This document shows positions 1 through 64,000 of a DNA stretch of 64,000 bases, in pieces. The notes under the pieces were generated by a model. It was not told the DNA's origin, ran no database searches, and worked only from the letters and a program-made list of their open reading frames with translations. A program made the translations under genes and the position numbers. This stretch comes from Lysobacter sp. K5869 (GTDB lineage: Bacteria; Pseudomonadota; Gammaproteobacteria; Xanthomonadales; Xanthomonadaceae): positions 2,333,001-2,397,000 of the forward strand of contig NZ_CP072597.1 in the NCBI RefSeq assembly GCF_018847975.1, given 5' to 3'. How positions within the stretch are numbered: the stretch's first letter is position 1; every line of letters starts with the position of its first letter.

Positions 1-511
1 CGACCTGCGCAGCATCGGCGGCTCGGCACTGACCGACGAGAGCATCCAGGTGCCGCTCGACGACGACGGCCACGCCATCGGCCAGGACGCGGCCAAGGAC
101 GCGATCCCGGTCACCTACGTGCCGGCGCGCAACACCATCATGCTGTCGATCGCGCTGGGCTGGGCCGAAGTGCTGGGCGCCAACGACATCTTCTGCGGCG
201 TCAACGCGGTGGACTACTCCGGCTATCCCGACTGCCGCCCCGAATTCGTCGAGGCCTTCGAGCGGCTGGCCAACCTCGCCACCAAGGCCGGCGTCGAGGG
301 CGCGGGCCTGCGCGTGCGGGCGCCGCTGCAGTTCCTGAGCAAGGCCGACATCGTCCGCGAAGGCGTGCGCCTGGGCGTGGACTTCGCCCAGACCGTGTCC
401 TGCTACAAGGCCGACGACGCCGGCCGCGCCTGCGGCCACTGCGACGCCTGCCGCCTGCGCGCCGAGGGCTTCCACGCCGCCGGCGTGCCCGATCCCACCC
501 GCTACGTCTGA
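1..511 (+). CDS. queC: 7-cyano-7-deazaguanine synthase QueC (5'-truncated by window edge)
   Basis: C-terminal part (about 169 residues) of QueC, which uses ATP and ammonia to turn 7-carboxy-7-deazaguanine into preQ0 for queuosine synthesis in the cytoplasm. The frame is open from base 2, so the gene begins outside the window; an internal GTG at 50 is not the start. Visible family hallmarks are the segment [19 protein letters not shown], the [17 protein letters not shown] substrate loop, and the C-terminal zinc site with four cysteines ([17 protein letters not shown]). The stop is at 509-511. The gene is followed closely by tRNA-Lys. Identification is firm; only the N-terminal ATP-binding loop is missing from view. 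Confidence 0.95.
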
Positions 512-530
512 ACGCGCGCGGGGCGGGGGC

Positions 531-560
531 CTGACGGCCGGCCCCCTCCTGGGCTAGAAT
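531..560 (+). promoter_or_regulatory. Putative promoter of tRNA-Lys
   Basis: CTGACG (531-536) and TAGAAT (555-560) are separated by 18 bp and lie 30 bp before the mature tRNA 5' end, a normal position for a sigma-70-type tRNA promoter with a short leader. Seen by eye only. Confidence 0.45.
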
Positions 561-590
561 GCCCGGCTCCGGCGCGTCCGGACACGTTTT

Positions 591-666
591 GGGTCGTTAG
601 CTCAGTCGGTAGAGCATCGGACTTTTAATCCGCTGGTCGATGGTTCGAATCCATCACGACCCACCA
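591..666 (+). tRNA. tRNA-Lys (anticodon TTT)
   Basis: A 76-nt cloverleaf. The acceptor strands are GGGTCGT (591-597) and ACGACCC (656-662), with discriminator A and encoded CCA (664-666). The D-arm contains AGCTCAGTCGGTAGAGC, the anticodon loop ACTTTTAATC gives anticodon TTT, and the T-arm contains GGTTCGAATCC. The 3' end abuts a genomic island, and the CCA is also the first part of the flanking direct repeat, so this tRNA is the probable insertion hot spot. Confidence 0.98.
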
Positions 667-906
667 GTCTCTTGCGGGCGAACCGCGTCTCTCCCCACGT
701 CCCCTCACGAAAACGCCTCTTTTCTGGCCTTTCGTCCTCGGCCTGTGGACTTGTCAAATATCCACAGCCCCTGATTTGGCGAAAATTTCGCCAAATTTTC
801 TCCGCTTTCTCCCCTCCTGTGGACTGCCGACCAGTGGATTGGTTTTCGGGATCTTACGGATCAATGGGTTACGGCTGGTCTTTTCAACGAGTCTTATCGC
901 GATCAA
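661..906 (+). repeat. Left copy of island-flanking direct repeat
   Basis: Begins with CCACCAGTCTCTTGCGG at the tRNA 3' end and ends with TTATCGCGATCAA. It matches 4350-4597 over its whole length at roughly 80 % identity by eye. It contains a 10-1-10 palindrome (TTTGGCGAAA-A-TTTCGCCAAA), an inverted pair CTGTGGA/TCCACAG around 753-770, and a well conserved block GTGGATTGGTTTTCGGG..CTTACGGATCAATGGGTTA near its end. No gene lies in 667-951. Confidence 0.85.
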
Positions 907-951
907 GGCGGCCTGATGGATTCGAAATGGCGACCAGCCTGATCGTGTGCA

Positions 952-1254
952 TCACGAGCGTTCACGGAGAGCCCGCAATTGGCTTTCCGCTTCGCGGGGA
1001 CGCACTCCCACAACAAGGTAGAACCCTAATTCTGGTAGCAAATCCGTAGTGCCATCGGCCTTGTCTATCTCTAGCACTACATTTTTTTCGGAGTGCGAGG
1101 GTCGGTGCGGGTTAATGCTCGGTGCCTCGGAGCCCACGTACCGCAGTCGCGCCGAGCGAAACAAGGAATGGATTTCAGCCACGGTCAAGTCGATGCCTGG
1201 CCCAGATTGCGTATCGGGTCGCAGCCCGTCTTTTGAAAACCACATGATCGCCAC
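952..1254 (-). CDS. Hypothetical 100-aa protein downstream of the HEPN gene
   Basis: A small soluble protein of unknown function. GTG start at 1254 is preceded by AGGAG with 6-nt spacing, which supports the start. It is 44 bp downstream of the 600-aa DUF4209 protein on the same strand, so the two probably form one transcript. The sequence alternates hydrophobic and charged stretches (for example NVVLEIDKADGTTDLLPELG) and ends in a charged helix, like a folded alpha/beta domain; no signal peptide or membrane helix. No family recognised. The context suggests a partner, antidote or regulator of the neighbour, but this is inference only. Confidence 0.6.
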   Translation of the reverse strand: MAIMWFSKDGLRPDTQSGPGIDLTVAEIHSLFRSARLRYVGSEAPSINPHRPSHSEKNVVLEIDKADGTTDLLPELGFYLVVGVRPREAESQLRALRERS

Positions 1255-1298
1255 AGTCGACTCCTAATTGGAGTGTCAGTCTCAAAGGAAGTCACAGC

Positions 1299-3101
1299 TC
1301 AGACCGCTTGATTTAGGCTAGCTAGGTATTCTCTTCCCCACGGAAACATCACTAGCCTCAAGGTCGTCCACCACAAGCGCACAACGCCCACATTCTCGAG
1401 TTCCGCATCGTTAAAGAGTCCATGCGCATAGTTGTTTCTGAGCCGATACCCAGAACTCTCCGTCATTAGAGCTCGAAGTTCCAGCACCAGTCTCGATCCG
1501 AGAATTTCGGCTGCGTCTTGGCTGATGAGCATATCTCCGAGCGTCCGCTCCTTTTCTATGCCGTCGTCGCCAACGGTCAGTGTATTGCGTCCCGCTCTCT
1601 TGAGAAGGTTTCTGACAAAGGGCTCAACTTGCGGGATTAGGTAGGTTCCACACTCGTGCCAATCGGACGTGCAGCCAGCGTAGAGGCCACGCGCCAAGCT
1701 GTATTCGTGGCCCTTCGGGGCGGTTGGGGAGAGATATGCCGCTTCCAAGAACAGCTCGAAGGACGGGGGGTGGCTCGCCGTCATTACTTCCAGTGCGTTG
1801 GGAGCGATCACTTTGGAAAAAAAGTCCAACCGGTGCTCGAGAAGATAGGCGACCATTCGCCGCGTCACATGCTCCTCGTTGTTGATGTCGAACGCGTCTT
1901 CTCTGTCAATAGGATTGCCGCTTCGATCTAGGTGCACTTGGGTGAAAAAGCTTCGGAACACGAACCGTTGCGCGCTCTCAATGGCCTCCTGCCTAATCAT
2001 TCCGGGGTCGTACCAGTTGCCTAATAAAAACCCTAATTGTAGCAATGCCTCCCAAGCGGTCGGCCCGGTAATCGCGGCGCGTGCAGCTTCCGCAATGTCG
2101 GTCACATCAACCGAAAACTCATGCTCGTGCATCTCCGATTCGATGCCCATGCGTAGATCAGAAAGTTCCTGCCACAGCGCTGTGATGTGCTGCCGTGGCG
2201 AGCGTGCCTGTCGAAGTAGTTGGATACCTTCCGCTAGCCAATCAGAACGAAGCATGGCGCTACCAGTGCCTCTGGATCGGGTCACAAGCGCTTGGCCAGC
2301 AGCGAGATGGCATCGATTCGCGCTGGCCTTGTTCCCGGCCACCTCCCACAGCTTATAGGCTAGGAGGTACGCCCGGGACGCGAGGTCATAATCGCAGTTC
2401 TCATCTGTTGCGAACTGGTTCGCTGCCTGCTCTAAGATTGGAGCAACTTCGGCCGAGAAGCTGTAGCGCTGCGCGATGATGTCGCGAGCTAGCGCGTGAT
2501 AGAGGCCTGGATGCCTCAGCTCCAAGCCACGTCGAATGCCCGAGATGATGAGTTGCTTGTATCGCTCATAGGTGGCTTCATCTCGCTTGGCGTACACCCA
2601 GCGCAATCTAGTTCCTCTGATCGCCTCATCCGTGTGAAGAAATCCTTGCTCTCCAAGAAGATGTTGCTCGCAGTGATCGAGGTACGCGTGAACAGCAGTG
2701 GACCCAAGTTGCCATTGATTCAATCCACGATCACGACCGGCTGTGACCGCGACGTCAGCTAGTCGAGCTCGAAGCCAGGGATCATTAGCTTGCAGCGCCA
2801 TCATCGCGAGGCACTCTATATCGTACTGGTCCAATGAATCTAGGCCGTTCTTTTTCTGGACCGATCTAATGCGAAATGGAAAGGACGCTCGCGGTTCCAT
2901 CACTAGAGTCGCCACGTGACCTAGCAGCGTTAGAACTTCCGCAGCCAAGGTCTCATCGCGCGCCTGCAGTTGCTCAATTTGTGGCATCAGTCGGAAACGT
3001 GAATCGATCGAGTACTCCGACCAGTCAAGCTCAAGTACGTATTGCTGCCAATCCATTGCGCTGAGAGTCTCTTCCGATACTGGTCGAGTGAGGATTGCCA
3101 C
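1299..3101 (-). CDS. DUF4209 (HEPN-type) domain protein, candidate defence RNase
   Basis: A 600-residue cytoplasmic, helix-rich protein. The C-terminal part carries RNNYAHG, which fits the RNxxxHG signature of DUF4209 and the R-x4-H arrangement of HEPN ribonuclease sites (Arg555 and His560). The N-terminal ~450 residues are helical repeats, and a segment around residues 390-400 (VHLDRSGNPIDREDAF) is typical of the region before DUF4209. GTG start at 3101 has GGAGG four bases upstream. No signal peptide or membrane helix. The gene sits in the tRNA-Lys island with a 100-aa gene immediately downstream and a membrane protein divergently upstream. HEPN proteins often act in RNA cleavage during phage defence or toxin-antitoxin function; for this protein that role is inferred. 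The family assignment rests on the motif and layout. Confidence 0.8.
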   Translation of the reverse strand: MAILTRPVSEETLSAMDWQQYVLELDWSEYSIDSRFRLMPQIEQLQARDETLAAEVLTLLGHVATLVMEPRASFPFRIRSVQKKNGLDSLDQYDIECLAMMALQANDPWLRARLADVAVTAGRDRGLNQWQLGSTAVHAYLDHCEQHLLGEQGFLHTDEAIRGTRLRWVYAKRDEATYERYKQLIISGIRRGLELRHPGLYHALARDIIAQRYSFSAEVAPILEQAANQFATDENCDYDLASRAYLLAYKLWEVAGNKASANRCHLAAGQALVTRSRGTGSAMLRSDWLAEGIQLLRQARSPRQHITALWQELSDLRMGIESEMHEHEFSVDVTDIAEAARAAITGPTAWEALLQLGFLLGNWYDPGMIRQEAIESAQRFVFRSFFTQVHLDRSGNPIDREDAFDINNEEHVTRRMVAYLLEHRLDFFSKVIAPNALEVMTASHPPSFELFLEAAYLSPTAPKGHEYSLARGLYAGCTSDWHECGTYLIPQVEPFVRNLLKRAGRNTLTVGDDGIEKERTLGDMLISQDAAEILGSRLVLELRALMTESSGYRLRNNYAHGLFNDAELENVGVVRLWWTTLRLVMFPWGREYLASLNQAV

Positions 3102-3513
3102 AGGGCCTCCATTCGTTGTGGCTTAGGCGATGGGTACTTTCTAGAACTGCTTTTACTCCGCGAGTCGCCAAATTTCGGCTCAGGTAGCAACACTCTCGGA
3201 CATTACTGCCAGTCGCCTTGGCGGCCGTCCAACAGCCTAAGGCCTTTCGGAGCTTCGTTGCGCCAATGATCGAATGTGGCCTCCTGCATGAGAACAACGC
3301 GTCACGACCGGCGCTAACGCGCGCTGAAACGTTCTTAGGGCCGTCGCGCAGAATTCGTCTTGCCGGCTAAGCAGTAAGGGGCGGGGATAGACCCGGCGCG
3401 CAGAATCTGTCTGCGGCCTCCGCGGCGCCAGCCACGGCGCGTGCGGGGTGGCAGTGGCCAATACTGAGGGCGGCTGGCATGCTGCGGCATCAAACTGCAT
3501 GGAGCACCCGACG
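3102..3513. other. Divergent intergenic region of the island
   Basis: About 410 bp between the DUF4209 gene (leftward) and the membrane protein (rightward). It must hold the promoters of both. I see no convincing -35/-10 pair, no RNA gene and no coding pattern; short open frames here lack a ribosome-binding site. Confidence 0.4.
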
Positions 3514-4203
3514 ATGGCCGCGCCGGCAACATCCCCTCCCGAATGGTACGTCATCTGGATGCCCGTCATTGTGGCTGTCGTGACGGTGCTGGGCAGCTTC
3601 CTTGGCGCCTACCTGGCCAGCCGCTGGACTCGCAACCGCGAGTTGGAGGCACAGACCAACAAAGCGGCGCACGACAAGGCAGAGAAGGCCAAAAAGGACG
3701 CCTCTGACGCGGCCTACCTAGCCGGCTTGGTTGCTGGCGAGTTGGAACGTTTCAGCAGCGCATGCGAAGCCGTGGCATTTGACAACGGTGTGGAGGATCA
3801 CGAGGGGTACACGCATACGACCAAGCCAACGCCGACGTTCGATCGAAAACAATTCGACGTCGTATGGTCGGTGCTTCCGCCCGTGTTGATGTTCGACGTG
3901 TTGCACCTTCCGAACCGCATACACGAGGCCGATCAGCGTATTGAAGGCGCCGCCGAGCACGACGATCCCCCGGACTACCCGGCCTTTTTCGAGCGGCGTA
4001 AGTTCGAGTACGCAGGCCTGGGCATCGAAGCCGCTCGGTTCGCGGCGGAACTGCGATCATTCGCCCAAATCGCTCCTCGACCAGCCAATCCCGATTGGGA
4101 TTCGGTTGAGAAAATGACTGAATTGCGCGCCGCGATCCTAACACGATGGGCGACGCCAACGCCGTTTCCATTCGACCTCCCGCCGCAGCCAACAGCGAGT
4201 TGA
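3514..4203 (+). CDS. Membrane-anchored protein of unknown function in the island
   Basis: A protein of about 229 residues. ATG at 3514 is chosen because GGAG (3501-3504) lies 9 nt before it; starts at 3499 (ATG) or 3448 (GTG) are open in frame and possible. One N-terminal membrane helix (IWMPVIVAVVTVLGSFLGAY) is followed by a basic stop-transfer stretch, a charged coiled-coil-like segment (residues ~45-70, rich in E, K, A) and a soluble domain with no recognised family. The topology puts the long C-terminal part in the cytoplasm. It is divergent from the DUF4209 gene, and a one-helix membrane protein beside a possible RNase resembles layouts of some defence loci, but no functional link is shown. 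Confidence 0.65.
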   Translation: MAAPATSPPEWYVIWMPVIVAVVTVLGSFLGAYLASRWTRNRELEAQTNKAAHDKAEKAKKDASDAAYLAGLVAGELERFSSACEAVAFDNGVEDHEGYTHTTKPTPTFDRKQFDVVWSVLPPVLMFDVLHLPNRIHEADQRIEGAAEHDDPPDYPAFFERRKFEYAGLGIEAARFAAELRSFAQIAPRPANPDWDSVEKMTELRAAILTRWATPTPFPFDLPPQPTAS

Positions 4204-4290
4204 CGAGGCATTCGACAGAGCGGCGGCGTCTGCCTGCGCGGCAGCCGCCGGAGAGGCTGCATTGCCGGGCCATCATGATTCAAGATAGCT

Positions 4291-4320
4291 CTGGATAACC
4301 GTGGATAACTCTGGATAATC
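4291..4320 (+). repeat. Three tandem 10-bp iterons (DnaA-box-like)
   Basis: CTGGATAACC, GTGGATAACT and CTGGATAATC follow each other directly with an exact 10-bp period, one helical turn. The middle unit has CGTGGATAA, eight of nine bases of the reverse DnaA box TGTGGATAA. They could be protein-binding repeats such as an operator, excision site or replication site. Confidence 0.6.
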
Positions 4321-4349
4321 AAAAGAGTTGGATTCCGGTTGCCCACGCT

Positions 4350-4597
4350 CCACCAGTCTCTTGCGGTCCAACCGCGTCTCTTCGCCACACCCCCTCACGA
4401 AAGGCCTTATTTCCGACCTTTTCGGCGTCGGCGTGTGGACCTGTCAAATATCCACAGCCTCGAATTTGGCGAGAAATCCGCCGAATCTTCTCCGTTTTCT
4501 CCCGTCCTGTGGTCTGCAGACCAGTGGATTGGTTTTCGGGGTCTTACGGATCAATGGGTTAGCCGTGGACTTGTCGAGCGAGTTTTATCGCGATCAA
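4350..4597 (+). repeat. Right copy of island-flanking direct repeat
   Basis: Same orientation and extent as 661-906: begins CCACCAGTCTCTTGCGG, contains GTGGACCTGTCAAATATCC and ACCAGTGGATTGGTTTTCGG, and ends TTTTATCGCGATCAA. The internal palindrome is degenerate in this copy. Confidence 0.85.
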
Positions 4598-4756
4598 CAT
4601 ATCCAGCGGGGTCCGAACTCGCGTCGATAGGCTGGGGAAGTCGAATGCATCGCCCAGGATTTCGTAGGCATCTCAAAGCCGCGAACTGCGGCCTGGCAAC
4701 CGTGAGGATTTCAAAGGCTGCAGGCCCAGCCCAGAGCTCTCCGACACGAGCATCGT

Positions 4757-5263
4757 ATGTCTTCGATTAGTGCTCGAAACCTCGTCGCACCTCTAGACTC
4801 GCGAGAGCGCAAGCTGCTTAGCGTCCGCATGCGGTTTCTACCGCTGCTCCTGGTGATTTCGCTTGTGATCATCGCCCTGATGGCGCTGAAGAGGGTCGCA
4901 CCCGACTCTTTCCTGGGCGCGTTGATTCCTGAGCACCTAGGGCTATCCCTGCTGTGCTTGATCCCGGTGTACGTTTACGCCGCGGTGCTGCGAATACATC
5001 TGGTTAGGGATCTGGCGCGAGGGGTCAAGATCGTCCGCGAAGCGGTACTTGAAAATAAGAAGAAAATCGACAGTGACGACTCGACGAGCTTTCGGATCTT
5101 TGTAACCGTAAGTGGGTCTTCCCCGCCGCTGACGTTCCAAGTTCCGGAAGAGGTTCACGACTCGCTCGTGAAAGGGCAGGCGATCCGTATTTCCTATGCG
5201 CCCCGGAGCATGGTCGTGCTGGAACTACAGAGCAACGGTTACCACTACCTGCCAGTAGAGTGA
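4757..5263 (+). CDS. Two-helix membrane protein, function unknown
   Basis: 168 residues. A basic N-terminus is followed by two membrane helices (about residues 26-44, FLPLLLVISLVIIALMAL, and 60-78, LGLSLLCLIPVYVYAAV), then a cytoplasmic C-terminal half with a linker helix and a small beta-rich domain (residues ~105-168). ATG at 4757; the ribosome-binding site is weak. It lies just outside the right repeat of the island and stands alone. Its base composition resembles the island more than the core genome, so it may belong to the same accessory block. I do not recognise the family. Confidence 0.6.
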   Translation: MSSISARNLVAPLDSRERKLLSVRMRFLPLLLVISLVIIALMALKRVAPDSFLGALIPEHLGLSLLCLIPVYVYAAVLRIHLVRDLARGVKIVREAVLENKKKIDSDDSTSFRIFVTVSGSSPPLTFQVPEEVHDSLVKGQAIRISYAPRSMVVLELQSNGYHYLPVE

Positions 5264-5471
5264 CGCGAGATGCGCGGTGAATAGCAGGGCGTCGCCTATT
5301 GAGCTGGCCTTGCGTGCGGTGGGCTTCGCGACGCCCGGAATCAGAAAGTCAGTAGCGCTCTGGCCGAGCCCGATCTTTTGGCTAGCGCCGGCGCGGGCGA
5401 GTTCGATCGTGGTGGCCTGGGGCAGCGTTTTCATCGAGACGTGCTGCCGACACGCGCGGATGAGAGAGGCT

Positions 5472-8400
5472 CTAATTGCCGTACTTGGCGCGATACAGGC
5501 GGTACAGGTAGTCGGCATTGTCGAATCCCGCCTGTGAGCCCGCTTGCGCCAATGTCCTGCACTGGCCACTGCTGATCAGATGGTGGACTTTCTCCAGGCG
5601 TTGCTCGCGAAGCCACGTCTGCGGCGGGAGGCCGGTCAAATCCACGACACGCCGCCGCAACTGGCGTTCGGACAGATGGGCCATGTCCGCCCACTGCGAT
5701 ACGCCGAACCGCGCGTCGCCGATCGCTGCCGACGCGATGGCGATGAGGGGATCGGCATCGAGTTTGGCGTTGGCCTCGCGGTGCTTCCTGGTCGTTTCGG
5801 CCAACTCCGGCCAGACGCCTTCGAGTACGCCAAGCAACTGCTCGAACGAAAATGGTTTCGCGAGGTAGGCGGCGGCACCGGCTGCAATTCCCGCTTCACG
5901 GTCCTCGCGCGAGGACTTGGCCGACATCAGCACGACAGGAACGCCATCGTAGCGCGGCTGGGATCGCAGTTGCCGACAAACTTCCAACCCACTGGCGTCG
6001 GGCAGCAGGACATCCGCCAACAGCACCGCGACGGGCATCGTCTCCAGGATCGAAGTGGCCTCGGCGGCGCTGTACGCCCGCAGTATCCGCATCCGCTCGG
6101 ACAGCCGCTCTTCCAGATAATCCCCGAGTTCGCGGTGATCCTCCAGGAGCAGGAGGCTACGCCCTGGGTTCTCTTGTGGGCGGGCCGCAACAACGCGCTG
6201 GGACGCCGACGGCGCGCGCGCAACGGCCTCGCGCGCGGGGTCGGAACGGATTGCGATCTCCTCCAATGCCACATGCGCCGTGCCGGTCGGCAGCTCGATC
6301 CACAACCTCGCGCCGCGCCCGGGCTCGCTGTCCGCCCCGATCCTGCCGCCGTGCAACAGCACCAGTTCCCGCGCCAATGCAAGACCGATTCCCAGGCCCT
6401 GGTGCTCCGCGGAAAGATCCGTAGCGCCGCGATAAAAACGATCGAACATGCGTTTTGCGACTTGTGCGGACAGGCCGGGCCCCTCGTCGGCGACGCCGAT
6501 ACGCACATACCCGGCGTTCGCGTCATGTCCTACGTCGACATGCACGACGCTACCGCGCGGCGCATGGCGGCAGGCGTTGCTTATGAGGTTGCCGAGGATC
6601 GTGGTCAGCAAGGCGGTGTCGGCCATGAGCGACGGCAGGTCCTCCGCGCACGCGATTTCGAATGCCAGTGCATTGCGCTGGGCCAGAGGCAGGAAGGCCG
6701 CCATTGTGTCCTTGACGAATTCGCCGGGATCGATCCGGCTGAAATCCAGTTCGATCCGCCTGGCTTCGGCGAGTACGAGCTGCACGAGTTGATCGACGAG
6801 CCCATCGAGGCGATCGACCTGTTGCAAGGACTGGTGGATACGCCTGCGCAGGATCGGCGCCGACAACTCGTCGGTCGTTTCGATCTCGCGCAGGCTGACG
6901 CCGATCAGCATCAATGGCGTCCGCAGTTCGTGGCCGATGTCGGCGAGCAGTCGCGTGCGGAATGCATCCAGCCCTTCGAGGCGCTCGGTTTGCGTGGCCA
7001 GAGTCAGGTTGTTGCGTTCGAGACGGGCGTTAAGGGCGGCCAACTCGGTCAGCGCGGTTTCGGCTTGGGTCTTGGCGATCGACAGCTTGGCGGTTCTGTG
7101 TCGAACCTTTCGATCGAGCAACGCCGTCCGCCGCCGCAGATCGCGCAAGCGCCATCGCAGCAGGAGGCCGCCGGCACCCGCCAGCAGGACGACGCAGGCG
7201 AACTTGAACCAGACGGTTTCGTACCAGTAGTACGGCACCGAGAACTCAACCACCGTCGGCTCTGGGTACCACACGCCGTCGCCATTGCCAGCGACGACTT
7301 CGAACCGGTGGCGACCCGGCGGCAGCGCCATAAAGGATGCCGTACGTACGTGCTCGGCCGTGGTCCATTGCTCGTGCGAAGGCAACAGGCGGTACCGGAA
7401 CCGAAGTCGCTCCGCGCCGTGCAGATCCGCGGCGCTGTAGGCGATCTGAATCGAACGCACGCCGGCGGGCAGCGGCCGCGCGACGTCGAACGGGCGGCCG
7501 CTGCGCAGATCCAGCGTCCTGTCGATGACGGTGCGCGAGCGATTGGGGCGCACAGGCATGCTGGCGGGATCGATCCGCACGACGCCGCGCTGGGTCGGAA
7601 ACCAGAGGATGCCGTCGGCATCGCGGGCCGCGGCCGGCTGGACGCCGCCATTGCCCTCGAGTTCGGTCAGGCCGTCCGGCAAACCGATGGAGAGCGGCGA
7701 GAGCATGGCAGCGCCATCGCGCGCGATGGCGGACAGCGCCTGTTGCGTGATCCGGTGGATACCCTGATTGCTGTTGATCCACAGACTCCCCTGCGCATCC
7801 TGCAGGACCGAGTGCGGACTGTTCGACGGCAATCCCTGCGCGCGCCCCAACTGCCTTGCATGGTCCCCTTGCGGGTCGTCCGCATCGATGCCCACCAAGC
7901 CGTGGCCTTCGGTGCTGGCCCAAATCGTGCCGGCCGCGTCCTGAAACAATCCGCGCACGGTGACGCCGTCGAGCAGCCTGCGTGCGACCGCGCGCGCCTG
8001 GCCATGAGCCATCCGGTAGAGGCCGCGATCGCTGCCGAACCAGAGGCTCCCGTCCGCGGCGTGCAGCACTGCGCCGACCTGCACGGACTCCGTGTCCGGC
8101 CAGATCCGGCGCCAACCGTCCGTGTCGCGCCTCCATACACCGTTGCCGGTTCCGATCCAAAGGCGGCGGCGATCATCGAAACTCAGCGAGAGCACCTGTG
8201 CGTGCGCCAGTGGCAGCGGCAGGGCGACGGGCTCGAACGTCGTTGCCCCGACAGGCAGGCGACGCAATCCTGGACGATACGTCGCGGTGTAGACCTCGCC
8301 ATCGGGCGACACCGCGACGGCGTGGGTGTTTTCGCCCGGCAGCCCTTGCGCGGGACCGTAGCGGTCGATGTGTCCGTCGGGTCGAAGCGCATGGATGCCG

Positions 8401-9557
8401 CCGCCCAGCGCGCCGATCCACAGGCTGCCGTCGGGGGCGACGTCGATCCCGTAGACGTTGTCGCTGCGCAGGCCGTCGCTCTTGTCGATGGTATCGACGC
8501 GCGGCGCCGACAGGGCGTACAGGCTGTCGCGCAGCGTGCTGACCCAGGCGATGCCCGCATGGTCGAAGTACACGTCTAGGATCTCGCCCGGACTGCTCAG
8601 GACTTGGACGCCATCGCAGAAGAGCTGGCCGCCGCGGGCGATCCACAGGCGGTCGGCGGGATCCTGCCAGCTTCGGGCCAAACCCTGCGCGGGAAAGCCG
8701 GCCGGTGCGGGCACCGGCTGCATCGCTCCGCTGCCTTCCTGGATCCGGAAAACGCCGCGATCGCTGCCGACCCAGACATGCCCGGCACGGTCGATCCGCA
8801 CTTGTACGATCTCGGCCGGTTCGGGCGCAGGGGAACCGAATTGAGCGATCCGACCGTCGAGGCCCACCCGCGCGAGTCTGTACCGAGACGCAATCCAGAG
8901 ATTGCCGCGCCCGTCGACCTGCGCGATGAATCGATCGCGCCCTAATCGAAGGAAGTCGCCGCCCTTCAACGGCACGGGCCGTTCCTGCTTGTACTGAAGC
9001 AGCAAACCCCGTCCCGGGACGATCAGCCAGAACCGATGCGGCGCGGCGCGCAGCGCTGCCGCCACGCCCAATGCCGGGTCGAACGACGCTTCTCGCGCGA
9101 ACTGGCCATCGCTTCCAGCGCAATCGATGCCGGCCGGCGACGTGACGCAGATTGGGTCGGCATGCAGGAAGCTCGCGTCGACGATCCGCTTGCGTTGCCC
9201 ATCATCGAACGGAAGCGCTTCGACGACGCTGCCGCGGGCACGCACCACGGTGCCGTCGGCGGACAGCGCGTAGACATACCCGGAATCGTCCTGCTGCAGC
9301 GACACGAAGCGGTTGCCGCCGATCTGCGCAGAGCGGGCGGAATCATGGATGTCGAAGTCGCGGCCGTCGAAGCGCGCGAGTCCGTCGTGCGTGGCGATCC
9401 AAAGGAAGCCGTCGCCATCGGCGCGCGCGGCGGCGGCGCTGCCGACCGGCAGGCCGTTGGCCGTGGTGAAGTGGCGCACCACCATCGGCAGCGAACCCGC
9501 GTGGGCACTGCCAAGCCAAGCCAAGGCAAGAAACGCCCAAGCGCGATGAACGACCAT
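5472..9557 (-). CDS. Hybrid two-component sensor: propeller, histidine kinase, receiver, AraC output
   Basis: 1361 residues combining a complete one-protein two-component system. In order: signal peptide (1-21); two-component propeller repeats (about 25-735, with repeated xxLWIGTxxG-type blades); a Y_Y_Y-type Ig domain (~740-775); a membrane helix (~783-803, FKFACVVLLAGAGGLLL); a coiled coil; HisKA with GHELRTPL (phosphoacceptor His876); HATPase with NLISNACRHA, DEGPGL and GLGIGLAL boxes; a receiver domain with phosphoacceptor Asp1182 in LLADVLLPDASG and Lys in AYLAKPF; and a C-terminal AraC-type helix-turn-helix (~1265-1361). The periplasmic propeller would bind a ligand and the AraC part would bind DNA from the inner membrane. 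The architecture matches the hybrid regulators best known from Bacteroidetes glycan use and also found in Xanthomonadaceae. No target operon is adjacent. Confidence 0.93.
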   Translation of the reverse strand: MVVHRAWAFLALAWLGSAHAGSLPMVVRHFTTANGLPVGSAAAARADGDGFLWIATHDGLARFDGRDFDIHDSARSAQIGGNRFVSLQQDDSGYVYALSADGTVVRARGSVVEALPFDDGQRKRIVDASFLHADPICVTSPAGIDCAGSDGQFAREASFDPALGVAAALRAAPHRFWLIVPGRGLLLQYKQERPVPLKGGDFLRLGRDRFIAQVDGRGNLWIASRYRLARVGLDGRIAQFGSPAPEPAEIVQVRIDRAGHVWVGSDRGVFRIQEGSGAMQPVPAPAGFPAQGLARSWQDPADRLWIARGGQLFCDGVQVLSSPGEILDVYFDHAGIAWVSTLRDSLYALSAPRVDTIDKSDGLRSDNVYGIDVAPDGSLWIGALGGGIHALRPDGHIDRYGPAQGLPGENTHAVAVSPDGEVYTATYRPGLRRLPVGATTFEPVALPLPLAHAQVLSLSFDDRRRLWIGTGNGVWRRDTDGWRRIWPDTESVQVGAVLHAADGSLWFGSDRGLYRMAHGQARAVARRLLDGVTVRGLFQDAAGTIWASTEGHGLVGIDADDPQGDHARQLGRAQGLPSNSPHSVLQDAQGSLWINSNQGIHRITQQALSAIARDGAAMLSPLSIGLPDGLTELEGNGGVQPAAARDADGILWFPTQRGVVRIDPASMPVRPNRSRTVIDRTLDLRSGRPFDVARPLPAGVRSIQIAYSAADLHGAERLRFRYRLLPSHEQWTTAEHVRTASFMALPPGRHRFEVVAGNGDGVWYPEPTVVEFSVPYYWYETVWFKFACVVLLAGAGGLLLRWRLRDLRRRTALLDRKVRHRTAKLSIAKTQAETALTELAALNARLERNNLTLATQTERLEGLDAFRTRLLADIGHELRTPLMLIGVSLREIETTDELSAPILRRRIHQSLQQVDRLDGLVDQLVQLVLAEARRIELDFSRIDPGEFVKDTMAAFLPLAQRNALAFEIACAEDLPSLMADTALLTTILGNLISNACRHAPRGSVVHVDVGHDANAGYVRIGVADEGPGLSAQVAKRMFDRFYRGATDLSAEHQGLGIGLALARELVLLHGGRIGADSEPGRGARLWIELPTGTAHVALEEIAIRSDPAREAVARAPSASQRVVAARPQENPGRSLLLLEDHRELGDYLEERLSERMRILRAYSAAEATSILETMPVAVLLADVLLPDASGLEVCRQLRSQPRYDGVPVVLMSAKSSREDREAGIAAGAAAYLAKPFSFEQLLGVLEGVWPELAETTRKHREANAKLDADPLIAIASAAIGDARFGVSQWADMAHLSERQLRRRVVDLTGLPPQTWLREQRLEKVHHLISSGQCRTLAQAGSQAGFDNADYLYRLYRAKYGN

Positions 9558-9810
9558 CCGATCACGAACCCTGGAAAAGGCGCGATCCGTTCCATCCCCG
9601 TGGTTTTCGGTCGCTCGGTCGCCACTCTATCGCAAAGCGCACTGTGGAATAGAGGATGCGACACGTCGCGCTGCAAAGGTGGTCACATTTCCAGGGCGGT
9701 GCGCTTCGCGATGAAACTGCGCGACGCGGCACGCTCGCAACGGCGGAGCCCGGATGCGCGATGTCCGCCGCGGCAGGCGCAACGGACATCGCAAACAGGG
9801 CGCGGCGCGG

Positions 9811-12390
9811 TCAAGGCATCCGCTTCTGCAAGGCCTCCGAAACGTACGGCACGGTGAACAGCACGCGCACCGGGCAGCTGTTGACCAGGTCGATGCTCGG
9901 CAAAGACGCGTAGCCGGGCGACGGGAACCCGAAATACTTGAGCTCCATCGCCCACAATGCGCTCGGTTTCAGGAAGTACATCCGCGCGGTATAGGCTTCT
10001 CCCGGCGCGAGCGGGTTGAGGTATTCGCCCAGGTTGATCCCCCAGGAAGCGCTGGAACTGCTGGAGGTCTCGTGGGATGCGGAGATGTCCATGCCGACCA
10101 TGAAGGACATCGTTTCCTCCACCATCGGGATGCCGAGGCCGATGATGCCGAGTATGCCGACCTCCGCGTCCCCTTCGATGTGCGAGGCCACGCCAGCGTA
10201 GATCGAGCTGTCGATGAACCAACGGCCGGCGTGAGTGAAGTTGCTCGTATCTTGGTACTCGTCGCGCATGATCGAGGTTTCCGAGAACGAGAACTCCAGA
10301 TACTCGCTGTTCCTGCCGGGGCCGAAGGAAGGGGATCCGAACCTGTCGACGACCTTGTTGAGATAGTCCCTTCCCGTATAGAAAGAGCGGAAGTCCTCGC
10401 CGTTGATGATGAACTCTTCCTGCTGTTGCTCGCTGAGCTTGCCGAAGAGGTCGTACATCGTGTTGTTGATTCGCTGCTCCTGGTAGGACGTAAGGTCTCC
10501 GGGCGTGTAGCAATAGGTCGCGTAGTCGGCCGCTATCGCCGTAGGCGGCGAGGTCGCGATCGGGTGAGCCTTCACCACCATCGATCCCGAGATCGCGTTC
10601 GACCCGCGCAGTAGCGCGACGGCGAGATCGAACCCGATCCTGCTGATCGGCGTGTTGCAGAACAATGCGCCTTCGGGGCTGATGAACAGTTCCGCGTCGT
10701 CGGTCTGCTCCGGCGTTTCCTGTAGCTCCTTGGGCAGGCCCTTGGTCGTGACGGAACACGCGGTGGCCGTATGGATCGTCCTTTCGGTGCTGGTGATGCT
10801 GGCGTAGCCGCTGGACAGCGAGATCTCGCTCTGGACTCCGATCGAGGTGATCAGCAGCGTCTCGGAGAATTTGAATCCCGCCGCGCCGGTGATGTTGTTC
10901 TCGACCTTGGCCGAGGCGTCGCTGCCGACGAGATACTCGTAGGTGCACAGCAGCCAGTTGATCATTCCCGACGGACTGTCGGCGCCCCAGACCCGCTTCT
11001 CCGGGACCGGATACGGGAAGCTGTCCGCCACCATCGACAGGATCAGCGTCTGCTCGTACTCATCCAGCAGGTCGGCCGTGATGTAGTCGGGGACGGCGAA
11101 GATTTCGCCCCAGTAGAAGGTCGAGAACATGGGGTGCTGGTTGGCCGCGGTCAGCACGCACTCGACGTGCTTCTGTATCCGGCAGTTCTCGTAGTAGGTC
11201 GTCGTGCTGCTGCTCGGCATCGGGACGGGGCAGGGCGATCTCCCGATCTGGATCGGAAGCGGGAGGAACAGCGAACACGGCGCCGTCTGCGACGACACCG
11301 AGGGGCTGTGCCCGTCCGGATCGCCCGGCGCGACGATCCAGCACGGCGAGTACATGCCCGGCTTGCCGTGATCCGGGTCCCCGGACGGGCGCGAGTTCAA
11401 CCGCAACGACGCGGTCCTGGCATGTGCCGAGGCGTCGCTGAACTTGGCCAGCACCGATCCGTCCGGAGCCGTGCACAGCGTCGCCGCGGAAGCGGCCCCT
11501 GCCTCCTGAAGCCCGGTGATTTCGATGCCGTGGATGGGCGGGTAGACGGATTCGACCTTCATATAGGAGATCGGATCGAATGCGCCAGCGAGTGGAAGTC
11601 CGTAGGACCTGCAGGGGTTGGATGCGTGTCGCGAACGCAGGCAGGTCACCAGCGTGAGGTAGGGGCGCATCGCATCGTAGGGGGTGAGTTGCATCGCACC
11701 CTGGTTGATCCAGGCGGCCGTGAGATGCGCGTAGCCACCGGAGGCCAGCGAACCATCGGCATCGAGCGCCGCCCACATTCCACCCGAGTGGTCTTCCACC
11801 TGCCAGGGGCTATTCGGAACGAAGGCGGACGGATCCAGCGTCACCCCCAGCAAGCTCGTGCAGGCAGAAGCGTCCTTGTACAGGACGACGCAACCGATGT
11901 TGCCGTCCAACTTCTTTCCCATCCCGCCTGGCATGCCGAAGGCCGCGATATTGCTTGCGAACACCCCGTTGGAGATCCCGGCGATGTTGTCGAACCCGAT
12001 GGTGGCGAGATGGCCGGTGGGTTTTTCCGCGAACGAAATCCTGAGCACGCGGAATACGCCATCCATGCTTTTCCAGAAGATGTAGCCGTATCCGTCCAGC
12101 GCCATCGCGGATATCGCGCCGTCGACCAGGAAGTCGCCGCTCATCGAATCCGGCAGCCGCGATTTGATTTGGGCCTCGTGCCACTGGTTGAGGTCGGATA
12201 GTTTTCCGGATGTTTCGTACTCGGCGGTGTTTGCGTAGAGAACCATCAATGCGCCGTTCTGATCCGCCGTCGCATACACGGCGTGGCCGTCCACCAATAC
12301 CGAAGCGCTGGTGATGTCTGCAGTGGTGACGCTGGGTGTCGTGGCGCCGCACTTGATCGGTTGGTTTCTCTTGTCCAGTTTTGCGCTCAT
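9811..12390 (-). CDS. 859-aa protein of unknown function
   Basis: A large protein with no signal peptide and no clear membrane helix. The ATG overlaps the stop of the preceding 172-aa gene (ATGA), so translation is coupled. The N-terminal third resembles a beta-rich or propeller-like fold (VLVDGHAVYATADQNGALMV); the middle is rich in Cys and Pro; the C-terminal third has long Ser/Thr-rich amphipathic strands (around residues 525-560 and 770-790, including ISASHETSSSSSASWG) of the sort seen in membrane-inserting hairpins of beta-pore proteins. That resemblance is only by pattern. No family recognised. Convergence with the giant sensor gene downstream gives no functional hint. Confidence 0.75.
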   Translation of the reverse strand: MSAKLDKRNQPIKCGATTPSVTTADITSASVLVDGHAVYATADQNGALMVLYANTAEYETSGKLSDLNQWHEAQIKSRLPDSMSGDFLVDGAISAMALDGYGYIFWKSMDGVFRVLRISFAEKPTGHLATIGFDNIAGISNGVFASNIAAFGMPGGMGKKLDGNIGCVVLYKDASACTSLLGVTLDPSAFVPNSPWQVEDHSGGMWAALDADGSLASGGYAHLTAAWINQGAMQLTPYDAMRPYLTLVTCLRSRHASNPCRSYGLPLAGAFDPISYMKVESVYPPIHGIEITGLQEAGAASAATLCTAPDGSVLAKFSDASAHARTASLRLNSRPSGDPDHGKPGMYSPCWIVAPGDPDGHSPSVSSQTAPCSLFLPLPIQIGRSPCPVPMPSSSTTTYYENCRIQKHVECVLTAANQHPMFSTFYWGEIFAVPDYITADLLDEYEQTLILSMVADSFPYPVPEKRVWGADSPSGMINWLLCTYEYLVGSDASAKVENNITGAAGFKFSETLLITSIGVQSEISLSSGYASITSTERTIHTATACSVTTKGLPKELQETPEQTDDAELFISPEGALFCNTPISRIGFDLAVALLRGSNAISGSMVVKAHPIATSPPTAIAADYATYCYTPGDLTSYQEQRINNTMYDLFGKLSEQQQEEFIINGEDFRSFYTGRDYLNKVVDRFGSPSFGPGRNSEYLEFSFSETSIMRDEYQDTSNFTHAGRWFIDSSIYAGVASHIEGDAEVGILGIIGLGIPMVEETMSFMVGMDISASHETSSSSSASWGINLGEYLNPLAPGEAYTARMYFLKPSALWAMELKYFGFPSPGYASLPSIDLVNSCPVRVLFTVPYVSEALQKRMP

Positions 12391-12905
12391 TTCCTGTCCT
12401 TGCTGGGAGAGTTGCTGGATTGCCTGTTGTCGATGCCGCCGGCTTCGGAAGCGCGCTTTCGCAGCTTCGATGGCCAGCCGTTACGCATTTCCCGGAGTTC
12501 GCCGTCGAATGTTTCGAAGACGCGATGGGGCGCTTCCCTTGGGCGCCTCGCGTCCCGGACTTCGATCAGTCGAATCGTTCCCCGGCAGCTGCGAAGCCCA
12601 TAGACATTGCGGCGCCGTCGCGATGCCTCTTTCCCGAGCAAGGCCCGCTCACCGATCGACGTGCGGACCTCGGCCTCGAAGGTCAGACCGCCGCGACAGC
12701 GCACGGCATCGACGCCCCTGTATTCGCCGAGCAGCCTCTCCATCTCGCCGGCCTGCGCTTCGCTGAGTCTCGGGCGGGTACGCGTCTTGCGCCGCCGCAG
12801 CCGTACGTGCCGAAGGCGAAGGTATGTGGCGATGGCGCGCGATGGCAGACACGGGGCGGACGCCGATCCGCATGGATCGGTCGTCGATACGTATGCAGCG
12901 GACAA
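12387..12905 (-). CDS. Hypothetical basic protein, coupled to the 859-aa gene
   Basis: 172 residues, very rich in Arg, with no signal peptide, membrane helix or recognised domain. Its stop overlaps the start of the 859-aa gene in an ATGA arrangement, which is the best evidence that it is translated. The start is uncertain: the upstream 50 residues are low in structure, and Met53 (MERLLGEYRGVDAVRCRGG) could be the true beginning. The segment after it has an alternating pattern typical of beta strands. It could be a small partner or chaperone of the downstream protein; this is inference. Confidence 0.5.
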   Translation of the reverse strand: MSAAYVSTTDPCGSASAPCLPSRAIATYLRLRHVRLRRRKTRTRPRLSEAQAGEMERLLGEYRGVDAVRCRGGLTFEAEVRTSIGERALLGKEASRRRRNVYGLRSCRGTIRLIEVRDARRPREAPHRVFETFDGELREMRNGWPSKLRKRASEAGGIDNRQSSNSPSKDRK

Positions 12906-13707
12906 TGGAGCCGTCCGGATCGGACATTGCGATTCGTATCACATGCAAATGTTGACGAATTCCGCTATGTGCAGTCGCATTTGGCGAGCAGGTCATTGGC
13001 TCGGTGGACTGCCCCGTATCGGTGCGAAGCCCCCGCATTCGGGGATCGACTGACGCGAACTCGCCGTGAGCGCCCACCGTGCCGCGTTGGGGAAGGGGAT
13101 GTCTTCGGCCCCGCTAGTGTCGCGAGCAAGAGGACGTGGACCGATGCGAAGCCGTCGAAGCCGGCCGAGCGGTCCGGTGCGGGACCTTCCGGTCGGGTCG
13201 CGCAGAGTCCGGTGTTGTGCCCCCGATCGCGCCCGTGCGGGGCTACGTCGGCGACCGATCCGATGCTTAGTGGCAGTCGAAAAGCCTCGTTTCGGATGCC
13301 CGCGTCTGTAAAAGGTCGTCCTTCGTCCCGGCAGGTTTCCTCCCCCGGACGACACGCAGCAGGCAGGCGGGCCACTAAGGGCTTCGCCTTGCGCTGGGAG
13401 CCTGCATGGACGGGCCCTGGGGCCGTCTGCGCGAGGAAAGCGCGGGCTGCTGGTGGGAGGTGTTCGGCACCCGAACCAGTGGTATACCCGACTTGGTCGA
13501 TGGAGCCCTAAGGGCCGGTGATGGTCTGGCTCCGCGCACTGGCATTGCGGCGGATCCTCCGTGGACCGCTCAAGCGGGCGCCATCGTGAACGCAATCGCG
13601 GTCCGGTTATCGCGCATCGTCCCGTCCTCGCGGCCAAGCGTCGAGAAACTCTACCGTCCAACATACATTGCGTATAAGTAGAGCCACTTCGCCAGTTGGA
13701 TTCTCTA
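12906..13707. other. Long region without a supported gene
   Basis: About 800 bp with GC near the genome average. Open frames exist on both strands but have Arg/Pro/Ser-rich compositions typical of shadow frames and no ribosome-binding sites. A stretch at 13431-13450 resembles the 5' conserved box of RNase P RNA but lacks the rest of that RNA. Confidence 0.4.
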
Positions 13708-14694
13708 ATGAATGCAAATGCTGATGTGATTGCATGGTTGCTGGATTCCGACCCCGCTCTCCGCTGGCAGGTGATGCGCGACCTGCTTGAGGCGCCCGAT
13801 ACAGAGTGGCAAGCCGAGCGCGGGAAAATCGAGCGTCAAGGGTGGGGGGCTCGTCTGCTCGCCGCACAGGACTCGGATGGACAGTGGGACGGAGGCGCGT
13901 TCGTGCCCGCCGGCTTTACCGAACAGGACTGGAGCGATACCGGCCAGCCGTGGACGGCGACCTGCTGGTCCCTCACCCAGTTGCGCGAGTTCGGACTGGA
14001 ACCGGAGTGCGCCTGTGCGCGCCGTACCACCCGGCAAGTCGGTATCAATTCGCGTTGGGACCATGTAGGTCAACCGTACTGGGCCGGTGAGGTCGAGGAG
14101 TGCATCAACGGCCGTACGGTCGCACAGGGCGCTTATTTTGGCGTAGACGTCGCGCCCATCGTCCAACGGCTGCTTTCGGAACGCCAGCCCGATGGCGGAT
14201 GGAACTGCGAGCGTGCCAATGGCTCGCGCGTCTCTTCGTTCGATACGACGATCAACGTGCTTGAAGGCCTGCTGGCCTTTGCGTGCTCAAACGAAGATAC
14301 CGACGCCATCCGCAATGCCCGGCAAGCCGGCGAAGAGTATCTCCTACGCCGTGATCTCTTCCGACGGCTTACGACCGGTGAACCTGCCGACCCCGACTAT
14401 CTGCTCTTCATCCATCCGTCGCGCTGGCGCTACGACATTCTCCGCGCGCTCGATTACTTCAGAGAGTCGTCGCTCTTCCGCAACGTCGAGCCGGACATCC
14501 GATTGGCCGCCGCCATCGATCACGTTCGTTCGCGTCGCCTGAGCGACGGGCGTTGGCCGCTCGATAAACGTCCCCGCGGTCGGGTCTGGTTCGAGATCGA
14601 CCAGGATCCCGGTCAGCCGTCGCGCTGGATCACCCTTCGCGCGCTGCGCGTCTTGAAGTGGTGGAATTCGTACGATCAAACAGACGGCCGCTAA
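13708..14694 (+). CDS. Squalene-cyclase/prenyltransferase-like alpha-toroid protein
   Basis: About 328 residues. ATG at 13708 fits the MNANADVIAWLL start; TTG at 13696 is less likely. It has repeated motifs of the terpenoid cyclase/prenyltransferase alpha-alpha toroid: DGQWDGG near residue 55, DGGWNCE near 170 and DGRWPLD near 290, plus WSLTQLREFGL-type repeat helices. Such small single-toroid proteins are widespread but mostly uncharacterised; squalene-hopene cyclases are about twice as long and carry a DXDD motif, which I do not see here. It is probably cytoplasmic. The gene stands alone between poorly coding regions; no terpene pathway gene is nearby, so a cyclase reaction should not be assumed. 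Confidence 0.75.
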   Translation: MNANADVIAWLLDSDPALRWQVMRDLLEAPDTEWQAERGKIERQGWGARLLAAQDSDGQWDGGAFVPAGFTEQDWSDTGQPWTATCWSLTQLREFGLEPECACARRTTRQVGINSRWDHVGQPYWAGEVEECINGRTVAQGAYFGVDVAPIVQRLLSERQPDGGWNCERANGSRVSSFDTTINVLEGLLAFACSNEDTDAIRNARQAGEEYLLRRDLFRRLTTGEPADPDYLLFIHPSRWRYDILRALDYFRESSLFRNVEPDIRLAAAIDHVRSRRLSDGRWPLDKRPRGRVWFEIDQDPGQPSRWITLRALRVLKWWNSYDQTDGR

Positions 14695-14836
14695 GAGGGG
14701 CTTACCGCGTTTTCGCGAGCTTGCGGAGGGGCGGTCGAGTCCGGCGCCGGCCCGTCGAATGTGTTCGGAGCGCATCGCTATGAACGGAATCTCCCGCTCT
14801 CCACCAATGCGGAAGATGCGGGAGACGATTGGCGCC

Positions 14837-14963
14837 GGTTAGGGTATCCGATCCGCACGGCGATCATGTCTTTGCTGATCGCGTCGCCGAGACGGATGCC
14901 GGCATCGAAGCGCTCGGCCACGACGTTGGCGAAACCGTCGATCTCCCGGACTGCCGATCCGGT
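14837..14963 (-). pseudogene. Remnant of a LysR-type regulator (effector-domain fragment)
   Basis: A short in-frame stretch reads REIDGFANVVAERFDAGIRL followed by GDAISKDMIAVRIG, a close match to the conserved segment of LysR substrate-binding domains (usually VAEGFDAGIRLGE..KDMIAVRIGP). Sequence before and after does not continue the domain and there is no helix-turn-helix part, so this is a decayed fragment rather than a gene. Confidence 0.6.
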
Positions 14964-15030
14964 TCCGAACGCGATCGGGGCCGTTTCGCGGGCCGGGCCG
15001 AGTGCCGTCAACCCAGCCCGCGAATGAGCG

Positions 15031-15912
15031 CTATTTGAGGTGGGCGAGGATTCCGGCGGCGATCGTGTCGAGAAGCGGCTGCGGCAAGTCGTGCCCCATG
15101 CCTTCGACGCCCTGCTCTGGGTCTCCAAGCCATCCGGCCCCCGGGATCGCGTCGCGTGTGGCCTTGCCGCCGGATATGTGGATGAGCGCGTCCTCGTTAC
15201 CGTGGATGACCAGCGTCGGCAGGGTCAGGCCGTTGAGCTCCTTCGTGCGGTCGCCTGCGAGCAGGATTGCGCCGACTTGACGCGCGCCGCCGCCGGGGTG
15301 GGCCGGAGCGCCGTTCGAATCCAGCGAGCGCCGATAAGCCGCCTCGGCGAGCGCCCGGCGACGTGGCCCCTCTTCGGCGGCATAAGTATCCGAGCCGATC
15401 AGATCGTACAGCGCCGCGATATGACGGATAGCGCCTTCCTCATCGGAGGGCGGCTCCTTGATCAGTTCCGCAATGACGCCGGGCTGCGCATAGCCGACCC
15501 AGATATTGCCGGTCGTGCTCATGATCGAGCAGAGACTGCGCGCTCGCGCGGGGTAGTTGATCGCCAGCCTCTGCGCGATCATTCCGCCCATCGAAGCTCC
15601 GACGATATGGGCGTTGTCGATCTCAAGGTGATCCAACAACCGGATGGCGTCATCGGCCATATCCACAAGGCGATACCCGTCGGCGGGCGGCTCCCCGGTG
15701 CGCCATCGGGTCAGGCCGCTGTCGCGGTTGTCAAAGCGGATGACCCGATGCTTCTCTTTCAGTTTGTCGACGAGTTGCTGCGGCCAATGGATCAGCTGGG
15801 AGCTCAGGCCCATGATCAACAGCACGGGCGGGTGCGATGGGTCGCCGTCGACCCGATAGCACAATTTCACGTCTTCGAACTCAACGAACAAGTCTTCGGA
15901 TGTCACCGTCAT
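15031..15912 (-). CDS. Alpha/beta fold hydrolase (RdmC-like)
   Basis: 293 residues. ATG at 15912 has GGAGAAAG about 4 nt upstream; the open frame extends 50 codons further but without a better start. The alpha/beta-hydrolase core is complete: oxyanion region PPVLLIMGLSSQLIHWP, the strand FDNRDSGLT, nucleophile Ser108 in GASMGG, acid Asp241 in HGNEDALI and catalytic His274 in GMGHDLP. The FDNRDSG motif and length fit esterases of the aclacinomycin methylesterase (RdmC) type, common as stand-alone genes in Proteobacteria. No signal peptide, so cytoplasmic. The substrate is unknown. Confidence 0.88.
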   Translation of the reverse strand: MTVTSEDLFVEFEDVKLCYRVDGDPSHPPVLLIMGLSSQLIHWPQQLVDKLKEKHRVIRFDNRDSGLTRWRTGEPPADGYRLVDMADDAIRLLDHLEIDNAHIVGASMGGMIAQRLAINYPARARSLCSIMSTTGNIWVGYAQPGVIAELIKEPPSDEEGAIRHIAALYDLIGSDTYAAEEGPRRRALAEAAYRRSLDSNGAPAHPGGGARQVGAILLAGDRTKELNGLTLPTLVIHGNEDALIHISGGKATRDAIPGAGWLGDPEQGVEGMGHDLPQPLLDTIAAGILAHLK

Positions 15913-16615
15913 GAACTTTCTCCTCCACTGGCGTCGTGGATAGGTACTTATGATCAAGGGGGGGTAGAGCAGTCCAACGTCAATCGGATACAGACAATTG
16001 AACGGATCGTCCGATGTGCGGATCGATCGGTCTCGTTCGAGCTGCCCTGAAATCGGCGGCAACGCAGCAACGAGAAAACGTGTCGGCTGCGCAAGCGCTT
16101 GTCGACGCGGGTTGCAGACGAGTTCTATCGAACATACCGACCGTTCGGATCCGGTTCCGAGACGACGTAGACGGACTCCCGCTGGGTCACCGAATTTAAC
16201 GAACGATCACGATGACTCACGGAGCTTGAGCGTCTCTCCCCTCCGAGCTTTGCTTCCCTCCGCAGGAGGCCGACTGGCGTTGACCGAATCGGCGCGAGGG
16301 GCGACAGGACGTTGCCGCCGTGGCCGCCGCGCAGGATTCAGTCGCACATGCCTCTGGCATTGCGGCGTTCGCGATCCCCGGGTGCGACCTGCGCCTGCTG
16401 GATACAGCTTGCCTTCGAGCGACAAGGCGGTTGGGCCAGCGCTAACCGCTCCCGTCATAAAAATTTTCGAGCCGTGTCGGCTTTCGGTCTCGGATTTCCA
16501 ACTGTTGATCGATCCCTGCCGCGTCGGCCTACAAGACATCGGCGCGGCGAATCCGGGTCCGCAGCGATGGACCCGTCACTCATCCGCATCCGGGCTCCTG
16601 AGATCGCGACGCCGG
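15913..16615. other. Region without a supported gene
   Basis: About 700 bp between two leftward genes, with mixed GC. No frame has a coding composition together with a ribosome-binding site, and no RNA gene was seen. It is likely the promoter region of the hydrolase plus decayed sequence like the LysR remnant next door. Confidence 0.4.
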
Positions 16616-18844
16616 TTATTGGCACGACGGCAGCGGCGTCCCGTCGTCCCAGGCATTGCGCAACCACTTGATCCCTTCGACGCCGTTGTAGGGCACCGTC
16701 GGCGAATGGTTGGCCGGGTTGTCGCCGCCCAGATAACACGCGCTGCCCCACTGCGAGCCGCGCACGAAGCGGGTGTCGCTGACTTCGATGGTCACGCCCG
16801 AGCCCAGGCCCGAGTCGTAGGGCGCGAGCGTGTAGCCGCCGCCGGCGAGCCGGCTTTCGCGGATGGTCAGGCTGGAACCGGCGCCGGGGCGGTCGGCCCA
16901 GAACACCGCGGCGTTGCCGTAGCCGCCGGTGTTGACCGGGCGCGCGTCGATGTCGCTGTGCAGGATGCTGACGGTGCCGACTTGGCCCGGCGCATAGAAC
17001 TGCAGCGCGTCGAGGTGGTCGCCGGGGTAGAAGCAGGTCTGGTGGATCAGGCTGTCCTGGATCAGCACCGGCGCGCCGCCGCCGGCGACCAGCAGGTCGT
17101 CGCCGTTGTGGTGCAGGTGCGCGCGGATCAGCGTGTAGCCGTTGTCGCCGACGATGAGGCGGCGGCCGCCGTTGTTGCGGGCCGGGCAGGCGTCGGGGCC
17201 GAGGTCGACGTCCTTGAGCACGAGATTGCGGTTGGTGCGGTGGTCGACGTAGCTCTTGATCCGGCTGTTGCTGACGGTGACGTTGTCGTGGCGCACGATC
17301 AGCGCGCCGGAGATCGACAGTCCGTCGATGGTCTGGCCGTCGCGGCTGGTGGTGTAGTCGCCGACGATCGCGGTCAGCGGCCGTCCCGCGGGCACGCCGG
17401 TGCAGTTGCGGTCGGGGAAGGCCGGGAACGGCGCGCAGCTGCGCTCGCTGCCGAGCGGAGGCGTGGTGACCGACACCGATGGCGACGGCGCCGATTCGTT
17501 GCCGGCGGCGTCGACCGCGCCGACGCGATAGTCGTAGCGCGTCTGCGGCTGCGCGGTGTCGTGGACGAAGGCGGTCGATTCGGTTTCGCCGAGCGCGACC
17601 GGGTCGCCGTTCGCGTAGACGCGATAGCGCAGCTGCGCGCTGGTGTCGTCGCTGCTCGGGTTCCAGCTCAGATGCACGGTGTGGGCGTCGGCGGCGACCG
17701 CGCTGAGGCCGGTCGGCACGCTCGGCGCGACGGTGTCGCCGCTCAGCGGCGAGAACAAGGCGTCGACCCAATAGTTGGCCGAGCGCCAGCTCGCATCCGG
17801 AAACGCGCTCTGCGCGCCGTAGCGGTAATTGCCGTTGCCGCCGTCGCTGCCGTCGCGCAGCGCGCGCAACGGGCCGCTGGCGTAGTCGGCGTTGGCGAAG
17901 TAGTCCAGGTCGGCCGAGTAATGTCCGTTCGGCGCGTAGTAGGACACGAGGTAGGTGGTGTCCGCGGCGATCCGCACCGGCGCGGCGAAGCGCACGCTCT
18001 GCCAGCCCGAAGCGGTTTCCCCGGCGAAGGCGGCGCGCGCCAGCAGGACGCCGTCCTTGCTCCACAGGTTGCCGATATGCGCGCCGGTATTGGCGGCCGA
18101 TTTGTAGAAGCGCACGCCGGTGATCCAGCCCGGCTGGGTGCTGCGGAAGCGCAGGCCGAGTTCGACGCCGTCGGGATCGGGCGCGTCGATCAAGGTCGGC
18201 GCGGCCGCGTCGTTCCACAGGCTCAGGTCGCCGGCGGCGAAGGCGCGGAATTCGCGGATGTTGGTCCAGTACGAGCTGTTCTGGGTGCAGTGCAGGCGGC
18301 CGACGATGCGCGCGGCGCGCACGTCGCGCGCCGCGCCGCGGAAGGTGTAGACCACGCCGGCGGTTTGCGAGGAGTCGTACAAGTAGGCCGGTTCCACCGC
18401 CCAGCCGCTGTCGCGCCAATCGCCGCGGGCGCTGTTGGAGAACTGCAGGCGCAGGTCGGCGCAGAACGCGCCGTCGCCGCTGCTGTTCCAACTGCCGTGG
18501 ACGATCTCGACCCGGTCGATCGTGCGGCTCGCGTCCCACAGCACGCCCGCGCCGGAGTAGTGGTCGGCGGGCTCGCTCTCGCCGCCGCTCAGGTGCACGT
18601 CGACCGCGTCGTCGCCGTCGTTGAGCAGCGGCGCGGCGACGCGCAGGCTGTCGGGTTCGGTTTCGCTGCGGCCGTCGGCGGCCGCGGTCAGGCCGTGCTG
18701 CCAACGGTAAGCGGTGCCCGCGGGGGCGACGTTCGGGCCTTGCGCCGCGGCGAGGCCGGGCAGAGCGGCGCAACTCAACAGCAGGCACAGCGAAGCGGCG
18801 CGCGCGGGAGCGGGCGCGGCGGCGAAGCCGGAGTGGCTGGACAT
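16616..18844 (-). CDS. Secreted multidomain protein: DUF4082, fibronectin III, beta-helix
   Basis: 742 residues. ATG at 18844 gives a signal peptide ending near AAAQG (residue 35). An N-terminal discoidin-like galactose-binding region (~40-225, with IDRVEIVHGSWNSSGDG) is followed by DUF4082 (~232-385; WITGVRFYKSAANTGAHIG and TTYLVSYYAPNGHYS), a fibronectin type III domain (~390-480; PSVPTGLSAVAADAHTVHLS) and a C-terminal right-handed beta-helix region (~490-742, with repeated NVTVSNSRI and VLIQDSLI coils). DUF4082 and FN3 are usually appendages of secreted carbohydrate-active enzymes; the beta-helix could be a polysaccharide lyase or a binding scaffold. No catalytic residues can be assigned. 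Exported, probably extracellular. Confidence 0.85.
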   Translation of the reverse strand: MSSHSGFAAAPAPARAASLCLLLSCAALPGLAAAQGPNVAPAGTAYRWQHGLTAAADGRSETEPDSLRVAAPLLNDGDDAVDVHLSGGESEPADHYSGAGVLWDASRTIDRVEIVHGSWNSSGDGAFCADLRLQFSNSARGDWRDSGWAVEPAYLYDSSQTAGVVYTFRGAARDVRAARIVGRLHCTQNSSYWTNIREFRAFAAGDLSLWNDAAAPTLIDAPDPDGVELGLRFRSTQPGWITGVRFYKSAANTGAHIGNLWSKDGVLLARAAFAGETASGWQSVRFAAPVRIAADTTYLVSYYAPNGHYSADLDYFANADYASGPLRALRDGSDGGNGNYRYGAQSAFPDASWRSANYWVDALFSPLSGDTVAPSVPTGLSAVAADAHTVHLSWNPSSDDTSAQLRYRVYANGDPVALGETESTAFVHDTAQPQTRYDYRVGAVDAAGNESAPSPSVSVTTPPLGSERSCAPFPAFPDRNCTGVPAGRPLTAIVGDYTTSRDGQTIDGLSISGALIVRHDNVTVSNSRIKSYVDHRTNRNLVLKDVDLGPDACPARNNGGRRLIVGDNGYTLIRAHLHHNGDDLLVAGGGAPVLIQDSLIHQTCFYPGDHLDALQFYAPGQVGTVSILHSDIDARPVNTGGYGNAAVFWADRPGAGSSLTIRESRLAGGGYTLAPYDSGLGSGVTIEVSDTRFVRGSQWGSACYLGGDNPANHSPTVPYNGVEGIKWLRNAWDDGTPLPSCQ

Positions 18845-19395
18845 GGTCGGGTCTCTGGTGGTGATCGCGACAGCGGTCGAGAGAGACACGGCGCGTCGCT
18901 TCCTCGGCGCGCCGTGCGATCGGGAAGCGGAGGTCCCTGGATTCCCGAGGCCAACGCTAAGGCCGGCCGGATCGGTAAAAAAATGGCGCCTGTCACCGAT
19001 TGCGCGTGCGATGACAAACGTCAATGCGGCGGGCTGTGATTGAGGGCGGTGGTTGGCGCGCCGCGGGACGAAGAACGCCGGGCCGCCGGCCAAGATCCCT
19101 AAGATTTGGCCGGCCCAACCGGCATCGATCCACTCAAGTACATCGCAATGGCTACCGAGACGTTCCGGACCAACAAAAGGCCGGACCGGCGCCGGCATCG
19201 GCACACGCCCGAAAAGCCTCAAGAACGCCGGCTGCCGAGCCTAGCCGGCGATGCCGCACCGAAGCAGCGCCGCGACGCACGCCGGTTCCGCGGCCACGGC
19301 CGGCGGCCGCGTTGACTGGCGGCGCGGCGGCCTCAATCATTCCGGTTTCGTGCATGTCGCCGACCGGAGCGACGGACGATCACAGGGGACTATCG
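18845..19395. other. Intergenic region, divergent promoters
   Basis: About 550 bp between the leftward DUF4082 gene and a rightward lipoprotein gene. It contains an A7 run near 18981 and several GC-rich inverted repeats. No supported gene. Confidence 0.4.
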
Positions 19396-19881
19396 ATGAA
19401 GAACCTGCTCACGGCGGCGGCGCTCGCGCTGGCGTTGACGGCTTGCGGCACCCATTACGCCACCGGCCAGGCCACCGCCACGGTCAAAGAAGGCTGGCAC
19501 CGCGAGAGCGTCACCCGCTGGGGCGGCGCGCGGGTGTTCGGCTACGGCACCAGCGAGATCGGCTACGACGGGGACGCCGGCAAGCGCAACTACACCTTCG
19601 ATGCCGGCAGCGAGACGATGCGGGTGTGGTTCTTCGCCAACCGCAACGGCTTCAAGGGCGCGTTCACCCGCAGCGAGGTGGTCGAGCTGCCGGTGACGCT
19701 CGAACCCGGCCAGCGTTACGAGTTGCGCGCCGCCGAAAGCGCGAAGACGGTGAAGTTCGCGCTGGTCAACCTCGGCAACGGCCAGACGGTGGCGAGCACG
19801 GACGAGGTTCCGCTCAGGCTCGGCCCCTCGCCTTTGCCGGTGCCGGCGGTGCCGGTGATTCTTTATCTGCCCGCGCGGTGA
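19396..19881 (+). CDS. Small lipoprotein of unknown function
   Basis: 161 residues. ATG at 19396 has AGGGGA upstream. The signal sequence MKNLLTAAALALALTACGTH has a good lipobox (LTAC), so Cys17 should be lipidated. The mature part is a single beta-rich domain (residues ~22-140) with GKRNYTFDAGSETMRVWFFA and PVTLEPGQRYELRA, followed by a Pro-rich tail ending in ILYLPAR. The pattern LEPGQRYEL resembles small periplasmic beta-sandwich lipoproteins. Monocistronic, followed by a GC hairpin. No family assigned. Confidence 0.8.
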   Translation: MKNLLTAAALALALTACGTHYATGQATATVKEGWHRESVTRWGGARVFGYGTSEIGYDGDAGKRNYTFDAGSETMRVWFFANRNGFKGAFTRSEVVELPVTLEPGQRYELRAAESAKTVKFALVNLGNGQTVASTDEVPLRLGPSPLPVPAVPVILYLPAR

Positions 19882-19893
19882 GGCGCGGGCCGC

Positions 19894-19915
19894 GCCCGGC
19901 CGCCGCGGGCCGGGC
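19894..19915 (+). terminator. Hairpin after lipoprotein gene
   Basis: GCCCGGCC / GGCCGGGC arms with a 6-nt loop, 12 bp after the stop. No T-run, so only a candidate terminator. Confidence 0.4.
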
Positions 19916-20010
19916 CGGAAACCCTTCGGCGCTTCGCGCTCGCGGACCGCTTCGTTGCGCGTCGCGCTCCGGGCGGGCTTGCGGCGTTCCGTAGCAAGCC
20001 GCAGCGACGC

Positions 20011-20730
20011 TTAGCGCTGCGGCACCATCTGCCCGACCACCTTGCCGTTCTCATCCAGCATCTTCAGCGAAGGCGTGCCGTCGTCGGCGACCTTCATGGT
20101 GATGCGCGGCCGTCCCTGCAGATCGTTCATCGCCAGCACCACGCTGCCGTCGCTGTCGCGCGCCAGGCGCATGCGCCGCGTCGGCTTGCCCTTGCGCTCG
20201 AAGTAGTCCTTCTTCTTCGCCTCCTGCTGGTCCTTGGGCAGGTCCTTGATCGAGTCCATGAACTCGATGTCCTCGACGATGGAATGGTTCGGGTAGTCGG
20301 TGAACTGCAGCTTGGCCGCGCGGCCTTCCTTGCCGTCCTGCGCGTTCAGCGCCATGGTCTGATCCTGCTCGTAGGCGTCGAACGACAGATGGCCGAAGGA
20401 GCGCTTGTCGCCATCCTGGGTCTTCTCGCCGCCGAAGATCAGGCCGCCGTTCTCGCTGCCTTCGTCGTTGAAGAAGATCATGCCGGCGACGCGGCGGTTC
20501 GGGTGCGGGTATTCCTTGCCCCGGATGATGATCCCCGGCGCCTTGGCCGCGTTCGACACGATCAGGCGCAAGGTGCCGTCGGGTTCCCTGACGTTGATGC
20601 GCTGGACCTCGAGTTCCTCGACCGCCAGCTTCCGGTCGGCGCGGGCGAAGCCGCTCAGCATCGCGGCGACGAAGGCGAGGGTCAGCACGCCGGAATACAC
20701 GACCAGGAAACGTTGTCCGTTGAACTTCAT
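20011..20730 (-). CDS. Membrane-anchored or secreted protein of unknown function
   Basis: 239 residues. ATG at 20730 has GGAGG 9 nt upstream and gives an N-terminal hydrophobic helix (LVVYSGVLTLAFVAAMLSGF) that may be a signal anchor. The rest is hydrophilic and repeats a short theme in which NVREPDGTLRLIVSN, RGKEYPHPNRRVAG, FFNDEGSENGGLIFGG and MKVADDGTPSLKMLDENGKV look like stacked beta hairpins. A charged segment (about 160-185, KDQQEAKKKDYFERKGK) separates the two halves. Periplasmic location is likely. I know similar hypothetical proteins from Xanthomonadaceae but no function. Confidence 0.8.
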   Translation of the reverse strand: MKFNGQRFLVVYSGVLTLAFVAAMLSGFARADRKLAVEELEVQRINVREPDGTLRLIVSNAAKAPGIIIRGKEYPHPNRRVAGMIFFNDEGSENGGLIFGGEKTQDGDKRSFGHLSFDAYEQDQTMALNAQDGKEGRAAKLQFTDYPNHSIVEDIEFMDSIKDLPKDQQEAKKKDYFERKGKPTRRMRLARDSDGSVVLAMNDLQGRPRITMKVADDGTPSLKMLDENGKVVGQMVPQR

Positions 20731-22064
20731 GCGCGGCGCCTCCGGGCGATGCAGGGTGGTTGAGCGGCCGGCAACCCTACGCGCCGGCGCAGGCGCCGGC
20801 AAGGGGCGGGGCGGCGAGCCCAACGCGAGGCTGCGCGCCGTCGCGGCGATACGAAGCTTCGCGGCGAGGTACGCGGTGCCGGGTCTTCATTGGTACTTCG
20901 CGTCCGTTCGAGCGGACCGGCCGGTCCGGAGCCGAAAATCGCGATAGGAATACCCTGCGGTCGCCAGAGAAAGAGTTGGCGGTCACGCAGCGGCCTGCGA
21001 TACCGGGACCTGCGCGGTCGCGGCTGCGGCGCATGGCGGCGCACCGATCGAAGATCGGCAAACGACGCCAAAAAAGAACGGGAGCATGAGGCGCCATGCT
21101 CCCGTAACGGGCCCCGTTGGACAGCGCCTACGGAGGAGGGCGATGCCCACCCGTCGCGGGCATCGTGCCGGCATCGCATCGGGGGATGTGTGCGCGGATC
21201 GCGTATTCGGCGCTGATGCGCAGGCGTTATGAGCATTCCCTATGCGCGCTCAGCGGTGGAGTCCGCTCGCCTGCGAACGGCTGCGATGGTTCTGGAAGAC
21301 GCGCCGAGAGCGCCCGCTTGCTTGCGCGCGGCACGCAGATCGGCCGATGCGCAAGATTTGCAGGCTGCTGCTTCGTGCCTCGCTTGCAGACTGTTGAGGT
21401 GGTTAGTGGTGTCTTTGCGATGGTTCTTGTTCCAAAAAAAGACGTTTTTTATGCGGTTTACTTATGAGTATTTCGCATAAGTATCGCTGATTGACTGCGT
21501 GCATCCGTGTGTTTCAAGCCGCTGGCTTCGCCCTCTGAGCGTATGCGTACTTTGTATGCACTAAATACATGCGCGATTTCCGTAAACATTTGACAAGCCG
21601 AGAAATGCGCGCGAAGCGGCGCATGCGAGGGCAATCCGAATCAGCTCAGCGCTGCGATTGCGCCGACGTTTTTTTACCCATCTTTTGCGTGGCCAGTTGA
21701 ACAGGCGATCCTTGCCATCGATCCCACATGAGTGCTCGGCGCGTGAGTCCGCGCGCTTGACAGATGTGTCTGCGTCGCTATTTTTTCGCCAACTGACGCG
21801 AGTTCAGTTACGCCGAAAACTTGAATGACAGGGGCGGAGGCGCAGGCCATGCCGGCGCGCCGATGCAGAGGGCGGTACTTGCAGTTCGCCGCGCCGCTAC
21901 GCCGTAGCGGGTGTCGGGAAGAGAGAAGCCAAGCGAGTTCGAGCCGCTGCACCGCTAGGGGTGCGCGCGGACGCTGGGGTGTTGCGCTTGTGATCGAAAA
22001 CGATAGCTGGGACTGCGCGAGAACCGCGCGGTGCGGCCGTGCGCGGGCAAAAGAGGGCGTCGTC
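20731..22064. other. Long upstream region of the surface operon
   Basis: About 1.3 kb without a supported gene. The part from 21400 to 21600 is markedly AT-rich for this genome and holds an inverted repeat (21459-21483). Open frames in the rest lack ribosome-binding sites. This is probably the regulatory region of the large adhesin operon beginning at 22065. Confidence 0.5.
21459..21483. promoter_or_regulatory. Inverted repeat in AT-rich upstream region
   Basis: TACTTATG and CATAAGTA arms (8 bp) around a 9-nt spacer, in the AT-rich tract upstream of the surface operon. It could be an operator or a small hairpin; position and composition are the only evidence. Confidence 0.35.
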
Positions 22065-25000
22065 ATGATTTCGCATGCTGCGAACAAGCCTTTGGGGTGG
22101 AGTCGCTGGGGACTGGCCGCGCTGTTGTGCGCGGCCGCCTGCCTGAGCCTGCCGGCCGGCGCCCAGACCACGGTGACCAACACCGCGAGCGTCGCCGCGC
22201 CGGCCAACGGCGTCGACCCGACGCCCGGCAACAACAGCGCGTCCGACACGGACACCGTGCTGGCGCCGCAGTTGACCTTGAGCAAGAGCCACACCGGCAA
22301 CTTCACGGTCGGCGCCAACGGCACGTACACGCTGACGGTGAGCAACACCAGCACCGCCGCCGACGGCGCGCCGACCTCCGGCACGATCGCCATCGTCGAT
22401 ACGCTGCCCAACGGCTTGAGCTTCGTCTCCGCCGCCGGCGCCGGCTGGAGCTGCAGCGCCAGCGGCCAGACCGTCACCTGCACCAGCACCACAGCGATCC
22501 CCGTAGGCGGAAGCAGCACGGCGACCTTGACCGTCGCCGTCGGCAACGCCGCCGTCGGCAGCGTGACCAACACCGCGCGCGCCAGCGGCGGCAACGACCC
22601 GGGCTGCCCGGCCGCGCCCGGCACGCCGGCGGCGCGCTGCAGCGCCAGCGATCCGACCCAAGTCAACGGCGCGGCCGATCTGTCGATGAGCAAGGCGGTC
22701 GACAACGCCAACGCGGCGATCGGCAGCAACGTCACCTTCACCCTGACCGTCGCCAACGCCGGCCCGTCGGATGCGACCAATGTCGTCGTCACCGACCAGT
22801 TGCCGGCCGGCTTCACCTTCGTGTCCTCGGCCGGCGCGGGCAGCTACACCGCCGGCACCGGTGTGTGGCAAGCCGGCACCATCGCCGCCGGCGCCAGCGC
22901 CACCCGCACCATCGTCGCCACCGTCAACGCCGCCGGGCCTTACGTCAACAACGCCCAGGTCACCAGCGTCGATCAATCCGATCCGGATTCGACGCCGGGC
23001 GACGGCAGCGGCGACGACTTCGCCAGCGCCACGGTGACGCCGTCGGTGTCGGCCGACATCGCGGTGGTCAAGACCCTGACCACGCCCGGACCCTACGTCG
23101 CCGGGCAGACGGTCTCGTTCAACATCGTGGTGAGCAACAACGGCCCGTCGCCGGCCAGCAACATCGGCGTGGCCGATACGCCGACCGGCGCGACGCTCGG
23201 TGCGGTCAGTGGCGCCTGCAGCGCGTTGCCGTGCACGATCGCCAGCCTCGCCGCGGGCGCGTCGGCGACGATCACCGTCGCCGCGACCCTCGCCAGCGAC
23301 GGCAATTTCTCCAACGCCGCCACCGCGACCTTGCCGGCCGGGCAGACGGACCCGAATCCGAACAACAACACCGGCACCGCCAGCGGCGTCGCCGCGCCGG
23401 CCGCCGACGTGGCGGTGCAAAAAACGCTGACCACCGGCGGCGTGATCGTCGCCGGGCAAAGCGTGCAGTACCAGATCGTGGCGACCAACCACGGTCCTTC
23501 GGTCGCGACCGGCTTCGTACTCGCCGACACGCCGAGCAACATCGCGATCACCGCGGTCAGCGGCGCCGGCTGTACCGCGTTTCCGTGCACGCTGGGCAGC
23601 ATCGCGGTCAACGGCACCGCCACGGTCACCGTGACCGCGACGGTCGGCGCCACCGGCGGCGCCTTCAACAACTCCGCCACCGCGACCGCGCCGGCCGGAA
23701 CCACCGATCCGGTTCCCGGCAACAACACCGACGACGCGCCCGCCACCGCCGGCGCGCGGCCGATCAACGCCAATCCCGATACGCCGCCCGCGGTCAACGG
23801 CGGCAGCGGCGGCAATACGCCGAGCGTGGTCGGCAACGACACGCTCGGCGGCCAGCCGGTCACGGTGGGTGCGGGCGGCAATTCGGCGCTGACGCCGGGC
23901 ACCCGCCCGAACCCCGGTTTGACGATGAATCCGGACGGCACCATCACCGTCGCGCCGGGCACGCCGGCCGGCACCTACACCTTCCCGTACACGATCTGCG
24001 AAGTCGCCAATCCCACCAACTGCGCGACCACTCACGCCACGGTGACGGTCGATCCCTCCCAGCTCACCGCCAATCCGGACGATTACACCGGCACGCCGAT
24101 CAACGGCGCCAGCGGCGGCAACACCCCGTCGGTGATCGGCAACGACACCATCAACGGCCAGCCGGTCACGGTCGGCGGCACCGGCAACGTCGTGCTGACG
24201 CCGGGGACGAGCCCGACTCCCGGACTGACGATGAACCCGAACGGGACCATCGCCGTCGCACCGGGCACGCCGGCCGGCAGCTACACCTATCCCTACACGA
24301 TCTGCGAGCGGCTCAACCCGAGCAACTGCCGCACCACCACCGCCACCGTCGCGGTCGGCGCCGCGCCCATCGTCGCCAATCCCGACGACTACACCGCCAC
24401 GCCGATCAACGGCGGCAGCGGCGGCACGACGCCGCCGGTGATCGCCAACGACACCCTCAACGGCCAGCCGATCACCGTCGGCGCCGGCGGCAACGCCGCG
24501 CTGACGCCGGGGACCCGCCCGAACCCGGGCCTGAGCATGAACCCCGACGGCACCGTCGCGGTCGCGCCGGGCACGCCGGCCGGAACCTACCGCTATCCCT
24601 ACACCGTGTGCGAAGTGCTCAATCCGAGCAACTGCGCCACCGCCATCGCCACCGTCGTGGTCAACGCGGCGCCGATCGCCGCCGCGCCCGACACCGCGAC
24701 CACGCCGCAGAACACCCCGGTCACGACACCGGTGCTCGGCAACGACACCCTCAACGGCGCCGCCATCGACCCGAGCAAGGTGACGGTCACGGTGCCGACC
24801 GCGCCGGCCCACGGCACGGTCGCCGTCAATCCGGACGGCACCATTGTCTATACGCCGACACCGGGCTACTCCGGCCCCGACACCTACACCTATCAGGTCT
24901 GCGAGACGCTCAACCCGAGCAATTGCGCCACCGCGACGGTCGCGGTCACGGTGCAGCCCAACGTGGTGAGCGCGAACGACGACAACGCCAGCACGCCGGC

Positions 25001-26843
25001 GAACACGCCGCTGACGATTCCGGTACTCGGCAACGACACCGTCACCGGCGCGCCGTTGAACCCGGCCTCGCTGACCTTCCCGACGCCGCCCGCGCACGGC
25101 ACCGTGACGCTGAACCCAGACGGCAGCGTCGTCTACACGCCGGCGCCGGGCTACCTGGGCACGGACAGCTTCGTCTACCAGGTCTGCGACACCTCGACGC
25201 CGACGCCGGTGTGCGACACCGCCACGGTGAACTTGACCGTGACCGGCAGCCCGCCGGTCGCCAACCCCGACAACGAAGATGTCGCCACCGGCCACGCCGG
25301 CGATCCGCTGGTGATCGATGTGCTGAACAACGACACCGACCCGGACAACAACATCGACCCGGGTTCTGTGCTGCTGACGGGCGCCGGCGGCGACGGCAAG
25401 ACCCTGGTGGTGGCGGGCGAGGGCACCTGGACGGTGAACCCGAACGGCACCCTGACCTTCCTGCCGATGCCGGGCTTCATCGGCGAGGCGACCCCGATCC
25501 AGTACACCGTCGCCGACACCACCGGCCTGCGTTCCAACCCGACCACGGTGCGCGCCAACATCCTCGGCAGCGTGCGCCTGCGCATCGTCAAGACCGCGCA
25601 GCCGCGCGACGTGCGCATCGGCGATCTGGTGCGCTACACGCTGCGGATCGAGAACGTCGGCGACGCCGATGCGGTCGATGCGACCGTGATCGACACGCCG
25701 CCGCCGGGCTTCACCTACGTGTCCGGCTCGCTCAGCGTGGCCGACCGCGACGGCGCCGGCCGCCAGACCGGCAACTACCCGATCCGCGTCGACCGGATCG
25801 ACATCGCGCGCGGCGAGACCGCGACCCTCGCTTACCTGCTGCGGGTCGGCGCCGGCGTGCGCCCGGGCACCCACATCAATCGCGCCGTCGCCCAGGACAA
25901 CGGCGCGACCGTGTCCAACACCGCCCAGGCCGAAGTCCGCCTGATCGCCGATCCGCTGCTCGACGAGTCGCTGATCCTCGGCACCGTGTTCGACGACCGC
26001 GACGGCGACGGCTGGCAGGACCGCGCGACGTTGGACACGGTGCGGGTCCAGGGCGGCTTCGCGCCCGACGCCTACGTGCCGGGCTCGACCACGATCGACC
26101 GCGGCGACGGCCCCAAGCCGTTGGCCGACGCCAGCGCGCCGCTGCTGCACGGCATCGAGCTCGGCGCGCTCGCCGGCCGCGCCTCCGACGCCGATCCGGC
26201 GCCGGTGGTGGTGATCGCGCAAACCTTGCGCGAGCCGCGCTTCACCGGCGATTTCGTCCTCGCCGGCGGCGACGGCGTGAGCTTGCGCATGCAGGCCGAC
26301 GGTCGCAACCAAGTGCAGCGCAGCGGCCGCGCGGGCAAGGGACTCGATGCCGCCGCGCCGCGCGTGGAGCGGCGGGTCGTCCCGGTCGAAGGCGGCGTGC
26401 GGGTCGAATACGCGATCTACAACGACGGCGTCGACGAACGCGGCATTCCCGGGGTGCGCATCGCTTCGGTCGAAGGCCTGTTGATCGAGACCGATCCGTT
26501 CGGCCGCTATCACCTCGAAGGCGTTCCGGGCGGCGCTTGGGAGCGCGGGCGCAACTTCATCCTCAAGGTCGATCCGGCGACCTTGCCGCCGGGCACGGTG
26601 CTGACCACCGCGAATCCGCTGCTGCGCCGGATCACTCCGGGCCTGCCGGTGCGCTTCGACTTCGGCGCCAAGCTGCCGCCGCAGGAGGAGCCGCGAACTC
26701 AGGCAGCGCCGGAGCCGGCGTCGGGATCCGAACCGAAACCGCCAGCGCAAGCGCAGCGACCGGCGACGCCGGCCGCATCTTCGCTGCGGGACGAACGCGA
26801 TCCGAGCGCGCCGGCGGTGCGCAGCCAGGAGAGGACGCCGTGA
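22065..26843 (+). CDS. Giant surface protein: DUF11 and cadherin-like repeats
   Basis: 1592 residues. ATG at 22065 follows AAGAGGG and gives a signal peptide ending near LPAGAQ (residue 34). Then come four DUF11 repeats (~68-565, each beginning like ADIAVVKTLTTPG with a VVSNNGPSPA strand), three nearly identical ~102-residue modules (~567-870), three cadherin/VCBS-like modules (~871-1165, with VLGNDT and PAHGTV motifs), a fifth DUF11 (~1170-1300), a SdrD-B-like or carboxypeptidase-regulatory-like domain (GTVFDDRDGDGWQD; GIPGVRIASVEG) and a Pro/Glu-rich disordered tail. No membrane anchor at the C-terminus. Its stop overlaps the start of the barrel gene by 1 nt. It probably forms a long exported rod for adhesion; this is inference from the repeats. 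Confidence 0.9.
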   Translation: MISHAANKPLGWSRWGLAALLCAAACLSLPAGAQTTVTNTASVAAPANGVDPTPGNNSASDTDTVLAPQLTLSKSHTGNFTVGANGTYTLTVSNTSTAADGAPTSGTIAIVDTLPNGLSFVSAAGAGWSCSASGQTVTCTSTTAIPVGGSSTATLTVAVGNAAVGSVTNTARASGGNDPGCPAAPGTPAARCSASDPTQVNGAADLSMSKAVDNANAAIGSNVTFTLTVANAGPSDATNVVVTDQLPAGFTFVSSAGAGSYTAGTGVWQAGTIAAGASATRTIVATVNAAGPYVNNAQVTSVDQSDPDSTPGDGSGDDFASATVTPSVSADIAVVKTLTTPGPYVAGQTVSFNIVVSNNGPSPASNIGVADTPTGATLGAVSGACSALPCTIASLAAGASATITVAATLASDGNFSNAATATLPAGQTDPNPNNNTGTASGVAAPAADVAVQKTLTTGGVIVAGQSVQYQIVATNHGPSVATGFVLADTPSNIAITAVSGAGCTAFPCTLGSIAVNGTATVTVTATVGATGGAFNNSATATAPAGTTDPVPGNNTDDAPATAGARPINANPDTPPAVNGGSGGNTPSVVGNDTLGGQPVTVGAGGNSALTPGTRPNPGLTMNPDGTITVAPGTPAGTYTFPYTICEVANPTNCATTHATVTVDPSQLTANPDDYTGTPINGASGGNTPSVIGNDTINGQPVTVGGTGNVVLTPGTSPTPGLTMNPNGTIAVAPGTPAGSYTYPYTICERLNPSNCRTTTATVAVGAAPIVANPDDYTATPINGGSGGTTPPVIANDTLNGQPITVGAGGNAALTPGTRPNPGLSMNPDGTVAVAPGTPAGTYRYPYTVCEVLNPSNCATAIATVVVNAAPIAAAPDTATTPQNTPVTTPVLGNDTLNGAAIDPSKVTVTVPTAPAHGTVAVNPDGTIVYTPTPGYSGPDTYTYQVCETLNPSNCATATVAVTVQPNVVSANDDNASTPANTPLTIPVLGNDTVTGAPLNPASLTFPTPPAHGTVTLNPDGSVVYTPAPGYLGTDSFVYQVCDTSTPTPVCDTATVNLTVTGSPPVANPDNEDVATGHAGDPLVIDVLNNDTDPDNNIDPGSVLLTGAGGDGKTLVVAGEGTWTVNPNGTLTFLPMPGFIGEATPIQYTVADTTGLRSNPTTVRANILGSVRLRIVKTAQPRDVRIGDLVRYTLRIENVGDADAVDATVIDTPPPGFTYVSGSLSVADRDGAGRQTGNYPIRVDRIDIARGETATLAYLLRVGAGVRPGTHINRAVAQDNGATVSNTAQAEVRLIADPLLDESLILGTVFDDRDGDGWQDRATLDTVRVQGGFAPDAYVPGSTTIDRGDGPKPLADASAPLLHGIELGALAGRASDADPAPVVVIAQTLREPRFTGDFVLAGGDGVSLRMQADGRNQVQRSGRAGKGLDAAAPRVERRVVPVEGGVRVEYAIYNDGVDERGIPGVRIASVEGLLIETDPFGRYHLEGVPGGAWERGRNFILKVDPATLPPGTVLTTANPLLRRITPGLPVRFDFGAKLPPQEEPRTQAAPEPASGSEPKPPAQAQRPATPAASSLRDERDPSAPAVRSQERTP
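23764..24680 (+). repeat. Three tandem ~306-bp repeats inside the DUF11 gene
   Basis: Units start at about 23764, 24064 and 24370. Each encodes NPDxxxxxxxNGxSGGxTPxV, then ALTPGTRPNPGLTMNPDGT-like and VAPGTPAGTYxYPYTxCE segments. Protein identity between units is high and DNA similarity is visible, so copy number may vary by recombination. Confidence 0.85.
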
Positions 26844-29800
26844 TGAGCCTGAAACTGAAGCTGCTCGATTACTCCCTGCTGTGCGCGATCGCCGGCTTGC
26901 CGGTACAGGCATGGGCGCAGGACGCCGCGTCTTCGCCCTCGCTCGCCGATGCGTTCGCCGCGGGCGCGGTGGCGCGCGTGGCGGCGGACAACGCCGCCCG
27001 CACCGAAATCGCGGCGCCCGCCGCCTCGACCGGCCCCGCGCAAGTCGCCAAAGGCCAGTGGAGCGCGCGCCTGCCGGCCGGCGGCGTGATCTGGGCCACC
27101 GAAGATCCCAATCTCGGCCAACCCGAGCTCAACGTCTCCGCGCCGAGTCTGGTGCCGTTCGACGGCCGCCGCGTCGCCAAGCCGGTGCAGTTCTACGTGC
27201 AGAACAACTACTCGGCGTTCATCCAGCGCAGCGAAGTGTTGATCTACCGCGCCAGCGACGCCGATCTGGTCGAACCGCTGGCGCGCGTTCCGCTGCCGGC
27301 CGGCGCCACCGCCAGCGCCGACTGGGACGGCAGCCTGCCGGCCACGTTCGAGGCGCGCGCCGGCGACGAACTGGTGTACCTCGTGCGCGCTTACGGCGAC
27401 AACGGCGCGTTCGACGAAACCTTTCCGCGCAAGCTGCAACTGGTGCGCCCGGAGGAAGCCGAACGCGGCGCGCAGCAACTGCGCCGGGCGGTGGAGCAGC
27501 GCTACGGCGACGCCTACAGCGCCGAGCAAGCACAGCGGCAGAGCCTGATCGACCAAGCGTTCGGCGAGAACGGCCTGCGCCAGCAGAACATCCGCATCTA
27601 CGGTTCGCGCATCCGCATTCAGGGCCGCAATCTGCCGGACCGGGCCAGCGTGACCATCAACGGCCAATCGCAGCCGGTGGACCTGGAAGGCAAGCTGGTC
27701 GCCGAATATCTGGTGCCGGTGGGGCAGCATCGCTTCGACATCGCCGTCGACGGCAAGGACGGCACGCTGCAGCGCGCGCTCGACGTGGACGTGAGCGGCA
27801 AGTACCTGTTCGCGGTGGCGCTGGCCGACGTGACCGTGTCGAAGAACCGCGCGTCCGGTTCGGTTGAGGCGCTGGGCGCGGACGCGGACCGGCTCGACGA
27901 CAGTTTCCTGGTCGACGGGCGTTTGGCTTTCTATTTGAAGGGTAAGTATCGCGGCAAGTATTTGGTCACCGCCCAGGCGGACACCCAGGAACGCGAGATC
28001 AGCGAACTGTTCAACGGCTTCTGGGACGCCGACCCGCAGGACGTGTTCCGCCGCCTCGACCCGAACCTGTACTACCCGGTCTACGGCGACGACTCCACGG
28101 TCTACCGCGACGTCGACACCATGGGCCGCTTGTACCTGCGCGTGGACTGGGACAAGAACCAGGCGCTGTGGGGCAACTTCAACACCGGCATCACCGGCAC
28201 CGAGTACGGGCAGTACTCGCGCGCGCTGTACGGCGGCGCATTCGAGTGGCGCTCGCAGCGCACCACCGGGCTCGGCGAAGCCGGCACCCGCGTGCGCGCG
28301 TTCGGTTCCGAAGCGCAGACCGCGCCGGGCCACAGCGAATTCCTCGGCACCGGCGCCAGCCTGTACTACCTCAAGCACACCGACGTGCTGCCGGGTTCGG
28401 AGCGACTGGTCATCGAGGTACGCGACGACACCACCGGCCGGGTCGAGAACCGGATCGAACTGCACCGCGGCGCGGACTACACCATCAACGAAATGCAGGG
28501 CCGGATCGAACTGTCGCGGCCGCTGCTGATGCGCGGCGACCGCCTCAACCTGCCGCGGCTGACCATCGACACGCCGCTCGACGGCCTCAGTCAGGTGCTG
28601 CTGGTCGATTACGAATACGTGCCGCGCGGCTTCGATCCCGACGACGTCACCCTCGGCGTGCGCGGCAAGCATTGGTTCGGCGAGCATCTCGCGGTCGGCG
28701 CGACCTATGTCGACGAGAACCGCGCGGGCGAGGACTACACGCTCAAGGGCGCGGACGTGACCTTGCAGGCCGGCCGCGGCACTTACCTCAAGCTCGAACA
28801 CAGCCGCACCCAGGCCACCAGCGCGCCGGTGTTCTTCTCCAGCAACGGCGGCTTGAGCTTCACCCAGCGCAACGCCGCGCTCGGCGCGCGCGCGGGCAGC
28901 GCGCGCGCGATCGAAGCGCGGGCCAACTTCAAGGAACTGGGCTGGACCCGCGACGACTGGTCGGCCGCGGCGTGGTGGCGCAAGGTCGATGCCGGCTATT
29001 CGATCAGCCGCTTCGATCAAGGCCTGGACATCGAAGAGCGCGGCGCCGAACTGCTCGGCATGATCGGCCAGCGCTTCCAGTTGTACTCGCGCTACAGCCG
29101 CGCCGAACGCGGGCGGGAGTCGTTCACTCAAGCCCAGCTCACCGGCGAATGGCGCATCGACCAGGACAACACGCTCAGCGCGGAATTGCGCCGGGTCGAG
29201 GAGGAACGCGCCGGCGGACCTTCGGCCGACGCGGTCGGCACGCTGGCGGCCTTGCGCTATCTGCGCCGCGTCGGCACGAGTTGGGAGTGGTACGGCACCG
29301 CGCAGAAGACCGTCGACGACGATCACGGCAAGTACCGCGACAACGATGCGCTGACCCTCGGCGGCAAATACCTGTTCGGCGATCTGTCCAGCGTCGGCGC
29401 CGAAGTCACCAGCGGCGACCGCGGCGATGCCGCCCAGATCAACGCCGAGTACCGGCTCACGCCCGACCACAGTTTCTACGCCGCCTACACCCATTCCACC
29501 GACCGCAGCGAGTACGACCCGCTGTTCAACCGCCGGCAGACGCCGGGCTGGACGCTCGGCCAGCGCTGGCGCCTGTCGGATCAGGTCAACCTGTTCAACG
29601 AAAGCCAGTTCCTCAAGGAGCCCGACGCCTCCGGCATCGCCCACACCTTCGGCATGGATTTCTACCCGGGCGACAACTGGAACCTCGGCTTCACCCTGCA
29701 ATCGGCGCAGTTGGACAAGAGCGTGGGGCAGGTCGACCGCGACGCGGTCAGCCTCAGCGGCGGCCGCACCACCGCGGACACGCAGTGGCAGAGCAAGCTG

Positions 29801-30460
29801 GAATGGCGGCGCGACTCCGGCGCCGAGCGGCGCGAGCAATGGGTCAGCACCCATCGCCTGCTGCACAAGTTCAACGAGAGCTTCCGCATTGCCGCGCGCG
29901 TCAACTACTCCAAGACCGAGGACAAGCAGCAGGCCGAGGCCGGCGCCAAGTTCATCGAAGCCAATCTAGGTTTCGCCTGGCGGCCGTTCGACAGCGCGGG
30001 CTGGGCGCTGCTGGGCAAGTACACCTACCTCTACGACGTGTCCGCACTGGAGCAGGACGGTCCGAACGCGGCGTTCTACGACCAGCGCAGCCAAGTGCTG
30101 TCGTTCGAGGGCGTGTACCAGCCCGACCACCGCTGGGAGTACGCGCTCAAGCTGATGCGCCGCGAAGGCGAAGTGCGTTACGGCCGCCTGCAGGGTCAGT
30201 GGGCCGACTCGGCCGCGACCTTCGCCGCCGGCCAAGTGCGCTACGAATTCGCCGGCGTGTGGCACGCGCTGGCCGAATACCGCTGGCTCGGCGTCAAGCG
30301 TGGCGGCGACAAGCGCGGCGTGCTGCTCGGCGTCGATCGCGACATCGGCGAGAACTTCCGCATCGGCCTGGGCTACAACTTCACCGAATTCAGCGACGAC
30401 CTCACCGACTTCGATTACGACCACCGCGGAGTGTTCCTCAACGTGGTCGGCAAGTACTGA
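26843..30460 (+). CDS. Large outer-membrane beta-barrel protein of the surface operon
   Basis: 1205 residues. The ATG shares its A with the stop of the DUF11 gene, indicating translational coupling. Signal peptide to about residue 26 (LPVQAWAQ). A periplasmic part (~27-365) includes YVQNNYSAFIQRSEVLIYRA and a repeated PEGA-like strand pattern (INGQSQPVDLEGKLVAEYLV). From about residue 370 the sequence becomes a succession of amphipathic strands with aromatic girdles (YAAYTHSTDRSEYDPLFNRR, FRIGLGYNFTEFSDDL) up to a C-terminal aromatic (VGKY), as in outer-membrane barrels. No TonB box or plug seen. It may anchor, export or sense through its giant neighbour. Confidence 0.88.
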   Translation: MSLKLKLLDYSLLCAIAGLPVQAWAQDAASSPSLADAFAAGAVARVAADNAARTEIAAPAASTGPAQVAKGQWSARLPAGGVIWATEDPNLGQPELNVSAPSLVPFDGRRVAKPVQFYVQNNYSAFIQRSEVLIYRASDADLVEPLARVPLPAGATASADWDGSLPATFEARAGDELVYLVRAYGDNGAFDETFPRKLQLVRPEEAERGAQQLRRAVEQRYGDAYSAEQAQRQSLIDQAFGENGLRQQNIRIYGSRIRIQGRNLPDRASVTINGQSQPVDLEGKLVAEYLVPVGQHRFDIAVDGKDGTLQRALDVDVSGKYLFAVALADVTVSKNRASGSVEALGADADRLDDSFLVDGRLAFYLKGKYRGKYLVTAQADTQEREISELFNGFWDADPQDVFRRLDPNLYYPVYGDDSTVYRDVDTMGRLYLRVDWDKNQALWGNFNTGITGTEYGQYSRALYGGAFEWRSQRTTGLGEAGTRVRAFGSEAQTAPGHSEFLGTGASLYYLKHTDVLPGSERLVIEVRDDTTGRVENRIELHRGADYTINEMQGRIELSRPLLMRGDRLNLPRLTIDTPLDGLSQVLLVDYEYVPRGFDPDDVTLGVRGKHWFGEHLAVGATYVDENRAGEDYTLKGADVTLQAGRGTYLKLEHSRTQATSAPVFFSSNGGLSFTQRNAALGARAGSARAIEARANFKELGWTRDDWSAAAWWRKVDAGYSISRFDQGLDIEERGAELLGMIGQRFQLYSRYSRAERGRESFTQAQLTGEWRIDQDNTLSAELRRVEEERAGGPSADAVGTLAALRYLRRVGTSWEWYGTAQKTVDDDHGKYRDNDALTLGGKYLFGDLSSVGAEVTSGDRGDAAQINAEYRLTPDHSFYAAYTHSTDRSEYDPLFNRRQTPGWTLGQRWRLSDQVNLFNESQFLKEPDASGIAHTFGMDFYPGDNWNLGFTLQSAQLDKSVGQVDRDAVSLSGGRTTADTQWQSKLEWRRDSGAERREQWVSTHRLLHKFNESFRIAARVNYSKTEDKQQAEAGAKFIEANLGFAWRPFDSAGWALLGKYTYLYDVSALEQDGPNAAFYDQRSQVLSFEGVYQPDHRWEYALKLMRREGEVRYGRLQGQWADSAATFAAGQVRYEFAGVWHALAEYRWLGVKRGGDKRGVLLGVDRDIGENFRIGLGYNFTEFSDDLTDFDYDHRGVFLNVVGKY

Positions 30461-30477
30461 GGCGAAGGAGAAAACGC

Positions 30478-32493
30478 ATGAAAAGCCGCACAGTTTCTTC
30501 TTCCTCGCTGCCGCGACGGCTGCTGATCCTGGCCTTGCTGACGCTGGCGAGTTTTTCGGCGCAGGCGCAGTTCGCCACCGGCGGCTCCGGGCGATTCAAA
30601 TCGCAGATCTTCTGGTTCGACTGGGGGCAACAGGGCGCGGCCATTCCGGCGGCGGGGACGACGGTCACCAACACGTTCAATACCTCGGCGGGCCAGCAGT
30701 TGCGCATGACCTGCTCGATCAGCAATTTGAACGGCGCCATGCACATCAAGCAGCCGGGCGACTATTCCGGCGATGGGTTGGACGATCTGTACAACATCGG
30801 CGGAACCGACGCCGCCAATACGATGGACATCGGACTGGCCAACACTGCCGATGGAGCAACGGTGACTTTTACCTTCGCGTGTTCCGCGACGCTGGGAGCG
30901 GCGGGCGACCCCAATGCGCCGGATTATCCGCTGTCCGGTCTGGTGTTCGCCGATGCCGAGCAATCTCAGAACCAAGGAACGCAGAACGAATACACCCAAG
31001 GCACGGTCACCAGTGCAGGCACTACATGGCGAATGATCGATCGCTTCCGCAACTGCACGACTTCCGATATGCCGGTGATCCGCACCGATAGCGGTGGACA
31101 GAGTACGTTGCGATTGAACGGCGCCCCGACCATTTGCCAGTCCGGTCCCATGGGCGTGGCCTTCATGGAAGGAACGACCACGGCGAACGTGGTGTTGAAG
31201 GGCGGCGGCAACTCGGCGATCGCGCTGGGCGCGATGGTCGTGTTCACCACCGACTTCGGCGACGCGCCGGCGAGTTACGGCAATCCCACTCATGAGGCGC
31301 AGCCTTCGTGGTCGGGCGGCGTGCCCGCGGCCAACGCCACCACCCAGCTCAACAGCATGACGCTGGCCGACTTGGTCCAGCCGACCGCGCGCCTGGGCAG
31401 CCTGGTCGATGCCGAACTGGCCCCCCGGCACAACGCCAACGCGGACGGCGACGACAACGACGGCAGCGACGACGAGGACGGATTCACCGCGCCGCTGGGC
31501 GTCGTGGTGGCGGTGCCGGGCGATACCTACACTCCGCCGCCTATCGCGTGCAGCGGCGGCGGCACCGTGCGCGGCTGGGTCGATTTCAACCGCGACGGCG
31601 ATTTCAACGACCCGGGCGAGGTCTCGAACAACGCGCCGGTGTGTCCGGGTGGCGCCAACGGCAGCGGCACGGTGACCTTGAACTGGACGGTGCCCGCCAA
31701 CGCCAGCCAGGGGCGCAGCTACATGCGCCTGCGCACCGCCTCGGTCGCGGCGCAGATCGCTACGCCGGACGGCGCGGCCGCCGACGGCGAGGTGGAGGAT
31801 TACCTCATCACCGCCTTGGCTCCGGCCAAGGTCACGCTGATCAAGCAGATCGGCTCGCGCATCGATCCGGCCGATCAATTCACCGTCGGCGTCCTCGACG
31901 GAACGACTGTGCTGGGTACCGCGACCACAGCGGGCGCGGCGTTGACCGCCAGCACCGGCGAAGTGGCGGTCGACGTGACGGGGCCTTACACCCTGCGCGA
32001 CGCTAATGCCGGCGGCTCCGCGATGCTGCGCTACACCCCGAGCCTGGCTTGCGTCGCCAATGCCGGCAGCAGCGGCGCGGTCCCCACGCCGACCGGTCCG
32101 ACCGGCAGCGGACCCGCCGAATGGAACATCACCTTCAACAATGGCAACGATCTGACCTGCACGATCACCAACACGCCGAATCAGGCCGACCTGACGATCG
32201 CCAAGACCAACAACCGCACCGCGAGCGAACACGGTCAGGCATCGCAGTACACGCTGACCGTCACCAACAACGGCCCGGGGACCGCTATCGGCGCGGTGGT
32301 GACCGACCCGGTCCAGGCCGGGTTGGACTGCCCGGCCGCGAATCCGGTCACCTGCAACGGCGTCGCGGGCGGCTGCCCGGTCGCAGCGGCGACGATCGGC
32401 GATCTGCAGGGCACCGGGGTGACCCTGGGAACCCTGCCGGCCGCCGCCGGAAGCAACTCGGTGTCGTTGCAGTTCACCTGCACGGTGCAGTGA
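30478..32493 (+). CDS. CshA-like fibrillar protein with GEVED and DUF11 domains
   Basis: 671 residues. ATG at 30478 with GAAGGAG upstream, 17 bp after the barrel gene, so third gene of the operon. Signal peptide 1-31 (ending FSAQAQ). The N-terminal region (~32-258) starts QFATGGSGRFKSQIFWFDWG and resembles the CshA non-repetitive fibrillar adhesin domain. A GEVED-type domain follows (~259-447; DFGDAPASYGNP, RGWVDFNRDGDFNDPGE, DGEVEDYLI), then a SpaA/prealbumin-like domain (~448-565) and a DUF11 domain (~570-671; ADLTIAKTNN, TVTNNGPGTA). No anchor motif at the end. Probably an extracellular adhesive fibre component working with the two upstream proteins. Confidence 0.88.
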   Translation: MKSRTVSSSSLPRRLLILALLTLASFSAQAQFATGGSGRFKSQIFWFDWGQQGAAIPAAGTTVTNTFNTSAGQQLRMTCSISNLNGAMHIKQPGDYSGDGLDDLYNIGGTDAANTMDIGLANTADGATVTFTFACSATLGAAGDPNAPDYPLSGLVFADAEQSQNQGTQNEYTQGTVTSAGTTWRMIDRFRNCTTSDMPVIRTDSGGQSTLRLNGAPTICQSGPMGVAFMEGTTTANVVLKGGGNSAIALGAMVVFTTDFGDAPASYGNPTHEAQPSWSGGVPAANATTQLNSMTLADLVQPTARLGSLVDAELAPRHNANADGDDNDGSDDEDGFTAPLGVVVAVPGDTYTPPPIACSGGGTVRGWVDFNRDGDFNDPGEVSNNAPVCPGGANGSGTVTLNWTVPANASQGRSYMRLRTASVAAQIATPDGAAADGEVEDYLITALAPAKVTLIKQIGSRIDPADQFTVGVLDGTTVLGTATTAGAALTASTGEVAVDVTGPYTLRDANAGGSAMLRYTPSLACVANAGSSGAVPTPTGPTGSGPAEWNITFNNGNDLTCTITNTPNQADLTIAKTNNRTASEHGQASQYTLTVTNNGPGTAIGAVVTDPVQAGLDCPAANPVTCNGVAGGCPVAAATIGDLQGTGVTLGTLPAAAGSNSVSLQFTCTVQ

Positions 32494-32711
32494 GGCGGCC
32501 GATGGCGCGCGCCGTGCGGCAGGGCGCGCCGCCGCCCGATTCGTGGCGGGGCAACATCGACCTGCGGCGGCGTCCGACCCGGCCGGGAGGCTGGGCGCGC
32601 GGCTTCGCCGCCGCCTGTCCTGATGGGCGGATTAAAGGCGATTGCTACGTGTATCTGATGTGGATTGCAGGCGCTAAATGAGATTGAAAACTGAGGAGCG
32701 AGGGTCCGACC

Positions 32712-33071
32712 ATGAGTCAGCGCGGCTTCCCCGCCTTCTTCGCGTCGCTGCAGTACGAGGATTCGCCGCACTTCTCGCCGGAGCGCGTCGTGGCGCTGCT
32801 CGGGCTGAAGCGACGCGAATTGGCCGCGATCTGCCAACTGCGGCCCGATCGTTTCCGCTTGGCGCCCACCTCGCCCGATGTGCAGCGTTCGCTCAGGGAA
32901 CTGGTGCGGGTGCTCGGCGCCGCCTACGACCGCTTCGAGGACGAGCGCCGCTTGGCCTTCTGGTTCAAGAATTGTCCGATCGCGCCGTGCGAGTTCCGCA
33001 CGCCGGCGGAGATGTGCGCGCAAGGACGGGCCTGGGAAGTATTGGAGTGCTTGGCCACGCAGCGGTGCTGA
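32712..33071 (+). CDS. Orphan ParS/MbcA/Xre-type antitoxin-like protein (DUF2384)
   Basis: 119 residues. An N-terminal helix-turn-helix-like half (FSPERVVALLGLKRRELAAI) is followed by the typical toxin-binding half (VRVLGAAYDRFEDERRLAFW, then CEFRTPAEMCAQGRAWEVLE), matching the DUF2384 pattern in which a conserved Trp-rich helix precedes a Pro and a final helix. Partners of this family are normally RES-domain toxins that attack NAD; none follows here. The next small gene (33163) is unrelated to RES. ATG at 32712 with GAGGG upstream. It lies on its own after the surface operon. Family call is by pattern, moderately sure. Confidence 0.65.
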   Translation: MSQRGFPAFFASLQYEDSPHFSPERVVALLGLKRRELAAICQLRPDRFRLAPTSPDVQRSLRELVRVLGAAYDRFEDERRLAFWFKNCPIAPCEFRTPAEMCAQGRAWEVLECLATQRC

Positions 33072-33162
33072 GCTCCATGGCGTTGCGCACGCGCGGCGGA
33101 TGCACGAACGGATGCGGAAGGGCGGTCGGGCCGGAGGGAGGCGAAGCCGCGGGGACGTGCGC

Positions 33163-33438
33163 ATGAGGACCAAGCGTTCTTGCTGCGAACCGCAGGTCCG
33201 CTCGCTGTGCAGGCAATGGCTGTTGGCCGTGTACGAAGCCGGCCGGCCGGTGGAGCCGGAGGGCTTCGAGGACTTTTATGCGTGGCTCGCGCGTCTGCAT
33301 CCCGAATACCTGCATTTCAAGCCTGCCCGCACCGTGGTGAGTTGGGTGAGTTTCTGGTTCGAGCAGGAATGCGGGAGGCTCGAGGTGGAGCGCGTGCGCA
33401 GCATGCTGTACGGCCGTGATCAGAGCGAAAATTCATAA
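33163..33438 (+). CDS. Hypothetical 91-aa protein next to the antitoxin
   Basis: A small soluble helical protein that starts at ATG 33163, 91 bp after the antitoxin-like gene on the same strand. Aromatic-rich sequence (GFEDFYAWLARLHPEYLHF; SWVSFWFEQECGRLEVERVR) suggests a compact helical fold. No family recognised. It has no RES, PIN or other toxin signature. It could be a co-operonic partner of the antitoxin-like protein or an independent gene; the start could lie upstream as the frame is open. Confidence 0.45.
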   Translation: MRTKRSCCEPQVRSLCRQWLLAVYEAGRPVEPEGFEDFYAWLARLHPEYLHFKPARTVVSWVSFWFEQECGRLEVERVRSMLYGRDQSENS

Positions 33439-33768
33439 GCGTCCGCGCCGATGTTGTGATCGGCGGCGGCCGCAACGCACGAGGGCGGGCGTATATTCCT
33501 CCGCAGCCGATTCGATCCGGATCCCAGCGCAACGGCGTCCGCACACGCGGCGGATCCTCGCGGACAATCCCGTCGCGCGCACCGACTTCAGACAGATCGC
33601 GACGCGGGCGCATCGCGCGCCCGTCGTCGCGACGGCGCGGTCCCGCGCGCCGGCACGCACCGATACCGCCGCGCGGCCCGCGCATGCGCGCCGCGCCGTA
33701 TCCGCGCGCGCCGCGCCCGCCGCGTTTCGCCACAGGGGACAGGTGTTCTTCCAACAGGAGAGACCGTC
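33439..33768. other. Intergenic region before the metalloprotease
   Basis: 330 bp, GC-rich with many CGCGC stretches, no supported gene. It presumably contains the protease promoter. Confidence 0.4.
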
Positions 33769-35964
33769 ATGTTGAGATCCGCATTGTTCTTAGCTTGTGT
33801 GGCCGCGGCAGCGCCGGGGATCGCCGCGCCGCCGTCGCTGTTCCGCGACGCGCCCTCGGCCAAGTCGGGCGTCGCCGCGCGCGAGGTTCGGGTGACGCTC
33901 AACCCATCGGCCTTGGCCGATGCGGCCGTCGAGGGCGGGTTGTGGTTCGCCACGCCGGCGGGCCAGCGCGTGTTCGCGCGCAGCGTGCGCCACCAAGTGC
34001 TCGCCGACGGCAGTTTCTTGTGGGTCGGCAAAGTGCGCACCCGCGACGGCGAGCGCAGCGTACTGGTGACCCGCGGCCGCGATGCGACGTTCGCCAGCCT
34101 GTTCGCCGAAGACGGCACGCCGCTGCGGTTGGAGACGCGCAAAGGCGCCACCTATCTGAGCGTTCCCGCCCCGGGCTTGGACGCGAATCGGCTGGCCACG
34201 GCCAAAGGCATCGCCGATCAGGTCGCCGCGGAGCCGCCGCTGATCGGCGCGGCCGACGTGCGCCGCACCCAGCTCGCGTTGGCGAAAGCCGCCGGCCCGG
34301 TGGTCGACGTGTTCGTCGGTTTCACCCCGGGGCTGGTGACGCGCTACGGCTCGCAGTCGGCGGCGGTGACCCGGCTGAACTATCTGGTCGCGGTGACCAA
34401 CCAGGCCTTCGCCGACAGTCAGGTCGATGCCACGTTGCGTCTGGTCGGGACCCAGCTGACCAGCTATTCCGACACCGCGACCAACAGCGATGCACTGGAC
34501 GCACTCGGCGACCGCAGCGGTACCAGCCCGCTGCAGACGCTGCGCGATGCGCGGCGCAAGTCCGGCGCGGACATGCTGGTGATCGTGCGGCCGTTCCTGA
34601 CGCCCGAGCACGGCAACTGCGGCTTGGCGACCGTCAACGGCAGCAACCTGGGCCCCTACACCACGGCGTCGGCGAGCGGCGCCAACGCGGCCGTGAGCGA
34701 TGGGACCGACGACAACAGCGGTTACTACTGCAGCGAGACGACCTTCAGCCACGAGTTGGGCCACAACTGGGGGCTGGTGCACGAGTCGGGCGTCAGCGAC
34801 AAGCCGGGGCCGTTCCCGTACACGTTCGGTTGGCGCCAAGACCTGCCCGGCGGCGGTTTCCATACCTTGATGGCCTACGGCACGTCGGGCCAATCGTTGG
34901 CGCCGTACTATTCCAACCCCGATATCTACCTGTGCAAGGGCCAGCCCTGCGGCGACGCGGGCACCGCCAATCAGGCGCGGGCGCTGCGTTCGACCCTGCG
35001 CGTGGCTTCGGCCTTCAATCAGCCGCTGGATCCGTTGATCGACATCGACGGCGACGGGTTCGCCGACCTGATCTATCAGAAGGACGGCGAAATGGATTTC
35101 GTGCTGTATCGCGGCACCTACGCGGCCTACGGCGGCCGGCAGACCAAGGGCGCGGGCTTCCGCCTGGTCGCAGCCGGCGATTTCAACGGCGATCATCGCA
35201 CCGACCTGATCTGGAACAGCGATGCGCATCAGCCGCAGATCTGGACGGCGCAGACCGACTACACCTTCCAGAACTACGCCAAGGCCTACACGTCCTGGGA
35301 CGTGATCGGCGCGGCGGACATCAGCGGCGACGGCAAGAGCGACATCTTGTTCACCAAGCCCGGGGAAACGCAGCTGCGGGTTTGGGTCATGAATGGAACC
35401 AGCACGTCGTCGACCAAGTTCTTCGACATCACCCCGGGCTATCGGCTGGCCGCCGCGCGCGACTTCAACGGCGACGGACTGGTCGACCTGATGTGGACCA
35501 ACGCCGACCGCCGCCTGCAGTACTGGCAGAACAACGGCAACAACACCTTCGCCGTCGTCGATACCCAACTGCAGTATCCGCAAGGCTGGCGCATCGTCGG
35601 CAGCGGCGACTTCAACAACGACAACAAGGCCGACCTGGCGTTCATCGACGACAACGCGCTGCTGCTGTCGGCGGCGACGGTGTGGACCATGGACGGCGGC
35701 AACCGGATCGGAACGCAATCGGTCAGCGGCCCGGTGCTCGAATTGCTGCACAGCCCGATCGCGGTAGACCGCTATGGCGGCGCCACCGCCAGCGTGATGT
35801 GGACCAGCTTCCTGCGCGATATGTGGATGTCGCTCAACGACGGCACCGGCGAGAACTACACGACCACCAGCGTGCTGGCGTGGCCGGCCAGCACCTCGGG
35901 ATCGTTCTATCGCAACTATCCCGCGGGATGGACGGTGTTCACCGGCGCGCCGAATACGCCGTGA
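33769..35964 (+). CDS. Secreted metzincin metalloprotease with FG-GAP/VCBS repeats
   Basis: 731 residues. ATG at 33769 with AGGAGAG upstream; signal peptide to about residue 20 (PGIAA). A propeptide-like region (~21-175) precedes the catalytic domain (~180-425) with the zinc signature HELGHNWGLVH (His328, Glu329, His332, His338) and a Met-turn in TLMAYGTSG (Met368), as in reprolysin-like metzincins. Cysteine pairs in the catalytic domain suggest disulfides. The C-terminal half (~425-731) holds FG-GAP/VCBS repeats with calcium-type loops DIDGDGFADL, DFNGDHRTDL, DISGDGKSDI, DFNGDGLVDL and DFNNDNKADL. Secreted, probably extracellular, calcium-dependent; typical of the lytic exoenzymes of Lysobacter. 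Confidence 0.93.
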   Translation: MLRSALFLACVAAAAPGIAAPPSLFRDAPSAKSGVAAREVRVTLNPSALADAAVEGGLWFATPAGQRVFARSVRHQVLADGSFLWVGKVRTRDGERSVLVTRGRDATFASLFAEDGTPLRLETRKGATYLSVPAPGLDANRLATAKGIADQVAAEPPLIGAADVRRTQLALAKAAGPVVDVFVGFTPGLVTRYGSQSAAVTRLNYLVAVTNQAFADSQVDATLRLVGTQLTSYSDTATNSDALDALGDRSGTSPLQTLRDARRKSGADMLVIVRPFLTPEHGNCGLATVNGSNLGPYTTASASGANAAVSDGTDDNSGYYCSETTFSHELGHNWGLVHESGVSDKPGPFPYTFGWRQDLPGGGFHTLMAYGTSGQSLAPYYSNPDIYLCKGQPCGDAGTANQARALRSTLRVASAFNQPLDPLIDIDGDGFADLIYQKDGEMDFVLYRGTYAAYGGRQTKGAGFRLVAAGDFNGDHRTDLIWNSDAHQPQIWTAQTDYTFQNYAKAYTSWDVIGAADISGDGKSDILFTKPGETQLRVWVMNGTSTSSTKFFDITPGYRLAAARDFNGDGLVDLMWTNADRRLQYWQNNGNNTFAVVDTQLQYPQGWRIVGSGDFNNDNKADLAFIDDNALLLSAATVWTMDGGNRIGTQSVSGPVLELLHSPIAVDRYGGATASVMWTSFLRDMWMSLNDGTGENYTTTSVLAWPASTSGSFYRNYPAGWTVFTGAPNTP

Positions 35965-35969
35965 ACGAT

Positions 35970-35997
35970 CTGCCCGCGGTCGCGAGGCCGCGGGCAG
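35970..35997 (+). terminator. Hairpin after metalloprotease gene
   Basis: CTGCCCGCGG / CCGCGGGCAG 10-bp arms with an 8-nt loop, 5 bp after the stop. No T-run follows. Confidence 0.5.
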
Positions 35998-36325
35998 CGG
36001 CGGCTGCTGCGGTGCAAGTCGCGGGCTGTCCCGGAATGAGCCTGTCGTCCGGCGGGCTTCTCGGGCCGGCTTGTGGCGTTCCGGTTTTGGCGATGGCCGT
36101 GTTCGCCGCGCGGACGGTCCCTCATCGAGAGGGGCGAAGCGCATTTCGATTCGACAGGCGGTCGTTGCCCGCATCGGGCCGGCGCAGCCGCCGGCCCGTG
36201 TATGCGCTTCCGACAGAAGGCGCGGTCGCTGCTGTCATTTAGCGCATAGTTCGCTTCGCTGAGTCTTGAGGAAGGCGCTGACACATGAAAAACGGCCCGA
36301 CTGCCGATCGCGCAGGGACGACGAT
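35998..36325. other. Intergenic region
   Basis: About 330 bp with another GC-rich inverted repeat near 36176-36199 (GGGCCGGCG..GCCGGCCC). No supported gene. Confidence 0.35.
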
Positions 36326-36913
36326 ATGAACAAGCTTCTGCTCGCGGCACTGCTTCTTGGGCTTCCATTCGCCGCGCTGGCGCAACCCACGAACCAGTCC
36401 GGCGTTCTGCAGTTTCCGGGATGCGCCGCCGGCGTCGCGCCGGGGCAGCCGGGATGCGGCGGCGTCGAGGACGAGGACCCGGCTCCCGCGACTCGGAAGG
36501 GGGCCGCCAACGCGCAGCGGAATACGACCGGCGCAGGCGATGGCTGGCTTCCCTATGAAACCGGCGAATGGACGGAAAGCTACGGAGCCTACGCCGACGA
36601 CGGCAAAGGCGAAAAAGGCACGGGCGGCAGATCCGAGGACAGCCGCAGCGCCGCCGCGGCGAGAAACGAGGCCTTGCGCGATTGCGGCCGGGACGATTGC
36701 GAAATCAGGATCGAGGTGCGCAATGGATGCTGGGGCGTGGCCTACGGCAGGAAGGGCGTTTATTACTATCGCACCGGGGTGGATATGAAAGCGGCCGACC
36801 CGAAGACGCTGGGGTTGAAAACGGTCGAGCGGGAAGCGTTGAGCGTGTGCAAAAAGGCGGGAGACCTGGACTGTTCCGTCAAGAACACTTCCTGCAGCCT
36901 GCCGTCCAGGTGA
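36326..36913 (+). CDS. Secreted DUF4189-type protein
   Basis: 195 residues. ATG at 36326 with AGGGA upstream; signal peptide to about residue 19 (FAALAQ). A low-complexity linker (~20-80) is followed by a DUF4189-like domain (~85-195): RSAAAARNEALRDCGRDDCE and VRNGCWGVAYGR are the diagnostic segments, with conserved cysteines likely in disulfides. DUF4189 proteins are small exported proteins common in Xanthomonadaceae, several of which have been connected to effector or immunity loci, but this copy has no such neighbour. Monocistronic. Confidence 0.8.
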   Translation: MNKLLLAALLLGLPFAALAQPTNQSGVLQFPGCAAGVAPGQPGCGGVEDEDPAPATRKGAANAQRNTTGAGDGWLPYETGEWTESYGAYADDGKGEKGTGGRSEDSRSAAAARNEALRDCGRDDCEIRIEVRNGCWGVAYGRKGVYYYRTGVDMKAADPKTLGLKTVEREALSVCKKAGDLDCSVKNTSCSLPSR

Positions 36914-37076
36914 AGGGAGCTGCGTTCCTGGATCGCGCCGTTTCGGCTGCCAGGAACTCTTTCCGCCGGTGCGCTCGGGATTGTCCATCGCAGCGCCGAC
37001 GCCATGGCCCGTCTTTCGCGTCCCCTAAATTAGCGGCGACGGCTCGCAACCGAACCGTCGCCGCCCCGCGGCAGCG

Positions 37077-37412
37077 CTACTGCTCCTTCACGCAAACCGC
37101 ATACGCCGCGCCCACCACGGTGAACTGCGGATAGACGCCCTGGATGATGAAGCGGAAGTTCCAGCCCTGCAGCGATCCGTTGGCGACGGGGTTGTTGTTG
37201 TAGACGAAGAATTTTTCGCCGTAGGTGATCGAATGGCCGCCGCCGGTCGCGACTTCGCCGGGCTCGCACCAGGCGGTGACGTCTTTTTGCACGTAGCTGT
37301 TGGTGGTGAAGTTGGCGTAGCGGATCGTGCGCACCAGGGCCGCGTCGGCCGAAGCACAGAATCCGAGGGTCAGGACGCCGGCCATCAAGCCGGCAAACGC
37401 GGTGCTCTTCAT
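37077..37412 (-). CDS. Small secreted protein
   Basis: 111 residues. ATG at 37412 with GGAGAAAG upstream. A clear signal peptide (cleavage after SADA, residue ~24) is followed by a compact beta-rich domain (ALVRTIRYANFTTNSYVQKD; WNFRFIIQGVYPQFTVVGAA) with two cysteines (CEPGEVATGGGHS; CVKEQ) that may form a disulfide. Periplasmic or extracellular. The pattern CxPGEVATGGGxxI occurs in several small exported proteins of unknown role. Function unknown. Confidence 0.8.
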   Translation of the reverse strand: MKSTAFAGLMAGVLTLGFCASADAALVRTIRYANFTTNSYVQKDVTAWCEPGEVATGGGHSITYGEKFFVYNNNPVANGSLQGWNFRFIIQGVYPQFTVVGAAYAVCVKEQ

Positions 37413-37941
37413 CGTCTTTCTCCAAAGTGGGATGGGCCGAACGGACCGCCGTTGGAGACATGCGCGTGCCGGCCGCAGCCGAACGCCGCTGCGAGCCGAG
37501 CGCGTCGCCGCACATCTCCCAACGAAGGACTCGCGGGAGACGAGGATTTGGGATCACGCGTTTCTTCGACGGGCGCCACGTTTTCGCAAAGATGCGCATC
37601 TGGCGCGCGGAGAGTCGCGCCATGGAGATCGGCGCTTCATCGAGAGCGTCCCGGCCTTTCTTCGTGGGCCAGCATTCGGGGTGCGCGTGCGTTTTTCGGC
37701 GGGCGCGGAGAGCGGCCGGACCATTCTCGCCGCTGACTTTCGGCTGTGCCGCTTGCTAGCCGAAAACGATAGCGCGACAACCTCTTCGCGTTGGACGCCG
37801 TTGAAGACGTCGTCGTCTACGGACCGCCTGACGTCCGTGCGCGACAGGCGAGCGGCGATGCAGTCGCCATCGCGCTAATACCTTGGAAAACCCGAGGCGT
37901 TCGCCTCGGGTTTCCGCATGCCGGCATTCGCCTGCGCCGCC
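37413..37941. other. Intergenic region
   Basis: About 530 bp between two leftward genes. Apart from the terminator at 37888-37913 and the presumed promoter of the 111-aa gene, no gene or RNA was seen. Confidence 0.4.
37888..37913 (-). terminator. Rho-independent terminator of the 102-aa gene
   Basis: Perfect 11-bp stem AAACCCGAGGC / GCCTCGGGTTT around a 4-nt GTTC loop. Read leftward it ends in TTTTCC, 29 bp after the stop of the gene at 37942. It could also work rightward. Confidence 0.8.
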
Positions 37942-38250
37942 TCAGATCGGGTAAGGCAGCGGATTCGTATGGTGGATGTAGATGTTCACCACGCTGATCC
38001 GGCAATGGATCTGCAGCGTGAGCGACACTTCGTTGGCGGCCGGGTCCGGCCAAATCTGCGAGCGATAGATGTCGCAGGTCGCTTGCGCGGCGCGGCCGTC
38101 GCCGCGCCATGCCGCCATCATCGCCAGATCCCACAGTCCGCGGAAATACTCTCGCGATGCCGGGGTCATTTCCGAGGCCGAAGCGGTGTTCGCGCCGAGC
38201 GTGGAGAGCGCGAGCGCGCTCGCGAGGATCAGATTCTTTGCGTTCATCAT
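37942..38250 (-). CDS. Small secreted protein
   Basis: 102 residues. Start at 38250 (MMNAKN) is chosen from GGAG 9 nt upstream; 38247 is equally possible. Signal peptide with cleavage near NTASASE (residue ~25), then a short acidic-basic domain (TPASREYFRGLWDLAMMAAW) with two cysteines (ATCDIYRSQI; IHCRISVVNI) and a C-terminal strand. Exported, monocistronic with its own terminator. No family recognised. Confidence 0.7.
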   Translation of the reverse strand: MMNAKNLILASALALSTLGANTASASEMTPASREYFRGLWDLAMMAAWRGDGRAAQATCDIYRSQIWPDPAANEVSLTLQIHCRISVVNIYIHHTNPLPYPI

Positions 38251-38749
38251 TTTTACGATCTCCATGAGTGATGCACGGTTTCCATGAATGCGTCCGATAA
38301 GAATGCGAGGCGGAAGCCGCCGACGAGGCCTGCCGTGATGCGGCGGGATTTGTCGGCAGCGCAAGCCGTTTCGCGTCTATCGGGACGGCTGCGTGCTCAC
38401 GAATCCCCCACGCCCACGAAGAGCGATCGCGCGTTTTAAGACGGGTCTGACAAGAAGGTGTGGCTTCAATCACATGCGCGAAAACAAACGCATGCGGCTC
38501 GGCGGCGAATGTCGGGTCGCATGGGATGTCTTGTGCGGGGTGGGATCGGTTGCAGTTGAATCGGTGAAAGCGCATCGCGCGATGCGGTGGATCGCTTGCA
38601 TGCGACAACGTCGAACTGCAGCGGGTTTCACAAATGCGGCGATGGGGCGGGAGACGGCCGACGGTCCGAGCAGCCTCCGCGGTCGCGCGAGCTCCAGACG
38701 AGATAGCGAATCGGGCAGAAGCGAAGTTCTAAGTCGCCGAGTCCCGCCT
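38251..38749. other. Region without a supported gene
   Basis: About 500 bp between leftward genes, slightly lower in GC near 38400-38550. No coding pattern, RNA or strong hairpin noted. Confidence 0.35.
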
Positions 38750-39880
38750 TCAGCGTCGCGAAGCACCGGGCTGCGCCGCGCCCGTACCCAACGCCGCGCC
38801 CCAATCGCGCAAGAAGTGCCGGCGCTTGGTCTCGTCCAGATACACCAGCAAGCCCAGCCCCAACGGCACCCGCCGGGGATTCGCGGCGGCGCCGAGCAGG
38901 CCGCGATACGCCGCCGGCGGCGGCAGCTCGGGCCGCGCGGGAATCAGATAGGCCTCGCGCGCGAGCAGCGTCTGGCCGCGCGGCGACAGCAGATGATCGA
39001 GGAAGCGGCGGGCTTCGTCGGCGTGCGGAGCGTCGCGCGGGATCAGCGCGGTGCGCGCGACCAGCAGCAAGTGATCGCGCGGCAGCACCAGCCGCAGCGG
39101 TGCGCCGCGTTCGATGCGCTGCAGCGCGTAGGAGCCGAACACGCCGTAGGCCAGACTCAGTTCGCCTTCGCTGAGGCGGTCGAGCAGGGCGTCCATGCGC
39201 TTGTACGGCTGCGCGCGTTGCGCGCCGAGCGCGGCGAGCAGCGGCGCGGCGCCGTTGCCGAGCTGTTTGCTGTCTTGGGTGGCGATGAAGTACGCGACGG
39301 CGCTGTCGCGCGGGTCTTGCAGCGCGATGCGGCCGCGCAAAGGCTGGTCGGCGCGGCGCAACAAGCGCAGCAAGGTATCGCGGTCGCGCGGCGCCTGCGC
39401 CGGGTCGAGGCGGCCGCTGTGGTAGACCATCGCCACCGGCTCGTAGCCGTAGGCGAAGACCTCGTCGCGCCAACGCGCGGCCGCGGGCAGCGCTTGTCCT
39501 TGCGGCGAACGGTGCGCGCGCGCGTAGCCGTCGTTGACCAGCTTCACTTGCAGGTCGGTGCTGGCGCTGAGGATCAGGTCGGCGCGCTCCGGCCCGTTGC
39601 CCGCGCGCAGCGCGCGGTCGTACAACTCTTGCGTGTCCAGATGCGAGTAGCGCACTTCCACGCCCGGATGCAGACGTTGGTAATCCAGGATCAGCGCGCG
39701 CATCAGCCCGGCGTTGGACGAGCCGTGCAGCACCAGCAAGCCTTGTTTGGGCAGACGCGGCGCGAACACGCTGATGCGCTCGTTCTGTTTCGGCCGGGCC
39801 TGCGCCGGCGCCAGATACAGCATGCCCAGCGAGGCGATCAGGAACAGCGCGGCCAATGCGGCGTAGCGCAGAGCCTTCAT
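38750..39880 (-). CDS. Periplasmic ABC-type (iron-like) substrate-binding protein
   Basis: 376 residues. ATG at 39880 overlaps the stop of the sensor kinase by 4 nt (ATGA), so third gene of the regulator operon. Signal peptide or anchor 1-28 (ALFLIASLGMLYLAPAQA). The mature part has the pattern of AfuA/FbpA-type binding proteins: LLVLHGSSNAGLMRALILDY, then SHLDTQELYDRALRAGNGPE, ADLILSASTDLQVKLVNDGY and GRIALQDPRDSAVAYFIATQ. No permease or ATPase gene is adjacent, so it more likely presents a ligand to the sensor kinase than feeds a transporter. The ligand is unknown; iron is only the family association. Confidence 0.88.
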   Translation of the reverse strand: MKALRYAALAALFLIASLGMLYLAPAQARPKQNERISVFAPRLPKQGLLVLHGSSNAGLMRALILDYQRLHPGVEVRYSHLDTQELYDRALRAGNGPERADLILSASTDLQVKLVNDGYARAHRSPQGQALPAAARWRDEVFAYGYEPVAMVYHSGRLDPAQAPRDRDTLLRLLRRADQPLRGRIALQDPRDSAVAYFIATQDSKQLGNGAAPLLAALGAQRAQPYKRMDALLDRLSEGELSLAYGVFGSYALQRIERGAPLRLVLPRDHLLLVARTALIPRDAPHADEARRFLDHLLSPRGQTLLAREAYLIPARPELPPPAAYRGLLGAAANPRRVPLGLGLLVYLDETKRRHFLRDWGAALGTGAAQPGASRR

Positions 39881-41400
39881 GCCGCGTCCTTGGGCAGGCG
39901 CAGCCGCGCCTCCAGTCCGCCGTAGGCCGATTGCGCCAGCTCGATGCGGCCGCCGTGGCTTTCCACCACGCGCTTGACGATGGCCAGACCGAGGCCGGCG
40001 CCCTGCGCGCTGGACCGATCGCCGCGCACGAAGCGCTCGAACGCGAGCTCGCGTTCGCTTTCGTCGATGCCGGGGCCGGCATCGGCGACGCTCAGCGCCA
40101 AGCCGGCGTCGTCGCGGTCCAGGCGCACGTGCACCGGCGCGTCGCCGCCGTGCTTGATCGCGTTGTCGATCAGGTTCTTGATCGCCTCGCGCAGCATCAG
40201 CGCGTCGCCGAGCAGGCGGCTGTCGGCGGCGGCGCACTCGAAGCGAACGTCCGGGCGCGGTTCGGCCAGCGGCACCGATTCGTGCAGCGCTTGGCGGGCG
40301 ATGGTCTCCAACTGCAGCGGTTTGAAGTGATGCAGTTCGGCGCGATGGGTGACGTGGGCGTGGCTGAGCAATTGATTGAGCAGGCGGCTCAGCTTGCCCG
40401 CGTGGCGGTCGATCTGTTGCAAGCTCTGCCGCCATTGCTGCGGATTGTCCTGATGCAGCGCGAGCTGGGCCTGCCCGCGCAAGGACGCCAGCGGATTGCG
40501 CATCTGATGCGCCGCCTCGGCGATGAACGCGCGCAAGGCATCGATGTTGGTCGACAGCCGCGACATGAAGTGGTTCTGCGCGGCGACCACGTGCGATAGC
40601 TCGGTCGGCACCGCGCGGTCGATCGGGCGCAGGTCGAACGGCGTGCGCACGCTGAAGTCGTGCTCGATCCGCGCCAAGGGTTGCAGCGCGCGATCCACGG
40701 CCAGCCAGGCCAAGACGAGCGTGGCGGCGGTGAACAGCGCGATCCAGCCGGTGACGTGCCAGACGATGTCGTCGGCCACGGCTTGGCGCGCGCGCCGGGT
40801 CTGGCCGATCTGCACCAGCGCCGCGCCGGCGCCGTCGCCGCTGGAGGCGCGGCGCAGCACCGCGAAGCGCACGGCTTCGCCGCGGTACTGCGCGTCGAAG
40901 AACAGCGGCTGCTCGCCGACCGGCTTGGGCGGACGCGGCAGATCGGCATAGCCGGTGAGGGTGCCGCCGTCGGGCGAGTACACGCGGTAGAACGCGCGGT
41001 CCTCGGGCGCGGCCGAGAGCAGTTCCAGCGCGGCGCAGGGGATATTGGCCTCCAACCGTCCATCGACCACGGCCAGACTGTCGGCGATGGTCAGCGCCGA
41101 GGCGTTGAGCAGGCGGTCGTAGGACAGATCGGCCGCGCGTCGGCCGTAGTTGCCGGCGCCGAGGAACAACAACAGCATCGCCACCAGCGACAGCACGCCG
41201 ATCGACAACAGCAGCGTGCGCCGGATCGACGGCGGCGGGCGCGCGGGCGCGGCGGCGTCGTTCGCATCCGCAGCGTTCGTGCGGGCGCCGCTCGCGCGCG
41301 TGTCGCCCGCGTGCGGAGCGCCCGCGGACGCCGCGCTGGCGCACGCGGCGTCCGTGCGCGGCTCGCCCGTGCGCGCATGGCCTGTCAGCGCCTCACTCAT
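39877..41400 (-). CDS. Sensor histidine kinase (TctE/QseC type)
   Basis: 507 residues. It overlaps the response regulator by 8 nt at its start and the binding protein by 4 nt at its end. An unusual Ala/Thr/Arg-rich N-terminal extension (~1-58) precedes membrane helix 1 (~63-83), a 2CSK_N-type periplasmic domain (~84-210), helix 2 (~212-232), HAMP-like linker, HisKA with EAAHQMRNPLASLRGQ (His298), and HATPase boxes NLIDNAIKHG, DAGPGIDES and GAGLGLAIVKR. It phosphorylates the partner regulator in the inner membrane. With a binding protein in the same operon, periplasmic ligand sensing through that protein is likely. Confidence 0.93.
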   Translation of the reverse strand: MSEALTGHARTGEPRTDAACASAASAGAPHAGDTRASGARTNAADANDAAAPARPPPSIRRTLLLSIGVLSLVAMLLLFLGAGNYGRRAADLSYDRLLNASALTIADSLAVVDGRLEANIPCAALELLSAAPEDRAFYRVYSPDGGTLTGYADLPRPPKPVGEQPLFFDAQYRGEAVRFAVLRRASSGDGAGAALVQIGQTRRARQAVADDIVWHVTGWIALFTAATLVLAWLAVDRALQPLARIEHDFSVRTPFDLRPIDRAVPTELSHVVAAQNHFMSRLSTNIDALRAFIAEAAHQMRNPLASLRGQAQLALHQDNPQQWRQSLQQIDRHAGKLSRLLNQLLSHAHVTHRAELHHFKPLQLETIARQALHESVPLAEPRPDVRFECAAADSRLLGDALMLREAIKNLIDNAIKHGGDAPVHVRLDRDDAGLALSVADAGPGIDESERELAFERFVRGDRSSAQGAGLGLAIVKRVVESHGGRIELAQSAYGGLEARLRLPKDAA

Positions 41401-42127
41401 ACGCGCCGTACTCGTGCGCGCCGCCGGCCGGTTGCGCGGGTGCGGGCGCGCAGTCGCGCAAGGTCTCGGCCAGATAGCCGGTGCCGCGCACGGTGACGAT
41501 GCGCAGGAACTGCTGCGGCAGTTTCTTGCGCAGCCGCGCCACGTACAGCTCGACCGTATTGGAGCCGGCTTCCTCGCTCAGCGCGAACAAACGGTTGGTG
41601 ATCTCGGCCTTGCTGACCACCTGCCCGAGCCGGCCGACCAGGATTTCCAGCAGGCTGTACTCGCGATTGGGCAGGTCGATGGTGCGGTCCTCGAAACGCA
41701 GCCGGCGCGCGGCGTTGTCCATCAGCATCGGGCCGATCCGCACCAGGCTGGAGGCTTGCGCCTGGGCTTGCCGGCGCCGGGTCAGGGCGCGGCAGCGCGC
41801 GGCCAGTTCGCGGAAATCGAAGGGCTTGCCGATGTAGTCGTCGGCGCCGACGTCGAGCGCGCTGATGCGGTCTTCGATGTCCGAGCGCTCGGTCAGCATC
41901 AGCACCGGCGTGGCGTCGCCGCGCCGGCGCAGTTCGGCCAGCAGGCTCAGGCCGTCCATGCGCGGCAGGCCGATGTCGAGCAGGACCAGATCGTAGCGTT
42001 CGTGTTCGAGAAAGCGCAGCGCGCTCAAGCCGTCGGCTTGATGGTCGACCGCGTTGCCGTTGCGGCGCAGGTGCTGCACCACGGAATCGGCGAGATCGAG
42101 ATTGTCCTCGACCAGCAAAATGCGCAT
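41393..42127 (-). CDS. OmpR-family response regulator
   Basis: 244 residues. ATG at 42127 with AGGAG upstream. The receiver domain (1-~118) has Asp51 in LVLLDIGLPRMDG, the acidic pair in LLVEDNLD, Thr in MLTERS and Lys in YIGKPFDF. The winged-helix output domain (~135-225) contains LPNREYSLLEILVGRLGQVV and the recognition region NTVELYVARLRKKLP, followed by VRGTGYLAE. A short Ala/Pro tail follows. It is first gene of the operon with kinase and binding protein; TctD/QseB are the nearest described relatives. Targets unknown, possibly its own operon. Confidence 0.94.
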   Translation of the reverse strand: MRILLVEDNLDLADSVVQHLRRNGNAVDHQADGLSALRFLEHERYDLVLLDIGLPRMDGLSLLAELRRRGDATPVLMLTERSDIEDRISALDVGADDYIGKPFDFRELAARCRALTRRRQAQAQASSLVRIGPMLMDNAARRLRFEDRTIDLPNREYSLLEILVGRLGQVVSKAEITNRLFALSEEAGSNTVELYVARLRKKLPQQFLRIVTVRGTGYLAETLRDCAPAPAQPAGGAHEYGAYE

Positions 42128-42622
42128 GAAGAACTCCTGGGCGAGCGCGTCGGCGCCGCCGTTTTGCGGTGGAAGAACGGGGCCTGGAGCGCGGCCGCGT
42201 CGGCTCGGGCGAGACGGACGGAACGGCGATCCTTGCCTGTTTTCGTGCCGCTTCCGCACCGCGCGACAGGTCGCCGACAGGCCGCCGGCCTAGACTGTTC
42301 GCGTGCTCTGGAGGGAGTGTTCGGTCGCGCTGGTTCCCAGGTTTCGCCGGCCGGTCGATAGTCCGCTGGACGCATGCTCCGGGGAGGGAGCATGCGTCCA
42401 CGACTAACACGCGCATATGCGCCTGTCGATAAGGCGCGCGAGCAAAGTTCGAAAGTGTGAGGCGCTTAAAAGAGCGTCGCGCCGGCGCCGGTCATTTTGC
42501 CCGGACGCGGCGTTCGCGAAAAAAGCGGAACTGTTGGCTGTCGTAAGCAAAAGTAAGTAGCGCGCGAAACCATCGCGCCGGCGGCGACGGTTCCCGATCC
42601 GCTTCACTGTGCAGGAGGAGAC
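42128..42622. other. Divergent intergenic region with a perfect hairpin
   Basis: About 495 bp between the leftward regulator operon and the rightward GH6 gene. It holds TAGACT at 42291 and a 13-bp hairpin at 42368-42399. No gene seen. Confidence 0.45.
42368..42399. other. 13-bp perfect hairpin
   Basis: GGACGCATGCTCC / GGAGCATGCGTCC arms with a 6-nt purine loop (GGGGAG). It stands in the divergent region, without a T-run on either side, so it could be an operator, an RNA element or an attenuator of the upstream stretch. Confidence 0.5.
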
Positions 42623-43594
42623 ATGCGTCAAAGTATTCGAGCGATTGTGGGCCCGCGCCGCGCCGCGCCGTTGTGGCTGGCGCTGGCGGGGTTGTTGGGT
42701 TCGGGCTGCGCGACCGCGGCCAACCAGAGCGGCGGGTTTTACGTCGATCCCGATTCCAACCCGGCGATCTGGGTGCGCGATCACGGCGGCGATGCGCGCG
42801 CGGCGAAGGTCCGCGCGTCGATCGCGAGCAAGCCGATGGCGCGCTGGTTCGGCAATTGGAGCGGGCCGATCGGCGGCGCGGTGTCGCGCTTCGTCGAAGC
42901 CGCGCGCAGCGCCGACAAGCTGCCGATCCTGGTCGCCTACAACGTTCCCGGGCGCGATTGCGGCGGCCATTCCGGCGGCGGCGCCGGCAGTCCGGAGGCG
43001 TACCGCACCTGGATTTCGAGTTTCGCCTCGGGCATCGGCAACGCGCGCGCGGTGGTGGTGATCGAGCCCGACGCGTTGGCGCAACTCGATTGCCTCGCCA
43101 GCGATCAGCGCGCGGTGCGCACGGGCCTGCTGCAATACGCCGCACGCGAGTTCAAGCTGCGCGCGCCCAACGCCTCGGTCTATCACGACGGCGGCAACGC
43201 CAGCTGGGTGCCCGCCGAGGAAATGGCGCGGCGTCTAAACGCGGCCGGCGCCAGCGAAATCCGCGGTTTCGCCTTGAACGTCTCGAACTACCACACCACG
43301 GCCGATTCCAATCGCTACGGCGCGGCGGTGAGCGCGGCGCTGAAGAATCAGTTTGGCTACGCGAAGCCGTTCGTGGTCGATACCAGCCGCAACGGCAACG
43401 GCTCCAACGGCGAGTGGTGCAATCCGGCCGGGCGCAAGCTCGGCGTGGTCTCGCAGAAGCCGAGCAGCGGCGCGGAGATGCTGTTGTGGGTCAAGGTGCC
43501 GGGCGATTCGGACGGCAATTGCGGCATCGCGCCGAACACGCCGGCCGGTACGTTCTCGCCGGACATCGCCACGCGCTTGATCGACGGGCGCTGA
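42623..43594 (+). CDS. Secreted glycoside hydrolase family 6 (endoglucanase/cellobiohydrolase)
   Basis: 323 residues. ATG at 42623 with AGGAGGAG upstream. Signal peptide (1-~33; LGSGC could be a weak lipobox, otherwise cleaved after ATAA). GH6 signatures are complete: Asp112 in NVPGRDCGGHSGGG and Asp150 in VVVIEPDAL, 38 residues apart as in bacterial GH6 enzymes, plus VYHDGGNASWV, GFALNVSNY, FVVDTSRNGNG and LLWVKVPGDSDGNC. It is a catalytic domain only, without a carbohydrate-binding module. It would hydrolyse beta-1,4-glucan outside the cell. Monocistronic with a hairpin after the stop. Confidence 0.95.
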   Translation: MRQSIRAIVGPRRAAPLWLALAGLLGSGCATAANQSGGFYVDPDSNPAIWVRDHGGDARAAKVRASIASKPMARWFGNWSGPIGGAVSRFVEAARSADKLPILVAYNVPGRDCGGHSGGGAGSPEAYRTWISSFASGIGNARAVVVIEPDALAQLDCLASDQRAVRTGLLQYAAREFKLRAPNASVYHDGGNASWVPAEEMARRLNAAGASEIRGFALNVSNYHTTADSNRYGAAVSAALKNQFGYAKPFVVDTSRNGNGSNGEWCNPAGRKLGVVSQKPSSGAEMLLWVKVPGDSDGNCGIAPNTPAGTFSPDIATRLIDGR

Positions 43595-43618
43595 TCCGCC
43601 TTCCGATCCGCCTTTGAA

Positions 43619-43646
43619 GGAACGCGCCGGACGACCGGCGCGTTCC
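43619..43646 (+). terminator. Hairpin after GH6 gene
   Basis: GGAACGCGCCGG / CCGGCGCGTTCC perfect 12-bp stem with an ACGA loop, 25 bp after the stop. No T-run. Confidence 0.6.
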
Positions 43647-43851
43647 GCACCGCGCACTCGCCGCGTTGCGCGCGCACATCCCTTCGTGCGCGCAGCGCCG
43701 CGATGCCGCGGCCGCCGGGAGCGGCCGCGCTTTGTTCTCTCCCCGGTCCGCCGCGCGCGTCGCGGCGTGGCGGCGGCGCGCCCGGCGCTCGGGGCCGCGC
43801 CGCCGCCGGCCGGACTTTTCCGCGCCGCATCGCGGCGCGCGGAGCCGTCGC

Positions 43852-44016
43852 ATGCCGTGGTTTTGCTTGCGTTCCTGGACGCGTTGCCGGCGCGGGCTGT
43901 GGTGCGCGCTGGCGCTGCAGACCGCGCTGGTCAGCGCGGTGGCGGTGTCGTCCGACCGCGACTTGCTGCGCGCCGAACTGTCGCGCGCGCAGCCGCGGAT
44001 TCCGGCCTCGCGCTGA
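43852..44016 (+). CDS. Possible small membrane protein (54 aa)
   Basis: ATG at 43852 has GGAG 7 nt upstream. The product would have a Cys/Trp-rich basic start (MPWFCLRSWTRCRRGLWC), one hydrophobic helix (ALALQTALVSAVAV) and a short charged tail. Composition fits a small one-helix membrane protein, but the region is so GC-rich that a chance frame is a real alternative. Confidence 0.25.
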   Translation: MPWFCLRSWTRCRRGLWCALALQTALVSAVAVSSDRDLLRAELSRAQPRIPASR

Positions 44017-44213
44017 GCGCGGCCGACGTTTTCCCGTTGCGCACCATGGGCCCGTGCCCCCGGGGCCCGGCGGCCGTTCGCTGGCGGCCGTAGTGCGTTG
44101 GCGGGGCGTCGCGTGGCGGCCTCCACTCGTGGATGGAGGCCGCTCCGCGGCGTTTTCTCCGCGCCGGCGCGCCCGCGCCGGCGCTTTCTTCGTTCATCGC
44201 AGGAGTCTTCGCC

Positions 44214-44732
44214 ATGGTCCGCTTCTCCGTACGTCTCGCCGCCGCCGCGCTCGCGCTGGCGCTGTCTTGCGGCGCTTTCGCCGCCGCGCCCAAGTTCCAG
44301 ATGCCGTTCCCGTGCAAGCAGGTCTGGCACGGCAACACCCGCGAGAACCACAGTCCCAAGCTGGCGGTCGACCTGAGCCGCGCCAACGGCGAGGGCGACA
44401 AGGTGGTGGCCGCGGCCAAGGGCACGGTCAGCAAGGTGCGCAATATGGGCAACCGCAGCTACGGCAAGTACGTGACGATCGATCACGGCGGCGGCTGGAG
44501 CACGCTGTACGCGCATTTGAATTCGTATTCGGTCAAGGTCGGCGACCGGCTCGAACAAGGCCAGGGCCTGGGCACGGTGGGCAACACCGGCGGCTCGTTC
44601 GGCGCGCACCTGCATCACGAGCAACTGCTCAACGGCGCGCTGCAGAAGATCAAGTTCGACGGCCGCACGATTCATTACTACGACGGCCGCGACCGCTACA
44701 CCGACTACAAGAGCGCCAACCGCTGCCCGTGA
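44214..44732 (+). CDS. Secreted M23-family (LytM) metallopeptidase
   Basis: 172 residues. ATG at 44214 with AGGAG upstream; signal peptide to about residue 24 (CGAFAAA). The LytM fold is recognisable: zinc ligands His46 and Asp53 in NHSPKLAVDLS and the HxH motif at 132-134 (GAHLHHEQ), with His101 in TLYAHLNSY and a typical VVAAAKGTVSKV strand. It would cut peptide cross-bridges in murein, its own or that of prey bacteria. It lacks a long propeptide, unlike the secreted beta-lytic proteases of Lysobacter, so a role in the periplasm is possible. Monocistronic. Confidence 0.9.
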   Translation: MVRFSVRLAAAALALALSCGAFAAAPKFQMPFPCKQVWHGNTRENHSPKLAVDLSRANGEGDKVVAAAKGTVSKVRNMGNRSYGKYVTIDHGGGWSTLYAHLNSYSVKVGDRLEQGQGLGTVGNTGGSFGAHLHHEQLLNGALQKIKFDGRTIHYYDGRDRYTDYKSANRCP

Positions 44733-44802
44733 GCGCGCGGCGCGCGCGTCGATAGGCCGAAAGCCACATCACCGCGCGCGCCGCGGCGGTTACGATCCGG
44801 GC

Positions 44803-45663
44803 ATGAGCCTGCGCCGTTATCTGCAATTGGATGTGTTCGCCCACCGCATCGGCGCCGGCAATCCGCTGGCGGTGGTGTTCGATGCGCAAGGGTTGGACGA
44901 TGCGGCGATGCAGTCGTTCGCGGCCTGGATGCATCTGCCGGAAACGGTGTTCCTGCTGCCGCCGGACGCGGGCGCGGACTATCGCGTGCGCATCTTCACC
45001 CCGACCCGCGAACTCGATTTCGCCGGGCACCCCAGCGTCGGCGCGGCCTGGGCCGTGCTCGACGCGCGCCGCGTGGCGGCCGGTTGCGAGGCGATGGTGC
45101 AGCAATGCGCGGCCGGCCTGCTGCCGGTGCGGGTGGCGCACGATGCGACCGGGCCGCGGGTGTCGGTGCGCACGCCGGCGGCGAAGCGCTTAGGCGTCGA
45201 ACCCGACGCCGCGGCCGTGCGCGCGGCGCTGCACGGCTTGCCGCTGGGCGAACTGCGGCCGGCGTTGTGGGACAACGGCGCGCGCTGGTGGCTGGCCGAG
45301 GTCGCCGACGCGCGCGCCTTGCGCGAGCTGCGGCCGGATCTGGCGGCGATCGCCGCGCTCGGCGGCGACGCGCTCGGGCTGGCCTTGTTCGCGCCCGGCG
45401 ACGTGGCCGGCTGCGCGCGGACCGTGCGCGCGTTCTGCCCGGGCGACGGCTTCGCCGAGGATCCGGTCACCGGCAGCGCCAACGCGGCCGTCGCCGCCGC
45501 CTTGCTGGCGGACGGACGGTTGCGCGCGGGCGAGAGCTATAGCGCGAGCCAGGGGCGCGAGGTCGGGCGCGACGGACGGGTCGAGCTGCGCGTCGACGAG
45601 GACGGGGCGGTCTGGGTCGGCGGCCGGGTGCAGGCGGTGATCCGCGGCAGCGTGGAGTGGTGA
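44803..45663 (+). CDS. PhzF-family isomerase/epimerase
   Basis: 286 residues of the PhzF/diaminopimelate-epimerase fold, two similar halves. Catalytic Glu47 in HLPETVFLL, FTPTRELDFAGHPSVGAA, and EDPVTGSANAAVAAALL in the second half are the family hallmarks. PhzF itself isomerises a phenazine precursor; most genomic relatives, like this one, are stand-alone with unknown substrate. No phenazine genes are present. Cytoplasmic. ATG at 44803; TACGAT at 44789-44794 may be the -10 box. Confidence 0.93.
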   Translation: MSLRRYLQLDVFAHRIGAGNPLAVVFDAQGLDDAAMQSFAAWMHLPETVFLLPPDAGADYRVRIFTPTRELDFAGHPSVGAAWAVLDARRVAAGCEAMVQQCAAGLLPVRVAHDATGPRVSVRTPAAKRLGVEPDAAAVRAALHGLPLGELRPALWDNGARWWLAEVADARALRELRPDLAAIAALGGDALGLALFAPGDVAGCARTVRAFCPGDGFAEDPVTGSANAAVAAALLADGRLRAGESYSASQGREVGRDGRVELRVDEDGAVWVGGRVQAVIRGSVEW

Positions 45664-46221
45664 GCGCCGGATTTGCCAATTTGGATGTGCATAATGCAAA
45701 TGGCGGCGTTTACGTAATTGTGGCAACGATCGGCTAAATCGGCCGTTCGCGGCGGTTGGGGCCGGGCGGGAGCCGGAATTGCCTCGTGTCAGTCCCGCCC
45801 GCGCCCGGGTTTTCGATGACGGCGCCCGGCGCGTCCGCGGCGTCCGGAAACGGCGACTGAGTCACAATTATCGGTTGCGGTTTTCAGGATGGTGTACCGC
45901 GACCCGGCCGTACCGGGTTCGCGTGCCGCCGGCCTGTCCGGGGCGATCCGCATTGCGCGTTTCTGCGCGCCCGGAATGAACGAAAATCACCGTTTCTCAC
46001 TGAAAACGCCGGCTATCGGAAATCTTCCGCGGCCCCGTCGGCGCGGCCGTTTTCATCACGCGTCCGTAACGATAAACAGGAGCAGCCTGTCCGCGATACA
46101 CACGAGATTCGCACCTCGAAAGTGTGTTGTCGGCGCTTAGCCGGTGTCGCCCCCGAGACGCAGGCACGGCGGTCTAAACCTCAGGGCACGGAGCAGCGCA
46201 AGGCTGCATTCGGAGGACGTG
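45664..46221. other. Upstream region of the collagen-like gene
   Basis: About 560 bp, less GC-rich than its surroundings around 45680-45740 and 46050-46130. No gene supported; probably the promoter region of the collagen-like protein. Confidence 0.4.
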
Positions 46222-47721
46222 ATGGGCACCAAGGGCATTCGTAAGGCGCTTTCGTACAGCCTGCTGGCCGCGTGCATTTTGACGATCACCGTGGCGACGA
46301 CGGGCTGTTCCGGCTCCGGCGGCGTCAAATCCAGCTTCAATCCGAACCCGGGCAGTCCGGGCGGCCCCGGCGAGCCCGGCGGCCCCAGCGGTCCGGGCGG
46401 CCCCGGCGATCCGGGCGGTCCTGGCGGTCCAGGCAATCCGGGGGGGCCAGGCAATCCTGGCGGGCCCGGCAACCCGGGTGGCCCGGGCAATCCCGGCGGA
46501 CCCGGCAATCCAGGCGGTCCGGGCAATCCGGGCAATCCGGGCGGCCCCGGCAATCCGGGCGGTCCGGGCAGCACCTCGGCCAGCAATGCGGTGGGTTCGA
46601 TCATCACCACGGCCGGCAATCTGGTGTCCGGCATCGGCAGCGGCGTGAGCTCGCTGGGCGCGCAGATTCCGAATCAGGCGCTGCTGGGCGGCAATAACCC
46701 GACCACGCAGGGTCTGGCCAAGGTCGTCGACGATCTCGGCAAGACCGTCAGCGGCCTGGGCAGCGCGACCAGCAGCGGGCTCGGCCAGATCGGCAACATC
46801 TCCAACCCGGTCGGCACCACGGTCGGCGGCGTCGACAACCTCGTCGTCAACGTCGGCACCACGGTCGACGATCTGGGCAAGACGGTCGCGACCGTCGGCG
46901 CGTTCCAGGGCTCGCCGATCCAGCCGCTGACCAGCGCGGCCGGCGGTTTGGTCTCGGGCGTCGGCGGCGGGGTCAAGACCGTCGGCGGCAAGCTCGGCGG
47001 CGTGCTCGAAGGGCAGGCCGGGCAGCAGCTGACCGGCGCGCTCAGCCAGATCGCGACGCCGGTGGCGGGCCTGTTGCAGACCAACGGCGGCAGCGCCGGC
47101 GGCAGCGGCGGCAGCAATCTGGTGGCGAACGCTTCGCGCGGCACCGGCGGCTTGGTCACCGGCGTGGCCGCGGCCGGCGCGGGTTTGGGCGGCGCGATCA
47201 GCGGCGCACCGGTACCGGGCGGCGCGGCGGGCGTGACCGGCGTGGTCGGCGGCGCGGTGAGCGGGCTCAGCGGCAATCTCGGCACGGTCGGCGCGGGCAT
47301 CACCGCCGGGCTCGGCAATGCCGGTTCGATCGCCAATCCGGTCGGCGTGACCGCGGCCGGCGCGACCACCGCGGTGGCCGGCGTGGGCGCCACGGTCGGC
47401 GGCGTCGGTGCGGGCTTGGCCGGCGCGGGCGCGACGACGCCATTGGCGCCGGTGACCGGCTTGGTCGGCGGCGCGGTGGCCGGGGTCGGCGGCGCGGTGA
47501 CGCAGGTCGGCACGGGGGCTACGGCGGCGGTGAACGGTCCGCTGCAGCCGGTGACTCAGGGGCTGAGCACGGTCGTCAACGGCGTAGCCGGGGCGACCGG
47601 GCTCAACAATCAAAACGGCGGTTTGCTCGGCGGCGCGTTGAACAGCGCCACCGGCGCCACCGGCGACAAGGGCGGTCTGCTCGGCACCGGCTTGCTCGGC
47701 AAGAAGGGCGCCAAGCCGTAA
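46222..47721 (+). CDS. Collagen-like repeat lipoprotein
   Basis: 499 residues. ATG at 46222 has GGAGG 5 nt upstream. Signal sequence with a lipobox-like ATTGC (Cys29). A run of Gly-X-Y triplets (about 43-118), almost all GNPGGP or GGPGxP units, should form a collagen triple helix. The remaining 380 residues are Gly/Val/Ala/Thr-rich with a recurring theme ([20 protein letters not shown]) that suggests a repetitive hydrophobic fibre or helical bundle. It is followed by a hairpin and then, about 220 bp on, by a ShlB/FhaC translocator, its likely partner. A surface fibre role is inferred. Confidence 0.9.
46345..46572 (+). repeat. Collagen-type 9-bp tandem repeats
   Basis: Tandem GGCAATCCG/GGCGGTCCG/GGCGGCCCC units encoding Gly-X-Y. 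Such runs are prone to slippage, so the length probably varies between strains. Confidence 0.9.
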
Positions 47722-47758
47722 GCGTCGGTTGCGTCCGAGTCGGGTTGTGATCCACCGC

Positions 47759-47785
47759 GCGGGAACGGCCTGGGGCCGTTCCCGC
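47759..47785 (+). terminator. Hairpin between collagen-like gene and translocator
   Basis: GCGGGAACGGCC / GGCCGTTCCCGC perfect 12-bp stem with a TGG loop, 37 bp after the stop. No T-run; it may attenuate rather than block read-through into the translocator. Confidence 0.6.
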
Positions 47786-47943
47786 CGCGGCATAACGACG
47801 TAGAGTGATTCGCGAGACGTCTTGCGGATGCGCGCCCGGCCTAGGGCGGACGCGCATCCCCTTTGCGGCGCCCCGTCCGCAGCGCGCGACGGCCGGCGCC
47901 GGTTGCCGAAGTTCGGTGTCGCCGACGACTTAAGGGGCCGTGC

Positions 47944-49677
47944 ATGGGAACAGGGCTTTGGGGAAAGCGCTATCCACTCGCGCTGGCGGTGTCCGCGTAT
48001 TTAGCAGCGTTCGTGTTCGCGAGCCCGCCGGCGTCCGCCCAAACCGCCCCGCCGCGATTGCCGAGCACCGGCAATCCGCTGCAGACCTTGCCGCAGGCGC
48101 CGCTGCCGAAAGGGCCGCCGAAGGTCGAGACCACGGTCGCGCCGCAGCAGAATCCCGAAATGGCCGCGTTTCTGGCGCTGCAGCTGACGCCGTCGCGGTT
48201 CGAGGTGTCCGGCGTCAAGTCGGTGCCGTTCGACGATGTGATCGCCTTGTTCAAGCCGCTGGCCGGCCAGCCGATCACCGTCGCGCAACTGCTCACCGCG
48301 GCCGACGCCTGCACCAAGCTGTACCGCAAGCACGGCTACGCGCTGTCGTTCTGCTACGTGCCGACCCAGGACTTCGCCGACGGCGCGGTGCGGGTGGTGG
48401 CGGTGGAAGGCTACGTGGCGCAGGTGCGCATCCAGGGCAAGGTCGGCGGGCTGGAGCGCAAGATCCGCGCGATCGCCCAGCGCATCGTCGACGACCGGCC
48501 GCTGCGGCAGAAGACCTTCGAGCGTTACTCGCAGATTCTCGGTTTCCTGCCGGGCGCGAAGATCGGCCTCAACGTGCCGGCGCCGACCACGACCGACGGC
48601 GCGACCTCGCTCGACGTCACCGTGCAGGCCAAGCGTTACGAGGCGACGTGGGCGCTGGAGTTCAACCATCCCGGCACCCAAGGCCTGATGACGCTCAACC
48701 TCAACGCGCTGACGCCGTTGGCCGAGCAATGGAGTCTGGCGGGGCTGTATCCCGACGGCCGCGGCAACGAACGCTTCTACAGCGCCGCGTACCAGCAGAT
48801 GTTCGGCAGCGACGGGTGGATCGGCCGCGCCGAAGGGTCGCGCTATCGCGGCGTGCCGGTGACGCAGACGCCGCTGCCGGCGTTTCTCGATCACCGCGTC
48901 GAGCAGGACCGCTATGCGCTGAGCGCGCGCTATCCGCTGAGGCTGGAGAACGAACGCTCGCTGTTCCTGTCGCTGGGCGCATACGCGGCCGATCAATCCG
49001 ACCGCTACCTCAACCGCATCAGCGGCGCGACCCTGGAGCAGCGTTCCAAGACCCGGGTGATCCAGGCCGGCGTGGATTTCTCCCAGGCCAAGAAAGACCG
49101 CGCGCGCCAGATCAGCCTGCAGATCGGGCGCGGTTTGGATCTGTGGGGCGCCAAGGCCGAGACCTTGACCAACATCGGCGGGCTGATCCTGCCGTCGGCC
49201 AGCGACGTCGCCTTCACCCGCTACACCTTGGGCTATGCGCAGAGCCGCGCGTGGAAGGACCAGCGCTACCTCGCGGTGCTGCGCGCGACCGCGCAGTACA
49301 CCCGCGACCGCTTGCCTTCGTCGGAACAGATCAGCTTCGGCGGCAGCCGCTTCGCCCTGGCCTACGATCCGGGCGAAACCTCGGGCGACCGCGGCTGGGG
49401 CGTGGGTTTCGAGTTGAGCCGCAATTTCAAACCGCAGACGCGCTGGCTCAAGGCGGTGTCGCCGTATCTGGCCGTGCAGCACGCACAGGTGTCGCTGAGC
49501 GATGGGCGCCGCCCGGCGCCGAACCGGCTCGGAACCGTGGCGCTGGGCGTGCGCTTGTCGGACAACAAGCATTACAGCCTGGATTTCGCCTATGCCAAGC
49601 CGACGGCGGATTTGCCGTTGGAGACGGACGATCGCAAGCCGCGGTGGAATTTGAATTTTTCGTATCAGGTGCCGTGA
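47944..49677 (+). CDS. ShlB/FhaC/HecB-family two-partner secretion translocator
   Basis: 577 residues. ATG at 47944 has AAGGGG upstream. Signal peptide to about residue 36 (PPASAQ). A Pro-rich linker (~37-75) is followed by POTRA domains (~80-235; RFEVSGVKSVPFDDVIALFK, AADACTKLYRKHGYALSFCY, VRVVAVEGYVAQVRIQGKVG) and a 16-strand barrel (~240-577) with the family's GRAEGSRYRGVPV and RFALAYDPGE motifs and a C-terminal NFSYQVP strand. TpsB proteins export large filamentous partners across the outer membrane. The only candidate partner nearby is the collagen-like lipoprotein; there is no classical haemagglutinin-type TpsA. Confidence 0.93.
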   Translation: MGTGLWGKRYPLALAVSAYLAAFVFASPPASAQTAPPRLPSTGNPLQTLPQAPLPKGPPKVETTVAPQQNPEMAAFLALQLTPSRFEVSGVKSVPFDDVIALFKPLAGQPITVAQLLTAADACTKLYRKHGYALSFCYVPTQDFADGAVRVVAVEGYVAQVRIQGKVGGLERKIRAIAQRIVDDRPLRQKTFERYSQILGFLPGAKIGLNVPAPTTTDGATSLDVTVQAKRYEATWALEFNHPGTQGLMTLNLNALTPLAEQWSLAGLYPDGRGNERFYSAAYQQMFGSDGWIGRAEGSRYRGVPVTQTPLPAFLDHRVEQDRYALSARYPLRLENERSLFLSLGAYAADQSDRYLNRISGATLEQRSKTRVIQAGVDFSQAKKDRARQISLQIGRGLDLWGAKAETLTNIGGLILPSASDVAFTRYTLGYAQSRAWKDQRYLAVLRATAQYTRDRLPSSEQISFGGSRFALAYDPGETSGDRGWGVGFELSRNFKPQTRWLKAVSPYLAVQHAQVSLSDGRRPAPNRLGTVALGVRLSDNKHYSLDFAYAKPTADLPLETDDRKPRWNLNFSYQVP

Positions 49678-49804
49678 GGGCGCTTGCGGCGTGAGGGCGC
49701 GGCGAGCGTGAGCGGCGGGCCGGCCGCTAAGGGCGGGCCGATGCGGGAGCGTGAGCGGCGATTGTGGTGGCGCGGCTGCGGTGTGGGGTTCGCGGTGGGC
49801 GTCG

Positions 49805-49894
49805 TGTCGCGGTCGCAGCTTGCGCAGCTCCTACAGGGGCTTCGGCCGGTTCGTTCCAGACTGTAGGAGCTGCGCGAGCTGCGACCGCGACACC
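49805..49894. repeat. REP-like palindromic element, copy 1
   Basis: 32-bp arms with one mismatch (49805-49836 and 49863-49894, the right arm reading TGTAGGAGCTGCGCGAGCTG onward) around a 26-nt loop. The same element, including the loop, recurs in inverted orientation at 63231-63314. It lies between the translocator and the convergent recQ. Confidence 0.9.
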
Positions 49895-49933
49895 GCGCTT
49901 ACGACGAAGCTTTCCCGCAACCGCGCGCCGCCG

Positions 49934-51757
<1,824 letters not shown>

Positions 51758-51816
51758 GCGCCTAGTTTACCGGCGCGGGCGCTCGGGGCGGTCGGAGAAG
51801 CCCATGGGCGCGGGTC

Positions 51817-51916
51817 GGGTTTTTCGTGGCGCGGGCTTCAGCCCGCGGGCGCCGGCGCCGGGATCGCGCCGATCCGGCCGAAAACGCCGGGCCCAAGGCC
51901 GCGCCACGAAAAACCC
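51817..51916. repeat. Imperfect palindromic element (GCGGGCTTCAGCCCGC type)
   Basis: Arms GGGTTTTTCGTGGCGCGGGC (51817-51836) and GCCGCGCCACGAAAAACCC (51898-51916) enclose a smaller palindrome GCGGGCTTCAGCCCGC. It belongs to the class of short palindromic elements common between Xanthomonadaceae genes and overlaps the terminator of the Dps gene. Confidence 0.7.
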
Positions 51917-51943
51917 CTCTCCCGGCGGGCGGAAGAGGGGTTT
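51911..51943 (-). terminator. Rho-independent terminator of the Dps gene
   Basis: AAACCCCTCT / AGAGGGGTTT 10-bp stem; read leftward it continues TTTTT. It begins about 50 bp after the Dps stop. Confidence 0.8.
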
Positions 51944-51992
51944 CGGGGGGCATCGGCCCGGGCGGCGCGCGCCGCGCCGGGCGGTTCGCGGC

Positions 51993-52553
51993 TTACTGCA
52001 GCAGCGAACGCAGCATCCACGCATACTTCTCGTGGGTCTGCAGGCGCTGGGTCAGCAGGTCCTCGGTCGGCGCGTCGTCGACGTCGTCGGCCTGGTCGAG
52101 TACCTTGCGCGCGGTGCGGCACACCGCTTCGTTGCCGACCACCAGCTGGCGTACCATTTCGCGCCAGTCGGCGGTGTCGGTCAGGCCCGGCTCCTCGGAG
52201 ATCGAGGACAGGCGCACGAATTCGGCGTACGAGCCCGGGGCGTTGAAGCCCAGGGCGCGGATGCGCTCGGCGATCCCGTCCAGCGCGATCCACTGCTCGT
52301 TGTACTGGGTCTCGAACATCACGTGCAGGGTGTTGAACATCGGCCCGGTCACGTTCCAGTGGAAGTTGTGGGTCTTCAGGTACAGGGTGTAGCTGTCGGC
52401 CAGGAAGCGCGACAGGCCCTCGGCGATCTTCTTGCGATCGCCCGGCGAGATCCCGATATCGATCGACGGACCGCGCTCGACCGCAGCGGCCGGCGCGGCT
52501 TGCGCGGCGGGCTTGCCGGATTTGGTCTTGTCGGACTTGTTGGACTTGGCCAT
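51993..52553 (-). CDS. dps: Dps-family ferritin-like DNA-binding protein
   Basis: 186 residues. ATG at 52553 with AAGGAG upstream; an in-frame extension further upstream is Pro-rich and unlikely. A Lys/Ala-rich N-terminal tail ([20 protein letters not shown]) is suited to DNA binding. The ferritin-like four-helix domain has the ferroxidase residues in [12 protein letters not shown] and [20 protein letters not shown]. Dodecamers of this family oxidise and store iron and protect DNA from peroxide in stationary phase. Monocistronic, divergent from hrpA. Confidence 0.95.
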
Positions 52554-52689
52554 GTGCGACTCCTTGCTGTGCGGGGGTGGCGGACTCGGAGAATCCGGAA
52601 CGGTTTCCGGACTTTGCGGCGACAATAGGCGCAGTCGCCGCCGAAGTGAAATGGTTTGTTTTTAGCGCTGCGATGCAGACGGTCTATCG

Positions 52690-55600
52690 ATGAGCAATAG
52701 CCAACCCAATCAGTCTAAGCACCCCGACGCCAGCGCCGCGTTACGGCAAGCGCGGCGCGCCATCGACGGCGCGCTGAGCCGCGACCGCGGCCGCTTGCAC
52801 GGGCTGTGGTCGCGCTGGAGCGGCAAGCCCGCCGACGGCGCCGCGCAGGACGCGTTCGCCAAGGCGCTGGCCGCGTCGGTGGCGCAGCGCGACGCGCGCG
52901 CGGCGGCGTTGCCGCAGGCGCCGGTGGATCCGGCTTTGCCGATCGCGGCCGAAAGCGAGCGCATCGTCGAACTGATCCGCAAGCATCCGGTGGTGGTGAT
53001 CGCCGGCGAAACCGGTTCGGGCAAGACCACCCAGTTGCCCAAGCTGTGCCTCGCCGCGGGCCGCGGCGCCGCGGGGTTGATCGGCTGCACCCAGCCGCGC
53101 CGCATCGCCGCGCGCGCGGTGGCGCGGCGCGTGGCCGAGGAACTGAGCACCGAACTCGGCGGCGCGGTCGGCTATCAGGTGCGCTTCAACGAGAACGTCG
53201 GCGAGCGCACCGCGGTCAAGTTCATGACCGACGGCATTTTGCTGGCGGAAATCCAATCCGACCGCTGGCTGTCGGCCTACGACACCATCCTGATCGACGA
53301 GGCGCATGAGCGCAGCCTCAACATCGACTTCCTGCTCGGCTATCTGAAGCAGCTGCTGAAGAAGCGCCCGGACCTCAAGGTCATCGTGACCTCGGCGACT
53401 ATCGACACCGAGCGCTTCGCCGCGCATTTCGACGGCGCGCCGGTGGTCAGCGTGGAAGGTCGCGGCTATCCGGTGTCGGTGCGCTACCGGCCGCTGGAAG
53501 GCGAGGGCGAAGGCGAAAGCGGCGACGGCCGCGCGCGCGAGGCGCGCGGCGGCGAGCGCAGCGTCAACGACGGCATCCTCGCCGCCTGCGACGAAATCAC
53601 CCGCGAGGATCCGCGCGGCGACGTGCTGGTGTTCCTGTCCGGCGAACGCGAGATCCGCGACGCGCATCAGGCGCTGGAACGGCGCAAGTACCGCGAGACC
53701 GAAGTGCTGCCGCTGTACGCGCGGCTGTCGGTGCGCGACCAGGACCGGGTGTTCAACCCCGGCCCCAAGCGCCGCATCGTGCTGGCGACCAACGTCGCCG
53801 AAACCTCGCTGACGGTGCCGCGCATCCGCTACGTGGTCGATCCGGGCCTGGCCCGGGTCAAGCGTTACAGCCCGCGCGGCAAGCTCGACCGCCTGCACAT
53901 CGAACCGGTCAGCCAGGCCAGCGCCGATCAGCGCAAGGGCCGCTGCGGCCGCGTCAGCGAAGGCACGTGCTACCGCCTCTACAGCGAAGCCGATTTCGAA
54001 TCGCGGCCGCGCTACACCGATCCGGAAATCCGCCGCGCCGCGCTGGCCGGCGTGATCTTGCGCATGCTCTCGCTAGGCCTGGGCGACATCGAGCAGTTCC
54101 CGTTCCTGGAGCCGCCCGACAGCCGCGCGATCGCCGACGGCTGGCAGCAGCTGAGCGAACTCGGCGCGGTCGACGAGCAACGCAAGCTCACCGCCACCGG
54201 CCGCACCATGGCGCGGCTGCCGGTGGACGTGAAGCTGGCGCGCATGCTGGTCGCCGCCAATCAGCACGGCTGCCTGCGCGAGATGATCGCGATCGCCGCC
54301 TTCCTCGGCATCCAGGACCCGCGCGAGCGCCCGTCCGATCAGCGCGCCGCCGCCGACAACGCGCACGCGCTGTTCGCCGACCCGCGTTCGGAATTCGTCG
54401 GCATCCTCAAGCTGTGGGACGGCTATCAGCAGGCGCATCAGGAGCTCACCCAGTCCAAGCTGCGCGGCTGGTGCGAGAAGCATTTCCTCGGCTTCCTGCG
54501 CATGCGCGAGTGGCGCGAGCTGCACCGCCAGTTGAAGCTGCTGTGCGACGAGCTGGGCTGGCACAGCCGCGAAGCCTCGGCCGAGCCGATGGACGCCGCC
54601 GCTTATGCGACCTTGCATCGCGCGCTGATCGCCGGCCTGCCCACGCAGATCGGTTTCCGCGGCGACAAAGGCATCTTCGACGGCCCGCGCGGCCGCAAGT
54701 ACACCTTGTTCCCCGGTTCGCCGCTGGCCAAGAAGCCGCCGCCGTGGGTGCTGTCGGCGACTCTGCTCGATACCGAGCGCGTGTGGTCGATGACCAACGC
54801 CGGGATCGAGCCGGATTGGGCGATCCAGGAACTCGCGCATCTGCTCGCGCGCCGCCATCACGACCCGCGCTGGTCGCGCTCGCAAGGCCGCGTGGTCGGC
54901 AGCGAGCAGATCAGCCTGTTCGGCCTGGTGCTGGCGCCCAAGCGCCCGATCCACTACGGCGCGCTGTATCCCGAGGAAAGCCGCGCGATCTTCGCCCGCG
55001 ACGCCTTGGTGACCGGCGAGATCAACACCCGCGCCGGGTTCCTGCCGCGCAATCTCGCCATGCTGGCGAAGGCGCGCGAAGAAGAAGCCAAGCAGCGCCG
55101 CGCGGGTTTGGTCGTGGACGAGGAATGGATGGCGCAGTGGTACCTCGACCGCTTGCCGCCGCAGGTGCACAACGCGCAGGCGCTGGACGCTTGGTACAAC
55201 AAGCTGGCGGCGAACGAGAAGGCGGCGCTGGAGTGGAGCGCCGACGATCTGATGATCGGCGGCGAGAGCGAGGCCGCGCGGTTCCCGCCGTATCTGCAGC
55301 TTGGGCAGGCCAAGCTGGCGGTGCGCTATCGCTTCGAGCCGGGCGCGCCCGACGACGGCATGACCCTGGCGGTGCCGCTGCACCTGCTCAACGCGCTCGA
55401 CCCGGCGCAGCTGTCGTGGCTGGCGCCGGGCTTCGTCGCCGACAAGGCCGCGGCGCTGATCAAATCGCTGCCCAAGGCGTTGCGGCGCAACTTCGTGCCG
55501 GCGCCGGATTTCGCCAAGGCGTTCTACGAGGCGCATCCCAAGCCCGAGGCCGACGATTTCGTCGGCGCGCTGGCGCGGTTCCTGCGCAAGCTCGGCGGGG

Positions 55601-56754
55601 TGGAACTCGCGGCGACGGATTTCGATCCGTCGTCGATCGAAGCGCATCTGCGCATGAATTTGCGTCTGCTCGAATACCCGGCCGGCGGCGACGGCCGCCG
55701 CGGCAAGGGCGAGCCGACGGTGCTGGCCGAATCGCGCGATCTCGACGAGTTGCGCGCGCGCTTCGGCGAACGCGCCGCGCGCGCGTTCGCGGCGCGCGCC
55801 GCCGACGGCCTGGGCCAGCGCGGCTTGACCGCGTTCCCCGAGCAGCCGATCCCGATGTCGGTGCCCGGCGCGGCCGGCGTGCCGGCGTTCCCGGCGCTGC
55901 ACGACGACGGCGACAGCGTGTCGCTGCGCGTGCACGCCGAACGCGAGGCGGCGCTGCGCGCGCATCCGCGCGGGGTGCGCCGGCTGCTGGCGCTGGCGAT
56001 GGTGGAAAAGCTCAAGCAGGCGCGCAAGCAATTGCCGATCCAGCCCAAGATCGGCCTGCTGTACGCGGCGATCGAATCGGCCGCGCCGCGCCAGGAGCGC
56101 GATTCGCTGCTGCGTCAGGCTCAGGCCGGCAACGCGCAGGGCCGCGCCGCGCTCGATCGTCCGCGCGACGGCGACCGGCTGCGCGAGGATCTGGTCGACG
56201 GCGCGGTGCAGTCGCTGCTCGGCGAAGACGCCGAACTGGTGCAGGTGCGCGACGCGGCCGCGTTCGAGCAGCGCCGCGACGAGGTCGCGCGCAAGCTGTT
56301 CCCCGAAGCGATGGAACGGTTGCGTCAGGCCGAGGCGATCCTGGCGGCGGTGGCCGAGGTGCGCGCGCGCCTGGAATCGCCGCTGATGGGTTGGGCCAGC
56401 GGCAACCTCGACGACATGCGCGCGCAGTTGGCGCGGCTGACCCCGCCGGGCTTCCTGCGCGACGTGGCGACCTCGGCGCTGGCCGAGTACCCGCGCTATC
56501 TCAAGGCGCTGGCGATCCGCGGCGAACGCGCGCTGCGCGATCCGGTGCGCGATCAGGCGCGCATGCTCGAACTCAAGCCCTTCGTCGACGCGCTGGACGC
56601 GGCGACCGCGGCGGGCGAGGGCGGCGATGCGGGCTGGCAGGCGCTGCGCTGGGAGATCGAGGAACTGCGCGTGTCGCTGTTCGCGCAGGAGCTGGGCGTG
56701 CGCGGCGGCGTGTCGCCGAAGAAGCTGGCGCAGCGGTTGGCGGCGTTGCGTTGA
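52690..56754 (+). CDS. hrpA: ATP-dependent RNA helicase HrpA
   Basis: 1354 residues, similar to E. coli HrpA (1300). DEAH-box helicase core with Walker A GETGSGKTTQ (Lys112), LIDEAHERSLN (DEAH 203-206), motif III TSATID and motif VI QRKGRCGRVSEG, followed by ratchet/HA2 and OB-fold domains and the long HrpA-specific C-terminal region (DUF3418). It acts on structured RNA and stalled or collided ribosomes in the cytoplasm. ATG at 52690; 136 bp from the divergent dps. Ends facing a palindromic repeat that separates it from the convergent small genes. Confidence 0.96.
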   Translation: MSNSQPNQSKHPDASAALRQARRAIDGALSRDRGRLHGLWSRWSGKPADGAAQDAFAKALAASVAQRDARAAALPQAPVDPALPIAAESERIVELIRKHPVVVIAGETGSGKTTQLPKLCLAAGRGAAGLIGCTQPRRIAARAVARRVAEELSTELGGAVGYQVRFNENVGERTAVKFMTDGILLAEIQSDRWLSAYDTILIDEAHERSLNIDFLLGYLKQLLKKRPDLKVIVTSATIDTERFAAHFDGAPVVSVEGRGYPVSVRYRPLEGEGEGESGDGRAREARGGERSVNDGILAACDEITREDPRGDVLVFLSGEREIRDAHQALERRKYRETEVLPLYARLSVRDQDRVFNPGPKRRIVLATNVAETSLTVPRIRYVVDPGLARVKRYSPRGKLDRLHIEPVSQASADQRKGRCGRVSEGTCYRLYSEADFESRPRYTDPEIRRAALAGVILRMLSLGLGDIEQFPFLEPPDSRAIADGWQQLSELGAVDEQRKLTATGRTMARLPVDVKLARMLVAANQHGCLREMIAIAAFLGIQDPRERPSDQRAAADNAHALFADPRSEFVGILKLWDGYQQAHQELTQSKLRGWCEKHFLGFLRMREWRELHRQLKLLCDELGWHSREASAEPMDAAAYATLHRALIAGLPTQIGFRGDKGIFDGPRGRKYTLFPGSPLAKKPPPWVLSATLLDTERVWSMTNAGIEPDWAIQELAHLLARRHHDPRWSRSQGRVVGSEQISLFGLVLAPKRPIHYGALYPEESRAIFARDALVTGEINTRAGFLPRNLAMLAKAREEEAKQRRAGLVVDEEWMAQWYLDRLPPQVHNAQALDAWYNKLAANEKAALEWSADDLMIGGESEAARFPPYLQLGQAKLAVRYRFEPGAPDDGMTLAVPLHLLNALDPAQLSWLAPGFVADKAAALIKSLPKALRRNFVPAPDFAKAFYEAHPKPEADDFVGALARFLRKLGGVELAATDFDPSSIEAHLRMNLRLLEYPAGGDGRRGKGEPTVLAESRDLDELRARFGERAARAFAARAADGLGQRGLTAFPEQPIPMSVPGAAGVPAFPALHDDGDSVSLRVHAEREAALRAHPRGVRRLLALAMVEKLKQARKQLPIQPKIGLLYAAIESAAPRQERDSLLRQAQAGNAQGRAALDRPRDGDRLREDLVDGAVQSLLGEDAELVQVRDAAAFEQRRDEVARKLFPEAMERLRQAEAILAAVAEVRARLESPLMGWASGNLDDMRAQLARLTPPGFLRDVATSALAEYPRYLKALAIRGERALRDPVRDQARMLELKPFVDALDAATAAGEGGDAGWQALRWEIEELRVSLFAQELGVRGGVSPKKLAQRLAALR

Positions 56755-56770
56755 AGTCGGAAGCGAGCGG

Positions 56771-56863
56771 GTAGGAGCTAGGAGATAGAAGGTAGGAGAT
56801 AGAAGGTAGGAGATAGCGGAAAGCCGCTTTCGCTAACTCCTAACTCCTATCCGCTATCTCCTG
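56771..56863. repeat. GGTAGGAGATAGAA tandem/inverted repeat
   Basis: The unit GGTAGGAGATAGAA occurs twice with a third partial copy ending AGATAGCGG, then an inverted counterpart (CTAACTCC twice, then TATCCGCTATCTCCT). The whole can fold into a long imperfect hairpin that would end both hrpA and the convergent 160-aa gene. Confidence 0.75.
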
Positions 56864-56873
56864 TTTTCCGGCC

Positions 56874-57356
56874 TCACTCCACGCGCTTGACCTTAGCCTT
56901 CGGAATCTGCCCTTCGGCTTCCAGATACCAGCCGCCCATCATGCCTTCGCGGATCGTCACCTTCGGCGGCGGCAGCGGCTTGCCGAGGAACAGCGAGCCT
57001 TCGATCACGCGCCAGCGCTGGCCGTTCTCCAGCTCCAGCACGGTGCCGCTGGACCAGCCGCGGAACTCGCCCTTGAGCTGGCTCGCCACCGGTTCGACCG
57101 GGCCTTGCCGGTCGAGCAGGCCGCGGCGTTCGGAACGCACTTGCTTGGCGGTTTCCTCGACCACCGCCTTCTGATCCTGCGACAGCAGCTGATCGAGCAG
57201 TTGGATCTGCTGCGGCGACAGGGTGTCCAGGCCGGTGGCCTTGAGCTGCTCGACGCTCAGGCGCTGCTGCAGCGGGACATAGTTGCGCTCGGCGCCGTGC
57301 GCGGCGGCGGCGAGGACGAACGACAGGGCAACGGCCAACGGCAACGACACTCGCAT
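56874..57356 (-). CDS. Secreted protein of unknown function, paralogue of 57492
   Basis: 160 residues. ATG at 57356; signal peptide to about residue 21 (AAAAHGAE). A helical part (~30-80; SVEQLKATGLDTLSPQQIQL) is followed by a beta domain (~90-160) with GEFRGWSSGTVLELENGQRW and IPKAKVKRVE. It aligns in the same domain order with the next gene: EQLKATGLDTLSPQQ versus EQFKNAGLNKLNDQE, RRGLLDRQ versus RRGFFDKS, and LENGQRWR versus LDNGQEWR. Tandem duplication. Periplasmic or secreted; function unknown. Confidence 0.85.
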   Translation of the reverse strand: MRVSLPLAVALSFVLAAAAHGAERNYVPLQQRLSVEQLKATGLDTLSPQQIQLLDQLLSQDQKAVVEETAKQVRSERRGLLDRQGPVEPVASQLKGEFRGWSSGTVLELENGQRWRVIEGSLFLGKPLPPPKVTIREGMMGGWYLEAEGQIPKAKVKRVE

Positions 57357-57392
57357 GGGAAGAACTCCGGCGCTAACGGCGGAACGCTGAGG

Positions 57393-57483
57393 AAAGCTCC
57401 GCCGCGGGCGCGGCGGAACGCGAAGAAAGACCCCGCCGCGCGCGGCGGAACACGAAGAAAAGCCCCGCCGCGAGCGGCGGGGC
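57393..57483 (-). terminator. Triple tandem terminator array
   Basis: Read leftward there are three successive ~32-bp units, each a GC hairpin (for example GCCCCGCCGC / GCGGCGGGGC) followed by TTTTCTTCG or TTTCTTCGC. It lies directly after the 172-aa gene and upstream of its paralogue. The repeated unit suggests duplication of one terminator. Confidence 0.8.
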
Positions 57484-57491
57484 CGCGGACA

Positions 57492-58010
57492 TCACTTGAC
57501 CCGGACCACCTTGGCGCGGGTGTTGTAGCCCTGCACCGACAGATACCAGGCGTTGCCGATGATGCTGGGGGTGATGCGCACCTGCGGCGACTCCAGGCTC
57601 ACGCCCGGCAGGTCGGCGCTGTCGTCCTGGCGCCATTCCTGGCCGTTGTCCAGGACGAAGGTCTGGCCGCGCGAGAAACCGTCGAAGTGGCCGTTCATGC
57701 GCGCCACGATCGGTTCCTTGGCCGGGCTCTTGTCGAAGAAGCCGCGGCGTTCCTGCGCGCTCTCGCCCTTGGCCTTGTCCACCGCCTTGGTGGTCTCGGC
57801 GTCGAGGGTGCGGTTGAGCCAGGCGTTCAGATTGGACAGTTCCTGATCGTTGAGCTTGTTGAGGCCGGCGTTCTTGAACTGCTCGGCGCTCATTTGCTGT
57901 TCGATCTTCTGTTGCGCCAGCGCGGCCGGCGCGAAGGCGCAGGCGGCCAGGGCGAGCAGCAGCGGGGCGATGGCGAGACGGCGCGGCGCGATGGGGGCGA
58001 TTGCGGACAT
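57492..58010 (-). CDS. Secreted protein of unknown function, paralogue of 56874
   Basis: 172 residues. ATG at 58010; signal peptide to about residue 33 (FAPAALAQ). Same architecture as its neighbour: helical part (MSAEQFKNAGLNKLNDQELS), RRGFFDKS hinge and beta domain (HFDGFSRGQTFVLDNGQEWR; AWYLSVQGYNTRAKVVRVK). The C-terminal strand ending in AKVVRVK mirrors AKVKRVE in the paralogue. It may be a small protein-protein or envelope domain. Separated from the paralogue by a strong terminator array, so the two are probably transcribed independently. Divergent from relA. Confidence 0.85.
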   Translation of the reverse strand: MSAIAPIAPRRLAIAPLLLALAACAFAPAALAQQKIEQQMSAEQFKNAGLNKLNDQELSNLNAWLNRTLDAETTKAVDKAKGESAQERRGFFDKSPAKEPIVARMNGHFDGFSRGQTFVLDNGQEWRQDDSADLPGVSLESPQVRITPSIIGNAWYLSVQGYNTRAKVVRVK

Positions 58011-58093
58011 TCGTACGGTTCCTCGGCTGTTCCTCGGGACGGATGCTCGCTAGTGTAGACGCTAGCTCCTCCCGCTTCTGCACTCCCCACGCA

Positions 58094-60268
58094 GTGAACG
58101 TTTCCGCCGAACCGCCCGAACCGCCCCTGTCCGACGTCCTGGCCCTGCCCGCGGCGGCGGCCCTGTCCGCGCCGCTGCGCGCCGGATTGCTCGGCGCGGC
58201 GAGCGCGCCGCAGGCCGGCGAGGGCGCGCTGGACTCGCCGGCGGTGGTCGCCGCGACCCTGGACGCGCTGGCCCTGCTCGGCGCCGACGGCGACACCGTG
58301 GCCGCCGCGCTGCTGCACGCCTACCCGGGCTGGGCCGCCGCGCTGGGGCCGGGCTGGGAGCGCGAACACCCGGTGCTGGCCGCGCTGCTGGACGGCCAGC
58401 GCGCCGCCGAGCAGGTCTGGGCGCTGCACGCCGAACCCGGCCGGCGTTCGGGCAGCGAAGGCCTGCGCCGGCTGCTGCTGGCGATCGTGCGCGACCTGCG
58501 CGTGGTGCCGATCCTGCTGGCGCGGCAGCTGGCGCGGCTGCGCCACGCCGATCAGCTGGCGCCGCAGACCCGGCGCGAACTGGCCGCGCTGACCCGCGAC
58601 ATCCACGCGCCGCTGGCCAACCGGCTCGGCATCTGGCAGCTCAAGTGGGAACTCGAGGACCTCGCGTTCCGCCACCTGGAGCCGCAGACCTATCAGAAGA
58701 TCGCGCGCCTGCTCGACGAAAAGCGGGTCGACCGCGAGCGCTACATCGAGAACGTCAAGCGCGTGCTGCGCGAGGCGATGGCCGCGCAGGGCGTCGAGGC
58801 CGAGGTCGCCGGCCGGCCCAAGCACATCTACAGCATCTGGAAGAAGATGCAGCGCAAGGACGTGCCGATCGGCGAGCTCTACGACCTGCGCGCGGTGCGC
58901 GTGCTGGTCGGCGATCTGGGCGCGTGCTACGCCGCGCTGGGCGTGGTGCACGCGCAGTGGACGCCGATCCCGAGCGAGTTCGACGACTACATCGCCCGGC
59001 CCAAGCGCAACGACTACCGCTCGCTGCACACCGCCGTGGTCGGGCCGGAAGGCAAGACCCTGGAAGTGCAGATCCGCACCCACGACATGCACCGCCAGGC
59101 CGAACTCGGCGTGGCGGCGCATTGGAAATACAAGGAAGTCGGCAGCCAGAGCGCCGACGCCGCGTTCGACCGCAAGATCGCCTGGATGCGGCGCCTGCTC
59201 GACACCAAGACCGACGGCGGCGGCGACGAGGCCTTGGCCGGCGAACTCGACACCGAACTGGTCGAGGACCGCGTCTACGTGCTCACGCCCAAGGGCGAGG
59301 TGATCGATCTGCCGGCCGGGGCGACGCCGCTGGATTTCGCCTACCACGTGCACACCGAGGTCGGCCATCGCTGCCGCGGCGCCAAGGTCGACGGCCGCAT
59401 CGTGCCGCTCGACCACAAGCTGCGCAGCGGCGACCGGGTCGAAATCCTCACCGCCAAGACCGGCGAGCCGCGCCGCGATTGGTTGGTGGCCGCCAACGGC
59501 TTCCTCGCCAGCAACCGCTCGCGCGAGAAGGTCCGCACCTGGTTCCACAAGCTCGACCGTTCGCGCAACGAAGCGGCCGGGCGCGAACTGCTGGACAAGG
59601 AACTGCGCCGGCTCGGCCTGCTCGGCGCGGAACTGGCGCCGGCGCTGGAACGCTTCACCCTGGCCAGCGACGGCGATCTGTACGTGCAGGTGGCGCTGGG
59701 CTATCTCGGCCCGCATCAGGTCGGCCGGGTGCTGCTGGAACACGAACGCGCCGTCGCCGCGCCGGCCGCGCCGCAACCGGCCTCGAGCGTGGTCGCGGTG
59801 TCGGCGCGCAAGCCAGCCGGCAAGACCACCGACTTCACCGTCGAAGGCGTCGGCAACCTGCTGGTGCAGCTGGCGCGCTGCTGCCAGCCGCTGCCGGGCG
59901 AACCCATCGTCGGCTATTTGACCCGCGGCCGCGGCGTCAGCGTGCACCGTCCGGGCTGCGGCGCGTTCGAGCGTCTGGCCGCGGCCCAGCCGCAGCGGGT
60001 GCTGCCGGTGGAGTGGGGGCGCAAGGGGTCCAGCTACGAGGTCGATATCGAAGTGCTGGCGCTGGACCGCAAGTGGCTGCTCAAGGAAGTCACCAACGTC
60101 ATCGCCCAGGGCAACGCGCACGTGTTGAGCATCCGCAGCGACGTCGAGCGCAACGGCGCCCAGGTGCGGCTGCGCTTCCGCCTGCGCGTGGGCGACTACG
60201 GGCAGTTGTCGAACCTGCTCGGCAAGCTGTCGTCGCTGCCGGGCGTGGAGTACGCGCAGCGCAAATGA
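58094..60268 (+). CDS. relA: (p)ppGpp synthetase RelA
   Basis: 724 residues from GTG 58094; ATG 58043 or GTG 58001 upstream are possible and the ribosome-binding site is weak for all. Long RSH protein: a degenerate hydrolase domain (~40-160) in which the HD motif is replaced (ALLHAYPG), an active synthetase domain with GRPKHIYSIWKKM, EFDDYIARPKRNDYRSLHT (acidic EXDD motif as in RelA rather than RXKD of SpoT) and VQIRTHDMHRQAELGVAAHW, then TGS, helical/zinc-finger-like region (LARCCQPLPGEPIVGYLTRG) and C-terminal ACT. It makes (p)ppGpp on stalled ribosomes and cannot hydrolyse it. Confidence 0.96.
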   Translation: MNVSAEPPEPPLSDVLALPAAAALSAPLRAGLLGAASAPQAGEGALDSPAVVAATLDALALLGADGDTVAAALLHAYPGWAAALGPGWEREHPVLAALLDGQRAAEQVWALHAEPGRRSGSEGLRRLLLAIVRDLRVVPILLARQLARLRHADQLAPQTRRELAALTRDIHAPLANRLGIWQLKWELEDLAFRHLEPQTYQKIARLLDEKRVDRERYIENVKRVLREAMAAQGVEAEVAGRPKHIYSIWKKMQRKDVPIGELYDLRAVRVLVGDLGACYAALGVVHAQWTPIPSEFDDYIARPKRNDYRSLHTAVVGPEGKTLEVQIRTHDMHRQAELGVAAHWKYKEVGSQSADAAFDRKIAWMRRLLDTKTDGGGDEALAGELDTELVEDRVYVLTPKGEVIDLPAGATPLDFAYHVHTEVGHRCRGAKVDGRIVPLDHKLRSGDRVEILTAKTGEPRRDWLVAANGFLASNRSREKVRTWFHKLDRSRNEAAGRELLDKELRRLGLLGAELAPALERFTLASDGDLYVQVALGYLGPHQVGRVLLEHERAVAAPAAPQPASSVVAVSARKPAGKTTDFTVEGVGNLLVQLARCCQPLPGEPIVGYLTRGRGVSVHRPGCGAFERLAAAQPQRVLPVEWGRKGSSYEVDIEVLALDRKWLLKEVTNVIAQGNAHVLSIRSDVERNGAQVRLRFRLRVGDYGQLSNLLGKLSSLPGVEYAQRK

Positions 60269-60410
60269 GCGCGGCCGGCGCCGGCGTCGCGGCGCCAGAG
60301 GCCGGCGCGTCCGGCGATGCTCGCCGGCCGCGACGACCGGCCCGAGACGCCCGCCGGGCAAGCGCGAACGCTGTCACGATCGTCATGCGCTCGGCGTTAT
60401 CCTGTGCGCC

Positions 60411-62036
60411 GTGAATCCGCGCCCGCCCGCCACGCCCGACCTCGCCGCCGCCCCGCCGGGCGGCGCGCGCATCGAGCCGGCGGCGGGCGATTGGACGCAA
60501 CTGGATTTCGACGCCGACGCGCGCCGCGAACCTCGCGATGCGCCCGACGACGGCGGCCCGCGCGAGTGGTTGTTGCGCCATTGGCCGCGCGTTCTCGCCG
60601 TCCTCGCGGCCGCGGCGGTGCTCGCCGCGCTGACCCTGTGGCGCCAGCCGCTGTCGGAATGGGTGTGGCCGGAAACCCGTTTGCAGCGGCTGCGCGATCA
60701 AGCCGCGCGGGCCTTGTCCGAAGGCCGGCTGACCTCGCCCGACGGCCGCGGCGCGCGCGAGCTCTACGAAGCCGCGCTGGCCGTGGACCCCGACCGCGGC
60801 GACGCCCGCGACGGCCTGACCCGCACCGGCGAAGTCGCCTTGCAGCAGGCGCGCCAAGCCATCGACGGCAGCCATTTCGAATTCGCCCGGCAACGCATCG
60901 ACCTCGCCCGCGACCTCGCCGTGCCGCGCGCCAAGGTCGAACCGCTGGCGCAGTTGCTGCGCCAGCGCGAGGCCGCCCATGCCGGCCTGGACCGCATGGT
61001 CGCCGCCGCCGCGACCGCGCGCGAGCAAGGCCGCCTGGACGGCGCGCCCGACGCCGCGCTGCCGCTTTACCTGCGCGTGCTGGAGCTGCAGCCGCAGCGC
61101 AACGATGCGCTGGAAGGCCGCGACGACACCCTCGCCGATCTGCTGCAGCAAGCGCGACAGGCGCTGGAGCGCGGCGAACTGGTGCGCGGCGCGCAGGACA
61201 TCGCCCGCGCCCAGGAGGCCGACCCCGGCCATGCCGATCTGCCCGACAGCCTGACCTTGCTCGAATCGCGGTTGGAGCGGCGCCGCGGCGAAGCCGCGCA
61301 GGCGCTGCGGCGGCAGCGGCTGGAGGCGGCGGTGGAGGCGTATCGCGAGGTGCTCGCGGTGCGCGCCGACGATGCCGCCGCGCGCGAAGGCCTGATCGCC
61401 GCGGCCGCGGCGTACGCCGCGCGCAGCGAACGTCTGGCCGCGGATTTCCGCTTCGCCGACGCCGAACAGGAACTGGCCCTGGCGCGCGACATCGCCCCGG
61501 CCGCGCCGGCCGTGGCGACCGCGCGCCAGCACCTCGACCGCGCGCGCGAATCGCGCAAGCGCTTCGACCGCGAAGGTCCGGCGCACCGGCGCCAATCGTT
61601 GCAACGGCTGCTGGCCGAGGCTGCCGCCGCCGAACAGCGCGGCGATCTGCTGACCCCGCCGGGCGACAGCGCCTACGACAAACTGCGCGCGGCGCAGGCG
61701 ATCGCCCCGGCCGACCCGGCCGTGCGCGCCGCCGGCGCGCGCCTGCTGCCGGCGGCCAAGCGCTGCTTCGAGCGCGAACTCGGCGGCAACCGGCTCTCGC
61801 GCGCCGGCGAATGCCTCGACGCGCGGCGCGCGCTGGAGGGCGGCGGCGGCGCGGTGCGCGAGGCCTCGGCGCGGCTGGCCCAGCGCTGGATCGGGGTCGG
61901 CAGCGAGCGCCTGGGCGCGGGCGAACTGCGCGCCGCGCGCGCGGCGCTGCAGGCCGCGCGCGGGCTCGACGCCAACGCGCCGGGACTGAGCGAACTGGCC
62001 GCGCGGGTGCAGGCGGCCGGGGCGGCGAGCAACTGA
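60411..62036 (+). CDS. Membrane-anchored TPR-like protein
   Basis: 541 residues from GTG 60411. A disordered acidic/Pro-rich cytoplasmic start is followed by one membrane helix (~60-76, VLAVLAAAAVLAALTLW) and a long periplasmic domain of helical repeats (~85-541) with TPR-like pairs such as GARELYEAALAVDPDRGDAR, ALPLYLRVLELQPQRNDALE and AVEAYREVLAVRADDAAARE. Possibly a scaffold for envelope assembly. It lies 142 bp behind relA on the same strand. Function unknown; I do not assign a named family. Confidence 0.85.
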   Translation: MNPRPPATPDLAAAPPGGARIEPAAGDWTQLDFDADARREPRDAPDDGGPREWLLRHWPRVLAVLAAAAVLAALTLWRQPLSEWVWPETRLQRLRDQAARALSEGRLTSPDGRGARELYEAALAVDPDRGDARDGLTRTGEVALQQARQAIDGSHFEFARQRIDLARDLAVPRAKVEPLAQLLRQREAAHAGLDRMVAAAATAREQGRLDGAPDAALPLYLRVLELQPQRNDALEGRDDTLADLLQQARQALERGELVRGAQDIARAQEADPGHADLPDSLTLLESRLERRRGEAAQALRRQRLEAAVEAYREVLAVRADDAAAREGLIAAAAAYAARSERLAADFRFADAEQELALARDIAPAAPAVATARQHLDRARESRKRFDREGPAHRRQSLQRLLAEAAAAEQRGDLLTPPGDSAYDKLRAAQAIAPADPAVRAAGARLLPAAKRCFERELGGNRLSRAGECLDARRALEGGGGAVREASARLAQRWIGVGSERLGAGELRAARAALQAARGLDANAPGLSELAARVQAAGAASN

Positions 62037-62196
62037 GCGCCGGCGCGGCGGCCGGTGCCGAACGCATCGGGCCGCGCTCTCGCGCGAGCGCCGATCGACG
62101 CCGAAGCCGTCGTGCCGCGCGCCCGGAACCTCTTCGGAGCGGCGGCCCGCGTTCGCCATTGCGCCGCGGTTCCGCAACCCGGCCCCGGGCCTGGGC

Positions 62197-62202
62197 GATA
62201 AT
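62197..62202 (+). promoter_or_regulatory. Possible -10 box (GATAAT) of the GT2 gene
   Basis: GATAAT stands out in very GC-rich sequence 71 bp before the glycosyltransferase start. No good -35 at the expected distance. Confidence 0.3.
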
Positions 62203-62273
62203 GCCGCCCATGCCCCATCGCCCCGTCTTCCGTTTCCCGACCCCGCGCGTCCGCGCCGCGGAGCCGCGCTGAC

Positions 62274-63206
62274 ATGAGCGCTCCCGCCCCGACCGCCGGC
62301 GCCGACGTGTGCGCGGCGATCGTCACCTATCACCCGCAGATCGACTTGCTGCGCGAAGTCGTCGCCGCGGTGCGCCCGCAGGTCGGCCGCGTGCTGATCT
62401 TCGACAACGCCAGCCCCGGCGCCGACGTCGCCGCGTTCTTCGACGAACTGCGCGCGCAGGGCGCGCAGGTGCTGCGCAGCGAGCGCAACGTCGGCCTGGG
62501 CAGCGCGATCAACGCCGCCGCGCGGCTGGCGCGCGAGGCCGGGTTCGCGCAGATCCTGCTGATGGACCAAGACAGTCTGGTCGGCGCCGACATGGTCGCG
62601 GTGCTGCAGCGCTGGCTGCGCGAACTGCGGGCGCAAGGCCCGGTCGCCGCGGTCGGCCCGCAGTTCCGCGACCAGCGCACCGGCGCGGTCGCGCCGTTCG
62701 TGCGCATCGCCTTCCCGATGAACCGCAAGCTGTTCGGCGGGCCGGGGCAGGCGGTGGACTGCGATTTCCTGATCACCTCCGGCACCTTGCTGCCGCTGGA
62801 CGCGCTCGACGCGGTCGGCGGCATGGACGAGGGCTTGTTCATCGACAACGTCGACATCGAGTGGAGCTCGCGCGCCAAGTACCGCGGCTACAAGCTCTAC
62901 GGCATCTGCGACGCGCACATGCAGCACCGCATCGGCGATCTGGTGCCGATCACGCGCTTGCTGCCCACGTACAAGCACGTGGTGCACAGCCCGACCCGGC
63001 TGTACTACATGATGCGCAACCGCGTGCTGCTGTACCGCCGCGCCGAAGTGCCGGGGCGCTGGGCGGCGCAGGATCTGCCGCGGCTGGTGCTGAAGTTCGT
63101 CGGCACGGCGGTGTTCCTCGCGCCGCGGCTCGGGTATCTGCGGGCGATGCTGAGCGGGCTGCGCGACGGGATCGCGGGGCGGATGGGGCCGATGCCGCAG
63201 CGGTGA
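62274..63206 (+). CDS. Glycosyltransferase family 2 (rhamnosyltransferase type)
   Basis: 310 residues. GT-A fold with VCAAIVTYHPQIDLL, IFDNASPG, SERNVGLGSAINAA and a nucleotide-binding DQDS in ILLMDQDSLVGADM; later SGTLLPLDALDAVGGMDEGL and FIDNVDIEWSSRAKYRGYKL, then an amphipathic C-terminus (PTRLYYMMRNRVLLYRRAEV). These segments are characteristic of the RfbN/RfbF-like rhamnosyltransferases of O-antigen and exopolysaccharide synthesis. It acts on the inner face of the inner membrane. No polysaccharide cluster is visible in the window; it is a single gene before mrcB. Confidence 0.92.
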   Translation: MSAPAPTAGADVCAAIVTYHPQIDLLREVVAAVRPQVGRVLIFDNASPGADVAAFFDELRAQGAQVLRSERNVGLGSAINAAARLAREAGFAQILLMDQDSLVGADMVAVLQRWLRELRAQGPVAAVGPQFRDQRTGAVAPFVRIAFPMNRKLFGGPGQAVDCDFLITSGTLLPLDALDAVGGMDEGLFIDNVDIEWSSRAKYRGYKLYGICDAHMQHRIGDLVPITRLLPTYKHVVHSPTRLYYMMRNRVLLYRRAEVPGRWAAQDLPRLVLKFVGTAVFLAPRLGYLRAMLSGLRDGIAGRMGPMPQR

Positions 63207-63230
63207 GGGGCTTGCATCGCGGTTGAGTTT

Positions 63231-63314
63231 TCGCGGTCGCAGCTCGCGCAGCTCCTACCGTCGGATACGAACCATCCGAAGCCCCTGTAGGAGCTGCGCG
63301 AACTGCGACCGCGA
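63231..63314. repeat. REP-like palindromic element, copy 2 (inverted)
   Basis: 28-bp arms with one mismatch (63231-63258 and 63287-63314). The loop (63259-63286) is the reverse complement of the loop of copy 1 apart from a few changes (ACGAACC and CCGAAGCCCC shared), so the whole element is mobile or gene-converted, not just the arms. Confidence 0.9.
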
Positions 63315-63463
63315 CAACCCAACCACGACGAACCCCTCGGCCCCGCCACCGCCCCCAGGTTTTGCCGATCCCGGCCTTTGGCCTGAACCAATACCCAATC
63401 GCGGTGTCCAACCGCGGTCCCCCCACCCCCGGCACCGCGGACGCGCCCTCCGGACGCCTGCGC

Positions 63464-63469
63464 TAGACT
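63464..63469 (+). promoter_or_regulatory. Possible -10 box (TAGACT) of mrcB
   Basis: TAGACT lies 29 bp before the GTG start, a -10-like hexamer in this kind of genome. No clear -35. Confidence 0.3.
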
Positions 63470-63497
63470 TGCCCGCGACTCAACGCACAGCATCTCC

Positions 63498-64000
63498 GTG
63501 GCCCGAATCGATTACGACGAAGACGAGCACGACGACAACGACGGGCAGGGCGCGCGGCCGGGCTGGCGTCGCCGGCTGGTGACCTGGACCCTGGCCGCCG
63601 GCGGCCTCGGCCTGGGCTTCCTGATCCCGTACACGCTCTATCTCAACCACGAAGTCGGCGAGCGCTTCGGCCAGTTGCAATGGCAGATCCCGACCCGCGT
63701 CTACGCGCGCCCGCTCGAAGTCGCGCCGGGCGCGGCGCTGGACGCGGCCACGCTCAAGACCGAACTCGACGCGGCCTCCTACCGCGAGGACGGCGGCGCG
63801 CGCCCGGGCACCTACGCCCGCGACGGCGGCCGCTTCACCATCGCCAGCCGCGGCTTCAACGATGTCGACGGCACGGTGCAGCCGCGCCGGATCGAAGTCG
63901 TGGTCTCCGGCGGCCGCATCGCCAGCGTGCGCGACCTGACCAGCAAGAAGGCGCTGCGCGCCGCGCGCCTGGACCCGGCGCGCATCGCCACGCTGTACGG
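63498..64000 (+). CDS. mrcB: Penicillin-binding protein 1B (3'-truncated by window edge)
   Basis: The first 167 residues, from GTG 63498 to the end of the window. A short acidic cytoplasmic tail (RIDYDEDEHDDND) and basic stretch, the membrane helix (~36-52, AAGGLGLGFLIPYTLYL), then the PBP1B-specific start of the periplasmic part: QIPTRVYARPLEVAPG and the UB2H-like region (LKTELDAASYREDGGARPGT, then YARDGGRFTIASRGF). Bifunctional PBP1B polymerises and cross-links murein; the catalytic domains lie beyond the window. The identification is good because this N-terminal pattern is specific. Confidence 0.9.
   Translation, partial: MARIDYDEDEHDDNDGQGARPGWRRRLVTWTLAAGGLGLGFLIPYTLYLNHEVGERFGQLQWQIPTRVYARPLEVAPGAALDAATLKTELDAASYREDGGARPGTYARDGGRFTIASRGFNDVDGTVQPRRIEVVVSGGRIASVRDLTSKKALRAARLDPARIATLY

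Follow-up and report, generated by a model that had tools for sequence, protein, structure and literature searches.

The locus described here raises the question of how three adjacent genes of the soil bacterium Lysobacter sp. K5869 might act together at the cell surface. The genes are found on the + strand of a 64,000-nucleotide stretch of the genome (the window, to which coordinates refer unless another locus is named), and comprise a rod gene (22065-26843, 1592 aa), a barrel gene (26843-30460, 1205 aa) and a third gene (30478-32493, 671 aa). All three frames are open. Base 26843 is common to the TGA stop of the rod and the ATG of the barrel, and the third gene starts 17 bp past the barrel stop, preceded by gaaggag, which resembles a ribosome binding site. 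These observations confirm the genes and spacing given in an earlier reading of the window that used no database searches (the sequence-only reading). The arrangement is not a product of chance: rod and barrel are kept together in Lysobacteraceae, Comamonadaceae, Acinetobacter and Microbulbifer. The rod and the third protein, each with a Sec signal, may form a two-piece surface fibre, as stalk and adhesive tip, respectively.

The operon lies downstream of a gene for a protein with DUF4082 and fibronectin type III domains (16616-18844, - strand) and upstream of a gene for an M12B reprolysin-like metalloprotease with FG-GAP repeats (33769-35964). Gene starts in the fetched loci come from a gene caller and are approximate.

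The barrel and its rod

The barrel gene (26843..30460, +) encodes a predicted giant outer-membrane barrel of 1205 aa, which consists of a signal peptide, an N-terminal beta-rich part and then a run of strands, 34 of them at least 8 residues long, between mature residues 558 and 1178. In a Pfam scan to E 1, no family scores above the cut-off (the only match is DUF2490, at E 0.011), so the barrel carries no POTRA, plug or usher profile. In line with the sequence-only reading, TonB plug and receptor barrel profiles are absent in Pfam and NCBIfam scans, and the POTRA and autotransporter barrel profiles of type V and two-partner systems are absent in the Pfam scan to E 1. Some relatives of the barrel are named 'TonB-dependent receptor' in the database. 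Pfam scans of the three proteins and ten neighbours gave no sign of curli, and a PDB sequence search with the barrel found nothing. No single family is indicated by fold searches, the results of which include usher, SprA, LptD and porins and so rule out none of them. Ushers are among the top rows, and SprA, the type 9 translocon, is second in the Foldseek list (TMq 0.16). An apparent link to type 11 secretion was discarded, because the paper was matched through 'DUF1194', which shares the word start 'DUF11'.

Barrels of this kind are widespread. The closest relative with a named source, from Lysobacter enzymogenes, is 90% identical, a scan of genome contigs confirmed 106 relatives (80 retained), and a search of the genus found the barrel in 20 of 20 genomes. 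The fetched loci contain 101 long barrels, including that of the window, and 97 of these have at least 300 bp of upstream sequence. A rod-like gene is directly upstream in 95 of the 97, with a gap of at most 30 bp in 87 of the 95 pairs, 30 of which overlap. The two exceptions are L007, where an assembly gap intervenes and a rod tail lies ahead of it, and L073, where the rod is on the other side. Because the two genes are nearly always directly adjacent and mostly tightly spaced, they represent one unit, and to this extent the earlier proposal of a dedicated unit of rod and barrel together with an adhesin holds. An apparent barrel-tip fusion (L082) was rejected: the barrel end is lost and a second signal peptide follows, which looks like a frameshift from metagenome assembly. 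Two genomes of the same genus have nine barrel matches each; one (G001) has several long copies as well as pieces (one with 3 TGA), and in the other (G002) the matches are mostly short pieces on small contigs, plus one distant match.

The rod stalk (22065..26843, +) has a Sec-type signal peptide, as judged by eye, and Pfam matches to DUF11 (six stretches; also called CLIPPER), Big_9, cadherin-like and CshA-type repeats. The sequence-only reading described it as lacking a membrane anchor. Pfam indeed finds no anchor domain and no C-terminal OmpA in the window rod, which ends in a Pro-rich tail, and yet this is atypical, because the OmpA peptidoglycan-binding family is matched by 91 of 94 scanned rod C-termini. 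(C-termini of at most 330 aa each were scanned, and two of the 96 rods listed, L007 and L018, were removed as broken by N or frame; the window rod is included.) The L004 rod, whose barrel is 91% identical to that of the window, also lacks OmpA and has a Pro-rich tail, and the third rod without OmpA is likely L060, the end of which is apparently frameshifted. By these sequence comparisons, the missing anchor is a peculiarity of the window lineage and unusual for the family. Of the features of OmpA-anchored fibrillar adhesins, the window rod thus has the signal peptide (by eye) and the repeat stalk, and lacks the C-terminal OmpA domain.

The best conserved stretch among aligned rod C-termini is a module at approximately residues 1421-1536 (26325..26672, +; ...GIPGVRIASVEGLLIETD...DPATLP...), defined by alignment conservation. 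Possibly this module docks to the barrel. A sister system in the same genus (L169:5711-18000 and L170:6806-14628) consists of a shorter barrel, 29-32% identical over approximately 315 residues, an OmpA protein encoded by its own gene adjoining the barrel, and a DUF11 rod for which no OmpA match is listed. Because OmpA occurs either in the rod or as a separate gene, attachment of the fibre base to peptidoglycan, whether in cis or in trans, is the normal condition. Genome G027 also has a barrel of the distant type. Elsewhere, a paralogous rod of 3885 aa (L136:5285-16942, - strand) comprises 23 full DUF11 repeats of approximately 125 aa in tandem.

A DUF11 domain probably divided between two proteins

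The third gene (30478..32493, +) encodes a protein with a CshA_NR2 head, GEVED and SpaA_3 domains and a C-terminal DUF11 domain, and was interpreted as a tip adhesin. Its DUF11 match (PF01345, E 8.9e-11) covers positions 1-84 of 114 and ends where the protein ends. This putative docking, or acceptor, domain (32170..32490, +; residues 565-671) keeps the isopeptide residues Lys576 (codon 32203) and Asp610 (codon 32305), and the strand that should carry Asn is missing. Truncation near this point recurs among relatives. In 7 of 10 third-gene proteins of relatives, the final Pfam match to DUF11 stops at 83-88, at the protein end; L036 and L091 have an internal DUF11 match in Pfam, and our own profile ends at 90 and 89 of 125, again at the protein end; and in L023 both profiles stop earlier. 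Acceptor domains were found in 69 proteins, of which four fragments were removed. All 65 complete acceptors retain the bond Lys and Asp, and their chains stop 3-9 residues past the last Cys. In 225 unique complete internal DUF11 domains of rods, Lys, Asp and Asn each have a frequency of 1.00 (rounded). Acceptor chains end ahead of the Asn strand and do not unite all three residues. A comparison by eye of acceptor tail length with donor spacing gave no pattern, and a PDB sequence search with the DUF11 repeats of the window found nothing.

The best reading of the sequences is that the missing segment is supplied by the rod. Just past its signal peptide, the window rod starts with the Asn-bearing strand QTTVTNTASVAAPANGVDPTPGNNSASDTDTV, and this candidate donor strand (22164..22268, +; approximately residues 34-68, QTTVTNTASV...PGNNSASDTDTV; cleavage site by eye) includes Asn39, with its codon at 22179. 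Among 41 readable mature rod N-termini, 27 are of the donor type and 14 are not, and five further rods (L033, L044, L066, L073, L084) could not be sorted; L095, the frame of which is flagged as open upstream, was nevertheless assigned by eye. Because sorting was done by eye together with a motif that contains Asn, the count of Asn in donors is circular, whereas the association of rod class with partner is not. Of the 14 non-donor rods, eight match a CshA-type tip. Five others (L050, L051, L052, L095, L097) have approximately 360-420 residues without a Pfam family, followed by DUF11 reaching positions 96-113 of 114, and L092 has no Pfam match in its first 600 residues. The non-donor regions were taken to be built-in heads, which for these last six is an assumption.

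The donor strand is only partly recognizable from its sequence, because profile and motif tests catch only some of the donors. A profile that drew its terminal strands from every complete internal domain failed to separate donors from other N-termini. A second profile was built from 93 comparable internal strands, with no N-terminal ones among them. It scores 15 of 26 donors (27 given) higher than any of 874 scored random stretches (1000 given), and none of 13 other N-termini (14 given) exceeds the 99th percentile. The motif occurs within the first 16 residues after an automatic cleavage guess in 16 of 27 donors and in none of the 14 others; among 20,000 random 16-mers, it occurs in 55. A possible cis form of the joint is present in a rod of the window genome (L104:463-10533), where an acceptor-type domain at residues 96-191 is directly followed by a donor-like strand.

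Rod class and acceptor are strongly associated: 24 of 26 donor rods have an acceptor in their locus, as against none of 14 other rods (Fisher p 5e-9). Both donor rods with no neighbouring acceptor have candidates elsewhere, as the genome of L046 (G020) contains seven acceptor matches of at least 89 bits, and L104 sits in the window genome, which has five acceptors. The acceptor profile was run against nine genomes, G020 and G028 among them; the latter has six matches above 100 bits and also holds a rod beside an acceptor (L041). In the seven others, matches are weak (best 33-44 bits) and lie within frames of 2069-2801 aa. Each of these seven has one close barrel, 57-65% identical (one also has a distant barrel), and therefore no second close rod-barrel pair. 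The seven genomes, whose sole close barrel is tied to a built-in head, thus gave no acceptor.

Proposed assembly and its alternatives

Drawing on the truncation of the acceptor, its retained Lys and Asp, the strand at the rod N-terminus, the co-occurrence of the two parts, the single-chain alternatives and the rod-barrel pairing, all of which the sequences support, we consider it probable that the system is a two-piece fibre with a split CLIPPER joint, likely Lys-Asn linked, that is exported or held by the barrel. Physical docking, the covalent bond, the direction of export and the role of the barrel are inferred from these features. The C-terminal CLIPPER domain of the tip would lack its last strands, which the mature N-terminus of the rod would supply, so that docking of the rod strand completes the fold in trans. 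Asn39 of the rod would then come together with Lys576 and Asp610, which lie buried in the tip domain, and a spontaneous Lys-Asn isopeptide bond would probably weld the two proteins. The tip, at the N-terminal end, would face away from the cell, and the rod C-terminus would remain docked on the barrel in the outer membrane. The most likely function of the barrel is to export the fibre and to keep its base in place. This polarity, with the tip outside and the C-terminus periplasmic, is suggested by rods with CshA heads, which have an N-terminal head and a C-terminal OmpA domain. In most relatives, the OmpA domain would additionally tie the base to peptidoglycan. There is roughly an even chance that the joint serves more generally as a natural modular tag-and-catcher, with an N-terminal isopeptide tag on rods and a catcher at the C-termini of scattered, interchangeable tips, permitting covalent exchange of heads on a barrel-held stalk.

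Several other explanations were weighed. Perhaps the barrel is an anchor or pore only, and rod and tip are exported otherwise, for example by type II secretion. This is doubtful, although still the most plausible of the alternatives: no recognized secretion family is found in the barrel, and against this stands the near inseparability of the rod and barrel genes, with short gaps (87 of 95) and frequent overlaps (30). It is rather unlikely that tip and rod are joined by donor-strand complementation alone, as in pilins. Such strand exchange would have an identical split geometry, and the Lys-Asn bond is inferred; however, every one of the 65 acceptors has the Lys and Asp, which strand exchange does not require, complete domains invariably combine Lys, Asp and Asn, and Lys and Asn do form a bond in PDB 9ifr.

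Alternately, an ancestral single adhesin might have been cut within DUF11, leaving halves that act apart. Single-chain rods with a head do exist, and yet we judge such a relic very unlikely, in that the Lys and Asp persist in every acceptor across Gammaproteobacteria and Betaproteobacteria, several tips per genome share a common docking end and differ in their heads, and donor rods and acceptors closely co-occur. The least credible alternative is that of the sequence-only reading, a fixed three-gene export-and-anchoring machine with an anchorless rod. The gene spacing in the window favours it; however, the domains of the third gene vary between species, and the gene is sometimes absent, as beside rods with built-in heads, and sometimes elsewhere in the genome, and the rod family typically has OmpA. 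Occurrence of the genes apart in relatives, which that reading had counted against itself, is found for the third gene and not for rod and barrel. What stands is a conserved rod-barrel unit with an adhesin and with likely export through the barrel. Neither the putative split domain linking the third protein to the rod nor the OmpA domain typical of rods was noticed in that reading.

Relation to known systems and variety of tips

Chaperone-usher pili (FimD/PapC) also have a large outer-membrane barrel, through which a fibre emerges tip first, and in their subunits an Ig fold is completed by the strand of a neighbour. The present barrel is likewise large and predicted to lie in the outer membrane; it has no usher Pfam match, and one giant stalk takes the place of many pilins. 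No PapD-like chaperone was found by Pfam among ten neighbouring proteins. In SpyTag/SpyCatcher, an isopeptide domain is split and one strand reacts in trans. That system is engineered (PMC6539128, accessible part), whereas the one proposed here is natural, uses a CLIPPER domain and apparently serves assembly. According to the accessible part of PMC9715654, archaeal threads likewise combine strand complementation with a proposed intermolecular isopeptide bond, but they consist of one repeated subunit, and the proposed bond joins an N-terminal Asp to an Asn two subunits away. The Lys-Asn bond proposed here would instead lie within the completed domain.

The CLIPPER crystal structure 9ifr is from a head-bearing rod of Acinetobacter silvestris, B9T28_05395 (locus L086), which has 2129 aa with CshA_NR2, GEVED, CLIPPER repeats and OmpA. 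Its Lys715 and Asn806 were verified in our reading of L086; the catalytic Asp is given as Asp748 in the accessible text of PMC12617251, and our reading has Asn at 748 and Asp at 749. B9T28_05395 carries every bond residue in cis on one chain, whereas here one CLIPPER domain appears to be spread over two proteins. The accessible text of PMC12617251 presents intramolecular Lys-Asn isopeptide domains as stabilizers of single chains, and its main text, to the same extent, lacks the words 'barrel', 'split', 'SpyTag' and 'secretion'. The proteobacterial CshA_NR2 adhesins of PMC10952558 have the same families of head, OmpA anchor and DUF11 stalk as the rods and tips of the wider family; in the accessible part of that report, a separate tip, a split domain and a barrel are not treated. 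Its full-length library is there restricted to proteins with a C-terminal anchor, and tips like the third protein would drop out for this reason.

CLIPPER stalks, CshA heads, OmpA anchors and strand complementation are thus known already. The literature searched, which covers few subscription journals and no preprints, contained no description of a natural CLIPPER domain split over the products of two genes, with several such tips in one genome. If an isopeptide domain is indeed divided between two proteins to assemble fibres whose tips can be exchanged, it would parallel SpyTag/SpyCatcher in nature. If the proposal is correct, a Gram-negative cell could fit different heads covalently onto one barrel-held stalk, the two parts of the joint could become new ligation tools, and a widespread uncharacterized giant outer-membrane barrel gains a likely substrate.

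Tip proteins are varied. Among the best 120 of 653 relatives of the third protein, 63 end in an acceptor domain by profile, 17 have variant ends (VPV...DY or similar), 29 lack a DUF11 match, three end in a complete DUF11 domain and eight are mixed, some being cut or misread frames. The window genome was found to contain three tagged rods, five catcher tips and two variant-end proteins. The latter (gene 3 of L133 and gene 2 of L134) end in ...VPVRYSADPGDY or ...VPVAFNSNPGSY, and may belong to a further docking class that has a different partner. In the same genome, at 4.453-4.4725 Mb (L132), genes 5-7 encode an array of three tip proteins (1515, 776 and 1003 aa) whose N-terminal parts differ and whose docking ends are almost identical, as if kept alike by gene conversion.
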